Notes under the pieces: generated by a model
What the model was told of the DNA's origin: nothing
Databases searched by the model: none
The model's input: the letters and a program-made list of their open reading frames with translations, nothing else
In this document: positions 1 through 64,000 of the stretch, one piece after another
Position numbering within the stretch: the stretch's first letter is position 1
How the letters are laid out: the number at the start of each line of letters is the position of its first letter
Assembly (NCBI RefSeq): GCF_014645895.1
Contig: NZ_BMMP01000001.1
Span: forward strand, 186,001-250,000
DNA length: 64,000 nucleotides
Source: Streptomyces daqingensis
GTDB lineage: Bacteria; Actinomycetota; Actinomycetes; Streptomycetales; Streptomycetaceae
Direction: 5' to 3'
Position numbers and translations under genes: made by a program

Positions 1-1
1 C

Positions 2-496
2 TGGGGCACCGTCGTCATCACGCTCTTCGTCTTCTCCGACCTCGTCGACGGCAACATGGCGCGGCAGCTCGGCCGTTCGAGCCGCTGGGGCGCCTTCCTC
101 GACTCCACACTCGACCGCGTCGCGGACGCGGCGGTCTTCGGCGGTATCGCCCTGTGGTACGCGGGCGGAGGAGACGACGTGCTGATGTGCGCCGTCGCCA
201 TCTTCTGCCTGGCCAGTGGGCAGGTCGTCTCCTACACCAAGGCCCGCGGCGAGAGCATCGGGCTGCCGGTCGCCGTCAACGGCCTGGTGGAGCGGGCGGA
301 ACGGCTCGTCATCACGCTCGTCCTGACCGGATTCTCCGGGCTCGCCAAGTTCGGCGTGCCGCACATCGAGATCCTCCTTCCCGTCTCGCTGTGGATCGTC
401 GCGCTCGGCAGCCTCGTGACGCTGGGGCAGCGGGTCGTGACCGTCCGCCGGGAAGCCGCGGAAGCCGCCGAGGCAGAAGGGACGGGCACGGCGTGA
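2..496 (+). CDS. pgsA: CDP-alcohol phosphatidyltransferase (phosphatidylinositol phosphate synthase-like), 5' truncated
   Basis: Integral membrane enzyme that moves a CDP-activated lipid headgroup; with PIM genes next door, phosphatidylinositol phosphate synthase is the likely role. The window starts inside the gene, and the reading frame is open from base 2 (164 visible residues). The full family signature is visible: D13-x2-D16-G-x2-A20-R21-x8-G30-x3-D34-x3-D38, the Mg/CDP-binding site. Hydrophobic stretches follow at about residues 60-80 and 100-140. The stop TGA overlaps the GTG start of the acyltransferase (GTGA), so the two are probably translationally coupled. The family is certain; the PI-phosphate rather than phosphatidylglycerol-phosphate substrate is inferred from the neighbours. 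Confidence 0.88.
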   Translation, partial: WGTVVITLFVFSDLVDGNMARQLGRSSRWGAFLDSTLDRVADAAVFGGIALWYAGGGDDVLMCAVAIFCLASGQVVSYTKARGESIGLPVAVNGLVERAERLVITLVLTGFSGLAKFGVPHIEILLPVSLWIVALGSLVTLGQRVVTVRREAAEAAEAEGTGTA

Positions 497-1485
497 CCGC
501 CCGCGAAAAGCTGACGGACTCCCTGTACGGCCTGGGCTGGGCCTCCGTGCGCAGGCTTCCCGAGCCCGCCGCGGCGGCCCTGGGGCAGCGCATCGCGGAC
601 ACCGCCTGGAAGCGGCGCGGCCGGGGTGTGCGCCAGCTCGAGGCGAACCTCGCCCGCGTGGTGCCCGACGCGACTCCGGAGCGACTGCACGAGCTGTCCC
701 GCGCGGGCATGCGCTCCTACCTGCGGTACTGGATGGAGGCCTTCCGCCTGCCCTCGTGGAGCGAGGAGCGCATAAGGGGGAGCGTGCGGATCACCGATCT
801 GCACCGGCTGACGGACGGCATCGCGTCCGACAGGGGCGTCATCCTCGCCCTGCCCCACCTGGCGAACTGGGACCTGGCCGGCGCGTACGTCACCGCCGGT
901 CTCAAGACCCCCTTCAGCACCGTCGTGGAGCGGCTGAAGCCCGCCTCGCTCTTCGACCGCTTCGTCGCCTACCGCGAGAGCCTGGGCATGGAGGTGCTGC
1001 CGCACTCCGGCGGCACCGCCTTCGGGACGCTCGCACGGCGGCTGCGGGAGGGCGGCCTGGTGTGCCTGGTGGCGGACCGCGACCTGTCCGCGTCCGGTGT
1101 CGGCGTCACGTTCTTCGGTGAGCGCACGCGCATGCCGGCCGGGCCCGCCCTCCTCGCGCAGCAGACCGGTGCGCTGCTGCTCCCCGTCACCCTCTGGTAC
1201 GAGCGGCCGCCGGTCCTGCGGGGACGCGTGTACCCGCCCGTCGAGGTGCCCGCGGACGGCACGCGCCAGGAGAAGACGGCGGTGATGACGCAGGCCGTGG
1301 CGCGCTGCTTCGAGGAGGGCATCGCCGAACACCCGGAGGACTGGCACATGTTGCAGCGTCTGTGGCTCTCCGACTTCCCGCAGCCGGACGGCTCCGGCGG
1401 TACGGGAGAGGCCCGTGCGGCGGGCGCGGCCGACACGGGGGGCGACGGCGTCGCGGCGCCGTCGAAGGAGGACCGGGAGGCATGA
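493..1485 (+). CDS. patA: Phosphatidylinositol mannoside acyltransferase (LPLAT/HtrB-like)
   Basis: Membrane-associated acyltransferase of the LpxL/HtrB fold that in actinobacteria acylates the mannose of PIM1/PIM2. 330 aa from a GTG start chosen because it overlaps the pgsA stop by 4 bases; upstream in-frame sequence is the shadow of pgsA. The catalytic HX4D motif is visible as H122-LANW-D127, followed by conserved blocks around residues 190-220 (VADRDLS, then FFGE). The C-terminal 30 residues are Gly/Ala-rich and low in complexity. The stop overlaps the pimA start (ATGA). The order pgsA-patA-pimA is the conserved actinobacterial PIM cluster, which supports this assignment over a generic lipid A-type acyltransferase. 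Confidence 0.85.
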   Translation: MTAREKLTDSLYGLGWASVRRLPEPAAAALGQRIADTAWKRRGRGVRQLEANLARVVPDATPERLHELSRAGMRSYLRYWMEAFRLPSWSEERIRGSVRITDLHRLTDGIASDRGVILALPHLANWDLAGAYVTAGLKTPFSTVVERLKPASLFDRFVAYRESLGMEVLPHSGGTAFGTLARRLREGGLVCLVADRDLSASGVGVTFFGERTRMPAGPALLAQQTGALLLPVTLWYERPPVLRGRVYPPVEVPADGTRQEKTAVMTQAVARCFEEGIAEHPEDWHMLQRLWLSDFPQPDGSGGTGEARAAGAADTGGDGVAAPSKEDREA

Positions 1486-2645
1486 GGATCGGGATCGTCT
1501 GCCCGTACTCGTGGGACGTGCCCGGCGGCGTCCAGTTCCACGTCCGCGACCTCGCGGAGCATCTGACGGGCCTCGGCCACGAGGTGTCCGTGCTGGCCCC
1601 CTCGGACGACGAGACCCCGCTGCCGCCGTACGTCGTCTCGGCGGGACGTGCCGTGCCCGTGCCGTACAACGGCTCCGTCGCCCGGCTCAACTTCGGCTTC
1701 CTCTCCGCGGCGAGGGTGCGGCGCTGGGTGCACGACGGCCGCTTCGACGTGCTGCACATCCACGAACCCGCCACACCCTCCCTCGCGTTGCTCGCCTGCT
1801 GGGCGGCGGAGGGCCCCATCGTCGCGACGTTCCACACCTCGAACCCCCGCTCCAGGGCGATGATCGCGGCCTACCCGATCCTGCAGCCCGCGCTGGAGAA
1901 GATCAGCGCACGCATCGCGGTGAGCGAGTACGCCCGGCGGACCCTGGTCGAACACCTCGGCGGGGACGCGGTCGTGATCCCCAACGGCGTGGACGTCGAC
2001 TTCTTCGCCCGCGCCGAACCCAAGGCCGAGTGGCAGGGCGGCACGATCGGCTTCATCGGCCGTATCGACGAGCCGCGCAAGGGACTTCCCGTCCTGATGG
2101 AGGCCTTCCCGCGCATCCTGGAGGCGCTGCCGGAGACCAGGCTCCTCGTCGCCGGACGCGGTGACGAGAAGGAAGCGGTCGAGGGGCTGCCCGCACCCAT
2201 GCGCGAGCGAGTGGAGTTCCTCGGCATGATCAGCGACGAGGACAAGGCGCGGCTGCTGCGCAGCGTCGACCTGTACGTGGCGCCGAACACCGGCGGGGAG
2301 TCCTTCGGCATCATCCTCGTCGAGGCGATGTCCGCGGGGGCGCCCGTCCTGGCCAGCGATCTGGACGCCTTCACGCAGGTGCTCGACGGGGGAGAGGCGG
2401 GAGAGCTCTTCGTGACGGAGGACGCCGGAGGCCTCGCCGAGGCCGCGGTGCGGCTGCTGGGCGACGGGGCGCGGCGCGAGGAGCTGCGCGCATACGGCAG
2501 CAGGCACGTACGCCGCTTCGACTGGGACACCGTCGGCGCCGACGTCCTCGCCGTCTACGAGACGGTCGCCGACGGAGCCGCCGCGGTGGCCCCCGACGAG
2601 CGCATCGGACTGCGTGTCCGCTTCGGGCTGGCCGCGCGGGACTGA
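1482..2645 (+). CDS. pimA: GDP-mannose-dependent phosphatidylinositol mannosyltransferase (GT4)
   Basis: Peripheral membrane GT-B glycosyltransferase that adds the first mannose to phosphatidylinositol. 387 aa, ATG overlapping the patA stop. The N-terminal domain has the glycine-rich acceptor loop PGGVQFH (about residues 13-19). The C-terminal domain carries the GT4 retaining E-x7-E motif, E273 to E281 (ESFGIILVE), which binds the sugar nucleotide. The length matches mycobacterial PimA (about 380 aa). It ends the coupled three-gene lipid block; a 74-base gap separates it from the next gene. Assignment as PimA rather than another GT4 rests on the clear sequence pattern plus the pgsA-patA context. 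Confidence 0.88.
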   Translation: MRIGIVCPYSWDVPGGVQFHVRDLAEHLTGLGHEVSVLAPSDDETPLPPYVVSAGRAVPVPYNGSVARLNFGFLSAARVRRWVHDGRFDVLHIHEPATPSLALLACWAAEGPIVATFHTSNPRSRAMIAAYPILQPALEKISARIAVSEYARRTLVEHLGGDAVVIPNGVDVDFFARAEPKAEWQGGTIGFIGRIDEPRKGLPVLMEAFPRILEALPETRLLVAGRGDEKEAVEGLPAPMRERVEFLGMISDEDKARLLRSVDLYVAPNTGGESFGIILVEAMSAGAPVLASDLDAFTQVLDGGEAGELFVTEDAGGLAEAAVRLLGDGARREELRAYGSRHVRRFDWDTVGADVLAVYETVADGAAAVAPDERIGLRVRFGLAARD

Positions 2646-2719
2646 AGCCCGGTCGGACAGCCGTCCCGAGGGACGTACGACGCCATTCGCCAGACAGGAT
2701 CTAGAAGAACGCCGGAGCG

Positions 2720-3277
2720 ATGCCCACCACGACCACTCTGATCCTCCTCGCCGTCGCCGTGCTCCTGATCGGCGTCTACCTCAGTTGGACGGCGGGCCGT
2801 CTGGACCGGCTGCACGCCCGTATCGACGCCGCCAAGGCGGCCCTCGACGCGCAGCTGCTGCGCCGCGCCTCCATCGCACAGGAACTGGCGACCGCCGGCG
2901 TGCTGGACCCGGCGGCCTCGATGGTCCTCTACCAGGCCGCGCACGACGCCCGGCAGGCCGAGGAGGACCAGCGGGAGGTCGCCGAGAGCGAGTTGAGCCA
3001 GGCGCTGCGTGCCGTGTTCGACGAGAGCGCCCAGGTCGACGCCGTGCGCGCGGCGCCGGGCGGGGAGGACGCGGCCGGCGAGCTGGCGGCCGCGGTGCGG
3101 CGGGTGCCGATGGCGCGGCGCTTCCACAACGACGCGGTACGGGCCGCGCGGGCACTGCGCCGCCACCGCACGGTCCGGTGGTTGCGTCTGGCGGGTTACG
3201 CGCCCTTCCCGCTTGCGTTCGAGATGGACGACGAGCCGCCGCCCGCCCTCGCGGACAGGGGCAACGGGGCTCCCTGA
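2720..3277 (+). CDS. Conserved membrane-anchored protein, LemA-like
   Basis: Function unknown. 185 aa with one N-terminal membrane segment (about residues 4-24) followed by a charged, helical, probably cytoplasmic domain. The segment after the membrane helix (about 25-75: paired LDRLHARIDAAKAAL, then LLRRASI) resembles the start of LemA-type helical bundle proteins, but the C-terminal half does not match anything I recognise. It starts at ATG 2720 after a 74-base gap from pimA and could be co-transcribed with the PIM lipid genes. The same kind of protein is, from memory, found at this position in other streptomycetes. No catalytic motif is visible. Confidence 0.65.
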   Translation: MPTTTTLILLAVAVLLIGVYLSWTAGRLDRLHARIDAAKAALDAQLLRRASIAQELATAGVLDPAASMVLYQAAHDARQAEEDQREVAESELSQALRAVFDESAQVDAVRAAPGGEDAAGELAAAVRRVPMARRFHNDAVRAARALRRHRTVRWLRLAGYAPFPLAFEMDDEPPPALADRGNGAP

Positions 3278-3415
3278 CAGCCGGCTTGGGACGGGACGCG
3301 CGGGCGCGGAGGCCGGCGCGCAGGGCCGGCATGTGCGAGGCGGCATCGGGTGCGGCGGCTGCGTCGTGCAGGCCACTGCAGCGGAATTGGCCCTTTTCCA
3401 AGGCCACCCCTTTCG

Positions 3416-3443
3416 GTGACCGTGTATTCAGCGGACCTACCAT
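3416..3443 (+). promoter_or_regulatory. Candidate promoter of pdxS
   Basis: GTGACC at 3416-3421, a 16-base spacer, then TACCAT at 3438-3443, a plausible -35/-10 pair for the housekeeping sigma factor. The start would be near 3450, leaving a leader of about 30 bases with GTGAGG (3468-3473) as ribosome binding site seven bases before the pdxS GTG. Read by eye only. Confidence 0.4.
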
Positions 3444-3480
3444 GGTCCTGTCGTACTTTCGCGTCGAGTGAGGTCATAGC

Positions 3481-4407
3481 GTGTCCACCCCGTCTTCCGA
3501 GTCCCCCGTCACCCCCGCCCCGGGGCCCGAGACCGGCACCGCGCGCGTCAAGCGCGGCATGGCCGAGCAGCTCAAGGGCGGCGTGATCATGGACGTCGTG
3601 ACGCCCGAGCAGGCGAAGATCGCCGAGGACGCGGGCGCCGTCGCGGTCATGGCCCTCGAGCGGGTCCCCGCCGACATCCGCCAGCACGGCGGCGTCGCGC
3701 GGATGTCCGACCCCGACATGATCGAGGGGATCATCGAGGCCGTCTCGATCCCCGTGATGGCCAAGTCGCGCATCGGCCACTTCGTCGAGGCGCAGATCCT
3801 GCAGGCCCTCGGCGTCGACTACATCGACGAGTCCGAGGTCCTCACCCCGGCCGACGAGGTCAACCACAGCGACAAGTTCGACTTCACGACGCCCTTCGTC
3901 TGCGGTGCCACGAACCTCGGGGAGGCGCTGCGCCGTATCGCCGAGGGCGCGGCCATGATCCGCTCCAAGGGCGAGGCGGGCACCGGCAACATCGTCGAGG
4001 CCGTCCGCCACATGCGGCAGATCAAGGGCGAGATCGGCAAGCTCAGGGCGCTCGACAACCACGAGCTGTACGCCGCGGCGAAGGAGCTGCGCGCGCCGTA
4101 CGAGCTGGTGAAGGAGGTCGCCGAGCTGGGCAAGCTGCCCGTCGTGCTCTTCTCCGCCGGCGGCGTCGCCACCCCAGCCGACGCGGCTCTCATGCGTCAA
4201 CTGGGCGCCGAGGGCGTCTTCGTGGGCTCCGGGATCTTCAAGTCGGGCGACCCGGCGAAGCGTGCCGCGTCCATCGTGAAGGCCACCACCTTCTACGACG
4301 ACCCGAAGATCATCGCCGACGCGTCCCGCGGCCTCGGCGAGGCGATGGTCGGCATCAACTGCGACACGCTGCCCGAGGGCGAGCGCTACGCCTCGCGCGG
4401 CTGGTAG
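3481..4407 (+). CDS. pdxS: Pyridoxal 5'-phosphate synthase subunit PdxS
   Basis: Synthase subunit of the DXP-independent PLP pathway; condenses ribose 5-phosphate, glyceraldehyde 3-phosphate and ammonia delivered by PdxT. 308 aa, (beta/alpha)8 barrel. The two lysines known to carry covalent intermediates are present: K95 in MAKSRIGH and K163 in RSKGEAGTG. The phosphate-binding loop [11 protein letters not shown] and the conserved end are intact. GTG start at 3481 preceded by GTGAGG. The first 20 residues are a Ser/Pro-rich extension common in actinobacteria. pdxT follows 117 bases downstream. Confidence 0.97.
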
Positions 4408-4434
4408 CAGCCCCGCGGGTCATCCCGCCGTCGA

Positions 4435-4487
4435 GCCGGCACCCGGTCCCGCCCGCCGCACCGTCCTCGGCCGGGGCCGGTGCCGGC
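4435..4487 (+). other. Inverted repeat between pdxS and pdxT
   Basis: GCCGGCACC at 4435-4443 and its exact complement GGTGCCGGC at 4479-4487 can form a 9-bp stem with a GC-rich 35-base loop, ending 37 bases before the pdxT start. There is no U-run. It could reduce readthrough from pdxS to pdxT or act as a processing or stability element; no function is shown. Confidence 0.35.
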
Positions 4488-4524
4488 CTCACCGCAGCAG
4501 CATCCGTACGAGAGGCATCAAGCC

Positions 4525-5118
4525 GTGAGCACTCCCAAGGTCGGCGTCCTCGCCCTCCAGGGCGATGTACGCGAACACTTCGCCGCGCTCTCCGCTGCCG
4601 GCGCCGAGGTGAGTGCCGTGCGGCGTCCCGAGGAGCTGGCGGACGCCGACGCACTGGTCCTCCCCGGCGGCGAATCGACCACGATGTCCAAACTGGCCAT
4701 CGCCTTCGGCCTGATGGAGCCGCTGCGCGAGCGCGTGCACGCGGGCATGCCCGCCTACGGCTCGTGCGCAGGGATGATCATGCTCGCCGACAAGATCCTC
4801 GACCCGCGCTCGGGCCAGGAGACCGTCGGCGGCATCGACATGATCGTGCGGCGCAACGCCTTCGGGCGGCAGAACGAGTCGTTCGAGGCTCCGCTGGAGG
4901 TGCGCGGCGTGGAGGGCGGCCCTGTCGAGGGCGTCTTCATCAGGGCGCCGTGGGTGGAGTCGACCGGTGCGCGGGCCGAGGCGCTGGCCGTCTACGACGG
5001 GCATCCCGTCGCCGTACGCCAGGGCCGCCTGCTGGCGACCTCCTTCCACCCCGAACTCACCGGAGACCACCGGGTCCACGCCCTCTTCGTGGACATGGTG
5101 CGCGACGCCCTCGACTGA
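4525..5118 (+). CDS. pdxT: Pyridoxal 5'-phosphate synthase glutaminase subunit PdxT
   Basis: Class I glutaminase that hydrolyses glutamine and channels ammonia to PdxS. 197 aa from GTG 4525, chosen over an upstream in-frame start at 4480 because GAGAGG lies at the right distance (4510-4515) and the protein then begins at the conserved [14 protein letters not shown] block. The catalytic triad is visible: nucleophile C81 in YGSCAGM, with H175 and E177 in SFHPEL. The oxyanion strand LPGGEST is present. Length matches family members (about 190-200 aa). Confidence 0.96.
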
Positions 5119-5269
5119 TCACGCCGGGACGCCGTACGGGGAGTGCATGCGAGCCCGGGCCGCGGAAGCGGGGGCGAACGGGGCGGAACGCGGGGCGGTC
5201 AGTGCGCTGAGCCGCTGACGGTAGGATCTCCGCGTTGGTTCATGTCGGTGACGTCGAAGGAGCGAGGCT

Positions 5270-6028
5270 GTGTCCGGCCACTCTAAGTGGGCAACCACCA
5301 AGCACAAGAAGGCCGTGATCGATGCCAAGCGCGGCAAACTCTTCGCCAAACTGATCAAGAACATCGAGGTCGCCGCCCGCACGGGCGGAGCCGACCCCGA
5401 GGGGAACCCGACGCTCTACGACGCCATCCAGAAGGCCAAGAAGAGTTCGGTGCCCAACAAGAACATCGACAGCGCGGTGAAGCGGGGCGCCGGCCTGGAG
5501 GCGGGCGGCGCCGACTACGAGACGATCATGTACGAGGGCTACGGCCCGAACGGCGTGGCAGTGCTCATCGAATGCCTCACCGACAACCGCAACCGCGCCG
5601 CGTCGGACGTGCGTGTCGCCATGACGCGCAACGGCGGCTCCATGGCCGACCCCGGCTCCGTCTCCTACCTCTTCAACCGCAAGGGCGTCGTCATCGTCCC
5701 GAAGGGGGAGGACGGGCTCTCCGAGGACGACGTGCTCGGCGCGGTGCTCGAGGCCGGGGCCGAGGAAGTCAACGACCTGGGCGAGAACTTCGAGGTCATC
5801 AGCGAGGCGACCGACCTCGTCGCCGTCCGCACGGCGCTCGTGGACGCCGGGATCGACTACGAGTCGGCCGACAACAGCTTCCTGCCCAGCGTGCAGGTGC
5901 CGCTGGAGGAGGAAGGCGCCCGCAAGATCTTCAAGTTGATCGACGCGCTGGAGGACAGCGACGACGTGCAGAACGTCTTCGCCAACTTCGACGTGGCGGA
6001 CGACGTCATGGCCAAGGTCGACGCCTGA
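5270..6028 (+). CDS. yebC: YebC/TACO1-family protein
   Basis: 252 aa, full-length YebC/PmpR family with the hallmark N-terminus [15 protein letters not shown]. Family members have been described both as DNA-binding regulators and, more recently, as ribosome-associated factors helping translation of proline stretches; which applies here is not visible. GTG start at 5270 preceded by GAAGGAG (5256-5262). A TAGGAT hexamer at 5222-5227 is a candidate -10. It lies upstream of ruvCAB as in many bacteria, but a strong terminator (6058-6090) and a separate ruvC promoter suggest independent transcription. Confidence 0.93.
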
Positions 6029-6057
6029 CGGCGCACTCGGCCCCTTCCGGCGCCTGA

Positions 6058-6090
6058 GGCTCCGGCCGCCCGAGCGGGGAGGCCGGAGCC
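6058..6090 (+). terminator. Terminator hairpin after yebC
   Basis: GGCTCCGGCC at 6058-6067 pairs perfectly with GGCCGGAGCC at 6081-6090 (10 bp, 13-base loop), 30 bases after the yebC stop. No U-tract, as is usual in streptomycetes. It separates yebC from the ruvC promoter. Confidence 0.7.
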
Positions 6091-6184
6091 GGAGCATGAC
6101 CCGTCCGCCCGCCGCGCGTTCGTCCGCTGCCCCGCCCTCCGGCGAGGGGTTTCACCTGCCCGCTCCGCTGCGGCCCCCGCGGCG

Positions 6185-6207
6185 TTGTCGGTACCTGCCG
6201 ATAGCCT
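6185..6207 (+). promoter_or_regulatory. RecA-NDp/PafBC-type DNA-damage promoter of ruvCAB
   Basis: TTGTCGGTA (6185-6193), an 8-base spacer, then TAGCCT (6202-6207). This fits the actinobacterial LexA-independent damage promoter consensus as I know it, TTGTCRGTG-N8-TANNNT (RecA-NDp, PafBC-dependent in mycobacteria), at 8 of 9 positions of the upstream box, exact spacing, and TANNNT. The start would be near 6214, about 50 bases before ruvC. ruvC is a known member of this regulon in mycobacteria. No GAAC-N4-GTTC LexA box was noticed here. Confidence 0.7.
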
Positions 6208-6263
6208 GTGGGGACTGTCGGCAGAAGGCCTTGAAGACCCGAAGGCGAACGAGGAGGACCTGG

Positions 6264-6902
6264 GTGCGTGTGCTCGGTGTCGACCCGGGACTGACCCGCT
6301 GCGGGATCGGCGTCGTCGAAGGCGTCGCCGGGCGGCCCCTGACGATGCACGCGGTCGGGGTCGTACGCACGCCAGCGGACCTGGAGATCCCCGCACGCCT
6401 CGTCCTCATCGAGCGGGGCGTGGAGGAATGGCTGGACGCGCACAGTCCGGAAGCGGTCGCCGTGGAGCGGGTGTTCAGCCAGCACAACGTGCGTACGGTG
6501 ATGGGCACGGCTCAGGCCAGCGCCGTCGCCATGCTCTGCGCGGCGCGCCGGGGCCTGCCCGTCGCACTGCACACGCCGAGCGAGGTGAAGGCGGCGGTCA
6601 CCGGCTCGGGAAGCGCGGACAAGGCGCAGGTCGGCGCCATGGTCACCAGGCTGCTCCGGCTGGACGCCCCGCCGAAGCCCGCCGACGCGGCCGACGCGCT
6701 CGCGCTCGCCATCTGCCACATCTGGCGCGCACCGGTGCAGCAGCGGCTCAACCGCCTCCAGCAGGCCCACGCGAAGCACGCCGCGGGCCGGGCGTCCGGC
6801 TCCGGTGCGCAGGGCGGCAACGGACAGGCCGCCGCACGCTCGACTGCCGCCGCAGCGGCGGCAGACGCCTCCACCCGAGCTCCGAAAGGCACCAGCCGAT
6901 GA
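6264..6902 (+). CDS. ruvC: Holliday junction resolvase RuvC
   Basis: Endonuclease that cleaves four-way junctions with RuvAB during recombinational repair. 212 aa from GTG 6264, chosen because GAGGAGG (6251-6257) precedes it and the protein then starts at [10 protein letters not shown]7 is the first catalytic aspartate. Further acidic residues are visible in AVERVF and [14 protein letters not shown], making the four-carboxylate RNase H-fold site. The last 50 residues are an Ala/Gly/Ser-rich tail, common in streptomycete RuvC. The stop overlaps the ruvA ATG by 4 bases. Confidence 0.95.
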
Positions 6903-7534
6903 TCGCCTTCGTCTCCGGACCTGTCGCCGCGCTGGGGCCGGACACCGCAGTGATAGAGGTCGGCGGCGTCGGCATGTCGGTCCAGTGCACGCCGGACACG
7001 CTGGCGCAGCTGCGCGTGGGCAAACACGCCAGACTCGCCACGTCCCTCGTCGTCCGCGAGGACTCGCTGACGCTCTACGGCTTCGCGGACGACGACGCGC
7101 GCCAGACCTTCGAGTTGCTGCAGACCGCCAGCGGCGTCGGCCCCCGGCTCGCGCAGGCCATGCTCGCCGTGCATTCGCCGGACGCCCTGCGCCTGGCCGT
7201 CGCCGAAGGAGACGAGAAGGCGCTGACCGCCGTGCCGGGCATCGGCAAGAAGGGTGCGCAGAAATTGCTGCTGGAGCTGAAGGGCCGCCTGGGCGAACCC
7301 GTTCCGGGCGCCGGCGGCCAACTCGCCGCCCGGGGCGGGACGTCGGCTCCCGGCGGAAGCTGGCGCAACCAACTCCACGCGGCGCTCGTCGGGTTGGGGT
7401 ACGCCACTCGCGAGGCCGACGAGGCGGTGACCGCCGTCGCACCGCAGGCGGAGGCCGCGGCTGCCACCGGGACGGAGCCGCCCGTACCGCAGTTGCTGCG
7501 CGCGGCCCTGCAGACGCTGAACCGGGCGCGGTGA
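6899..7534 (+). CDS. ruvA: Holliday junction DNA helicase subunit RuvA
   Basis: Tetrameric protein that binds and flattens the Holliday junction and loads RuvB. 211 aa with the N-terminal OB domain ([11 protein letters not shown], about 1-62), helix-hairpin-helix motifs in the middle ([13 protein letters not shown] and [17 protein letters not shown]), and a C-terminal RuvB-contact domain joined by a flexible Gly/Ser linker at about 140-155. ATG overlaps the ruvC stop (ATGA), indicating coupled translation. Confidence 0.95.
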
Positions 7535-7607
7535 ACCGGGCGGGACGCCCTTCGCGGGGCGGACGGATCAGGCACGTGCACACGCGGATGCGGCAGAGGC
7601 GGACGTC

Positions 7608-8717
7608 ATGAGCAAGGGCGCAAACGAGGAGTACGCGGCGGGTCGGGGCGCCGGGGCGGAGGCCGGAGCAGACCGCCTCGTCGGCCCCGAGGCGGACAGC
7701 GAGGAGAGCGCAGTCGAAGCGGCCCTGCGCCCGAAGGAACTGGGCGAGTTCATCGGCCAGCCCAAGGTGCGCGAGCAGCTCGACCTCGTACTCAAGGCCG
7801 CCCGGCAGCGCAACGGCACGGCCGACCACGTACTGCTCTCGGGCGCACCGGGGCTGGGCAAGACGACCCTGTCCATGATCATCGCGGCGGAGATGGCCGC
7901 GCCGATCCGCATCACCTCCGGTCCGGCCATCCAGCACGCGGGCGACCTCGCCGCGATCCTCTCCTCGCTCCAGGAGGGCGAGGTGCTCTTCCTCGACGAG
8001 ATCCACCGGATGTCCCGCCCCGCCGAGGAGATGCTCTACATGGCGATGGAGGACTTCCGCGTCGACGTGATCGTCGGAAAGGGCCCCGGAGCCACGGCGA
8101 TCCCCCTGGAACTGCCGCCGTTCACCCTCGTCGGCGCCACGACCCGTGCGGGCCTGCTGCCGCCGCCGCTGCGCGACAGGTTCGGCTTCACCGCGCACAT
8201 GGAGTTCTACGAACCGCACGAGCTGGAGCAGGTCGTGCACCGCTCGGCCCGGCTGCTCGACGTCGAGATCGACGCGGAAGGCGCAGCCGAGATCGCCGGG
8301 CGCTCCCGGGGCACGCCCCGCATCGCGAACCGCCTGCTGCGCCGCGTCCGGGACTACGCCCAGGTCAAGGCCGACGGCTCCGTCGACCGGGACATCGCCT
8401 CCCGGGCCCTGGGCGTCTACGAGGTCGACGAGCGGGGCCTGGACCGGCTCGACCGGGCCGTGCTGACCGCTCTGCTGAAGCTCTTCGGCGGCGGCCCCGT
8501 CGGTCTCTCCACGCTTTCCGTCGCGGTCGGCGAGGAGCGTGAGACGGTTGAGGAAGTGGCCGAGCCGTTCCTCGTACGCGAGGGCCTGCTTGCCCGTACT
8601 CCGCGGGGCCGCATCGCCACACCGGCGGCATGGGACCACCTGGACATGCCGAGGCCCCCGCAGAATCCGCCGCAGTCACCGGGCGGAACGGGACAACAGG
8701 GGTTGTTCGGAGCGTGA
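7608..8717 (+). CDS. ruvB: Holliday junction branch-migration ATPase RuvB
   Basis: AAA+ hexameric motor that drives branch migration. 369 aa. Walker A GAPGLGKT at 79-86, Walker B LFLDEIH with D130-E131, sensor 1 ATTRAG, sensor 2 region [15 protein letters not shown], and the C-terminal winged helix for DNA binding. The first 30 residues are an actinobacterial extension. It starts 73 bases after ruvA in the same operon. Confidence 0.96.
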
Positions 8718-8764
8718 CCGGGCAGATACTCGCGCGCTCAGGAACCCCAGTGCCATGCTTGACG

Positions 8765-8794
8765 TTGTTCCATCGGCGAGGGCTCGCTTAGACT
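8765..8794 (+). promoter_or_regulatory. Candidate promoter of the yajC-secD-secF operon
   Basis: TTGTTC at 8765-8770, an 18-base spacer and TAGACT at 8789-8794. The start would be near 8801, giving a leader of about 80 bases to the yajC GTG. Read by eye; moderate match. Confidence 0.4.
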
Positions 8795-8882
8795 CCGCCG
8801 ACGTCGTTCCTCGTAGGTGCGGCGCGCCCACCCCGAAATCTTGGCCGCTGAGACGCGGTCGTGTGAAGGACATTCTTCCGCC

Positions 8883-9383
8883 GTGAATATCGTTACTCTC
8901 CTCCCCTTCATCGTGCTCATCGGGGCCATGTTCCTGATGACCCGGTCCGCAAAGAACAAGCAGCGTCAGGCCGCCCAGATGCGGGACTCGATGCAGCCCG
9001 GCACCGGCGTCCGGACCATCGGGGGCATGTACGCCACCGTCAAGGAGATCCGCGATGACACGGTCCTCCTCGAGGTTGCTCCCGGTACGCACGCGCTCTT
9101 CGCGAAGAACGCCGTGGGCGCCGTCCTGGAGGCCGACGAGTTCGACCGGATCGTGAACGCCACTCCGGACGACCTCGAGATCGGGAAGTCCGTCGTTCCG
9201 GACGACGCCTCTTCTCTGACCTCGGACGACTCCTCCTCCGACGACGCGAAGGTGGACTTCGCCAAGTCCGAGGCCGACGACGACGCCGACGACACCGCCG
9301 AGAGCGGTTCGAAGGACGCCGCGGCCACGACGGACGAGAAGTCCGGTGACGTCAAGCGCAAGGGCGAGTCCGGCTCGGAGTAA
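8883..9383 (+). CDS. yajC: Sec translocon auxiliary subunit YajC
   Basis: Small single-span membrane protein of the SecDF-YajC holotranslocon. 166 aa from GTG 8883 (ribosome site GAAGGA at 8865-8870). One membrane segment at about residues 3-20, then the conserved RSAKNKQRQ basic stretch and a small cytoplasmic domain (GTGVRTIGGMYATV). The last 60 residues are strongly acidic and Ser/Asp-rich, a low-complexity tail much longer than in E. coli YajC (110 aa). secD follows 128 bases downstream. Confidence 0.92.
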   Translation: MNIVTLLPFIVLIGAMFLMTRSAKNKQRQAAQMRDSMQPGTGVRTIGGMYATVKEIRDDTVLLEVAPGTHALFAKNAVGAVLEADEFDRIVNATPDDLEIGKSVVPDDASSLTSDDSSSDDAKVDFAKSEADDDADDTAESGSKDAAATTDEKSGDVKRKGESGSE

Positions 9384-9511
9384 GGTCGGCGCCGCCGGGC
9401 CGGTGACCGGGCCCGGCGGCGGAGCATGTCCGAAGACCACTTGTGCGCCGCGTGGCGGCCCGACTCGACTCCTGGGCCGGCACCGGCGGTTGGGACAGGA
9501 GAGACGAGAAG

Positions 9512-11239
9512 GTGGCAGCACCGAAGAAGGGCCGCAGGAGCCCGGGCGCCCACGGGAAGCCGGGGCGCTCGCTGATTCTGATCCTGCTGGTCTTGGGGGG
9601 TCTGACCGGGGGCATGTTCCTCTCCGGGCACACCACTCCCCGGCTCGGCATCGACCTAGCCGGGGGCACGAGCATCACGCTCGAGGCCAAGAACCAGCCC
9701 GGCAAGGCCGACGCGATCAACCCGACCAACATGAAGACCGCCGTGGGCATCATCGAGCGGCGCGTGAACGGTCTGGGCGTCTCCGAGGCCGAGGTCCAGA
9801 CCCAGGGCGACCGGCACATCATCGCCAACATCCCCCGGGGGACGAACGAGAAGCAGGCCCGTGAGCAGGTCGGCACGACCGCCAAGCTGGCCTTCCGTCC
9901 CGTTCTGACCTACGCGCCGTCCACGCCGCAGCCCAAGCCCTCGCCCCCTGAGTCGGGCGGCAAGAAGGACGGTAAGGGCGACAAGGCCGAGGAGGGCGAC
10001 AAGGGCGAGCAGGGCCGTGCGGTGACGGACGACCTGCGCGCCGCGCCCGCGGACGACGACAAGCCCTCTCCCAAGCCCGACCAGACGAAGCCCCCCACGA
10101 CCCCGCCGCAGCAGCAGCAGCCTCCGGGCGTCACCCCGGAGTTGGCCAAGAAGCTCGCGAAGGCCCAGTGCAACACCAAGGAACAGCGGGCCAAGACGAG
10201 TGAGCAGGCCGCGGCGACGGAGCCGGACAAGCCGATCATCGCCTGCGACGCCAAGCAGAAGCTCAAGTACGTGCTGGGCCCCGTCGGGGTCGACGGGAAG
10301 AACGTCACCGACGCCAAGGCCCAGTTCGACCAGAAGCGCGGCCAGTGGATCGTCACCATGTCGTTCGACGACAAGGGGTCGAAGAACTTCGGCGACACCA
10401 CCGGCGAGCTGAGCAAGAAGCAGCAGCCGCAGAACCAGTTCGCGATCGCGCTGGACGGTGAGGTGGTCTCCGCCCCGTCCGTCGACCAGCGGCTGACGGC
10501 GAACGCCGAGATCTCCGGCAGCTTCACCCAGGAGTCCGCCGAGGAACTCGGCAACATCCTCAGCTACGGCGCCCTTCCCCTGACCTTCGAGGAGTCGGAT
10601 GTCACGACGGTGACCGCGGCCCTCGGCAGCGATCAGCTCAAGGCGGGGCTCATCGCGGGTGCCATCGGCCTCGCCCTGGTGATCATCTATCTCGTGGCGT
10701 ACTACCGGGGGCTGTCGTTCATCGCGATCCTCAGCCTCCTCGTCTCGGCGGTGCTCACCTACACGCTCATGTCGCTGCTCGGTCCGGCCATCGGATTCGC
10801 GCTGAACCTGCCCGCGGTCTGCGGTGCGATCGTGGCGATCGGTATCACCGCGGACTCGTTCATCGTGTACTTCGAACGCATCCGGGACGAGATCCGCGAG
10901 GGCCGCACGCTCCGGCCCGCCGTCGAGCGGGGCTGGCCCCGCGCGAGGCGCACGATCCTGGTCTCCGACTTCGTGTCGTTCCTCGCGGCGGCGGTGCTCT
11001 TCATCGTCACCGTCGGAAAGGTGCAGGGCTTCGCGTTCACGCTCGGCCTCACCACGCTTCTCGACGTCGTCGTGGTCTTCTTCTTCACCAAGCCCCTGAT
11101 GACGGTGCTGGCCCGGGGGAAGTTCTTCTCCAGCGGCCATCCCTGGTCCGGCCTGGACCCGACGAGGCTCGGTGCCAAGCCGCCGCTGCGCCGCGGCCGC
11201 CGCTCGTACGCCGTCAGCACCGACCCGAAGGAGGCATGA
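9512..11239 (+). CDS. secD: Protein translocase subunit SecD
   Basis: Proton-driven RND-type subunit that pulls exported proteins out of SecYEG. 575 aa from GTG 9512, preceded by AGGAGAG (9497-9503). First membrane segment at about 20-42, then the large extracytoplasmic P1 domain, then five membrane helices after about residue 385 including the conserved GITADSFIVYFERIRDE block. Within P1, roughly residues 140-220, is a Lys/Pro/Gln-rich low-complexity insertion that other bacterial SecD proteins lack. The stop is separated by one base from the secF ATG. Confidence 0.95.
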   Translation: MAAPKKGRRSPGAHGKPGRSLILILLVLGGLTGGMFLSGHTTPRLGIDLAGGTSITLEAKNQPGKADAINPTNMKTAVGIIERRVNGLGVSEAEVQTQGDRHIIANIPRGTNEKQAREQVGTTAKLAFRPVLTYAPSTPQPKPSPPESGGKKDGKGDKAEEGDKGEQGRAVTDDLRAAPADDDKPSPKPDQTKPPTTPPQQQQPPGVTPELAKKLAKAQCNTKEQRAKTSEQAAATEPDKPIIACDAKQKLKYVLGPVGVDGKNVTDAKAQFDQKRGQWIVTMSFDDKGSKNFGDTTGELSKKQQPQNQFAIALDGEVVSAPSVDQRLTANAEISGSFTQESAEELGNILSYGALPLTFEESDVTTVTAALGSDQLKAGLIAGAIGLALVIIYLVAYYRGLSFIAILSLLVSAVLTYTLMSLLGPAIGFALNLPAVCGAIVAIGITADSFIVYFERIRDEIREGRTLRPAVERGWPRARRTILVSDFVSFLAAAVLFIVTVGKVQGFAFTLGLTTLLDVVVVFFFTKPLMTVLARGKFFSSGHPWSGLDPTRLGAKPPLRRGRRSYAVSTDPKEA

Positions 11240-11240
11240 G

Positions 11241-12425
11241 ATGTCGCGACTCGGCAACCTCGGTGCCCGGCTCTACCGCGGCGAAGTCGGCTACGACTTC
11301 GTCGGCAAGCGGATGTTCTGGTACGGCGTCTCGATCCTCATCACGATCACCGCGATCGTCGGCCTCGGCGTCCGCGGGCTGAACATGGGCATCGAGTTCG
11401 AGGGCGGCGCCGTCCTCACCACGCCGAAGACCTCGGCGTCGGTGGCGCACACCACCGAACTCGCGGAGAAGACCTCCGGCCACACCGCCATCGTCCAGCA
11501 GCTGGGCAACGGCGGCATGCGCATCCAGATCGCGGGTCTGGACACGGCCAAGTCGACGCAGGTCAAGGAGGAGATCTCCGGTGAGCTGAAGGTCGACCCG
11601 AACAAGATCGACACTCAGCTCGTCGGCCCGAGCTGGGGCGAGCAGATCGCCAACAAGGCCTGGCTGGGCCTGGGGATCTTCATGGTCCTGGTGGTGATCT
11701 ATCTCGCCATCGCCTTCGAGTGGCGGATGGCGCTGTCCGCCCTGATCGCACTGATCCACGACATCACCATCACCGTCGGCGTCTACTCCCTCGTCGGGTT
11801 CGAAGTCACGCCGGGCACGGTGATCGGTCTGCTCACCATCCTCGGCTACTCGCTCTACGACACCGTCGTCGTCTTCGACGGCCTGCGAGAGGGCAGCCGG
11901 AACGTCACCAAGCAGACCCGCTACACCTACAGCGAGATCGCCAACCGCAGCATCAACTCGACTCTGGTGCGCTCGATCAACACCACCGTCGTGGCGCTGC
12001 TGCCGGTCGCCGGCCTGCTGTTCATCGGCGGCGGTCTGCTCGGCGGCGGCATGCTCAACGACATCGCGCTCTCGCTCTTCGTGGGCCTGGCGGCCGGTGC
12101 GTACTCCTCGATCTTCATCGCGACCCCCCTCGTGGCCGACTTCAAGGAGCGCGAGCCGCAGATGAAGGCCCTCGCCAGGCGCGTGCGGGCCAAGCGTCTC
12201 AAGGCCGAGGAGCGCGGCGGAGCGGAGGCGCAGGAGGACGCCGAGGAGCACGACCACGAAGGCGGTGCCCCGCAGGACGGCGGCGACCCCGCGCCGCAGG
12301 GCGCGGCCGCCGGCGTCGTCGGGCCCCGCGGCGGACGTGAGGCCCCCGGCCCGCGCCCCCAGCGCCGTCAGCCCGCGTCCCGCGGCCGCGGCGGCCGTAA
12401 CCGGCCCTCCGGAAAGCGCAGGTGA
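11241..12425 (+). CDS. secF: Protein translocase subunit SecF
   Basis: Partner of SecD in the export motor. 394 aa from ATG 11241, one base after the secD stop. N-terminal segment FWYGVSILITITAIVGL, the P1-like motif GIEFEGGAVL, five further membrane helices, and the conserved block YDTVVVFDGLREG that corresponds to the SecF signature (DTVVVFDRIRE in other species). The C-terminal 80 residues are charged and Pro/Gly-rich. The stop overlaps a GTG start for apt. Confidence 0.95.
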   Translation: MSRLGNLGARLYRGEVGYDFVGKRMFWYGVSILITITAIVGLGVRGLNMGIEFEGGAVLTTPKTSASVAHTTELAEKTSGHTAIVQQLGNGGMRIQIAGLDTAKSTQVKEEISGELKVDPNKIDTQLVGPSWGEQIANKAWLGLGIFMVLVVIYLAIAFEWRMALSALIALIHDITITVGVYSLVGFEVTPGTVIGLLTILGYSLYDTVVVFDGLREGSRNVTKQTRYTYSEIANRSINSTLVRSINTTVVALLPVAGLLFIGGGLLGGGMLNDIALSLFVGLAAGAYSSIFIATPLVADFKEREPQMKALARRVRAKRLKAEERGGAEAQEDAEEHDHEGGAPQDGGDPAPQGAAAGVVGPRGGREAPGPRPQRRQPASRGRGGRNRPSGKRR

Positions 12426-13003
12426 GCGAAGTGACGGGAATGAGCGAGGCCGCCTCACCGGTCTCGGCCGAGGAGCGGGAGCTGCTCCTGAGCCGCATCC
12501 GGGACGTGGCGGACTACCCGCTGCCGGGCGTGATGTTCAAGGACATCACCCCGCTGCTGGCCGATCACCAGGCGTTCACGGTGCTCACCGACTCCCTGGC
12601 GCGTATCTGCACCGAGCGGGGCGCCACGAAGGTCGTCGGCCTGGAGGCGCGCGGCTTCATCCTGGGCGCCCCCGTGGCGGTGCGGGCGGGCGTCGGGTTC
12701 GTCCCCGTGCGCAAGGCGGGCAAGCTCCCCGGGGCGACGCTCGCGCAGTCCTACGAGCTGGAGTACGGGACCGGCGAGATCGAGGTCCACGCGGAAGACC
12801 TGGACGCCGGGGACCGCGTGCTGATCGTCGACGACGTACTGGCCACGGGCGGCACCGCGGAGGCGTCCCTGCAGCTGGTCCGCCGGGCAGGCGCGCAGGT
12901 CGCCGGGTTCGCGGTGCTGCTGGAGCTGGGCTTCCTCGGGGGCAGGGAGCGGCTCACCCCGTCCCTGGAGGACGTCCCGCTGGAGGCGTTGGTCACGGTC
13001 TGA
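12422..13003 (+). CDS. apt: Adenine phosphoribosyltransferase
   Basis: Purine salvage enzyme: adenine + PRPP to AMP + PPi. Up to 193 aa. The PRPP-binding motif [14 protein letters not shown] is intact, and the N-terminal base-binding segment [20 protein letters not shown] is canonical. GTG 12422 overlaps the secF stop by 4 bases; ATG 12440, six codons later, is an equally possible start. Upstream of relA, as in many actinobacteria; the pairing links purine salvage with (p)ppGpp metabolism. Confidence 0.95.
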
Positions 13004-13157
13004 CCACGAGAGACCGGTACAAGGCGGTCACCCGGTACGTTGCTCGCACGAGCGCCGGGTGGCCGCCTCCGTCATGCCTGCCCATGCGGCCGTGGGCGAG
13101 GGGACGGCGGGGGTCGATACCATGGCAGTCCGACCTGGGGTCCACCGAGGAGTGCAT

Positions 13158-15806
<2,649 letters not shown>

Positions 15807-15861
15807 CGAGCCTTCGCCGGCCCGGCCGCAGCCATCGCGCGGGCAGGGCCGGGCGTGACAG

Positions 15862-15900
15862 CGGTGTGCCGCCCGCACGACATGTGCGGGCGGCACACCG
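15862..15900. terminator. Bidirectional terminator between relA and the DUF349 gene
   Basis: A perfect 17-bp stem: 15862-15878 pairs with 15884-15900, with loop GACAT at 15879-15883. The arms read CGGTGTGCCGCCCGCAC and its exact complement. It lies between the convergent 3' ends, 56 bases after relA and 40 bases after the end of the minus-strand gene, so it can serve both. Confidence 0.85.
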
Positions 15901-15939
15901 GTCGTCCGGTGACGGGCCCGCGCGGGGCCCGCCGTGACG

Positions 15940-17172
15940 TCAGCCCCCGAACTCCTGCAGGCCCTTGAGCGCTTGGTCCAGCAGCTCCCGCCGCCCGGCC
16001 AGCTCCTTCTCCAGCTTCTCGGCCTTCGCCGTGTTGCCCGCCGCCCGCGCCTGCTCGATCTGCTTCTCCAGCTTGTCGACGGCGTCCTGCAGCTGGCCGG
16101 CCAGACCCGTCGCGCGGGCCCGCGCCTCAGGGTTCGTACGGCGCCACTCGGCCTCCTCGGCCTCCTGGATCGCCCGCTCCACCGCGTGCATCCGGCCCTC
16201 GATCTTCGGCCTCGCGTCCCGCGGCACGTGGCCCACGGCGTCCCAGCGCTCGTTGAGCGCCCGGAACGCGCCGCGCGCGGCCTTCAGATCGGTGACGGGC
16301 AGCAGCTTCTCCGCCTCGGCGGCCAGCTCCTCCTTGCGCGCCAGGTTCTCCCGCTGCTCGCTGTCGCGCTCGGCGAACACCTCGCTGCGGGCCTGGAAGA
16401 AGACGTCCTGGGCGCCGCGGAAGCGCTGCCACAGGTCGTCCTCGTGCTCCCGCTGGGCGCGCCCCGCGGCCTTCCACTCCTGCATGAGGTCCCGGTACTT
16501 GGCCGCCGTCGGCCCCCAGTCGCGGGAGTCGGAGAGCGCCTGCGCCTCGGCGACCAGCTTCTCCTTGCGCTGCCGCGCCTCCTCGCGCTGCGCGTCCAGC
16601 TGCGCGAAGTGCGCCTTGCGGCGCTTGGAGAACGCCGAGCGGGCATGCGAGAAGCGGCGCCACAGCTCGTCGTCCGTCTTGCGGTCCAGCCGGGGGAGGC
16701 TCTTCCAGGTCTCGACCAGAGCACGCAGCCGTTCACCGGCCGCACGCCACTGCTCGCTCTGCGCGAGCTCCTCGGCCTCCGCGACCAGCTCTTCCTTCGA
16801 ACGGCGCGCCTGCTCGTTCTGCTTGGCCTTCTCCGCCTTGCGCTGCTCGCGGCGCTCCTCGACCACCCCCGCGAGCGTGTCGAGCCGCTTGCGCAGCGCC
16901 TCCAGGTCGCCCACGGCGTGGTGGGCGTCCACCTGCTCCCGCAGGTGCTCGATGGCGGTGCCGGCGTCCTTGGCGGACAGGTCGGTGGTCTTCACACGGC
17001 GCTCGAGGAGGCCGATCTCCACCACCAGGCCCTCGTACTTGCGCGTGAAGTAGGCGAGTGCTTCCTCGGGAGAGCCTGCCTGCCACGATCCGACGACCTT
17101 CTCGCCGTCGGCTGTACGCACGTACACGGTCCCCGCCTCATCGACGCGGCCCCACGACGGGTCGCTGCTCAC
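15940..17172 (-). CDS. DUF349-repeat coiled-coil protein
   Basis: Function unknown. 410 aa from GTG 17172, supported by GGAGGAGG at 17176-17183. Three DUF349-like helical repeats are visible (about residues 138-185, 210-260 and 285-335), each with the pattern W-x-W-K and a following W/R-F-x-x-A. The rest is rich in Glu, Lys, Ala and Arg and is probably long coiled coil; the last 45 residues form a leucine/glutamate helix (LDQALKGLQEF). No membrane segment and no catalytic motif. It follows the cyclophilin gene in the same orientation, with a terminator between. It sits opposite relA in streptomycetes, from memory. Confidence 0.8.
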   Translation of the reverse strand: MSSDPSWGRVDEAGTVYVRTADGEKVVGSWQAGSPEEALAYFTRKYEGLVVEIGLLERRVKTTDLSAKDAGTAIEHLREQVDAHHAVGDLEALRKRLDTLAGVVEERREQRKAEKAKQNEQARRSKEELVAEAEELAQSEQWRAAGERLRALVETWKSLPRLDRKTDDELWRRFSHARSAFSKRRKAHFAQLDAQREEARQRKEKLVAEAQALSDSRDWGPTAAKYRDLMQEWKAAGRAQREHEDDLWQRFRGAQDVFFQARSEVFAERDSEQRENLARKEELAAEAEKLLPVTDLKAARGAFRALNERWDAVGHVPRDARPKIEGRMHAVERAIQEAEEAEWRRTNPEARARATGLAGQLQDAVDKLEKQIEQARAAGNTAKAEKLEKELAGRRELLDQALKGLQEFGG

Positions 17173-17328
17173 AGCGCCTCCTCCACATGATGCCCGGACT
17201 GGTTGTGAAGCCGCCCCCGGCATCGTCCACAGATCTCGTCACTTGCCAACATAGGCGAACCCCTGCCGCGCTGTCCGCATGCGGACGGAGCGAAATTCAG
17301 CAGCCCGCGAAGCGCGGCAGGGCGCCTG

Positions 17329-17360
17329 CCGGGGACACCGCGCGCTGCCGGTGCCCCCGG
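17329..17360 (-). terminator. Terminator of the cyclophilin gene
   Basis: Arms 17329-17339 and 17350-17360 form an 11-bp stem with one mismatch and a 10-base loop, immediately after the stop of the minus-strand peptidyl-prolyl isomerase gene. Confidence 0.55.
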
Positions 17361-17370
17361 ATCCCGCCGA

Positions 17371-18210
17371 TCAGTTCTTGCTCACCGTCGCCTTCTCGAT
17401 CACGACCGTCGCGTTGGGCGGGGTGTTCCGCGTCTTGGGGTCGGGCGTGGATCCGGCCTTGGCGACCTTCTTCAGCACGTCCATACCCTCGGTGATCTTG
17501 CCGAAGGGCGTGTAGTCCGGGGGCAGCGTGCTGTCTTCGAAGACGAGGAAGAACTGGCTGCCGCCGGTGTCCCTGCCCTTCTTCGTCCGGGCGTCGTACC
17601 GGTTCGCCATGGCGACCGTCCCCGCCGGGTACGTGCCGCCCTTGAGGCGGGAGTCCTTGAGGTTCTCGTCGGGGAGGGTGTACCCGGGGCCGGACTTGCC
17701 CGTGGCCGTCGGGTCTCCGCACTGCAGGACGTGGATGCTCTCGTCGACGAGGCGGTGGCACTTCGTGTGGTCGAAGAACTTCTCACGGGCGAGGAAGTCG
17801 AAGCTGTTCACGGTGCGCGGTGTCTTGGCCGCGTCCATCTCGAACGCGATGTCCCCGCACGTCGTGGCCAGCTTCATCGAGTACTTCGCCGACTCGTCGA
17901 CGGCCTGCTCCGGCTCCTTCTTCCACTTCTTCCCGTTCGGCTTGCCCTTGGACGGCTTCTCGCACGGGTCGTAGGACTTGCTGGGGGAGGGGGACGGCGT
18001 GCCCTGCTTGCCGGCGTCCTCGTCCTTCTCGTCCCGGTTCAGGCCGCCGGTCACCGCGTAGGCGACGGCAGCGCCGAAGACGAGCACACCCACGACCGCG
18101 AGTGCGATGTTCCGCAGCCGGGCTCTGCGGCGCCGCGCGGCCCGGCGTTCCTGCTGGCGCAGGTACTTCTCACGGGCGAGCTGCCTTCTTCGCTGATCAC
18201 TGCTGACCAC
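17371..18210 (-). CDS. Membrane-anchored peptidyl-prolyl cis-trans isomerase (cyclophilin type)
   Basis: Predicted to catalyse proline isomerisation of exported proteins on the outer face of the membrane. 279 aa from GTG 18210, supported by GAAGGAGA upstream. Very basic N-terminus (1-33), one membrane segment at about 35-55, a Ser/Pro/Lys linker, then a cyclophilin domain from about 110. Canonical blocks are present but altered: KCHRLVDESIHVLQCGDPT corresponds to FHRVVPGFMVQGGDPT, so the catalytic Arg of FHR is kept while Met and Gln positions differ. QFFLVF and YTPFGKITEGMDVL are typical. Two extra cysteines in the domain may form a disulfide. Confidence 0.87.
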   Translation of the reverse strand: MVSSDQRRRQLAREKYLRQQERRAARRRRARLRNIALAVVGVLVFGAAVAYAVTGGLNRDEKDEDAGKQGTPSPSPSKSYDPCEKPSKGKPNGKKWKKEPEQAVDESAKYSMKLATTCGDIAFEMDAAKTPRTVNSFDFLAREKFFDHTKCHRLVDESIHVLQCGDPTATGKSGPGYTLPDENLKDSRLKGGTYPAGTVAMANRYDARTKKGRDTGGSQFFLVFEDSTLPPDYTPFGKITEGMDVLKKVAKAGSTPDPKTRNTPPNATVVIEKATVSKN

Positions 18211-18324
18211 CGGGTCGTCTCCTTCAGGGTGCGTGCGATGAGTGCGTACGTACCAGAGTCCGGCCGTACCGTATACGGGTTCGCGGCGCCCGCGCCGCCG
18301 CCGGTAGGCTGTGACCAGCTTGAT

Positions 18325-18348
18325 CGGCGAAGAACTACCTCTTCGCCG
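18325..18348 (+). other. Leader hairpin upstream of the MBL hydrolase-hisS operon
   Basis: CGGCGAAGA (18325-18333) pairs perfectly with TCTTCGCCG (18340-18348) around the loop ACTACC. A candidate -10 TAGGCT lies at 18304-18309, so the hairpin would sit near the 5' end of the transcript, 31 bases before the start codon. It could be a 5' stabilising stem or a regulatory element. Confidence 0.45.
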
Positions 18349-18379
18349 TGACCGATTGCCGGACGACAGAAGGACGATC

Positions 18380-19096
18380 GTGCTCGTTGCGGGGTTCCCC
18401 GCCGGGGCCTGGGGGACCAACTGCTATCTGGTCGCCCCCGCCGCCGGCGAGGAGTGCGTGATCATCGACCCTGGCCACCAGGCCACCGAAGGCGTCGAGG
18501 AGGCCGTCGCCAAGCACCGGCTGAAGCCTGTCGCCGTCGTGCTCACCCACGGCCACATCGACCACGTCGCCTCCGTCGTGCCGGTCTGCGGAGCGCACGA
18601 CGTTCCCGCCTGGATCCACCCCGCCGACCGCTACATGATGAGCGACCCCGAGAAGGCGCTCGGCCGCAGCATCGGGCAGCAGCTGATGGGAGAGCTGACC
18701 GTCGGCGAGCCTGACGACGTCGAGGAGCTGACCGACGGAGCGACGCTGCGCCTGGCCGGGCTGGAGCTGACCGTCTCGCACGCCCCGGGCCATACCAAGG
18801 GGTCGGTGACCTTCAGGATGCCCGAACAGGCCGACGTTCCGCCGGTGTTCTTCTCGGGCGACCTGCTCTTCGCCGGCTCCGTCGGACGCACCGATCTGCC
18901 CGGGGGCGACCACGAGGAGATCCTGCAGTCGCTGGCGCGCGTGTGCTTGCCGCTGGAGGACGAGACCGTGGTGCTCTCGGGGCACGGCCCCCAGACCACC
19001 ATCGGCCAGGAGCGCGCCACCAACCCGTTCATGAGGCAGGTGGCCGCCGGGCCGGGAGGCGCCGCGACGGGCGCCTCCCCCCGACGAGGATTGTGA
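18380..19096 (+). CDS. Metallo-beta-lactamase-fold hydrolase (glyoxalase II-like)
   Basis: 238 aa from GTG 18380, supported by AGAAGGA at 18368-18374. The metal motif T-H57-G-H59-I-D61-H62 is intact, with further ligands in [17 protein letters not shown] and VLSGHGP. This is the glyoxalase II-like group, usually acting on thioesters such as hydroxyacyl-thiol conjugates; since streptomycetes use mycothiol rather than glutathione, the natural substrate is not predictable. It is directly upstream of hisS (11 bases), a pairing that I recall from other actinobacteria. Confidence 0.85.
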
Positions 19097-19107
19097 CGAG
19101 ACCTTCC

Positions 19108-20370
19108 GTGAGCACCTTCAAGGCCCCCAAGGGCACCTACGACCTGATCCCGCCGGAGTCGGCGGACTTCCTCGCCGTGCGCGAGGCGCTCTCCGCGCCG
19201 CTGCGGCGCGCGGGCTACGGCTACACCGAGACCCCCGGCTTCGAGCAGGTCGAGCTCTTCGCGCGCGGCGTCGGGGAGTCCACCGACATCGTGACCAAGG
19301 AGATGTACACCCTCACCACCAAGGGCGGCGACGAACTCGCCCTCCGCCCCGAGGGCACCGCATCCGTCCTGCGCGCGGCTCTGGAGGCCAGCCTCCACAA
19401 GAGCGGCAACCTGCCCGTGAAGCTCTGGTACTCGGGCTCGTACTACCGCTACGAGCGCCCGCAGAAGGGCCGCTACCGGCACTTCTCGCAGGTCGGCGCC
19501 GAAGCGATCGGCGCCGAGGACCCGGCGCTCGACGCCGAGTTGATCATCCTCGCGCACGACGCGTACCGGTCGCTCGGGCTGCGCGGCTTCCGCATCCTGC
19601 TCAACTCCCTGGGAGACAAGGAGTGCCGGCCGGTCTACCGCGCCGCGCTCCAGGAGTTCCTCCGCCGTCTCGACCTCGACGAGGACACCCGCCGCCGCAT
19701 CGACATCAACCCGCTGCGCGTCCTCGACGACAAACGGGAGAGCGTGCAGCGCCAGTTGACGGACGCGCCCATGATGCGCGACCACCTCTGCGAGGGCTGC
19801 AAGTCCTACCACGAGCAGGTGCGCGAGCAGCTGACGGCGGCGGACGTCCAGTACGAGGACGACCCGCGTCTCGTGCGCGGCCTCGACTACTACACGCGCA
19901 CCACCTTCGAGTTCGTGCACGACGGCCTCGGCTCCCAGTCGGCCGTCGGAGGCGGAGGACGCTACGACGGCCTGTCGGAGATGCTCGGCGGGCCGCCGCT
20001 GCCCTCTGTCGGCTGGGCCCTCGGCGTGGACCGCACGGTCCTGGCGCTCCGGGCAGAGGGCGTCGAGCTGCAACTTCCCTCCTCCACGGACGTGTTTGCG
20101 GTGCCGATCGGCGAGGAGGCGCGGCGTGCACTCTTTCGGGTGGTCACCGCCCTTCGCCGGGAGGGCGTCGCCGCCGACTTCGCGTACGGCGGCAAGGGCA
20201 TGAAGAACGCCATGAAATCGGCCAACCGCTCCGGCGCCCGCTACGCGCTGCTGGCAGGCGAACGGGATCTGGCCGAATCGGTGGCGCAGCTCAAGGACTT
20301 GCAGAGCGGCGAGCAGACCGCAGTGCCGCTCGATCGAGTGGTCTCCGAGGTGCGCGCGAAACTCGCCTGA
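19108..20370 (+). CDS. hisS: Histidyl-tRNA synthetase
   Basis: Class II aminoacyl-tRNA synthetase. 420 aa. Start taken as GTG 19108 so that the protein begins [12 protein letters not shown]; an in-frame GTG at 19093 is possible but its ribosome site spacing is poor. Motif 2 ([20 protein letters not shown]), the histidine-specific [15 protein letters not shown], motif 3 (GWALGVDR) and the C-terminal anticodon-binding domain are all present. 11 bases after the hydrolase, so the two are probably co-transcribed. Confidence 0.97.
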
Positions 20371-20441
20371 GCGCAAACACCTTGGTGCACAATGAGCGGC
20401 ACACGGGGCAGACCAGGACCGGACGACGGGATACAAGGGCT

Positions 20442-21077
20442 ATGACCATGACGGCACCCCTCGACGAAGCTCGCACGGACGCGGACGAGCCCTCCGGGGG
20501 TGCCGTCGGCGCGAGCCGCGCCTTCGCCGTGATGCTGGTGATCACAGGGCTGGCGGGCATCCTCGCGTCCTGGGTCATCACGCTGGACAAGTTCTCCCTG
20601 CTGAAGGACCCGGACTTCGACCCCGCGTGCAGCCTCAACCCGATCGTCTCCTGCGGCAGCGTCATGAAGAGCGAGCAGGCGGAGGCCTTCGGCGCACCGA
20701 ACCCGATGATCGGGCTCGTCGCCTACGCCGTCGTCGTCTGCGTCGGCATGAGCCTGCTCTCCCGCGCGCGGTTCCCCCGCTGGTACTGGCTGACGTTCAA
20801 CGCCGGCACGCTCTTCGGCGTCGGCTTCGTCACCTGGCTCATGTACCAGTCGCTGTACAACATCAACGCCCTGTGCCTGTGGTGCTGCCTGGCGTGGGTC
20901 GCCACGATCGTCATGTTCTGGTATGTCACGGCGCACAACGTCCGCAACGGCTTCCTGCCCGCTCCGGCGGTGGTGCGCGGCTTCGTCGAGGAGTTCCCGT
21001 GGGTGCTGCCGGTACTGCACATCGGGGTCATCGGCATGCTGATCCTGACCCGCTGGTGGGACTTCTGGACCAGCTGA
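20442..21077 (+). CDS. Vitamin K epoxide reductase (VKOR) family membrane protein
   Basis: Predicted membrane oxidoreductase that reoxidises a periplasmic disulfide-forming partner (DsbA-like) using quinone, as VKOR does in actinobacteria. 211 aa with about five membrane segments (26-45, 88-106, 113-132, 145-165, 190-206). Both redox cysteine pairs are visible: C63 and C71 in the first extracytoplasmic loop and the C145-L-W-C148 active site facing it. No thioredoxin domain is fused. It starts at ATG 20442 (ATG 20448 also possible), 71 bases after hisS. No DsbA homologue is in the window. Confidence 0.88.
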   Translation: MTMTAPLDEARTDADEPSGGAVGASRAFAVMLVITGLAGILASWVITLDKFSLLKDPDFDPACSLNPIVSCGSVMKSEQAEAFGAPNPMIGLVAYAVVVCVGMSLLSRARFPRWYWLTFNAGTLFGVGFVTWLMYQSLYNINALCLWCCLAWVATIVMFWYVTAHNVRNGFLPAPAVVRGFVEEFPWVLPVLHIGVIGMLILTRWWDFWTS

Positions 21078-21128
21078 CGGTCCGCGGTCGGGGCCGGGGC
21101 AGGAGGCCGGCCCGGGCGCCCGGCCCGG

Positions 21129-21151
21129 CTGTCACACCCGTGACTTAGGGT
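21129..21151 (+). promoter_or_regulatory. RecA-NDp/PafBC-like promoter of rarA
   Basis: CTGTCACAC (21129-21137), exactly 8 bases, then TAGGGT (21146-21151). The spacing and the core TGTCA plus TANNNT match the damage promoter consensus TTGTCRGTG-N8-TANNNT; the first and last three positions of the upstream box deviate. TAGGGT ends seven bases before the rarA GTG, so the mRNA may start at or next to the start codon (leaderless). Confidence 0.5.
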
Positions 21152-21158
21152 TTCGGGC

Positions 21159-22529
21159 GTGGAACCCGACCTGTTCACCGCAGCCGCCGAGGAACGCCAG
21201 GCCCAGGACCCCACGGCCAGTCCGCTGGCCGTGCGCATGCGCCCCCGCACCCTGGACGAGATCGTCGGCCAGCAGCATCTGCTGCGCCCCGGCTCCCCAC
21301 TGCGCCGCCTCGTGGGCGAGGGCGTCGGAGGCCCGGCAGGGCCTTCCTCCGTCATGCTGTGGGGCCCTCCGGGCACGGGCAAGACCACGCTCGCGCACGT
21401 CGTCAGCAGGGCCACAGACAAGCGCTTCGTGGAGCTGTCGGCCATCACGGCCGGGGTGAAGGAGGTGCGGTCCGTCATCGAGAGCGCCCGGCGCTCCTCG
21501 GGCGCGTACAGCAAGGACACGGTCCTCTTCCTCGACGAGATCCACCGCTTCAGCAAGGCCCAGCAGGACTCGCTGCTGCCCGCGGTGGAGAACCGCTGGG
21601 TCACCCTGATCGCGGCGACGACGGAGAACCCGTACTTCTCGGTGATCTCCCCGTTGCTCTCCCGGTCGCTCCTGCTCACCCTCGAAGGCCTCACCGACGA
21701 CGACGTGCGGGCGCTGCTGCGCCGTGCCGTGGCCGAGGAGCGCGGCCTGGGCGGCGCGGTGACGCTTCCCGGCGAGTCGGAGGACCACCTGCTCCGTATC
21801 GCGGGCGGCGACGCGAGGCGTGCGCTTACGGCGCTGGAGGCGGGAGCGGGCGCCGCCCTCGCCAAGGGCGAGAGCGAGGTCGGCCTGGCCACGCTGGAGG
21901 AGGCCGTCGACCGCGCCGCGGTGACGTACGACCGCGACGGCGACCAGCACTACGACGTGGCGAGCGCGCTCATCAAGTCCATCCGCGGCTCGGACGTGGA
22001 CGCCGCGCTGCACTATCTGGCGCGCATGATCGAGGCGGGGGAGGACCCGCGGTTCATCGCGCGCCGCCTGATGATCTCCGCCAGCGAGGACATCGGCATG
22101 GCGGATCCGCAGGCGCTGCAGACGGCCGTCGCGGCGGCCCAGGCCGTCGCCATGATCGGTTTCCCGGAGGCCCGCATCACGTTGGGTCAGACGGTCGTCG
22201 CCCTCGCGCTGGCCCCCAAGTCGAACGCCGCCTATCTGGCCATCGACGCCGCGCTGGCGGACGTACGGGCGGGTCTGGCGGGGCCGGTGCCCGCTCACCT
22301 GCGCGACAGCCACTACAAGGGCTCCGCGAAACTGGGCCACGGCGAGGGCTACAAGTATCCGCACGACCTTCCGGGCGGGATCGCCGCCCAGCAGTACGCC
22401 CCGGACGCCGTCCACGGCAAGCGCTACTACGAGCCGACGCGGTACGGCGCCGAGGCCCGCTACGCCGAAGTCGCCGAACGGGTACGGGAGAGGCTGCGCG
22501 GTGCGGGCCCGCCGCCGGGCGAGCACTGA
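21159..22529 (+). CDS. rarA: Replication-associated recombination AAA ATPase RarA (MgsA/WRNIP1 family)
   Basis: AAA+ ATPase acting at stalled replication forks and gaps. 456 aa from GTG 21159. Walker A GPPGTGKT at 69-76, Walker [11 protein letters not shown] with D126-E127, sensor 1 [10 protein letters not shown], then the family's tetramerisation domain ending with [21 protein letters not shown]. No ribosome binding site is visible before the GTG, consistent with leaderless expression from the promoter at 21129-21151. It may be damage-induced together with ruvCAB. Confidence 0.93.
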
Positions 22530-22581
22530 GTCCGACAGCGCGCCCGGCCTGCCTCCCGCGCGGCACGGCCCCTCGTCGGAC
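22530..22581. terminator. Weak candidate terminator between convergent rarA and DUF2470 genes
   Basis: GTCCGAC (22530-22536) and GTCGGAC (22575-22581) are exact inverted repeats at the ends of the 66-base convergent gap, with a GC-rich interior that can pair partly. Only 7 bp with a long loop. Confidence 0.3.
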
Positions 22582-22595
22582 GCGACGCCCCTGCC

Positions 22596-23462
22596 CTACT
22601 GGCTGCCGGGCCGTTCCGCGGCGGTCTCGAAGAGCAGCCGCATCGCCTGCCGCAGCCGCGCAATGCCGTCCACGGGATCGGGGAACTCGAAGCGGGCGTC
22701 GAAGTAGGCGTCGCTCCTGAAGCCCTCCAGACCGCAGAAGCGCACCCGCATCCCGTAGCGGTCCACGGAGAGCGGCACCGCGCATCCGCCGGCGGCCGCA
22801 CAGGCCGCCTCGCGGTCGCCGAGGAGACCGCACAGCCCGCGCATCTGCTCTGAGTGGGAGGCGGCCAGGTGCTGCAGCAGTTCCGCCTCGTGCGGCGCGA
22901 GCGGGTCGGGCGCGGCGGCGGCGAAGTCGTCCGGCTCTACCTGCTCCGCGCCCCACAGATCGTCGACGAAGGCCTCCCCGACCTCCAGGCGCAGCAGCGT
23001 CCAGGCGGGGTCGGAGGGCATCGGCCCGGCGGGGTGGCGGTCGGCGACGAGCCGCGCGCAGGCGGCCCGCTGCTTGTTCCGTACGGGCGTGAGCCAGCCG
23101 GCGATCCAGGCCCGGCCGCGGATGCGGTGGGGGACCGCCACCGGCGCGACGTCCGTGATCTCCATCACCGCGGTCACCTCGTCGCCCGCCGCGTGCTCGA
23201 CGAGCTGGGCGGCCGGAGAAGCCGCGGGTACCAGCAGGACCACGTCGCCGTCGGGGGTGACGGCGCGGGCCTCCGGGCTCCCGGATCCGGGCGGAGTGTC
23301 CTGTTGCGACCGGATCGAGGGAATGTCCAGCGCGGCCGATACGCTGGATTCCACGAGGGTTCGTACACGCTCTGCGGCAGTTGGAGCCGCGGCGTCTTCC
23401 ACGGGACGCGGCTGTTCCCGTCCGGCGTCGGAGCCGGGCAGGGGAATCCCAGGTCGAAACAT
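22596..23462 (-). CDS. DUF2470-domain protein (HugZ/heme-utilisation-like)
   Basis: 288 aa from ATG 23462, ribosome site GGAGGAG at 23468-23474. The C-terminal third (about 200-285: HEAELLQHLAASHSEQM, then VDRYGMRVRF, then EFPDPVDGIARLRQAM) fits the DUF2470 domain, which in HugZ-type heme oxygenases and PPOX-fold proteins follows a split beta-barrel; the middle (about 75-150) is compatible with such a barrel but weak. An iron box lies 15-33 bases upstream of its start, which supports a role in heme or iron handling. Exact function not established. Confidence 0.72.
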   Translation of the reverse strand: MFRPGIPLPGSDAGREQPRPVEDAAAPTAAERVRTLVESSVSAALDIPSIRSQQDTPPGSGSPEARAVTPDGDVVLLVPAASPAAQLVEHAAGDEVTAVMEITDVAPVAVPHRIRGRAWIAGWLTPVRNKQRAACARLVADRHPAGPMPSDPAWTLLRLEVGEAFVDDLWGAEQVEPDDFAAAAPDPLAPHEAELLQHLAASHSEQMRGLCGLLGDREAACAAAGGCAVPLSVDRYGMRVRFCGLEGFRSDAYFDARFEFPDPVDGIARLRQAMRLLFETAAERPGSQ

Positions 23463-23476
23463 GCGTTCTCCTCCGC

Positions 23477-23495
23477 TAAGGTAAGGCTCACCTAA
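23477..23495. promoter_or_regulatory. DmdR/IdeR-type iron box between the DUF2470 gene and rpsD
   Basis: The 19 bases TAAGGTAAGGCTCACCTAA match the actinobacterial iron box consensus TTAGGTTAGGCTCACCTAA at 17 of 19 positions. It is centred 24 bases upstream of the DUF2470 start and 30 bases upstream of the rpsD start. On the minus strand it contains the candidate -10 TACCTT; on the plus strand its end overlaps TAACTT (23493-23498). Iron-loaded DmdR would be expected to repress the DUF2470 gene, and possibly to affect rpsD. Confidence 0.75.
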
Positions 23496-23515
23496 CTTAC
23501 ATGGAGGTCCGTTCA

Positions 23516-24127
23516 GTGAACCAGTCGCGTCCCAAGGTCAAGAAGTCGCGTGCCCTCGGCATCGCGCTGACCCCGAAGGCCGTCAAGTACTTCGAGCAGC
23601 GCCCCTACCCGCCGGGCGAGCACGGCCGGGGCCGCAAGCAGAACAGCGACTACAAGGTGCGGCTGCTGGAGAAGCAGCGGCTCCGCGCGCAGTACGACAT
23701 CAGCGAGCGGCAGATGGTCCGCGCGTACGACCGCGCCCGCAAGAGCGGCGGCAAGACCGGTGACGCGCTCGTCATCGAGCTGGAGCGCCGCCTCGACGCG
23801 CTGGTGCTGCGGTCGGGGATCGCCCGCACCATCTACCAGGCTCGGCAGATGGTCGTGCACGGCCACATCTCGGTGAACGACCGGAAGGTCGACAAGCCCT
23901 CGTTCCGCGTCCGTCCTGACGACGTCGTGAAGGTCCGGGAGCGCAGCCGCGGCAAGCACCCGTTCCTGGTCGCGCGTGAGGGCGGCTACGCACCCGACGG
24001 GGAGACCCCGCGTTACCTGGAGGTCAACCTCGAGGCGCTGGCCTTCCGCCTGGACAGGGAGCCCAACCGCAAGGAGATCCCGGTCGTGTGCGACGAGCAG
24101 ATGGTCATCGAGTACTACGCACGCTGA
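23516..24127 (+). CDS. rpsD: 30S ribosomal protein S4 (zinc-independent form)
   Basis: Primary 16S rRNA binding protein that nucleates 30S assembly. 203 aa from GTG 23516, eight bases after GGAGG (23503-23507), giving the N-terminus [15 protein letters not shown]. The S4 RNA-binding domain is visible ([31 protein letters not shown]). The N-terminal zinc cysteines of the C+ type S4 are absent, so this is the zinc-free type. It stands alone, away from the rpsM-rpsK-rpoA cluster, as is usual in streptomycetes. Confidence 0.96.
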
Positions 24128-24566
24128 ACCCCGGAGTCCGCCGGGCCGCGCCGTGCGCTCCGCCGCTCGCGGTGCGCCGCCCCTGACTCGCCGGCACAGC
24201 CCGCCTGCCTCCCGCCGAACCTCCCGTCCGGCGGCGGCACGGCGGGCTGCCGCGTTCCCGGCGGCGCTCCCGCGGGCTCGCGACGGCCTCGACTGACCGT
24301 CGCGGTACGCCGGTTGACGGCTCCAGCAACAAACCCGGCAGCCGCCGTAGGCCAGTTGACCGCCCCGGGCGGGGGCGGCGCGGCACGGCGCCCGGCCATG
24401 GCGGCCGCCCCGCGGGCGCCCCTCCGTGCTGCGGGAATGCGGTACGGGCGACAGCTCCCGTCGCGATAAGGTCGGAGTATCCGCCGCCGCGCGGGCCCGG
24501 CTTCCACGGCGTGGAGCGGTCAGGGCGGCGGCCGACCCCGAAATGACCCGAGGGAAGCGGTGCAGC
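24128..24566. other. Intergenic region between rpsD and the DUF948 gene
   Basis: 439 bases with no convincing gene; open frames here lack ribosome sites and recognisable protein. It holds the rpsD terminator (24197-24249), a second GC hairpin (CCGCCCC 24360-24366 with GGGGCGG 24372-24378), and a candidate -10 TAAGGT at 24467-24472 for the DUF948 operon. Confidence 0.6.
24197..24249 (+). terminator. Terminator after rpsD
   Basis: CAGCCCGCC-TGCC (24197-24209) pairs with GGCA-C-GGCGGGCTG (24236-24249) through 13 base pairs with one bulged C; the interior can pair further (GCCG/CGGC). 70 bases after the rpsD stop. Confidence 0.65.
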
Positions 24567-25007
24567 GTGTCCGGTGGTGAAGTGGCCGGTCTCCTGGTGG
24601 CCGTCTTCTGGGCGATTCTGGTCTCGTTCCTCGCCGTTGTGCTGGTGAGGCTCGCGCAGACGCTCAAGGCGGCGACCAAGCTGGTGACGGGCGTGACAGA
24701 GCAGGCCGTTCCTCTGCTCGGTGAGGCGTCCGCGACAGTGCGCTCGGCTCAGACCCAGCTCGACCGCGTGGACGCGATCGCGACGGACGTGCAGGAGGTC
24801 ACCTCCAACGCCTCGGCGCTCTCCTCCACCGTCTCCACCACCTTCGGCGGGCCGCTCGTGAAGGTCGCTGCCTTCGGCTACGGCGTGCGGCGCGCGCTCG
24901 GCCGCAAGAAGGACCCGTCCTCCCCGCCGTCCGACCCGCGCAAGGTGGTCCTCGGCCGCACGCTCCCCGCGGCGCGGCGGGGCGGCCGCAAGCGCGGAAG
25001 GAGCTGA
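24567..25007 (+). CDS. DUF948-family membrane protein
   Basis: Function unknown. 146 aa from GTG 24567, with GAGGGAAG ten bases upstream; a longer in-frame start exists at 24426 but would add Arg-rich sequence without family character. One N-terminal membrane segment (about 4-27), then a helical region with heptad-like pattern (LVTGVTEQAVPLLGEASATV) typical of DUF948, and a basic Arg/Gly tail. The DUF6167-like gene starts six bases after its stop and alaS follows, so the three are probably one operon. Confidence 0.75.
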   Translation: MSGGEVAGLLVAVFWAILVSFLAVVLVRLAQTLKAATKLVTGVTEQAVPLLGEASATVRSAQTQLDRVDAIATDVQEVTSNASALSSTVSTTFGGPLVKVAAFGYGVRRALGRKKDPSSPPSDPRKVVLGRTLPAARRGGRKRGRS

Positions 25008-25013
25008 TCACCC

Positions 25014-25352
25014 GTGTTCCGCCGTGCATTCTGGTTCACCACCGGCGCAGCCGCAGGTGTGTGGGCGACCACCAAGGTCCAGCGCAAGCTCCGTTCGCTC
25101 GCGCCGGACGCGCTCGCCGTCCGGGCGGCCGACAAGGCCGTCGACACCGGCCACCGACTCAAGGAGTTCGCACTCGACGTCCGTGCCGGAATGGCCCAGC
25201 GCGAGAGCGAGTTGAACGACGCCCTGGGGCTCGACGCCCCGCCGGACGGTGAGTCCGCGGGCCTGCTTCCCGGCCGGCCCCCCGGCCACCAACTGGGCCC
25301 CGCGCAGCAGCCGGGGCGCACACGACCGTACGACCGAAACGAGGACCACTGA
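25014..25352 (+). CDS. Small hypothetical protein (DUF6167-like)
   Basis: 112 aa, GTG start with GGAAGGAG (24995-25002). The N-terminus is weakly hydrophobic ([17 protein letters not shown], about 6-22) and may insert in or dip into the membrane; then a basic amphipathic helical region and a Pro/Gly-rich tail. Its stop overlaps the alaS ATG by one base. The conserved pairing with the DUF948 gene before alaS in streptomycetes is from memory; function unknown. Confidence 0.7.
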
Positions 25353-28024
25353 TGGAGTCGGCTGAAATCCGCCGCCGCTGGCTGCGCTTCTTCGAGGAGC
25401 GGGGGCACACCGTCGTGCCGTCGGCGTCACTGATCGCGGACGACCCGACGCTGCTGCTGGTCCCCGCCGGCATGGTGCCCTTCAAGCCGTACTTCCTCGG
25501 CGAGGTCAAGCCGCCCTTCGCGCGCGCCACCAGCGTCCAGAAGTGCGTGCGCACGCCGGACATCGAAGAGGTCGGCAAGACCACCCGTCACGGCACGTTC
25601 TTCCAGATGTGCGGCAACTTCTCCTTCGGTGACTACTTCAAGGAAGGCGCCGCCCAGTTCGCGTGGGAGCTGCTGACCACCCCGCAGGACAAGGGCGGTT
25701 ACGGCCTGGAGGCGGAGCGGCTGTGGATCACGGTCTACGAGGACGACGACGAGGCGGAGCGCATCTGGCGTGACGTCGTCGGCGTCCCCGCCGAGCGGAT
25801 CCAGCGCCTGGGCAAGGACGAGAACTACTGGGACATGGGCGTCCCGGGCCCCTGCGGTCCCTGCTCGGAGATCAGCTACGACCGCGGCCCGGAGTTCGGC
25901 CCCGAGGGCGGCCCCGCCGTCAACGACGAGCGCTACGTCGAGCTGTGGAACCTCGTGTTCATGCAGTACGAGCGCGGTCCCGGCGAGGGCAAGGACTACC
26001 CGATCGTGGGTGACCTGCCCAGCCAGAACATCGACACCGGGCTCGGCTTCGAGCGCCTGGCGATGGTCCTGCAGGGCGTGCGCAACATGTACGAGATCGA
26101 CACCTCGCGCATGGTGCTGGACAAGGCCACGGAGCTGACGGGCGTCCGCTACGGAGACGCCGAGCAGACCGACGTCTCGCTGCGCGTCGTGGCCGACCAC
26201 ATCCGCACCGCCATCATGCTCATCGGCGACGGCGTCACCCCCGGCAACGAGGGCCGCGGCTACGTGCTCCGCCGCATCATGCGCCGTGCCATCCGCAACA
26301 TGCGCATCCTCGGCGCGAGCGGTCCCACCGTCGCCGAGCTGACGGACACCGTCATCAAGGCCATGGCGCCGCAGTACCCGGAGCTGGAGACCGACCGCAA
26401 GCGCATCGAGACGGTCGCGCTCGCCGAGGAGGCGGCCTTCCTCAAGACGCTGCGCTCCGGCACCAACATCCTCGAGGCCGCCGTCAGCGACACCCAGGCC
26501 GCCGGAAGCGACGTGCTGCCGGGCGAGAAGGCCTTCCTGCTGCACGACACCTGGGGCTTCCCGATCGACCTCACCCTGGAGATGGCCGCCGAGCAGGGCC
26601 TCTCCGTCGACGAGGCCGGCTTCAGGCGCCTCATGCAGGAGCAGCGGGAGCGCGCCAAGGCCGACGCGAAGGCCAAGAAGCAGGGCCACGCCGACCTGTC
26701 GGCCTACCGCCGGATCGCCGACGCGAGCGGCACGACGGACTTCACGGGCTACCAGCACACCGGCAACGAGGCGTCCGTCGTCGGACTCCTCGTCGACGGT
26801 GTCTCCTCGCCCGCCGCCCACGAGGGCGACGAGGTCGAAGTCGTCCTGGACCGCACGCCGTTCTACGCCGAGGGCGGCGGTCAGCTCGCCGACACGGGGC
26901 GCATCCGGCTGGAGAGCGGCGCGGTCGTCGAGGTCCGCGATGTGCAGCAGCCGGTCACGGGCGTCCACGTGCACAAGGGCGTCGTCCAGGTCGGCGAGGT
27001 CACCGTCGGCTCCGGCGCGTACGCGGAGATCGACGCGGACCGCAGGCGCTCCATCGCCCGCGCCCACAGCGCGACCCACCTCACGCACCAGGCGCTGCGC
27101 GACGCCCTGGGGCCGACGGCCGCCCAGGCCGGTTCGGAGAACTCCCCGGGACGCTTCCGGTTCGACTTCGGTTCGCCGGCGGCCGTTCCGGGGACCGTCC
27201 TCACGGACGTCGAGCAGAAGATTAACGAGGTTCTCGCCCGCGAACTGGACGTCAACGCCGAGTACATGGGCATCGACGAGGCCAAGAAGCAGGGAGCGCT
27301 GGCCGAGTTCGGCGAGAAGTACGGCGAGCGCGTGCGCGTCGTGACCATCGGCGACTTCTCCAAGGAACTGTGCGGCGGCACCCACGTGCACAACACCGCC
27401 CAGCTCGGCCTCGTGAAGCTGCTCGGGGAGTCGTCCATCGGTTCCGGCGTGCGCCGTGTCGAGGCCCTCGTGGGCGTGGACGCCTACAAGTTCCTCGCCC
27501 GCGAGCACACGGTGGTCTCGCAGCTCACCGATCTGCTCAAGGGCCGCCCCGAGGAGCTTCCCGAGCGGATCTCCTCGATGGTCACGCGTCTGAAGGACGC
27601 CGAGAAGGAGATCGAGCGGTTCCGTGCCGAGAAGGTGCTCCAGGCCGCAGCGGGCATCGCGGAGGGCGCCACGGACGTCCGGGGGGTGGCCCTGGCAGCC
27701 GCCCAGGTTCCCGACGGCACGGCCGCCGACGACCTGCGCACGCTCGTGCTGGACGTCCGCCAGCGCATCACCGGAGGCCGGCCCGCCGTCGTCGCGCTGT
27801 TCGCCGTGACGAACGGACGTCCGCTCACCGTGATCGCCACCAACGACGCGGCCCGGGACCGCGGGCTCAAGGCGGGCGACCTGGTGCGCGGCGCGGCCAA
27901 GGCGCTCGGCGGCGGAGGCGGCGGCAAGCCCGACGTCGCGCAGGGCGGCGGCCAGAACCCCGAGGCCGTGGGCGAGGCCATCGCGACCGTGGAGCGGCTG
28001 GTGGCAGAGAGCGGCCCGGCCTGA
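25352..28024 (+). CDS. alaS: Alanyl-tRNA synthetase
   Basis: Class II synthetase with editing. 890 aa, ATG 25352. Catalytic domain at the N-terminus ([36 protein letters not shown]), tRNA recognition in the middle, editing domain with the zinc ligands H-x3-H (HSATH) and C-x3-H (CGGTH), and the C-terminal DHHA1 domain ending [15 protein letters not shown]. Length agrees with family. The stop overlaps the yqgF start by one base. Confidence 0.98.
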
Positions 28025-28488
28025 TGAGGAGGGGCCGCCGCCTCGCCGTCGACGTCGGTGACGCACGCATCGGCGTGGCCTCCAGCGACCCCGACGGGCT
28101 GCTGGCGACCCCGGTGGAGACGGTGCCCGGGCGTGATCTCCCGGGCGCGCACCGCCGGTTGGCTGCGCTGGTGTCGGAGTACGAGCCGCTCGAGGTGGTC
28201 GTCGGGCTTCCGCGTTCCTTGAAGGGGGGCGAGGGCCCGGCGGCCGCCAAGATCCGTGGCTTCGCGGAGGAGTTGGCGAGGAAGATCACACCGGTGCCGG
28301 TGCGGCTCGTCGACGAGCGTTTGAGTACAGTCACGGCGGCACAGGGCATGCGCGCGTCCGGCGTGAGCTCCAAGAAGGGCCGCTCCCGCATCGATCAGGC
28401 TGCGGCGGTGGTCATTCTGCAAAGCGCCCTGGAGACTGAACGGATGTCAGGCAGTCCGCCCGGCCAATGCGTCGAAGTGGTTGTCTGA
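28024..28488 (+). CDS. yqgF: Putative pre-16S rRNA nuclease / Holliday junction resolvase-like YqgF (RuvX)
   Basis: RNase H-fold protein of the YqgF family, implicated in 16S rRNA 5' end maturation. 154 aa. The first catalytic aspartate is in AVDVGDARIG, the conserved E is in VDERLST and the last acidic residue in SRIDQAAAVVILQ. ATG 28024 overlaps the alaS stop; alaS-yqgF-mltG is a conserved actinobacterial order. The last 15 residues beyond the family core are not conserved. Confidence 0.92.
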   Translation: MRRGRRLAVDVGDARIGVASSDPDGLLATPVETVPGRDLPGAHRRLAALVSEYEPLEVVVGLPRSLKGGEGPAAAKIRGFAEELARKITPVPVRLVDERLSTVTAAQGMRASGVSSKKGRSRIDQAAAVVILQSALETERMSGSPPGQCVEVVV

Positions 28489-28534
28489 TCGCGATACGGT
28501 AACGTTCCCGCGACACGGCAGCCGCCGGGAGGCT

Positions 28535-28554
28535 CGCGCACCGCCGGGTGCGCG
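28535..28554 (+). terminator. Candidate terminator between yqgF and mltG
   Basis: CGCGCACC (28535-28542) and GGTGCGCG (28547-28554) form a perfect 8-bp stem with loop GCCG, 47 bases after yqgF, followed by a relatively T-rich stretch. Confidence 0.5.
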
Positions 28555-28611
28555 GGCGTCCTGCTTCATCTGTGTTCGGAGCGGCTGCCGTCCGGCAGAT
28601 CTAGGGGATCG

Positions 28612-30342
28612 ATGACTGAGTATGGCCGGGGGCAAGACGTCCCACCGTGGCATCCCGACGACCCGCTGTTCGGGGACCCGGGGTGGGAGGGACGCCGCCG
28701 CGAGTACCAGAGCGACGGGGACACCTACCCGGGCCAGTACACAGGCCAGCACCCCGACCCGTACGGCACGGGCAGGCATCAGGTACCCCAGCAGCAGGGC
28801 TACTACCAGCAGCAGCCGCAGAACTTCCAGGGCCAGGGACACGGCCAGCACCAGCACCAGCACTACGGTGACGGCGGAGGCGGCTACGACGGCGGCCCGC
28901 ACGGCGGTCCCTACGACCCCGGTTACGGCATGGGCGCGACCGACCCTCGCGGCATGCAGCCCGTGGCCGACCCCTACGACACGGGCGCCCAGCCCGGCTA
29001 CTACGCCGCTCCGGGCGGCTACCCTCCCGGCCACCCCGGCCAGCAGGGCCAGCAGGGCCAGCAGGGCCAGCAGGGCGGCCCCGGGCAGTTCACGGGCCCC
29101 GGGCGGCAGGCCGGCCCCGGTGAGTTCCACGGCGGCCCGGGCGGGCAGCCACCCGGCCCGGAAGCCGATCCCGAGACCGGCTGGGACCCCGGACCCGACC
29201 AGGGCGAGCACGCCTTCTTCTCCGACCAGGACGACGACGGCGACGACTCCGACCGCAAGGAGAGCCGCGGCAGCCGCAAGGGCAGCGGAGAGAAGAAGAA
29301 GCGCAACGGCTGCGCGTGCCTGGCCGTCTCGCTCGTCCTCGTGGGCGGCGTCGGAGCGGTCGCCTACTACGGGTACGACTTCTACCAGACCCATTTCGCC
29401 CCGGCGCCGGACTTCTCCGGGAGCGGTTCCGGCCAGGCGCAGGTCAAGATCCCGGACGGCGCCTCCATCGCTGACATGGGCGACGCCCTCCAGAAGGCGG
29501 GCGTGACGAAGAGCGCCGGCGCCTTCGTCGAGGCTGCCGAAGCCGACTCCAAGGCCAACGGGATCCAGCCGGGCACGTACAGCCTGCGCAAGGAGATGTC
29601 GGGCGCGGCGGCGCTGAAGCTGATGCTCGACCCCGCCAGCCAGAACGGTCTGATCATCTCCGAGGGCCTTCGCGCGAAGAAGATCTACGAGCTCGTGGAC
29701 AAGAAGCTCGGCGAGCCGGCGGGGACGACGCAGAAGGCCGCGAAGAAGGCGAAACTGGGACTTCCCGCGTTCGCGGAGAACAACCCGGAAGGGTTCCTCT
29801 TCCCCTCGCGCTACAGCGTCGGCGAGGAGAGCGACCCGGCGGACGTGCTGCGCGAGATGGTGCAGCGGGCGAAGGCCGAGCACAAGAAGGTGAACCTGGC
29901 GGCCGAGGCCAAGAAGGTGGGCAAGACGCCCGAGGAGATCATCGTCATCGCGTCGCTCATCCAGGCGGAGGCGCAGCAGGACGACGAGTTCGGCAGGGTC
30001 TCGCGAGTGATCTACAACCGGCTGGAGAAGAACATACTTCTTCAGTTCGACTCGACGATCAATTACGCCAAGGGCCGCTCCTCGCTGGAGACTTCGGTCG
30101 AGGACACGCGGTTCGACTCGCCGTACAACACCTATCTCAACCGCGGGCTCCCGCCGGGCCCCATCGACAACCCCGGGCACCAGGCCATCGAGGCGGCGCT
30201 CAACCCGACGAAGGGCAACTGGATCTACTTCGTCACCGTCAAGCCCGGCGACACCCGCTTCACCGACAGCAAGGCCGAGCACGACCGCAACGTGCAGGAC
30301 TTCAACAAGGAACAGCGCAAGAAGAAGGAGAGCGGCGGCTGA
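28612..30342 (+). CDS. mltG: Endolytic peptidoglycan transglycosylase MltG
   Basis: Membrane-anchored lytic transglycosylase (YceG fold) that cuts nascent glycan strands. 576 aa, ATG 28612. Residues 1-230 are a long cytoplasmic low-complexity region rich in Gly, Gln, Pro and Tyr, including four tandem GQQ triplets; then a basic stretch, one membrane helix (about 236-256), and the extracytoplasmic catalytic domain. The catalytic glutamate is E453 in IASLIQAEAQQ, and the conserved YNTY and GLPPGPI-N-PG blocks follow. E. coli MltG is 340 aa, so the N-terminal extension is the unusual part. The stop overlaps the aroE ATG. Confidence 0.93.
   Translation: MTEYGRGQDVPPWHPDDPLFGDPGWEGRRREYQSDGDTYPGQYTGQHPDPYGTGRHQVPQQQGYYQQQPQNFQGQGHGQHQHQHYGDGGGGYDGGPHGGPYDPGYGMGATDPRGMQPVADPYDTGAQPGYYAAPGGYPPGHPGQQGQQGQQGQQGGPGQFTGPGRQAGPGEFHGGPGGQPPGPEADPETGWDPGPDQGEHAFFSDQDDDGDDSDRKESRGSRKGSGEKKKRNGCACLAVSLVLVGGVGAVAYYGYDFYQTHFAPAPDFSGSGSGQAQVKIPDGASIADMGDALQKAGVTKSAGAFVEAAEADSKANGIQPGTYSLRKEMSGAAALKLMLDPASQNGLIISEGLRAKKIYELVDKKLGEPAGTTQKAAKKAKLGLPAFAENNPEGFLFPSRYSVGEESDPADVLREMVQRAKAEHKKVNLAAEAKKVGKTPEEIIVIASLIQAEAQQDDEFGRVSRVIYNRLEKNILLQFDSTINYAKGRSSLETSVEDTRFDSPYNTYLNRGLPPGPIDNPGHQAIEAALNPTKGNWIYFVTVKPGDTRFTDSKAEHDRNVQDFNKEQRKKKESGG
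29038..29076 (+). repeat. Tandem 9-bp repeat within mltG
   Basis: Four exact copies of GGCCAGCAG followed by GGC, in frame, encoding Gly-Gln-Gln four times. Such in-frame microsatellites can expand or contract without shifting the frame. Confidence 0.9.
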
Positions 30343-31214
30343 TGGAGCGGCACCACCCCGCACGGCCGGCCCCCACGGCGCCGACGGCCGTGCGGCGCGC
30401 GGCGGTTCTCGGAAAGCCCGTCGCGCACTCGCTCTCCCCGGTGCTGCACCGTGCCGCGTACGAAGCGCTCGGCCTCGAGGGCTGGGCGTATGAGCGTCAC
30501 GAAGTGGACGAGAACGGCCTGGCGTCCTTTCTCGAGGGGCTCGGCGCCGAGTGGGCCGGCCTTTCGCTGACGATGCCGCTGAAGAGGGCCGTCCTTCCTC
30601 TGCTGGACGAGGTCAGCGCAACGGCGGCGTCCGTCGAGGCCGTCAACACGGTCTGCCTGCCCGGTGACGGCAGGCGCCTCGGGGAAAACACCGACATTCC
30701 GGGCATCCTGGCCGCCCTGCGGGAGCGGGGCATCGAGCACGTCGAGGACGCCGCGATCCTCGGCGCCGGGGCCACCGCGTCGTCCGCGCTGGCGGCGCTC
30801 GCCCGCATCTGCACGGGCGAGATCACGGCGTACGTGCGCAGCGAGCAGCGCGGCGGCGAGATGCGCGCCTGGGGCGAGCGCCTCGGCGTGCCCGTGCGCG
30901 TCGCCGGGTGGGCGGACGCCGCGAAGGCGCTGACGGCCCCGCTGGTCGTGGCCACCACGCCGGCGGGCGCCACGGACGCGCTCGCGGCCGCCGCCCCGTC
31001 CCGTCCGGGCGCTCTCTTCGACGTGCTCTACGCGCCGTGGCCGACTCAGCTCGCTGCTGCGTGGTCCGGTCGTGGCGGGACGGTGCTCTCCGGCCTCGAC
31101 CTGCTCGTCCACCAGGCGGTGCTGCAGGTCGAGCTGATGACGGGACGCTCGCCCGCGCCGCTGGCTGCCATGCGTGCGGCGGGGGAAGAGGCGCTGCACG
31201 CGCGTACGGCGTAG
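30342..31214 (+). CDS. aroE: Shikimate dehydrogenase
   Basis: NADP-dependent reduction of 3-dehydroshikimate to shikimate. 290 aa, ATG overlapping the mltG stop. Substrate motif SLSPVLH (S30, S32), catalytic Lys in [11 protein letters not shown], and Asp in NTDIPG are visible; the usual nucleotide loop GAGGA appears as GAGATAS (about residues 142-148). The C-terminal block [15 protein letters not shown] is typical. The first 18 residues are Pro/Ala-rich and probably disordered. Confidence 0.93.
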
Positions 31215-31236
31215 CGGGGCGGCGCGGGCGCGCCCA

Positions 31237-31275
31237 AACATGCCGACTACCGATGCGCGCAGACCACGGCATGTT
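31237..31275. other. Inverted repeat in the aroE-aroC gap
   Basis: AACATGCCG (31237-31245) and its exact complement CGGCATGTT (31267-31275), 21 bases apart, in the 190-base gap before aroC. Its moderate AT content is unusual for this DNA. A small GC hairpin (31221-31234) lies just upstream and may terminate aroE. Candidate operator for the aroC operon. Confidence 0.45.
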
Positions 31276-31404
31276 GCCGTCCGGCCTGTGGACGGACGCG
31301 GGCCGCGCTTCGCTGACGTGGCAAGATCGGGGGCAGAGCCGGAGAGGACGGCGAGGCCGCAAGGGCCCGCCCAGAGCGCCGAGGCGCGAGATCGAGGAGC
31401 ACCG

Positions 31405-32585
31405 TTGAGCAGGTTGCGCTGGCTGACGGCGGGGGAGTCGCACGGCCCCGCACTGGTGGCGACGCTGGAAGGACTCCCTTCCGGCGTGCCGGTCACCACC
31501 GACATGGTGGCGGACGCGCTGGCACGGCGGCGGCTGGGGTACGGACGCGGCGCCCGGATGAAGTTCGAGCGCGACGAGGTCACCTTCATCGGCGGTGTCC
31601 GGCACGGGCTCACCCTCGGATCACCGGTCGCGATCATGGTGGGCAACACCGAGTGGCCGAAGTGGGAGCAGGTCATGGCGGCCGATCCCGTGGATTCCGA
31701 GACGCTCGCCGGCCTGGCCCGCAACGCACCGCTGACACGCCCGCGCCCCGGTCACGCCGATCTCGCCGGCATGCAGAAGTACGGCTTCGACGAGGCCCGT
31801 CCCGTACTGGAGCGGGCGTCCGCGAGGGAGACGGCGGCGAGGGTCGCGCTGGGCACGGTCGCGCAGTCGTACCTCAAGGAGACGGCCGGGATCGAGATCG
31901 TCTCCCACGTGGTCGAACTCGGCGCGGCCAAGGCCCCCTACGGACTCGTGCCGCAGCCCGGCGACGTGGAGCGGCTGGACGCCGACCCCGTGCGCTGCCT
32001 CGACGCCGACGCGAGCAAGGCGATGGTCGCCGAGATCGACCAGGCACACCAGGACGGCGACACCCTCGGCGGTGTGGTGGAAGTGGCGGCGCACGGCGTC
32101 CCGGTGGGGCTCGGCTCCCACGTCCACTGGGACCGCCGCCTCGACTCGCGGCTGGCCGGGGCGCTCATGGGCATCCAGGCCATCAAGGGCGTGGAGCTGG
32201 GCGACGGATTCGGCCTGGCGCGCGTCCCCGGCTCGAAGGCGCACGACGAGATCGTGCCCGGCGAAGGCGGTCTGCGGCGCAGCTCGGGGCGTTCCGGCGG
32301 GACCGAGGGAGGTCTGTCCACCGGTGAACTCCTGCGCGTGCGGGCCGCGATGAAGCCGATCGCGACGGTGCCGCGCGCGCTCGCCACAGTCGACGTGGCG
32401 ACGGGTGAGGAGACCCGCGCACACCACCAGCGCTCCGACGTGTGCGCCGTGCCCGCGGCCGGGATCGTCGCCGAGGCGATGGTCGCGCTGGTGCTGGCCG
32501 ACGCGGTGGCGGAGAAGTTCGGGGGCGACAGCGTCCGCGAGACGCGCCGGAACGTGAAGGGCTTCCTCGACGGGCTGGAGATCAA

Positions 32586-32589
<4 letters not shown>
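31405..32589 (+). CDS. aroC: Chorismate synthase
   Basis: FMN-dependent conversion of EPSP to chorismate. 394 aa from TTG 31405, preceded by GAGGAG at 31394-31399; the protein then begins [17 protein letters not shown], the universal chorismate synthase N-terminus. Later signatures are present: [13 protein letters not shown] and [17 protein letters not shown]. It opens the tightly coupled aroC-aroK-aroB-aroQ operon; its stop overlaps the aroK ATG. Confidence 0.96.
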
Positions 32590-34629
<2,040 letters not shown>

Positions 34630-34770
34630 GCGCCCGCGGAGCCCGTGGGCACCGTACGCACTCCTCGACCGTTCTACCGGAAAAGGAACCGACGGTACGG
34701 TCCGGTACTGTCACACCATCATGGCGCTGCGGGGGCAGCGCCGCCGGAGCGAGATGGAGTTGGGGAGCGG

Positions 34771-35751
34771 ATGCAGCAGTACGGGGCGCACCAGCCCGGC
34801 CCTGCGCCGGACTCCCACCTGGGGTTCCACAACGGTCAGCGCCCCCCGCACCCCGGACAGGCACCGCCGCCCCCGCCGCAGCAGCCGGGCTGGCCCGGTG
34901 GCCACGCCCAGCAGCCGCCGCCACCGCGCCCGCACGCGCAGCCCCCGGTGCCGGGGCCGCCGGCCGCACCCGTACCGCCGCCGCATGCTCCTGGCGGGCC
35001 GCCTCCCGGGCAGCCGCCCGTCCCCGGTGCGCCGCCGCCCGTGCCCACGGCCCCGTCGCGGCTCCCGGACGGACGGCGCGCGAGCGACATGGACGTGCCC
35101 CCGTCGGAGACCACAGGGCACATCACGCTCTCCCGAGGCGCTCCCGTCGAGATCCCCGCGCCCCATGCCGACCCCGCCCAACTCGACGCGACACGTGCCG
35201 CGGTGGCCGTACTGCTGATCGGCCCGGCCGGCGCGGGAAAGTCGACGGTGGCGCGTTACTGGGCGGACCGCCGTGCGGTTCCGACCGCGCACATCAGCCT
35301 CGACGACGTCCGTGAGTGGGTCCGCTCCGGCTTCGCCGACCCGCAGAGCGGATGGAACGACCACTCCGAGGCGCAGTACCGGCTCGCGCGCCGGACCTGC
35401 GGATTCGCGGCCAGGAACTTCCTGGCCAACGGGATCTCCTGCATCCTCGACGACGCCGTCTTCCCCGACCGCCCGGTGGTGGGCCTCGGGGGCTGGAAGA
35501 GGCACGTCGGACCCGGCATGATCCCGGTGGTGCTGCTGCCCGGGCTGGAGATCGTCCTGGAACGCAACGCCGCACGCAGCGGCAACCGGCGTCTGAGCGA
35601 CGAAGAGGTGGCCAACATCCACGGCCGCATGGCCGGCTGGTACGGCTCGGGCCTGCCGATCATCGACAACTCCCGTCAGGACGTCGCCACCACCGCCCGG
35701 ATGCTCGACGACGTCGTCGCCCGCAGCCTTGCGAGCCCGCCGCGCTGGTGA
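34771..35751 (+). CDS. P-loop ATP-binding protein with proline-rich N-terminus
   Basis: Function unknown. 326 aa from ATG 34771 (GGGGAG shortly upstream). Residues 1-110 are Pro/Gln/Gly-rich and disordered. From about 145 comes a kinase-like P-loop domain: Walker A GPAGAGKST at 151-159, then ISLDDVREWVR, CILDDAVFPDR, and a possible lid region RNAARSGNRRLSDEEVANIHGRMAGWY. The fold resembles zeta-toxin or polynucleotide-kinase-type phosphotransferases, but I cannot name a substrate. It lies between the aro operon and the M24 peptidase homologue. Confidence 0.75.
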   Translation: MQQYGAHQPGPAPDSHLGFHNGQRPPHPGQAPPPPPQQPGWPGGHAQQPPPPRPHAQPPVPGPPAAPVPPPHAPGGPPPGQPPVPGAPPPVPTAPSRLPDGRRASDMDVPPSETTGHITLSRGAPVEIPAPHADPAQLDATRAAVAVLLIGPAGAGKSTVARYWADRRAVPTAHISLDDVREWVRSGFADPQSGWNDHSEAQYRLARRTCGFAARNFLANGISCILDDAVFPDRPVVGLGGWKRHVGPGMIPVVLLPGLEIVLERNAARSGNRRLSDEEVANIHGRMAGWYGSGLPIIDNSRQDVATTARMLDDVVARSLASPPRW

Positions 35752-35956
35752 GGCCCGCCCGGACGGGGTGACGGCCGGGGCGCCCGGCTCGGGGGCTGTC
35801 CGCGGTTCTCGTCCCGTCCCCCGGCACTCCGCTTCCGTTCGGACCCACTTCGTTCCAGACGCTCGGCACCGTTCCCGGCGCGCTCGTTCCGGGTCGGTCG
35901 CCCGCACGGCCCCGCAGGAACTGCTCCCTCGGCGCGGGCTCCGTACGCTCGGCTGT

Positions 35957-37084
35957 ATGTCCGAGGTCCACGTGGCTCGACGCGCCCTGCTCCGCGAGCG
36001 TTGCGCCGCCAACTCAGCGCAGGCCGGTCACGCCGACGCGCTGCTGGTCACGCGACCCGCCAACATCCGCTACCTCACCGGCCGCCCGCCCGAAGGGGCA
36101 GCGCTCCTGCTCGGCGCTGACGGCACGGACACCCTGCTCGGTCCGGCCGCCGCCGACCCCTCGCACCGCCATACGGGCAGCCGGCCCGCCGACGAGCTGC
36201 GTACCGTCGCCATCCAGTCGCCGGACGGCGACACGGCAGTGGCCGCCGCCGACCTCGCCGCTTCGGCCGGGGCCCGCAGCCTGGCTGTCGAGGAACACCA
36301 TCTGACCGTCGCCCGCTACCGGGCCGTCGATTCGGTGGCCGGGCTCCACCTGGCGCGGCTGGCCTGCCCCGTCGAGGCACAGCGGGTCGTGAAGGACCAG
36401 GAGGAGATCGCCGCTCTGCGCACCGCCGCCGAGATCACCGATCAGGCGCTCGGCGAGCTGCTGGAGTCGATCCTCGTGGGACGCACGGAACGCCACCTCG
36501 CTCTCGAACTGGAACGCCGGCTCATCGACCACGGAGCCGAGGGCTCCGCCTTTCCGACCTCCGTGGCCACCGGACGCAACTCCGGTCTGGCCCATCACCG
36601 GCCCACCGACAGACGCGTGGAGGAGGGCGACTTCCTCTCGGTGCGGCTGGGTGCGCGGTACCACGGCTACTGCTGCCAGATCGGCCGGACTTTCGTCATC
36701 GGGACAGCCCCGGACGACTGGCAAGTCGAACTGTACGACCTCGTCTTCGCCGCCCAGCGGGCAGGCCGTGAGGCGCTCACACCGGGTGCTGCCTGCAGTG
36801 ACGTCGACCGCGCCACCCGGCAGGTACTGGACGGAGCGGGGCACGCGGAAGCGCTGGGTTCCGCGACGGGGCACGGGGTGGGTCTGGAAATCGGTGAGGA
36901 CCCTCGGCTGTCACCTGGGGCCATGGGTAAACTCGACGCTTGTGTGCCGGTCACCATCGAGCCCGGGGTCCATCTACCGGGCCAGGGCGGTGTCCGGATC
37001 GACGACACGCTCGTCGTCCGCCCAGCGGCGGACGGCGGACCCGAGCTACTCACCATCACGACCAAAGAGCTGCTCGCCCTCTAG
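35957..37084 (+). CDS. M24 (Xaa-Pro aminopeptidase-like) protein with degenerate metal site
   Basis: 375 aa from ATG 35957. N-terminal creatinase-like domain (1-145), C-terminal pita-bread domain. Of the five M24 metal ligands (D, D, H, E, E), the two aspartates are replaced by R230 (FLSVRLGA) and Q241 ([10 protein letters not shown]) and the last glutamate by D349 (GVRIDDT); only H306 (TGHGVGLE) and E335 (TIEPGVHL) remain. It therefore probably is not an active dinuclear aminopeptidase. Located directly upstream of efp, as pepP-like genes often are, though here the peptidase seems to have lost catalysis. Confidence 0.82.
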
Positions 37085-37155
37085 CCCCTGACGGGCGGGA
37101 GTGCCGCGGCAGCCCTCTGGTTTCCGCAGCAGCAGTCTCAGGAGATTCCGCAACC

Positions 37156-37722
37156 GTGGCATCCACGAACGACCTCAAGAACGGCATGGTGCTCAAGCTC
37201 GACGGCGGCCAGCTCTGGTCCGTCGTCGAGTTCCAGCACGTCAAGCCCGGCAAGGGGCCCGCCTTTGTCCGTACGAAACTGAAGAACGTCATGTCCGGCA
37301 AGATCGTCGACAAGACGTTCAACGCGGGCACCAAGGTCGAGACGGCGACCGTGGACCGACGCGGAATGCAGTTCTCGTACAAGGACGGCGAGTACTTCGT
37401 CTTCATGGACATGGAGACCTACGACCAGATCCACATCACCCCGGAGATCGTCGGCGACACCGCCAACTACCTCCTGGAGGGGTTCGAGGCCACGGTCGCC
37501 ATGTACCAGGGCGAAGCGCTCTTCGTCGAGCTGCCCGCGGCGGTCGAGCTGACCATCGAGCACACCGAGCCGGGAGTCCAGGGCGACCGCTCCACCGGCG
37601 GCTCCAAGCCCGCGCGTCTGGAGACGGGCTACGAGGTCGGTGTGCCCCTGTTCATCACCACGGGTGAAAAGATCAAGGTCGACACCCGCTCCGGCGAGTA
37701 CCTCGGCCGGGTGAACAGCTAA
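37156..37722 (+). CDS. efp: Translation elongation factor P
   Basis: Relieves ribosome stalling at proline stretches. 188 aa from GTG 37156, ribosome site AGGAGA at 37140-37145. Three-domain EF-P is complete. The loop that enters the peptidyl-transferase centre reads VKPGKGPAF with tip lysine K33, the rigid PGKGP type that in actinobacteria is thought to work without lysine modification; no EpmA/EpmB genes are nearby. nusB begins two bases after the stop. Confidence 0.97.
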
Positions 37723-37724
37723 CC

Positions 37725-38150
37725 GTGGCTGCCCGTAACAAGGCCCGTAAGCGTGCCTTCCAGATCATCTTCGAGGCGGACCAGCGCGGGGTCGCCGCGA
37801 CGGACGTCCTCGCCGACTGGATCCGGCACGCCCGGACCGACGACCGGCAACCGCCCGTCGGCGAGTACACGATGGACCTCATCGAGGGGTACGCGCAGAA
37901 CGCCCCACGCATCGACGAGCTCATCTCGACCTACTCGGTGGGCTGGACGCTGGACCGGATGCCGGTGGCAGACCGGTGCATCCTGCGTCTGGCTGCCTAC
38001 GAGCTGATCTGGTCCGAAGAGGTGCCCGAGGCCGTCGTCATCGACGAAGCCCTGGCCATCGCCAGGGAGTTCTCGACGGACGACTCGCCTCCGTTCATCA
38101 ACGGCCTGCTCGGCCGCCTGCAGGACCTCAAGCCGACGCTGAAGCGCTGA
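37725..38150 (+). CDS. nusB: Transcription antitermination factor NusB
   Basis: All-helical RNA-binding factor acting with S10 (NusE) in rRNA antitermination. 141 aa from GTG 37725. Arg-rich helix ARNKARKRAFQIIFEAD at the N-terminus and the conserved blocks DRMPVADRCILRLAAYEL and VIDEALAIAREFSTDDSPPFINGLL are present. It is co-transcribed with efp. Confidence 0.96.
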   Translation: MAARNKARKRAFQIIFEADQRGVAATDVLADWIRHARTDDRQPPVGEYTMDLIEGYAQNAPRIDELISTYSVGWTLDRMPVADRCILRLAAYELIWSEEVPEAVVIDEALAIAREFSTDDSPPFINGLLGRLQDLKPTLKR

Positions 38151-38209
38151 CCGAGTCGACGGCCTCCGCACGGACACCACCGGAGCGGAGGCCCGTGAGG
38201 ACACAGAAA

Positions 38210-38256
38210 GCCGCCGCCCGTGACCGGCCCCTTCCGGGGCCGTCACAGGCGGCGGC
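38210..38256. terminator. Bidirectional terminator between nusB and bldD
   Basis: GCCGCCGCC (38210-38218) pairs with GGCGGCGGC (38248-38256); inside, GTGAC and GGCCCC pair with GGGGCC and GTCAC around loop TTCC (38232-38235). About 20 base pairs with one bulge and one mismatch. The tail ACGTTTCTT follows on the plus strand. It separates convergent nusB and bldD. Confidence 0.85.
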
Positions 38257-38315
38257 ACGTTTCTTCGGCCCCCGAGGGCCGGATCACACTCGCACGTCGG
38301 GCGGAGGAAGAGAGC

Positions 38316-38816
38316 TCACGCGTCCTCGTGGGCCACGGCGCGGCGCGCGTCGGCGTCGAGCACGCCCCAGCTGATGAGCTGCTCGGTCAGCACCGAGGGG
38401 GACTGGTCGTAGATGACGGCGAGCGTGCGCAGGTCGTCCTGGCGGATGGAGAGGACCTTGCCGTTGTAGTCGCCGCGCTGCGACTGGATCGTGGCCGCGT
38501 ACCGCTGGAGCGGGCCGGCCTTCTCGGCCGGGACGTGAGCGAGCCGCTCCAGGTCCAGCACGAGCTTCGGCGGGGGCTCCGCGGCGCCACCCGGAGTGGT
38601 CCCCGGAAGCAGTTCCTGGACGGGCACACCGTAGAAGTCGGCCAGCTCGGCGAGGCGCTGAACTGTGACGGCGCGGTCTCCGCGCTCGTACGAACCGACC
38701 ACGACCGCCTTCCAGCGGCCCTGGGACTTCTCCTCGACACCGTGTAGGGAGAGGCCCTGCTGGGTGCGGATGGCCCGGAGCTTCGCTCCGAGCTGCTTGG
38801 CGTATTCGCTGGACAT
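38316..38816 (-). CDS. bldD: Developmental master regulator BldD
   Basis: Cyclic-di-GMP-responsive repressor that keeps streptomycetes in vegetative growth. 166 aa from ATG 38816 (GGGGAG upstream). N-terminal XRE-type helix-turn-helix (about 8-68) and a C-terminal domain with the complete c-di-GMP signature RGD (114-116)-x8-RQDD (125-128), the same numbering as in S. coelicolor BldD. A linker rich in Pro/Gly/Ala (71-83) joins them. The promoter region holds a matching BldD-box-like repeat, so autoregulation is expected. Divergent from pyrR. Confidence 0.97.
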   Translation of the reverse strand: MSSEYAKQLGAKLRAIRTQQGLSLHGVEEKSQGRWKAVVVGSYERGDRAVTVQRLAELADFYGVPVQELLPGTTPGGAAEPPPKLVLDLERLAHVPAEKAGPLQRYAATIQSQRGDYNGKVLSIRQDDLRTLAVIYDQSPSVLTEQLISWGVLDADARRAVAHEDA

Positions 38817-38841
38817 ATCGCTCCCCGCGTACGAGAAAGTG

Positions 38842-38883
38842 GTAACTCACTGTGAGGTTACGCAGCGTAATGTCCGCCGTCAA
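38842..38883 (-). promoter_or_regulatory. bldD promoter with overlapping BldD-box-like repeat
   Basis: On the minus strand: -35 TTGACG (38883-38878), 17-base spacer, -10 TAACCT (38860-38855). On the plus strand, TAACTCACTGTGA at 38843-38855 matches the BldD box pattern TNACNCWGNGTNA except for one base, within the near-palindrome 38842-38861 (GTAAC-TCAC/GTGA-GGTTAC). The box overlaps the -10 and the predicted start near 38848, an arrangement suited to autorepression, which is known for BldD. Confidence 0.7.
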
Positions 38884-38973
38884 GCCGAACGCCGAGTAGC
38901 TTTGCCGAGGTGAGCGGAACGCGGCCTTCCAGGAAGCGGCGGGGCGGGGTCCGAGACTCGTACGGCCCCCTGC

Positions 38974-39683
<710 letters not shown>

Positions 39684-39760
39684 GGCGGTCCGGCACGGTT
39701 CCGGGGTGCCCGTCCGCGCCGCCCGCCGCTTCGGCCTGCCCCGCCCCGACGTCCCGGCCC

Positions 39761-39785
39761 GCTCGCCGGCCCACCTCCGGCGAGC
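39761..39785 (+). other. Hairpin in the pyrR-pyrB gap
   Basis: GCTCGCCGG (39761-39769) pairs perfectly with CCGGCGAGC (39777-39785) around CCCACCT, inside the 180-base gap between pyrR and pyrB. It may attenuate or process the operon transcript. No U-run. The rest of the gap shows nothing recognisable. Confidence 0.45.
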
Positions 39786-39863
39786 CCGTGCGCGGCCGCA
39801 CAACGCCCACACCGCCCGCACGCCTGACCTGCGCCCACGGGCGACCATCCATGGAAGGCAACG

Positions 39864-40870
<1,007 letters not shown>

Positions 40871-40874
<4 letters not shown>

Positions 40875-42184
40875 CGATGACAGGCAACACCGGCAACAAC
40901 GGCAGGACGCTCCTCCGCGGCGCACGCGTGCTGGGCGGCGAGCCCCTGGACGTACTGATCGACGGCGAGAGGATCGCCGAGGTGGGCAGCGGCCTCGACG
41001 CGGCCGGCGCCGAGGTGGTGGAGGCGGAGGGACGGGTCCTGCTGCCCGGCCTCGTCGATCTGCACACGCATCTGCGCGAGCCCGGCCGCGAGGACTCCGA
41101 GACCGTGCTGACGGGCACCAGGGCCGCCGCGAAGGGCGGCTTCACCGCGGTGCACGCGATGGCCAACACCTTCCCCGTCGCCGACACGGCCGGCGTCGTC
41201 GAGCAGGTGTGGCGGCTGGGCCGCGAGTCCGGCTACTGCGACGTGCAGCCCGTCGGGGCGGTCACCGTCGGCCTGGAGGGCAAGCAGCTCGCCGAGCTCG
41301 GCGCCATGCACGACTCCGCCGCTGACGTGCGCGTCTTCTCCGACGACGGCAAGTGCGTCGACGACGCCGTGATCATGCGCAGGGCGCTGGAGTACGTGAA
41401 GGCCTTCGACGGCGTCGTCGCGCAGCACGCCCAGGAGCCGCGCCTGACCGAGGGCGCGCAGATGAACGAGGGCGTCGTCTCGGCCGAACTCGGCCTGGGC
41501 GGCTGGCCGGCCGTCGCCGAGGAGTCCATCATCGCGCGGGACGTGCTGCTGGCCGCGCACGTCGGATCGCGGGTGCACATCTGCCACCTGTCCACGGCGG
41601 GCTCCGTCGAGCTGGTGCGCTGGGCGAAGTCCAAGGGCTGGCAGGTGACGGCCGAGGTCACCCCGCACCACCTGCTGCTGACGGACGAGCTCGTCCGCTC
41701 CTACGACCCGGTCTACAAGGTGAATCCCCCGCTGCGGACCGAGGCGGACGTCCGAGCCCTGCGCGAGGCGCTCGCGGACGGGACCATCGACTGCGTGGCC
41801 ACCGATCACGCCCCTCACCCGCACGAGGACAAGGACTGCGAGTGGGGCGCGGCGGCCATGGGGATGGTGGGCCTGGAGACCGCGCTGTCGGTCGTGCAGC
41901 ACACCATGGTGGAGACGGGCCTGCTGGACTGGGCAGGAGTGGCCGAGCGCATGTCCGGCCGCCCCGCCGCGATCGGCCGGCTCGAGGGCCAGGGCCGCCC
42001 CGTCGCCGCTGGTGAACCCGCGAACCTGGTGCTCCTGGACCCGGACTACCGTGGAAGCGTGGATTCCGCATGCTTCGCCTCCCGCAGCCGCAACACCCCC
42101 TACCAGGGCCGTGACCTGCCGGGACGCGTCACTCACACCTGGCTGCGGGGACGCGCGACAGTCGTGGACGGGAAGCTGGCGTGA
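40871..42184 (+). CDS. pyrC: Dihydroorotase (class I)
   Basis: Zinc amidohydrolase that cyclises carbamoyl aspartate. 437 aa. Metal ligands in [13 protein letters not shown], the bridging region near DDGKCVDD, H in AQHAQEPRL and HICHLST, and D in [10 protein letters not shown] are visible, so it is a catalytically complete class I enzyme rather than an inactive PyrX partner. GTG 40871 overlaps pyrB; ATG 40877 is the alternative start. The end overlaps the membrane protein gene by 4 bases. Confidence 0.96.
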
Positions 42185-42852
42185 ACGTACGACCCGGACC
42201 TGCGCTCCTGACCGCGCTGCCGGCCGCCGAACCCCGGTCGCAGGAGGTCACCGACTGGGCCGCCCGCATCGGCTGGGTCGTCGGGCTGCTCCTGTTCGTC
42301 GCCCTCCTGTACTGGCTCATGCGTCAGGGCTGGAAGTGGCGGGGGACGCTCCAGGGCGACCTGCCCGAACCGGCCGCGCCGCCAGCCGACGGGACGTCCG
42401 GCGGGACGCTGCTCGCCGCGGCCGGCCGCTACCACGGCTCCACCAGCGCGGGGCAGTGGCTCGACCGGATCGTCGCCCACGGCCTGGGCACCCGCAGCCG
42501 CGCGGCTCTGACCCTCACGGCGGCGGGGCTCACGGTCGAACGGCCGGGGGCGAGGGACTTCTTCGTGCCCGTGGAGAAGTTCCGCGGTGCGCGCCTCGAG
42601 AAGGGCATCGCGGGCAAGGTGCTCACCGAGGGAGGCCTGCTGGCCGTCACCTGGGAACTCGGGGACCGGCTCCTCGACTCGGGGTTCCGCCTCGACCACC
42701 CGTCCGAGCAGGCCGCCTGGGTGGAGCAGATCACCGGCCTCGCGGCGGACGGATCCGCCACCCCGGGAGCGGAACCCGGGACGGCCCCCGCCGGTGACAG
42801 TGCGGTCACCGGCCCGTACCACCACGCAGTAACCCCGGAGAGGGACACATGA
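42181..42852 (+). CDS. Membrane protein with PH-like domain embedded in the pyr operon
   Basis: Function unknown. 223 aa, GTG overlapping the pyrC stop and its own stop overlapping the carA ATG, so it is translated from the pyr mRNA. One membrane segment (about 28-47) followed by a cytoplasmic domain (about 70-185) whose pattern of short beta strands ([52 protein letters not shown]) and a terminal helix suggests a PH-like fold. The C-terminal 35 residues are Gly/Pro/Ala-rich. No catalytic motif. Position between pyrC and carA appears conserved in streptomycetes, from memory. Confidence 0.75.
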
Positions 42853-44079
42853 TGACGACCGTCACCGGCCCAGCCGCACCTGCTCCCGCAGTGCTCGTCC
42901 TCGAGGACGGCCGCAGCTTCCGCGGGCGCGCCTACGGCGCCGTGGGGGAGACCGTCGGCGAGGCCGTCTTCAACACCGGCATGACGGGGTACCAGGAGAC
43001 GCTCACCGACCCCTCGTACCACCGGCAGGTGGTCGTCATGACGGCGCCGCACATCGGCAACACCGGCGTCAACGACGAGGACCCGGAGTCCGCCCGCATC
43101 TGGGTGGCCGGATACGTCGTACGCGACCCCGCCCGCACCCCCTCCAACTGGCGCTCCGTACGCACCCTCGACGAGGAGCTGACCGCGCAGGGCGTCGTGG
43201 GCATCAGCGGGGTCGACACCCGCGCGCTCACCCGCCACCTGCGGGAGCGCGGCGCGATGCGCGCCGGGATCTTCTCCGGCGAGGCCGCCGCCGCGAGCGA
43301 GGGCGAGCTGCTGGAGCGGGTGCGGTCCGCTCCCGCGATGGCGGGCGCCGACCTGTGCGGCGAAGTCGCCACCAAGGAGGCGTACGTCGTACCGGCCCAG
43401 GGCGCCAAGCGCTTCACGGTCGCCGCCGTCGACCTCGGCATCAAGGGCATGACGCCGTACCGCATGGCGGAGCGCGGCATCGAGGTCCACGTACTGCCCG
43501 CCGACGCGAGCGTCGAGGACGTCTACGCGGTGCGGCCCGACGGCGTCTTCTTCTCCAACGGTCCAGGCGACCCCGCCGCGGCGGAGCACCCCGTCGCGCT
43601 GATGCGCGCCGTGCTGGACCGGGGCACGCCCCTGTTCGGCATCTGCTTCGGCAACCAGATACTGGGCCGTGCACTGGGCTTCGGGACCTTCAAGCTCAAG
43701 TACGGCCACCGCGGCGTCAACCAGCCCGTACAGGAACGCACCCCCTCCGGGGAGTGGACGGGCGGCAAGGTCGAAGTGACCGCGCACAACCACGGTTTCG
43801 CCGTCGACGCCCCGCTGGACGGACCGAGCCCCACCCCGTACGGCCCGGCCGAGGTGACCCACGTCTGCCTCAACGACAACGTCGTGGAGGGGCTGCGGCT
43901 GCTGGAGCGGCCGGCGTTCAGCGTCCAGTACCACCCAGAGGCGGCGGCCGGACCGCACGACGCCTCCTACCTCTTCGACCGCTTCGTCGCGCTCATGGGC
44001 GGCGAGGGCCCCGGCGCCGGCGCCGGCCACCGGAGCGGCGGAACCCCTCACAGCACCACCCAGCACATGGAGGGCCAGA

Positions 44080-44087
<8 letters not shown>
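42849..44087 (+). CDS. carA: Carbamoyl-phosphate synthase small (glutaminase) subunit
   Basis: Glutamine amidotransferase that feeds ammonia to CarB for carbamoyl phosphate, used in both pyrimidine and arginine synthesis. 412 aa, ATG 42849. N-terminal CarA domain ([18 protein letters not shown]) and class I glutaminase with catalytic Cys in [10 protein letters not shown] and His/Glu in [11 protein letters not shown]. It overlaps carB by 8 bases. Confidence 0.97.
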
Positions 44088-47394
<3,307 letters not shown>

Positions 47395-47400
47395 CGCCCG

Positions 47401-47452
47401 GCGGGGCGGGGAGTAGCGGCCCGCTCAGCGCGACCGCTCCTCCCCGCCCCGC
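47401..47452 (+). terminator. Strong intra-operon hairpin between carB and pyrD
   Basis: GCGGGGCGGGGAG (47401-47413) pairs perfectly with CTCCCCGCCCCGC (47440-47452), and inside it AGCGG (47415-47419) pairs with CCGCT (47434-47438). It starts six bases after the carB stop and ends 54 bases before pyrD. It may be a partial terminator or a stabilising/processing stem that sets the ratio of carAB to pyrDF mRNA. Confidence 0.7.
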
Positions 47453-47506
47453 GGCCCCGCCGCACCCACCGCCCCCGACACCGCCCGTACTCATGCGAAG
47501 GCCGCC

Positions 47507-48645
<1,139 letters not shown>

Positions 48646-48649
<4 letters not shown>

Positions 48650-49506
48650 ACCAGCAGGCTCCGCACCAGGAACCCTTCGGCGCGCGGCTGCGCCGCGCCA
48701 TGGACACGCGCGGTCCCCTGTGCGTCGGCATCGACCCGCATCCCGGGCTCCTCGCCGACTGGGGCCTGACCGACGACGTCGCGGGTCTGGAGCGCTTCAC
48801 CTCCGGCGTCGTCGAGGCGCTGGCCGGCCAAGTCGCCGTGCTCAAGCCGCAGTCGGCGTTCTACGAACGGTTCGGCTCCCGCGGCGTCGCCGTGCTGGAG
48901 CGCGCCGTCGCCGAAGCGCGCGCCGCCGGTGCGCTGGTGCTGACGGACGCCAAGCGGGGCGACATCGGCTCCACCATGTCCGCCTACGCGGACGCCTACC
49001 TCGACCCCGCGTCGCCGCTCTTCTCCGACGCGCTGACGGTGAGCCCGTACCTGGGGTTCGGTTCCCTGCGCCCGGCGGCCGAGCGTGCCCGCGCGAGCGG
49101 CTGCGGCCTGTTCGTCCTCGCGCTCACCTCCAACCCGGAGGGCGCCGAAGTACAGCACGCGGTACGGGAGAACGGCCGGAGCGTGGCCGCGACCGTCCTC
49201 GCGCACCTCGCGCAGGAGAACGCCGGCGCGGAGCCCCTCGGTTCGATGGGCGCGGTGGTCGGTGCGACTCTCGGCGGCACGCTCCACGCCGCGGGCGTGG
49301 ACCTGGCCGTCAACGGGCCGCTGCTCGCACCGGGGATCGGAGCGCAGGGAGCCACGGCGGCCGACCTCCCGCGCGTCTTCGGGGCCGCGAAGGGGAACGT
49401 CCTGCCCAGTATCAGCAGGGGCGTGCTCCGTCACGGGCCGTCGCCGAAGGCGCTGCGCGAGGCGGCCCTCGCGGAGGCGGAGGCCCTCGCGGAGGCACTG
49501 GCCTGA
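48646..49506 (+). CDS. pyrF: Orotidine 5'-phosphate decarboxylase (type 2)
   Basis: Last step to UMP. 286 aa, ATG 48646. It is the longer actinobacterial type 2 form, with the catalytic Lys/Asp set in LTDAKRGDIGST, substrate-binding GIDPHPGLL and KPQSAFYERFG. It closes the pyr operon. pyrE (orotate phosphoribosyltransferase) is not in the window, so the UMP pathway is complete here except for that step. Confidence 0.96.
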
Positions 49507-49526
49507 CGGGCGCGAGGTCCCGGACC

Positions 49527-49549
49527 GGACGTATGAGGGCGGTACGTCC
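49527..49549 (+). terminator. Candidate terminator of the pyr operon
   Basis: GGACGTA (49527-49533) and TACGTCC (49543-49549) form a perfect 7-bp stem with a 9-base loop, followed by a pyrimidine-rich CTTCCTGTACT tail, 21 bases after pyrF. Confidence 0.5.
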
Positions 49550-49708
49550 CTTCCTGTACTGCTCCGTACCTGCTTCGTACCTGCGGTGATGCGCGGCCGG
49601 AACCCCGACAGCCGTGAATTGAGGCGGAGTTGAGCCGAGAACTGGGGGTATTTGTCCATTAATGTACCGATCGACTTGAGTCTGACCAGGACTTTTCCGC
49701 AGTTCTCG

Positions 49709-49737
49709 CTGACTCAGGCGCCACAGGCCGCTAGTCT
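49709..49737 (+). promoter_or_regulatory. Predicted sIHF promoter
   Basis: CTGACT (49709-49714), 17-base spacer, TAGTCT (49732-49737). The start would be near 49744, leaving a leader of about 100 bases. Confidence 0.5.
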
Positions 49738-49847
49738 CCGTCGGGAGCAGCGCGAACAGGCGCGTTGCTCGTTGCCCCGTGCTGGCGGGGCTATGAGAAA
49801 GCTCCTCACGAATCCATTCCGACAGTTCTAACTGAGGTGACGTAGGC

Positions 49848-50171
49848 GTGGCTCTTCCGCCCCTTACCCCTGAACAGCGCGCAGCCGCGCTCGAAAAGGC
49901 CGCCGCGGCTCGCCGGGAGCGCGCCGAGGTCAAGAACCGGCTGAAGCACTCCGGCGCGACCCTGCACGACGTGATCAAGCAGGGCCAGGAGAACGACGTC
50001 ATCGGCAAGATGAAGGTCAGTGCTCTCCTGGAAAGCCTCCCGGGCGTCGGCAAGGTCCGCGCCAAGCAGATCATGGAGCGTCTCGGGATCTCCGAGAGCC
50101 GCCGAGTGCGCGGCCTGGGCTCCAACCAGATCGCCGCTCTGGAGCGGGAGTTCGGCGGAGCCTCCGCCTGA
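49848..50171 (+). CDS. sihf: Actinobacterial integration host factor (sIHF/mIHF)
   Basis: Nucleoid-associated DNA-bending protein, unrelated to E. coli IHF, needed for normal sporulation and antibiotic production in streptomycetes. 107 aa from GTG 49848, ribosome site GAGGTGA. Long N-terminal helix (ALPPLTPEQRAAALEKAAAAR) and the helix-two-turn-helix DNA-binding motif LLESLPGVGKVRAKQIMERLGISESRRVRGLG. Gene order sIHF-gmk-rpoZ is the conserved actinobacterial one. Confidence 0.95.
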   Translation: MALPPLTPEQRAAALEKAAAARRERAEVKNRLKHSGATLHDVIKQGQENDVIGKMKVSALLESLPGVGKVRAKQIMERLGISESRRVRGLGSNQIAALEREFGGASA

Positions 50172-50184
50172 TCGCCCCGTGACG

Positions 50185-50216
50185 AGGACGCCGCGGGCCA
50201 CGGCCTGCGGCGTCCT
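50185..50216 (+). terminator. Terminator after sIHF
   Basis: AGGACGCCGC (50185-50194) pairs perfectly with GCGGCGTCCT (50207-50216); the interior GGGCC/GGCCT pairs further. 13 bases after the sIHF stop. It suggests sIHF is transcribed on its own. Confidence 0.8.
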
Positions 50217-50242
50217 GGTGGCAAGGCACTGCTCCGAACCGG

Positions 50243-50248
50243 GATAAT
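50243..50248 (+). promoter_or_regulatory. Candidate -10 for a leaderless gmk transcript
   Basis: GATAAT ends exactly six bases before the A of the gmk ATG (50255), the distance expected when transcription starts at the start codon. No ribosome binding site is present in the preceding 20 bases. Confidence 0.5.
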
Positions 50249-50254
50249 CACTGC

Positions 50255-50851
50255 ATGAGTTCTGCAGTTCCCCGGGGGGACACCCCGGAACCTCCCGCCG
50301 GCAAGCCTCGGCTGACCGTGCTCTCCGGCCCTTCAGGGGTCGGGAAGAGCACGGTCGTCGCACATCTGCGCAAGGCCCATCCGGATGTCTGGCTGTCCGT
50401 GTCCGCGACGACGCGCAGGCCGCGCCCCGGTGAGAAGCACGGCGTGCAGTACTTCTTCGTCAGCGACGACGAGTTCGACAAACTCGTCGCGAACGGGGAA
50501 CTGCTGGAGTGGGCCGAATTCGCGGGAAACCGGTACGGCACCCCCCGCGCCGCCGTTCTCGAGCATCTGGAACGGGGCGAACCCGTCCTTCTCGAGATCG
50601 ACCTCCAGGGCGCCAGGCTCGTACGGAAGGCCATGCCCTCCGCCCGGCTCGTATTCCTCGCCCCGCCCAGCTGGGAGGAGCTCGTCCGCCGCCTGACCGG
50701 CAGGGGGACGGAGCCCCCCGAGGTCATCGAGCGGCGGCTGGCGGCGGCCCGTACGGAGCTGGCGGCCGAAGAGGAATTCGACACCACCCTCGTCAATACC
50801 TCGGTCGAGGACGTCAGCGCCGAGCTGCTAGCCTTGATGCGGATCGCTTGA
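50255..50851 (+). CDS. gmk: Guanylate kinase
   Basis: ATP-dependent phosphorylation of GMP to GDP. 198 aa, ATG 50255. Walker [11 protein letters not shown] at about 24-33, GMP-binding [21 protein letters not shown] and the lid with [18 protein letters not shown]. No Shine-Dalgarno is visible and a good -10 lies just upstream, so it may be translated from a leaderless mRNA. rpoZ follows after 48 bases. Confidence 0.96.
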
Positions 50852-50899
50852 TTCTCGATCTCTTTCTGAACTTCACCACACCCCTCCGGAAGGCAGAGC

Positions 50900-51175
50900 G
50901 TGTCCTCTTCCATCTCCACGCCCGAGGGCATCATCAATCCGCCCATTGATGAGCTGCTCGAAGCCACCGACTCGAAGTACAGCCTCGTGATCTACGCCGC
51001 CAAGCGTGCGCGCCAGATCAACGCGTACTACTCGCAGCTCGGTGAGGGTCTCCTCGAGTACGTGGGCCCCCTCGTGGACACCCACGTCCACGAGAAGCCG
51101 CTCTCGATCGCGCTCCGCGAGATCAACGCCGGCCTGCTGACCTCCGAGGCCGTCGACGTCCCGGTGACGCAGTAG
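50900..51175 (+). CDS. rpoZ: RNA polymerase omega subunit
   Basis: Chaperone-like subunit that helps assemble beta prime. 91 aa from GTG 50900. The conserved [30 protein letters not shown] core is intact, followed by the actinobacterial segment [23 protein letters not shown] strong terminator follows. Confidence 0.96.
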
Positions 51176-51194
51176 GCACCGGCAGGAACCACCT

Positions 51195-51229
51195 CCACGG
51201 GCCCGGCAGCCGCGCTGCCGGGCCCGTGG
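51195..51229 (+). terminator. Terminator after rpoZ
   Basis: Perfect 16-bp stem: CCACGGGCCCGGCAGC (51195-51210) with its complement at 51214-51229, loop CGC. It begins 20 bases after the rpoZ stop. Confidence 0.85.
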
Positions 51230-51307
51230 TGTGTCATGTGTAGGTGGTAGGCAGCCCGCCTGACGCCCGTCAGGCACCGTCGGGCACCGCATGGGGAGAG
51301 GTCGGCG

Positions 51308-52546
51308 ATGGAGCAGCGCCAGCACGGCAGTCCGCAGGAGAGCAGGCCGCGGGTCGTACTCGGAGTCAGCGGCGGCATCGCCGCCTACAAGGCGTGCGAG
51401 CTGCTGCGGCGGCTGACGGAGAGCGGGCACGATACGCAGGTCGTGCCGACGGCCTCCGCGCTGCGCTTCGTCGGGGAGGCCACGTTCTCGGCGCTCTCGG
51501 GCCGTCCCGTGAGCACCGACGTGTGGGAGTCGGTGCACGAGGTGCCCCACGTGCGCATCGGGCAGAGCGCCGACCTGGTCGTGGTCGCGCCCGCGACGGC
51601 CGACATCCTCGCGAAGGCCGCCCACGGCCTCGCCGACGACCTGCTGACGAACACCCTGCTCACCGCGCGGTGTCCGGTCGTCTTCGCCCCCGCCATGCAT
51701 ACCGAGATGTGGGAGCACCCGGCCACGCAGGAGAACGTCGCCACGCTGCGCCGCCGGGGCTGCCTCGTCATCGAGCCCGCGGTGGGACGGCTGACGGGAG
51801 CGGACACGGGCAAGGGGCGCTTCCCGGAGCCGGAGGCGGTCTTCGAGTTCTGCCGCGGGGTGCTCGCGCGCGGTACGGCCGCGGAGCGGACGGACCTCAC
51901 GGGCCGGCACGTGGTCGTCAGCGCGGGCGGCACGCGCGAACCCCTCGATCCGGTGCGTTTCCTGGGCAACCGCTCGTCGGGGAAGCAGGGCTTCGCCCTG
52001 GCTCGTACCGCCGCCGCGCGCGGCGCCCGCGTCACCCTGGTCGCGGCGAACAGCGAGCTTCCCGGCCCGGCCGGCGTCGACGTGGTCCGGGTGGGGACGG
52101 CCGCACAGCTCCGTGAGGCGGTGCTGGAGGCGGCCGCCGACGCGGACGCCGTCGTGATGGCGGCAGCGGTCGCGGACTTCCGTCCGGCGGCCTACGCCGA
52201 AGGCAAGATCAAGAAGCGGAAGGACGCGGAGCCCGAGCCCCTGGAGCTGGTGCGCAATCCGGACATCCTCGCCGAGCTGTCCACCGACAGGGCCCGCGCC
52301 GGCCAGATCGTCGTCGGCTTCGCGGCCGAGACCGACGACGTCCTCGCCAACGGCCGGGCCAAGCTGGCCCGCAAGCGCTGCGACCTGCTCGTCGTCAACG
52401 AGGTGGGGGAGGGCAAGACGTTCGGGGCGGAGGAGAACGAGGCCGTCGTCCTGGGTGCGGACGGAAGTGAGACGGCGGTTCCGTACGGACCGAAGGACGT
52501 CCTCTCCGACAAGGTCTGGGACCTGGTGGCCCTGCGCTTCCCCTGA
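51308..52546 (+). CDS. coaBC: Bifunctional phosphopantothenoylcysteine decarboxylase / phosphopantothenate-cysteine ligase
   Basis: Two steps of coenzyme A synthesis. 412 aa, ATG 51308 with GGGGAGAGG upstream. N-terminal CoaC flavodomain: GVSGGIAAYKACELLRRL, the catalytic His region near PHVRIGQSADLVVVAPATA, the PAMHTEMW substrate clamp and the redox-active Cys in RRGCLVIEP. C-terminal CoaB domain: VSAGGTREPLDPVRFLGNRSSG and AAVADFRP with the KIKK lid. Confidence 0.96.
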   Translation: MEQRQHGSPQESRPRVVLGVSGGIAAYKACELLRRLTESGHDTQVVPTASALRFVGEATFSALSGRPVSTDVWESVHEVPHVRIGQSADLVVVAPATADILAKAAHGLADDLLTNTLLTARCPVVFAPAMHTEMWEHPATQENVATLRRRGCLVIEPAVGRLTGADTGKGRFPEPEAVFEFCRGVLARGTAAERTDLTGRHVVVSAGGTREPLDPVRFLGNRSSGKQGFALARTAAARGARVTLVAANSELPGPAGVDVVRVGTAAQLREAVLEAAADADAVVMAAAVADFRPAAYAEGKIKKRKDAEPEPLELVRNPDILAELSTDRARAGQIVVGFAAETDDVLANGRAKLARKRCDLLVVNEVGEGKTFGAEENEAVVLGADGSETAVPYGPKDVLSDKVWDLVALRFP

Positions 52547-52757
52547 CCGTTTCGCCCTTTTCGCCCGTCCGTCGCAAGCGAGCGGAATCAGTCCGTCCGC
52601 GGGATCCGTTATGTCTGTGATGGCGTGATATGACGCACACTCCGCAGGCCCGTCAAGAGCGCACCGCATCTCCTGGTGGATGAGCTTGCGCAGGTCATGG
52701 CCTGTATCGAAGTTCGGGACTACGTGATTGGATACGGCTCCAGATGGATAAACTGGC

Positions 52758-52791
52758 GGCGGACCGTGCTTGGGCCCCCGACCGGTCCGCC
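52758..52791 (+). other. Leader hairpin upstream of metK
   Basis: GGCGGACCG (52758-52766) pairs perfectly with CGGTCCGCC (52783-52791) across a 16-base GC-rich loop, ending 39 bases before the metK start. The 284-base coaBC-metK gap shows no recognisable SAM riboswitch core; the region upstream of the hairpin is comparatively AT-rich and probably holds the metK promoter, but I cannot place it confidently. Confidence 0.5.
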
Positions 52792-52830
52792 CATTGATAG
52801 CCAGCAGCCGCTGCAACCCCAGGGAGCGAT

Positions 52831-54039
52831 GTGTCCCGCCGTCTGTTCACCTCGGAATCCGTGACCGAGGGTCACCCTGACAAGATTGCTGACCAGATCA
52901 GCGACACCATCCTCGACGCGCTGCTCAAGGAAGACCCGCACTCGCGGGTCGCCGTCGAGACTCTGATCACCACCGGGCTCGTGCACGTCGCCGGTGAAGT
53001 GACCACCAAGGCCTACGCACCCATCTCGTCGCTCGTGCGCAACAAGATCCTCGAGATCGGCTACGACTCGTCGAAGAAGGGCTTCGACGGCGCCTCCTGC
53101 GGCGTCTCGGAGTCGATCGGCGCGCAGTCCCCCGACATCGCGCAGGGCGTCGACACCGCGTACGAGAACCGCGTCGAGGGCGACGACGACGAGCTGGACA
53201 AGCAGGGCGCCGGCGACCAGGGCCTGATGTTCGGCTACGCCTGCGACGAGACCGCCGAGTACATGCCGCTTCCCGTCCAGCTGGCTCACCGCCTCTCGGA
53301 GCGCCTCTCCGACGTGCGGAAGAACGGCACCATCCCCTACCTGCGCCCGGACGGCAAGACGCAGGTGACGATCGAGTACGACGGCGACAAGGCCGTCCGC
53401 CTCGACACCGTCGTGGTCTCCTCGCAGCACGCCGCGGACATCGACCTGGACTCGCTGCTCGCCCCCGACATCCGCGAGTACGTCGTCGAACCGGAGCTCA
53501 AGCGCCTCGTCGAGGACGGCGTCAAGCTGGACACCGCCGGCTACCGGCTTCTGGTCAACCCCACCGGCCGCTTCGAGATCGGCGGCCCGATGGGCGACGC
53601 GGGCCTGACCGGCCGGAAGATCATCGTCGACACCTACGGCGGCATGGCCCGCCACGGCGGCGGCGCTTTCTCCGGCAAGGACCCGTCCAAGGTCGACCGC
53701 TCGGCGGCGTACGCGATGCGCTGGGTCGCCAAGAACGTCGTCGCGGCAGAGCTGGCCACGCGCTGCGAGGTCCAGGTCGCCTACGCGATCGGCAAGGCCG
53801 AGCCCGTCGGTGTCTTCGTGGAGACCTTCGGCACCGCCACCGTCGACGTCGAGAAGATCGAGCAGGCGATCAGCGAGGTCTTCGACCTCCGCCCCGCCGC
53901 GATCATCCGCGACCTCGACCTGCTCCGCCCGATCTACGCCCAGACCGCGGCCTACGGCCACTTCGGCCGTGAACTCCCCGACTTCACCTGGGAGCGCACG
54001 GACCGCGTCGACGCGCTGCGCAAGGCCGCGGGGCTGTAA
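52831..54039 (+). CDS. metK: S-adenosylmethionine synthetase
   Basis: ATP + methionine to AdoMet. 402 aa from GTG 52831 (AGGGAG upstream). The signature blocks [28 protein letters not shown] and [19 protein letters not shown] are intact. In streptomycetes AdoMet levels affect antibiotic production and sporulation. It is flanked by a leader hairpin and a very strong terminator, so probably monocistronic. Confidence 0.97.
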
Positions 54040-54077
54040 CTACCGCTTGTCGGCGGGCGTTTGAGGCGTCCACGGCC

Positions 54078-54124
54078 CGCAGGGCCCGGTCGTTCCGCGT
54101 CACGCGGGGCGGCCGGGCCCTGCG
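54078..54124 (+). terminator. Terminator after metK
   Basis: Perfect 12-bp outer stem: CGCAGGGCCCGG (54078-54089) with CCGGGCCCTGCG (54113-54124); inside, CCGCG-TCA-CGCGG forms a second small hairpin. 38 bases after the metK stop. Confidence 0.8.
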
Positions 54125-54218
54125 CGTGCCAGGGTGCTTGCCGTAAGCCGTGTGGGGAGTGTCCTCCGGGCCGGTGGGGCCCCGCTGGTGTCCGCGCCGT
54201 CTGCTAAGACTGAAAGCT

Positions 54219-56357
54219 GTGAGCAGCGATGACGAGCAGCGGGGGACCTCCGGGGAGGCGCCGGAGCAGCTTGCGCTGCTGCGCGAGACCGTGCGGAAGA
54301 GCAAGCCGCCGAAGGCGAAGCCGAGGACGTGGCGCGGGGCGGCGCTCGCCGGGGAACTGCCGGTAGCCCGCGTCCTGGTGGACAAAGGGCTGGTCCACCT
54401 GGACAGGTACTTCGACTACGCGGTTCCCGCCGCCATGGACGCCGAGGCCCAGCCGGGGGCCCGGGTGCGGGTGCGCTTCGGCGCGGGGGAGCGCGAGGGC
54501 CGGCGCGAGGGCGGCGGGCTGATCAACGGGTTCATCGTCGAACGCGTCGCGCAGAGCGACTATCCGGGTGCTCTGGCCCCGATCGCGCAGGTGCTCTCCC
54601 CGGAGCCTGTGCTCTCTCCGGAGTTGCTGCGGCTGTGCCGGGCGGTGGCCGACCGGTACGCGGGGTCGCTCGCCGACGTGGTGCAGCTTGCCGTGCCGCC
54701 GCGGATGGCGAGGGCCGAGAAGCGGGCCTCGCCCGAGGCCCAGCCGCCGCCGTCAGCACCTCAGCCCGGCGGCTGGGAGCGGTACGTCGACGGGCCCGCC
54801 TACCTGGAGAGGCTCGCCGAGGGCGGCAGCCCCCGCGCCGTATGGACGGCGCTGCCCGGCCCGGAGTGGCCGCAGGAGCTGGCCCGGGCCCTCGCCGCCG
54901 CGCTCGCCTCCGGACGCGGCGCCCTCGCGGTGCTGCCGGACGGCCGTGCGGCGGGACGGGTCGACGCCGCGCTAGCGGAGCTGATCGGTGACGGGCGGCA
55001 CGTCCTGCTGACCGCCGAGTCCGGCCCCGAGCAGCGCTACGCCCGCTGGCTGGCGGTGAGCCGCGGCGCCGTGCGGGCGGTGGTGGGGACGCGCGCGGCG
55101 ATGTTCGCTCCGGTGCGCGATCTCGGCCTGGCGGCCCTGTGGGACGACGGGGACGCGGCGCACAGCGACGACCACGCGCCGCAGCCGCACGCCCGGGAGG
55201 TGCTGCTGCAGCGCGCCGTCACCGAGCAGGCGGGTTTCCTGGCGGGCGGCCACGGGTGCACCGTCGAGGCGGCGCAGCTGGTGGAGACCGGCTGGGCGCG
55301 GCCGCTGACGGCGTCCCGCGAGACCGTGCGGGAGACGGCCCCCCTGATCCGTACGGTCGGCGACCTCGACGAGGCCCGCGATGCGGCGGCCCGCACCGCC
55401 CGGCTGCCGACGCTCGCATGGAACACGGCCCGGGACGCTTTGAGCCGGGGGCCCGTCCTGGTGCAGGTGCCACGGCGCGGTTACGTCCCGCGGCTCGCGT
55501 GCGCGCAGTGCCGGGCGCCCGCGCGCTGTGCCCGGTGCTCCGGCCCGCTGGAGGCCACCGACGACCGGGGGAGCCTCCGGTGCGGCTGGTGTGCGCTCGA
55601 GGTTCCGGACTGGCACTGCCCCGACTGCGGCGGGACGCGGCTGCGCGGGCAGGTCTTCGGCGCCCGGCGGACCGCGGAGGAGCTGGGACGCGCCTTTCCG
55701 TCCGTCCCGGTGCGCACCTCGGGCCGCGATCATGTCCTTGAGAGCGTGCCGGACGCGCCCGCGCTCATCGTCTCGACTCCCGGCGCCGAGCCTCCCGCGG
55801 ACGGCCCCGGCTATGCGGCCGCGCTGCTGCTCGACGGCTGGGCGCTGCTGGGCCGGCCTGATCTGCGTGCCGGTGAGGAGGCGCTGCGCCGCTGGCTGTC
55901 CGCTTCCGCGCTGGTACGGCCCCAGGGGGAGGACGGCACGGTCCTCGTCGTTGCCGAGCCGACTCTGCGCCCTGTGCAGGCGCTCGTGCGCTGGGACCCG
56001 TCCGGGTTCGCGCTGCGGGAGCTGTCGGAGCGGGCGGAGCTGGGGTTTCCGCCGGTCTCGCGGATGGCCGCCGTCAGCGGGCGGGCGGAGGCGGTCGCCG
56101 AGCTGCTGGGTCAGGCCGGGCTGCCGGCGGACGCGGAGGTGCTGGGCCCTGTGGGGCTTCCCGTCGTCGAACCCGGACGGCCCCGGCGTCCCGGCGATCC
56201 GCCTGTGGGGGAGCGGTGGGTGAGGGCGCTGGTGCGGGTGCCGCCGGGGTCGGGTGCGGCGATGGCGGCGGCGCTGAAGACGGCGCACGCTGCCCGCCTT
56301 GCGCGGCGCGAGGGGACCCCCGTTCAGATCCGCGTCGATCCGCCCGACATCGGCTGA
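54219..56357 (+). CDS. priA: PriA-like primosomal protein N' lacking helicase motifs
   Basis: Replication restart protein in family terms. 712 aa from GTG 54219 (longer in-frame start at 54150 is possible). The N-terminal 3' DNA-binding domain is present (VLVDKGLVHLDRYFDYAVP). Where Walker A should be, the sequence reads TALPGPEWPQELARA with no GKT, and the DEEH box is replaced by LWDDGDAAHSDDH; ATP-driven unwinding is therefore unlikely. All eight zinc cysteines remain (C428-470: CAQC, CARC, CGWC, CPDC). This degenerate form is known for actinobacterial PriA. It is followed by two terminators. Confidence 0.88.
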   Translation: MSSDDEQRGTSGEAPEQLALLRETVRKSKPPKAKPRTWRGAALAGELPVARVLVDKGLVHLDRYFDYAVPAAMDAEAQPGARVRVRFGAGEREGRREGGGLINGFIVERVAQSDYPGALAPIAQVLSPEPVLSPELLRLCRAVADRYAGSLADVVQLAVPPRMARAEKRASPEAQPPPSAPQPGGWERYVDGPAYLERLAEGGSPRAVWTALPGPEWPQELARALAAALASGRGALAVLPDGRAAGRVDAALAELIGDGRHVLLTAESGPEQRYARWLAVSRGAVRAVVGTRAAMFAPVRDLGLAALWDDGDAAHSDDHAPQPHAREVLLQRAVTEQAGFLAGGHGCTVEAAQLVETGWARPLTASRETVRETAPLIRTVGDLDEARDAAARTARLPTLAWNTARDALSRGPVLVQVPRRGYVPRLACAQCRAPARCARCSGPLEATDDRGSLRCGWCALEVPDWHCPDCGGTRLRGQVFGARRTAEELGRAFPSVPVRTSGRDHVLESVPDAPALIVSTPGAEPPADGPGYAAALLLDGWALLGRPDLRAGEEALRRWLSASALVRPQGEDGTVLVVAEPTLRPVQALVRWDPSGFALRELSERAELGFPPVSRMAAVSGRAEAVAELLGQAGLPADAEVLGPVGLPVVEPGRPRRPGDPPVGERWVRALVRVPPGSGAAMAAALKTAHAARLARREGTPVQIRVDPPDIG

Positions 56358-56381
56358 CGAGTGCGGTCCCACCGCTGCTGC

Positions 56382-56408
56382 CGACTGCCCCGCGCGGAGC
56401 GGCAGTCG
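56382..56408 (+). terminator. Terminator after priA
   Basis: CGACTGCC (56382-56389) pairs perfectly with GGCAGTCG (56401-56408), 11-base loop, 24 bases after the priA stop. Confidence 0.55.
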
Positions 56409-56510
56409 ACGGGGTATGCCGGTCAAGTGCGTGGTGAGCGGGGGCCGGACGGGACTCCGTTCGTGCCGGCGGTGTGATGAGCCGGCAATCCGTACGGGCT
56501 GCGGACGTCG

Positions 56511-56545
56511 CACCGCCCGGTGCGTGCGGCGCGCACCGGGCGGTG
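56511..56545. terminator. Bidirectional terminator between priA and the HTH gene
   Basis: Perfect 14-bp stem: CACCGCCCGGTGCG (56511-56524) with CGCACCGGGCGGTG (56532-56545), loop TGCGGCG. It lies 20 bases from the stop of the minus-strand gene and between the convergent ends. Confidence 0.8.
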
Positions 56546-56565
56546 GGGCAACGGCCGAGGAGGAG

Positions 56566-57225
<660 letters not shown>

Positions 57226-57428
57226 TCAATCTGGTTTGACCAACGCGATAGGGGCGTTCGGGTCACGCCCGGAGGCGTGCCGACGGTCGGCGCGGGTGTG
57301 CGCGCCTCTACGTACGCCCCCTCGGGTGGCGCAACGGAACACCAAGTGCGGCCCGTAGACTGGCGCGTCGTCCATGACCGCGGGTTCCGCGGTGCCGCCG
57401 CCGTTCCGTGAGAGGTGGACCCCAACCG

Positions 57429-58373
57429 ATGAAGCTCGTCTTCGCCGGCACCCCCGAGGTCGCCGTGCCCGCGCTCGACGCCCTGATCGCCTCGGAGCGG
57501 CACGAGGTGGCGGCCGTGGTGACGCGCCCCGACGCCCGTGCCGGACGGGGACGGCGGCTGGTGCCGAGCCCCGTGGCGCAGCGCGCCGAGGAGGAGGGCA
57601 TCGAGGTACTCAAGCCCGCACGCCCCCGCGACGAGGACTTCCTCGCCCGCCTCCGCGAGATCGGGCCCGACTGCGCTCCCGTCGTCGCCTACGGCGCGCT
57701 GCTGCCCCGGGTCGCCCTGGACGTGCCGGCGCGCGGTTGGGTCAATCTGCACTTCTCCCTGCTGCCCGCCTGGCGCGGTGCGGCACCCGTCCAGCACGCC
57801 CTGCTGGCGGGGGACGAGATGACGGGCGCGTCCACGTTCCTCATCGAGGAGGGCCTGGACTCCGGGCCGGTCTACGGCGTGATCACGGAGAAGGTGCAGC
57901 CCACCGACACCAGCGGCGACCTGCTGACCCGGCTCGCGTTCGCGGGCGCCGGACTGCTCGCCGCCACGATGGACGGCATCGAGGACGGCACCCTCCGCGC
58001 CGTGCCGCAGCCCGAGGAGGGCGTCTCGCTCGCTCCGAAGATCGGCGTCGAGGACGCGCGGATCGACTGGGAGGCCCCGGCCCTGCGCGTCGACCGGCTC
58101 GTGCGGGCGTGCACCCCCGCTCCCGGTGCCTGGACGGTCTTCCGCGGCGAGCGGCTGAAGGTGCGGTCCCTGACGCCCGAGACCGGGCAGCCGTCCGGGG
58201 GCGGCGGCCTCGGCCCGGGGGAGCTGGCCGCCGGGAAGAACTCCGTTCTGGTGGGCACCGGTTCGCATCCGGTGGAGCTGCAGTGGGTGCAGCCGCAGGG
58301 CAAGAAGCCGATGCCCGCGGCCGACTGGGCGCGCGGCGTGCGAGTGGCCGAGAGCGAGCGGCTGGGCGTGTAG
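57429..58373 (+). CDS. fmt: Methionyl-tRNA formyltransferase
   Basis: Formylates initiator Met-tRNA with 10-formyl-THF. 314 aa from ATG 57429 (in-frame GTG 57408 is less likely since AGGTGG lies between). Catalytic residues fall at the E. coli positions: N106, H108 (VNLHFSLLP) and D144 (EEGLDSG). The C-terminal OB-like tRNA-binding domain is present. A candidate -10 TAGACT is at 57356-57361. rsmB follows 168 bases later; no def gene is in the window. Confidence 0.96.
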
Positions 58374-58541
58374 GGGGGAGGCGGCGGTCCGGTCCTGCCC
58401 CTGGCCTTCCGGCCCCTCGTCTGCCCGTTCCTGCCACCGGTCCCGGCCCTGCTCGTGTGCCGCCGCCCGTGACGCGGCGTCCGGCCACCGGCGTAGGCTG
58501 AACGGGCACCTCGTCATCGCAGATCCGGAGCACCTTTCCCC

Positions 58542-59999
58542 GTGAGCAACAGGCCGCGCCGCCCGTCGAAGCCCTACCGCCGTCCCCGCAAGGACCCGGT
58601 CCGCATCCTCGCCTTCGAGGCGCTGCGCGCCGTCGACGAGCGCGACGCGTACGCGAACCTCGTGCTGCCTCCGCTTCTGCGGAAGGCCCGCGACAAGGGC
58701 GACTTCGACTCCCGGGACGCGGCCCTGGCCACCGAGCTGGTCTACGGAACGCTGCGCTGGCAGGGCACCTACGACGCGATTGTCGCCGAGTGCGTGGACC
58801 GTCCGCTGCGCGAGGTCGACCCGCCCGTGCTCGACGTGCTCTCTCTCGGCGTGCACCAGCTGCTGAACACCCGCATCCCCACCCATGCGGGAGTGAGCGC
58901 CACCGTCGAACTGGCCCGTGTCGTACTGGGGGACGGGCGTGCGAAGTTCGTCAACGCGGTGCTCCGCAAGGTCGCCGCGGACGACCTGGAGGGCTGGCTG
59001 GAGAGGGTGACGCCTTCGTACGACGAGGACCCGGAGGAGCACCTGGGAATCCGTCACGCGCATCCGCGCTGGGTGGTCTCCGCGCTCTGGGACTCCCTCG
59101 GCGGCGGCAGCAACGGCATGGAGGACCTGCTGGCCGCGGACAACGACAGGCCGGAGGTGACCCTGGTGGCCCGTCCGGGCCGTGCCACCACGGAGGAGCT
59201 GCTCACCGGCGATGCCGTCCCCGGCCGCTGGTCGCCCTACGCGGTGCGGCTCGCGGAGGGCGGCGAACCCGGTGCGATCGACGCCGTGCGCGAGGGGCGG
59301 GCCGGCGTGCAGGACGAGGGGAGCCAGCTCGTCGCGCTGGCGCTCGCCGGCGCACCGCTGGAGCCTCCCGCCGAGGACGGCGCGAGCGCGTCCGGCGAGG
59401 AGCGGGACGGGAGCGGCCGGGGCGAGCGGTGGCTGGACGGCTGCGCCGGGCCCGGGGGCAAGGCCGCGCTGCTCGGGGCCCTCGCCGCGCAGCGCGGCGC
59501 CGTGCTCCTCGCCGCGGAGAAGCAGCAGCACCGTGCGGGCCTCGTGGCCCGCTCCCTGGACGGCAACCCGGGCCCGTACGCGGTGGTCACCGCGGACGCG
59601 ACGCGTCCCGCGTGGCGGCCGGGCTCCTTCGACCGCGTCCTGGTCGACGTGCCCTGCACGGGGCTGGGTGCGCTGCGCCGGCGCCCCGAGGCGCGCTGGC
59701 GCCGCAGCCCCGAGGACGTGACCGGCTTCGCGCCTCTCCAGCGCGACCTGCTGCGGCAGGCCCTGAACTCGGTGCGCGTGGGCGGGGTCGTCTGCTACGC
59801 CACCTGCTCACCGCACCTCGCGGAGACCCGGGCCGTCGTCGGGGACCTGGTCAAGGAGACGGGCGCCGAACAGATCGACGTCAGGCCGCTGCTGCCCGAG
59901 ATGCCCCACCTGGGCGACGGACCGGACGTGCAGCTGTGGCCCCATCTCCACGGGACCGACGCGATGTACATGGCGCTGCTGCGCCGTACCCCTTCCTGA
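58542..59999 (+). CDS. rsmB: 16S rRNA (cytosine-967 C5)-methyltransferase RsmB
   Basis: SAM-dependent rRNA methyltransferase (Fmu/Sun). 485 aa from GTG 58542. N-terminal NusB-like domain (PVRILAFEALRAVDERDAYANLVLPPLL, to about 165), then a Rossmann domain with the SAM loop DGCAGPGGKAALL and the two catalytic cysteine motifs VDVPCTGLG and CYATCSPH. An Asp/Glu/Ser-rich insertion of about 20 residues precedes the SAM loop. A candidate -10 TAGGCT lies at 58494-58499. Confidence 0.95.
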   Translation: MSNRPRRPSKPYRRPRKDPVRILAFEALRAVDERDAYANLVLPPLLRKARDKGDFDSRDAALATELVYGTLRWQGTYDAIVAECVDRPLREVDPPVLDVLSLGVHQLLNTRIPTHAGVSATVELARVVLGDGRAKFVNAVLRKVAADDLEGWLERVTPSYDEDPEEHLGIRHAHPRWVVSALWDSLGGGSNGMEDLLAADNDRPEVTLVARPGRATTEELLTGDAVPGRWSPYAVRLAEGGEPGAIDAVREGRAGVQDEGSQLVALALAGAPLEPPAEDGASASGEERDGSGRGERWLDGCAGPGGKAALLGALAAQRGAVLLAAEKQQHRAGLVARSLDGNPGPYAVVTADATRPAWRPGSFDRVLVDVPCTGLGALRRRPEARWRRSPEDVTGFAPLQRDLLRQALNSVRVGGVVCYATCSPHLAETRAVVGDLVKETGAEQIDVRPLLPEMPHLGDGPDVQLWPHLHGTDAMYMALLRRTPS

Positions 60000-60000
60000 G

Positions 60001-60055
60001 CGGGACGAGGGCCTGGACGAGGGTCTGCACAAGCGCTTCCCGGGACCGCGTCCCG
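60001..60055. terminator. Weak candidate terminator between convergent rsmB and crotonase genes
   Basis: CGGGACG (60001-60007) and CGTCCCG (60049-60055) are exact inverted repeats that bracket the 58-base convergent gap; only 7 bp with a 41-base loop. Confidence 0.3.
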
Positions 60056-60057
60056 TG

Positions 60058-60867
60058 TCAGTTCCCCTGCCAGTCGGGGGTGCGCTTGTCGAGGAACGCG
60101 GTCACGCCCTCGCGGAAGTCGCGGCTCCCGTAGCAGAGTTCGTACAGGTCGTCGGCGGGGCCGGGGGCCGAGGCGGCCAGCACCCGCCGGTCGGCCTCCT
60201 TCAGCGCGGCGAGCGTGAGGGGCGCTCCGCGGGCGATGCCGGCGCACGTCGCGGCGATGCGCTCGTCGAACTCCTCACGTTCCACGACCTCCTGGACGAA
60301 GCCGGCCGTCAGCGCCTCCTGCGCGCCGATCAGTTCGGCGGTGAGCAGCGCCCGCAGCGTGCGGGCCCTGCCGAGCGAGGCGTAGAGACGCGCGACGACG
60401 GCCGGTGCGAGGCAGTTGCCGAGCGTGCGGGCGATGGGTGCGCCGAACACCGCGTCCGGCGTGCACAGTACGAGGTCGCAGCAGGCGGACAGGGCGATGC
60501 CGGCGCCCACCGCCGGTCCTTCGACGGCGCCGACGACCGGCATGCGCACCGAGGCGAGACGTTCCACGGCCCGCCCCACGCGCTTCTCGTAGGCGACGCC
60601 GTCGGCGCCCGACGTGAACCCCCGGAACTCGCGGATGTCGGTGCCCGCTGCGAAGGCGCGGCCGCCGGCGCCGCGCAGCACGGTCACCTGGACCTCCGGG
60701 TCGGCGTCGATCTCCTCGCAGGCGAGTTCGAGCTGGTCGTACATGCCCATCGTCAGGGCGTTCCGCTGACGCGGGTTGGAGAGCGTCAGATGCGCCGCGG
60801 AGGAACCTGTGCCGGGTACCTCCTGCTTCGTCCAGCGGGCGGACGGCGGATGGACGTCGGTGGTCAT
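60058..60867 (-). CDS. Crotonase-superfamily (enoyl-CoA hydratase/isomerase-like) protein lacking both catalytic glutamates
   Basis: 269 aa, ATG 60867 overlapping the CoA-transferase stop (ATGA). The crotonase fold is clear (NPRQRNALTMGMYDQL, the AFAAGTDIREF oxyanion segment, AVEGPAVGAGIALSACCDL, LTAGFVQEVV). The two residues used as acid/base in enoyl-CoA hydratase (E144 and E164 in rat) are A125 and I145 here, so simple hydration is unlikely; another crotonase reaction, or a partner-dependent role, is possible. Last gene of the right-edge operon. Confidence 0.85.
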   Translation of the reverse strand: MTTDVHPPSARWTKQEVPGTGSSAAHLTLSNPRQRNALTMGMYDQLELACEEIDADPEVQVTVLRGAGGRAFAAGTDIREFRGFTSGADGVAYEKRVGRAVERLASVRMPVVGAVEGPAVGAGIALSACCDLVLCTPDAVFGAPIARTLGNCLAPAVVARLYASLGRARTLRALLTAELIGAQEALTAGFVQEVVEREEFDERIAATCAGIARGAPLTLAALKEADRRVLAASAPGPADDLYELCYGSRDFREGVTAFLDKRTPDWQGN

Positions 60868-62027
60868 GCGTCCCCCAGCAGTTCCTCGTTGTGCTCTCCG
60901 AGCAGCGGCGGATGGCGGCGCACGCGGGCCGGGGTGCGGCCCAGTTTGACCGGGAAGCCGAGGACCTGCGCCCTGCCCTCGACGGGGTGCTCGTACTCCT
61001 CGACCATGCCGCGTGCCTCGGCGTGCGGGTCGCCTCCGAGGATCTGCCCGTAGTCGAGGATCGGGCCGGCGGGGATGCCCGCGTCCAGGAGCAGCCGTAC
61101 GCACTGCTCCGTGGTCTCCGTCGCCAGCCGCCCCTCCAGCAGGGCGATCAGCTCGGCCCGGTGCTCCATCCGGTCGGTGTTGGAGGCGAAGCGCTCGTCG
61201 CCGGCGAGGTGCTCCAGGCCGAGGGCGTCGCACAGGCGGTGCCACAGTCGCTGGTTGTTGGCGGCGATGGTGACGTGGCCGTCGGCGGTGCGCACCGCCT
61301 GGTACGGGGCCGCCATGCGGTGGGCCGAGCCGAGCGGCCGGGGCGTGCGCCCGGAGGCGAAGTACTCCGTCGACTCCCACACCGACATCGCCAGCACCGC
61401 CTCGTACAGGGACGTCTCCAGGTACTGGCCCTCGCCGGTGCGCAGCCGGTGGTGGTACGCGCCGAGGATGCCGATCGCGCAGAGCATCCCCGCTCCCAGA
61501 TCGCCCACGGGCAGACCGCACTTGACGGGGTCGCCGCCGGGCTCGCCGGTGACGCTGAGGGAGCCGGCCATGGCCTGCGCGATCAGGTCGTAGCCGGGCC
61601 GGTCCGCGTACGGGCCGTACTGGCCGAACCCGGAGATCGAGGCGTAGACGACGTCCGGCCGGATCCGCCGTGCCGCTTCGTAGCCGACGCCGAGGCGGTC
61701 GGCGACACCGGGGCGGAAGTTCTCCACGACGACGTCGGCATCGGAGACGAGCCTGCGGAAGCCCTCCTGCCCGTCGTCCGAGCGCAGATCGAGGGTGACG
61801 CTGCGCTTGTTGCGGTTCAGCGCGTGGAAGGCGGGGCTGTCGCGCCCGGGGAGGGGGGTGTCCCAGGAGCGCCGGATCTGGTCGCCGGTGCCGGCGGGCT
61901 CGACCTTCACCACGTCCGCGCCGAGGTCGGCGAGGAGCATCGTGCAGTAGGGGCCCGCCATGACCTGGGTGAAGTCCACGACGCGTACGCCTTCGAGCGC
62001 CCCGGGCGGGAGGGGGGTGGGGGTCAC
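60864..62027 (-). CDS. Family III CoA-transferase (CaiB/BaiF)
   Basis: Predicted to move CoA from one carboxylic acid to another, or racemise an acyl-CoA. 387 aa from GTG 62027, overlapping the oxidase stop (GTGA). The N-terminus LEGVRVVDFTQVMAGPYCTMLLADLGADVVKVE... pattern is the family hallmark, and the catalytic Asp is D176 in PVGDLGAG. The region LGSAHRMAAPYQAVRTADGH resembles the glutarate/succinate-type members more than formyl-CoA transferase, from memory only. Substrate not predictable; neighbours suggest a 2-hydroxy acid or its oxo product. Confidence 0.9.
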   Translation of the reverse strand: MTPTPLPPGALEGVRVVDFTQVMAGPYCTMLLADLGADVVKVEPAGTGDQIRRSWDTPLPGRDSPAFHALNRNKRSVTLDLRSDDGQEGFRRLVSDADVVVENFRPGVADRLGVGYEAARRIRPDVVYASISGFGQYGPYADRPGYDLIAQAMAGSLSVTGEPGGDPVKCGLPVGDLGAGMLCAIGILGAYHHRLRTGEGQYLETSLYEAVLAMSVWESTEYFASGRTPRPLGSAHRMAAPYQAVRTADGHVTIAANNQRLWHRLCDALGLEHLAGDERFASNTDRMEHRAELIALLEGRLATETTEQCVRLLLDAGIPAGPILDYGQILGGDPHAEARGMVEEYEHPVEGRAQVLGFPVKLGRTPARVRRHPPLLGEHNEELLGDA

Positions 62028-64000
62028 GTGCGGGCTGCTCCCTCGTCGTCGGCTCCGGCTTCCGTGGCGGGACCGGTCAGCAGCGCCTCCCGCACGAGTT
62101 CCACGGGATGCCAGGCGCTGCGCTCGGTGCCGTGGAAGATCTGCTGGCGGCAGGAGACCCCGGTGGCGGCGAGGACGGTCGCGCCGGACTCCGCGGCGAT
62201 GGCGGGGAAGAGGCGGTCGCCGCCGACCGTCATCGACAGCTCGTAGTGCTCGGACTCGAAGCCGAACGAACCGGCCATGCCGCAGCAGCCCGCGTCCAGT
62301 TCGACGACCTCCGCGCCCGGTATCCGCTTCAGCAGCTCCACGGTGGCGGCCGTCCCGACCTCCGCCTTCTGATGGCAGTGGCCGTGGTACAGGATTCTGC
62401 GGCCCGCGGGCCAGCTCGCCCCGTCCAGGCGCAGCCTGCCGTCGTCGACCGCCTCGGCGAGCATCTCCTCGACCTGCCGCACCCGTCCGGCCACGTCCTG
62501 GACGGCGGGGTCGTCCGGGAGCAGGGCGCGGTGTTCGTCCCGCAGCGTCATCAGGCACGACGGCTCGCAGCCCACGACGGGGGAGCCCGGCTCCCCCGAC
62601 TCGGCCAGCAGCGACGCCAGGTGCCGTGCCTCGTCCTTGGCCTGCTCGACGAGCCCCTTGGAGAAGGCGGCACGTCCGCAGCAGCCGCGAGTCTCCAACT
62701 TCACGTTCCAGCCCGCGAGTTCGAGAAGCTCGATGGCCGCACGGCCGATGCCCGGCTCGGTGTATGTGGTGAAGGAGTCGGCGAGGTAGGTGAGGGTGCC
62801 GGGTCCGGACGGGTCCGCACCGGCGGCCGCTGTGGTCGCGTCCCCGGGCGGGACGTGCCGTTCGCGGAACCAGCGCACAAGGTTCCTGCGCGTGAAGCGC
62901 GGCAGCGGACGGGCCGGTGTGATGCCCAGCAGGCGGTCCATCAGCAGGCGCACGGGACGGATGCGCCCCGGGAGGTTGGACAGGGGGGCGGTGGCGGAAC
63001 CGAGCCTGTTGAGACGGCGGATGGAGCCGAAGACCTTCGACCTTCGGGGTATGCCGTGCTGCTCGTGCCGGTGGGAGAGCGCCTCCGCCTTCAACGTCGC
63101 CATGTCGACACCGAGGGGGCACTCGCTCTTGCACGCCTTGCACATCAGGCACAGGTCGAGGACCTCGTGCAGCCGCTCGTCGCCCAGCGCCGTGTGCGGA
63201 TCGGGCTCGGAGAGCGCCTTGACGAGGGCGTTGGCGCGTCCGCGTGTGGAGTCCTCCTCCTTCAGGGTGGCCATGTAGGAGGGGCACATGGTGCCGCTCT
63301 CGCTCTTGCGGCACAGCCCGATGTTCATGCAGCGGTCGGCGGCGCCGCGCATCCCGCCGACGACCTCGAACTCCAGCTGGGTGCGCAGCGGTCCGGCGGG
63401 CGGCAGCGCGGGGTCGCGGAGGTTGTCGGTCATGGCGGGGGCGTCCACGATCTTGCCGGGGTTGAGACGTCCTTGGGGATCGAAGAGGCCCTTGACCTGG
63501 CGCATCGCCTCGTACAGCTCGTCGCCGAAGATCTCGCGGTTGAACTCGCTGCGGGCCAGCCCGTCGCCGTGCTCGCTGGAGTTGACGCCGCCGTACTCCC
63601 GCACCAGGTCCTTGACCTCCTCGGCGACCGCCCGCATCGTGGCGACCTGCCCCGGGTCGGCGGCGTCGACGAACGGACGGATGTGCAGGCATCCGACCGA
63701 GCAGTGCCCGTAGAAGCCCGCGGAGAGCCCGTGCCGGTCGAGCACCTCCTTGAACCGCCCCGTGTACTCGGCGAGATGGACCGGGTCGACGGCGGTGTCC
63801 TCGACGAAGGCCAGCGGGCGGCGCGTCCCCTCACCCGCGGCCATCAGCAGTCCGAGGCTGGACTTGCGGACCTTCAACAGCGAGCTCTGCTGCGCGGGGG
63901 TGACGGCCTTGAGGGTGTGGTAGCCGTGGCCGTGGCGCGACCAGAGGGACGTGAGCCTGTCCAGCGCGCCGGTCAGCGCCGCCTCGTCGTCGCCGGTGAA
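62024..64000 (-). CDS. FAD-linked oxidase / Fe-S D-2-hydroxyacid dehydrogenase (YdiJ-like), 5' truncated
   Basis: Flavin and iron-sulfur dehydrogenase of D-2-hydroxy acids (D-lactate or D-2-hydroxyglutarate type). The gene enters from beyond the right edge; 658 C-terminal residues are visible and the frame is open to base 64000. Visible in order: the end of the FAD-oxidase domain with SSEHGDGLARSEF (about 143-154), a first Fe-S motif C224-x5-C230-x8-C239-P, a second motif C284-x2-C287-x2-C290-x3-C294-P, and two CCG-type domains with GCCGRAAF, HCHQK and GCCGMAGSF. Its stop overlaps the CoA-transferase start. An operon promoter must lie outside the window. Confidence 0.9.
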   Translation of the reverse strand, partial: FTGDDEAALTGALDRLTSLWSRHGHGYHTLKAVTPAQQSSLLKVRKSSLGLLMAAGEGTRRPLAFVEDTAVDPVHLAEYTGRFKEVLDRHGLSAGFYGHCSVGCLHIRPFVDAADPGQVATMRAVAEEVKDLVREYGGVNSSEHGDGLARSEFNREIFGDELYEAMRQVKGLFDPQGRLNPGKIVDAPAMTDNLRDPALPPAGPLRTQLEFEVVGGMRGAADRCMNIGLCRKSESGTMCPSYMATLKEEDSTRGRANALVKALSEPDPHTALGDERLHEVLDLCLMCKACKSECPLGVDMATLKAEALSHRHEQHGIPRRSKVFGSIRRLNRLGSATAPLSNLPGRIRPVRLLMDRLLGITPARPLPRFTRRNLVRWFRERHVPPGDATTAAAGADPSGPGTLTYLADSFTTYTEPGIGRAAIELLELAGWNVKLETRGCCGRAAFSKGLVEQAKDEARHLASLLAESGEPGSPVVGCEPSCLMTLRDEHRALLPDDPAVQDVAGRVRQVEEMLAEAVDDGRLRLDGASWPAGRRILYHGHCHQKAEVGTAATVELLKRIPGAEVVELDAGCCGMAGSFGFESEHYELSMTVGGDRLFPAIAAESGATVLAATGVSCRQQIFHGTERSAWHPVELVREALLTGPATEAGADDEGAART

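Follow-up and report, generated by a model that had tools for sequence, protein, structure and literature searches.

The right-hand end of the window (the whole 64,000-nucleotide stretch analysed) carries genes for a 2-hydroxyacid dehydrogenase (DH), a CoA-transferase (CoAT) and a crotonase-fold protein (CRO) (Table 1). The sequence-only reading had noted three genes joined by 4-base overlaps; all three are on the minus strand, both overlaps, GTGA and ATGA, are real and the Pfam domains of the products were confirmed. It had also placed the upstream end beyond the window, and indeed the operon is headed by a glyoxylate-type aminotransferase gene (AT) just past the window end, giving the order AT-DH-CoAT-CRO, with the 5' end of DH outside as well; full-length DH has 1008 aa (L008:4025-7051), of which the C-terminal 658 residues fall in the window. 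Inspection beyond position 64000 for a transporter or regulator, as that reading had recommended, revealed both: a MatC-type transporter gene and a divergent IclR regulator gene with a conserved 37-bp twin operator lie just past the window end. These six islet genes occupy 9 kb between rpe and a gene that we take, from synteny and its sequence, to be rsmB/sun. Of 10 other Streptomyces examined, 5 have rsmB and rpe side by side and one more has a 1.4-kb gap between them; the operon is sporadic and was presumably acquired laterally.

Table 1. Features of the islet and its neighbours, in window coordinates
Feature	Coordinates	Strand	Remarks
DH, FAD/Fe-S 2-hydroxyacid dehydrogenase	62024..64000	minus	5' end outside window (window-equivalent 65050)
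CoAT, family III CoA-transferase	60864..62027	minus	GTG start, 387 aa, Asp175 in GDLGAG motif
CRO, crotonase-fold protein, NCBIfam PRK06144 subfamily	60058..60867	minus	ATG start, 269 aa
GTGA 4-base overlap, DH stop / CoAT start	62024..62027	minus
ATGA 4-base overlap, CoAT stop / CRO start	60864..60867	minus
rsmB/sun homologue (presumed), left neighbour of islet	58542..59999	plus
rpe, right neighbour of islet	window-equivalent 68977

The proposal that the genes are one co-inherited unit was borne out by comparison across genomes. Among 80 named loci found with AT, for which DH, CoAT and CRO of locus L060 (itself one of the 80) and CRO of L021 served as extra queries for divergent types and genes were called by an in-house heuristic that missed some, 64 have DH no more than 6 kb from AT, and 17 have both CoAT and CRO no more than 10 kb away, 16 of these also with DH. 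The host genome holds 8 CoA_transf_3 and 10 ECH_1 genes (E <= 1e-20) in 6.54 Mb, so that a point picked at random should have about 0.02-0.03 of each no more than 10 kb away, and the recurrence in distant bacteria makes the combination more than chance. Since the set recurs in both Actinomycetota and Pseudomonadota, although the order of its genes, the transporter, the regulator and the class of crotonase all vary, AT, DH, CoAT and CRO most likely serve one pathway, and the presence of the module in both phyla with such parts exchanged suggests a substrate widespread enough in nature to merit a pathway of its own. The megaplasmid of Cupriavidus metallidurans CH34 (L022), for example, bears DH, AT, Tct genes, CRO and CoAT together. 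Pfam scans of a few of the 355 candidate neighbour ORFs gave mainly transporters and unrelated genes.

The unit is not indivisible. Of the 26 Actinomycetota loci whose flanks are complete, 18 carry AT-DH but no CoAT and no CRO in the 10 kb around it (for most genomes the pair was sought near AT-DH only); MatC is present in 14 of these 18 and IclR in 15. One genome (G019) carries AT-DH with no match to CoAT (1e-110) or CRO (1e-60) anywhere in its sequence, and the stretches fetched for L018, L019, L024, L025 and L030 hold CoAT-CRO pairs but no AT-DH. AT-DH thus looks like a core and CoAT-CRO like an accessory front-end that would supply it with a hydroxyacid or a product of the glyoxylate class, which places CoAT-CRO before DH and AT and reverses the order first suggested.

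DH contains the Pfam domains FAD_binding_4, FAD-oxidase_C, Fer4 and CCG, i.e. a FAD part fused to a Fe-S/CCG part, a GlcD-GlcF-like fusion resembling YdiJ. Residues R395, H449, H456, E493 and H494 are kept in 64/64 DH chains (those >850 aa, from 73 loci with a match) and also in YdiJ and GlcD, so the protein bears the D2HGDH/LDHD/GlcD signature of an Arg for the C1 carboxylate, a His/His/Glu metal site and a His base, roles given for D-2-hydroxyacid dehydrogenases in the available portion of PMC7801405. In human-type D2HGDH the C5 carboxylate is bound by Lys401 and Asn443; DH has Arg458 (motif H-x6-H-x-R) in place of Asn443, and the Lys401 position looks hydrophobic, as read only indirectly through LDHD. 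Position 458 is Leu in E. coli GlcD and Arg in E. coli YdiJ, an enzyme strict for D-2-hydroxyglutarate according to the accessible part of PMC9504171, and this shared Arg points to a hydroxy-diacid substrate and away from plain glycolate. Both Arg458 and the presence of the CoAT-CRO pair make it less likely that oxidising plain glycolate is all the islet does. DH shares with YdiJ the fused architecture, all five catalytic residues and the Arg, but the two are 31% identical, DH reaches 591.8 bits on the YdiJ profile (NF049975, its best in NCBIfam) against an equivalog cut-off of 1350, and the gene context is different.

CoAT belongs to family III (CoA_transf_3, PF02515: 451.9 bits, gathering score 23.3), and its Asp175, presumably the nucleophile, aligns with the Asp in GVAMTDLATG of SUGCT. 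The nearest named relatives by profile are mesaconate (327.4 bits, cut-off 700) and glutarate/HMG (SUGCT; 322.5 bits, cut-off 750) CoA-transferases, and SUGCT is among the nearest solved structures. However, these scores are far below the equivalog cut-offs (for mesaconate, that of NF041294, succinyl-CoA:mesaconate CoA-transferase) and the islet lacks matching downstream enzymes.

CRO matches ECH_1 (142.7 bits) and falls within the PRK06144 subfamily (NF004796; 306.9 bits, subfamily cut-off 272). The earlier description of this crotonase as atypical holds: Ala125 and Ile145 stand where T. cruzi ECH (9qwv) has the catalytic Glu pair of hydratases (rat E144 and E164), so that CRO does not show the signature of a catalytic enoyl-CoA hydratase. 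In an alignment of one sequence per locus (longer than 220 aa and >100 bits, which kept 35 of the 36 loci that gave a match), class-1 crotonases, CRO included, lack both Glu in 24/24 cases, and class-2 members lack the second in 10/10 and keep the first in 8/10, with L077, which fits neither class, left out of these counts; the tree was built from the 35 sequences >110 bits. Across 30 aligned members of both classes 24 positions are invariant, and across 25 members 26 are. Arg147, Thr148 and Asn151 of CRO are candidate ligand contacts. An alignment-based AlphaFold model of CRO has a pLDDT of 94.8 (35.4 for the single-sequence version), and Foldseek and VIA-align matched it to crotonase-fold proteins of many functions, hydratases included, so that the fold names no substrate. 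Methylmalonyl-CoA decarboxylase and MenB, crotonases that make or break C-C bonds, have the same fold, and MenB functions without the hydratase Glu pair; on the NCBIfam profile of the decarboxylase CRO scores 115.4 bits against 257. Judged by residues, the lack of both Glu makes decarboxylation or C-C cleavage likelier than hydration for class 1, although most Proteobacterial sets have crotonases that retain one Glu, so that the two classes may not share one chemistry.

The best solved relative of AT is the serine-glyoxylate aminotransferase 6pk1 (378.7 bits over query residues 5-384, nearly the whole chain), followed by alanine-glyoxylate types, and its best profile is the aspartate-glyoxylate aminotransferase BhcA (NF045640), on which it reaches 431.7 bits and the Proteobacterial AT of L060 473.4, against an equivalog cut-off of 650. 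BhcA belongs to the β-hydroxyaspartate cycle of Paracoccus denitrificans, which together with the glycolate regulon (bhcABCD, BhcR, glcDEF, GlcR) resembles the islet in combining a 2-hydroxyacid dehydrogenase with a class V aminotransferase of the glyoxylate type and a regulator of the IclR (elsewhere GntR) kind. Membership of that cycle was nevertheless rejected, as AT and IclR fall under the BhcA and BhcR cut-offs and the BhcB dehydratase, BhcC aldolase and BhcD reductase are absent from the six islet proteins scanned; the islet also adds a CoA-transferase and a crotonase. AT homologues in L062 and L067 adjoin a hydantoinase, with an Asp/Glu/hydantoin racemase also present in L062. Hydantoin or purine catabolism was considered and set aside for the islet, whose six genes include no hydantoinase.

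In the glyoxylate regulators BhcR, IclR and AllR, Gly160, Asp212, Ser239 and Ser241 surround the glyoxylate oxygens (PMC11323563). The window's IclR has Ala, Asn, Ser and Asn at these positions, and so lacks both the full glyoxylate site and its binding Asp. In the residue table, compiled with short ORFs left out, regulators of the window type have Asn212 in 20/20 rows and mostly Ala/Asn at 160/161, while rows with <50% identity (n=11) have Asp212 in 11/11 and both Ser in 9/11. Glyoxylate as effector is therefore weakened for the window's regulator, which need not sense it, and is compatible with the second IclR type. Nor need MatC carry the CoAT substrate, since it accompanies AT-DH at loci without CoAT-CRO too. 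At some loci the transporter belongs to the lactate-permease (LctP) family, which also includes the glycolate/lactate symporter GlcA of E. coli.

Together, the operon with its own IclR and MatC-type transporter probably allows some soil bacteria to break down a small organic acid, and a four-step scheme running CoAT, CRO, DH, AT is put forward tentatively, as a serious possibility that falls short of an even chance. In the front-end, CoAT would transfer CoA from the product thioester to the imported acid, and the Glu-less CRO, its oxyanion hole gripping the carbonyl of the thioester, would break a C-C bond without adding water, either by decarboxylation or by a retro-aldol reaction that liberates glyoxylate. 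In the core, the 2-hydroxyacid, released once its CoA has moved on to another substrate molecule, would be oxidised by DH, with electrons delivered to the respiratory chain, and AT would convert the resulting 2-oxo acid, either glyoxylate itself or a closely similar compound, to glycine or a like amino acid. Counting against the scheme are Arg458 of DH, the Asn of the window-type IclR at the glyoxylate-binding position, the presence of MatC at loci without CoAT-CRO, the Glu kept by most Proteobacterial crotonases and the unspecific outcome of the fold search. Gene content, the rsmB-rpe position, co-occurrence, the DH catalytic residues, the lost crotonase Glu and the conserved operator are observed in the analysis; from these we infer the lateral origin, the reaction order, the chemistry of the four steps and the substrate, for which C3-C4 hydroxy-diacids are the leads.

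Part of this evidence could be read otherwise. The carnitine system pairs a family III CoA-transferase (CaiB) with a crotonase (CaiD), as the islet does, an arrangement that lets CoA return from the product to fresh substrate. By analogy, CoAT would activate an unsaturated diacid of the mesaconate, fumarate or maleate type, CRO would hydrate it to a 2-hydroxy-diacid that gives its CoA back for reuse, DH would oxidise this and AT aminate the product, a route that suits the best CoAT profile matches, the diacid-compatible Arg458 and the Glu kept by most class-2 crotonases. The loss of both Glu throughout class 1, the window's crotonase included, and the distance of CoAT from the relevant cut-offs count against it, and the islet differs further in adding a dehydrogenase and an aminotransferase; this reading has a modest chance at best. 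The same Glu loss, along with the appearance of M. tuberculosis EchA6, a protein not known to be active, among the best fold matches, would suit CRO as a non-catalytic acyl-CoA binding or scaffold protein beside a genuine CoAT enzyme, but the invariant positions shared by both crotonase classes make this very improbable.

The route originally drawn from the sequence, which runs from oxidation of a D-2-hydroxyacid by DH through activation of the acid by CoAT to a downstream conversion of the thioester by the crotonase, does follow the gene order here and in Amycolatopsis taiwanensis (L054, AT-MFS-DH-CoAT-CRO). Other loci differ in order and strands, however, AT-DH often stands without CoAT-CRO nearby, and family III CoA-transferases are not known to accept 2-oxo acids, so that the route is unlikely, even if its single unit and atypical crotonase stand. 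A YdiJ-like clean-up of D-2-hydroxyglutarate or D-malate by DH and AT, with CoAT-CRO a separate acyl-CoA function sharing transcription only, would account for the architecture, the shared Arg458 and the best DH profile. The shortfall from the YdiJ cut-off and the recurrence of CoAT-CRO beside AT-DH in each phylum, under varied gene orders and with crotonases of two classes, leave it decidedly unlikely.

The suggestion of an undescribed pathway also survives: in the open papers searched, the four-enzyme cassette has neither a description nor a substrate on record. Clear assignment to separate known pathways, which would have undone that suggestion, was not found, as none of the four enzymes reaches the cut-off of any NCBIfam equivalog listed (for CRO, among the best 25 of 69 families). 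CoA-transferase genes clustered with crotonases are reported for thiodipropionate catabolism in the accessible part of PMC6370202, and the word 'aminotransferase' does not appear in the main text of PMC12543098, an RB-TnSeq study of dicarboxylates.

The proposed CoAT, CRO, DH, AT scheme can be made more specific as an undescribed CoA route from a C3-C4 hydroxy-diacid, tartronate or a tartrate isomer, to glyoxylate and glycine, a version that is itself unlikely. CoAT would make tartronyl- or tartryl-CoA with glycolyl-CoA as donor, the Glu-less crotonase, as decarboxylase or retro-aldol lyase, would yield glycolyl-CoA (plus glyoxylate from tartrate), DH would oxidise the freed glycolate and AT would form glycine. 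If true, this would use all four enzymes, recycle CoA and run, in nature, in the opposite direction to the synthetic tartronyl-CoA pathway, as presented in the available part of PMC10729300. The operon offers a testable case of a crotonase without hydratase Glu tied to the 2-hydroxyacid/glyoxylate node, and its IclR, whose operator is sharply delimited, could be used to sense the operon's substrate as a biosensor.

The sequence-only reading proposed three overlapping genes, for an oxidase, a CoA-transferase and an atypical crotonase, and all three were confirmed: an FAD/Fe-S 2-hydroxyacid dehydrogenase (DH), a family III CoA-transferase (CoAT) and an atypical crotonase (CRO), all on the minus strand. 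Beyond position 64000, where it advised looking for a transporter or regulator, the next 12 kb (L008) contain both a MatC_N/CitMHS transporter and a divergent IclR regulator. Together with a glyoxylate-type class V aminotransferase (AT), these genes occupy the 8977 bp gap between rsmB and rpe in this genome (G000; 6.54 Mb, 50 contigs). The window spans G000:C1:186001-250000.

Coordinates of the six-gene islet and rpe (window position 64000 corresponds to L008 position 6001)
Feature	Position	Strand or direction	Remark
DH	stop at window 62024, start beyond the window (L008)	-	1008 aa full length
CoAT	window 62027-60864	-	GTGA overlap with DH
CRO	window 60867-60058	-	ATGA overlap with CoAT
AT, class V aminotransferase	L008:7131-8303		79 bp upstream of DH
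IclR regulator	L008 ORF 8297-9166	divergent	probable start near 8402 (by eye)
MatC_N/CitMHS transporter	L008:9260-10855	same as IclR
rpe	starts L008:10978		after transporter

That AT, DH, CoAT and CRO serve one pathway is well supported and highly probable. Genome contigs were searched with AT, the best 80 of 595 loci were retained, and neighbours were counted within 6 kb of AT for DH and within 10 kb for CoAT and CRO. On this basis the homologues do occur together: CoAT and CRO both lie near AT in 9/39 Actinomycetota loci (CoAT in 11, CRO in 10), all nine with DH, and in 8/41 other loci (14 and 12, respectively), seven of them with DH. DH itself is present in 35/39 and 29/41 loci, and the Actinomycetota loci also include MatC in 30 and IclR in 29. 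Contig ends cut many AT loci; when 9 kb is available on both flanks, DH is found in 26/26 Actinomycetota and 10/17 other loci. With 8 CoA_transf_3 and 10 ECH_1 genes in G000, chance alone would place roughly one of each near AT per 39 loci, a control drawn from one genome when copy number in others may be higher. Loci from the same genus, such as the three Modestobacter and two Pseudonocardia that carry both CoAT and CRO, are not independent. In Brevibacterium antiquum (L102), another of the nine, the pair lies 8-9.5 kb from AT and may therefore belong to something else.

Gene order is variable. Amycolatopsis taiwanensis has the window's order AT-DH-CoAT-CRO with an MFS gene between AT and DH. 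MatC-CoAT-CRO and AT-DH run in divergent directions in Modestobacter, Rhodococcus rhodnii and two Pseudonocardia. In L060 and L065, and similarly in L100, AT-TRAP-CRO-CoAT is faced by GntR and DH. Transport genes are also exchanged: Tct genes replace TRAP in Cupriavidus metallidurans (L022), an MFS gene is present in Caballeronia (L021), an SBF symporter on an Acidiphilium cryptum plasmid (L020), where DH was not found nearby, and an LctP-type permease, with no MatC match, in five loci (L034, L046, L049, L063 and L080). Of the loci whose flanks are complete, 18/26 from Actinomycetota and 4/10 others with DH have AT-DH but neither CoAT nor CRO within 10 kb. A Terriglobia locus (L064:9998-14664) has AT followed by amidase, CoAT and CRO, with DH not found in the locus; an amide is perhaps the starting substrate there. 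Separately, AT homologues of Oceanisphaera and Zobellella (L062:7797-9918, L067:5246-6700) adjoin a D-hydantoinase, and that in L062 is also beside an Asp/Glu/hydantoin racemase.

The IclR-AT intergenic region contains the palindrome GTGCCG-N5-CGGCAC, and an imperfect second copy begins 20 bp upstream. This 37-bp twin pattern occurs without mismatches at G000:C1:252326-252362 (L008:8327-8363), outside the window, and no further match with up to three mismatches was found elsewhere in the whole genome, a threshold that is loose because the reversed control gave two forward and two reverse matches. GTGCC-N7-GGCAC (up to one mismatch) lies within 250 bp of AT in 23/87 loci with AT, and all 23 belong to the 24 loci whose IclR is at least 50% identical to that of the window; the exception is L032 (51% identical). 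Exact sites number 17 in 80 named loci, 15 of them among the 23. Within L008 alone, allowing one mismatch gives no significant enrichment (5 found, 2.3 expected; 14/200 shuffles as high), so the evidence for an operator-like site is its conserved position. PMC11323563 describes Asp at position 212 of IclR, AllR and BhcR as binding glyoxylate; window-type IclR proteins have Asn there in 20/20 sequences, so they may bind a different acid. In L028, L029, L040, L048, L050, L055, L057, L059 and L103 the set comes with a second type of IclR (29-31% identical), which keeps the glyoxylate-site Asp212, Ser239 and Ser241.

All five catalytic residues of D-2-hydroxyacid dehydrogenases, with roles described in PMC7801405 and PMC10589216, are kept in 64/64 DH chains. 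Position 458 is Arg in 63/64, as in E. coli YdiJ (Leu in GlcD), and aligns with Ile407 of LDHD, a residue lining the side-chain pocket. From this position, a hydroxy-diacid would be a plausible substrate, glycolate less so; PMC9504171 reports YdiJ as strict for D-2-hydroxyglutarate among acids assayed. A second YdiJ-like FAD/Fe-S dehydrogenase (G000:C4:125825-128737; 41% identical to DH) has a match at E <= 1e-150 in 25/61 relatives. AT resembles serine-glyoxylate aminotransferase across nearly the whole chain, and CoAT carries the family Asp.

CRO is predicted to adopt a confident crotonase fold (pLDDT 94.8). Neither hydratase Glu is present in 24/24 crotonases of the window's type (class 1); in the second class, ten Proteobacterial members 31-37% identical to the window's, the second Glu is absent from 10/10 and the first present in 8/10. 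A basic residue stands next to the position of the second Glu, namely Arg147 in 23/24 class-1 sequences (Ala in L028) and Lys in 10/10 of class 2, and would suit a substrate carboxylate. With these features, decarboxylation or C-C cleavage is the leading candidate chemistry for the window's CRO. A CoAT-CRO front-end delivering a 2-hydroxyacid to DH, and its 2-oxo acid product to AT, is a tentative scheme, somewhat more doubtful than probable, for which we infer reaction order, chemistry and substrate. No description of the cassette was found in open papers, which does not prove that none exists.

On both the CRO and CoAT trees the window groups with G250 (L024; support 100/99 in each), where AT-DH was not seen in the fetched stretch, and the Modestobacter/Pseudonocardia sequences form a branch apart from it (100/99 for CRO, 100/100 for CoAT). 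This grouping suggests that the CoAT-CRO pair joined AT-DH on more than one occasion, on trees whose loci were sampled via AT and in which several forks are weak. Prauserella groups with the window on the CoAT tree, not on the CRO tree, and shuffling AT-DH labels on the CoAT tree equals or beats the observed clustering in 104/500 cases. Class-1 crotonases in L017, L018, L019 and L024 lack AT-DH in the fetched stretch; that of L017 adjoins tartrate dehydrogenase, and the others adjoin CoAT, beside Tct-type binding proteins in L018 and beside sugar-type ABC transporters in L019 and L024.

The islet is sporadic and presumably acquired. Among 61 relatives, CRO (E <= 1e-60) was found in one, G000 itself, and AT (1e-100) and CoAT (1e-110) in two each; in the relative G019, AT adjoins a DH 79% identical to the window's, with CoAT/CRO of those cut-offs far off. 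Across 296 genomes of the class, eight including G000 have CRO (1e-50); of the other seven, two (G287, G101) have the whole set in the fetched stretch and five have no AT/DH there. Islet G+C (71.5%) equals that of the surroundings (71.6%), so composition lends a foreign origin no support. In ten other Streptomyces genomes with an rsmB match, the distance from rsmB to the start of rpe is at most about 0.2 kb in five (L116, L120, L121, L122, L126) and about 1.4 kb in L118, and in four (L114, L115, L117, L119) rpe is absent from the 1.5 kb fetched past rsmB; the two genes are also adjacent in L125, from another family of the order. Adjacency is therefore probably ancestral and the junction is variable between genomes. 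As rpe does not directly follow rsmB in 5/10 Streptomyces, insertions may recur at this site. The DH homologue in G019 (G019:C1:422083-425055) has one in-frame TGA inside the match.
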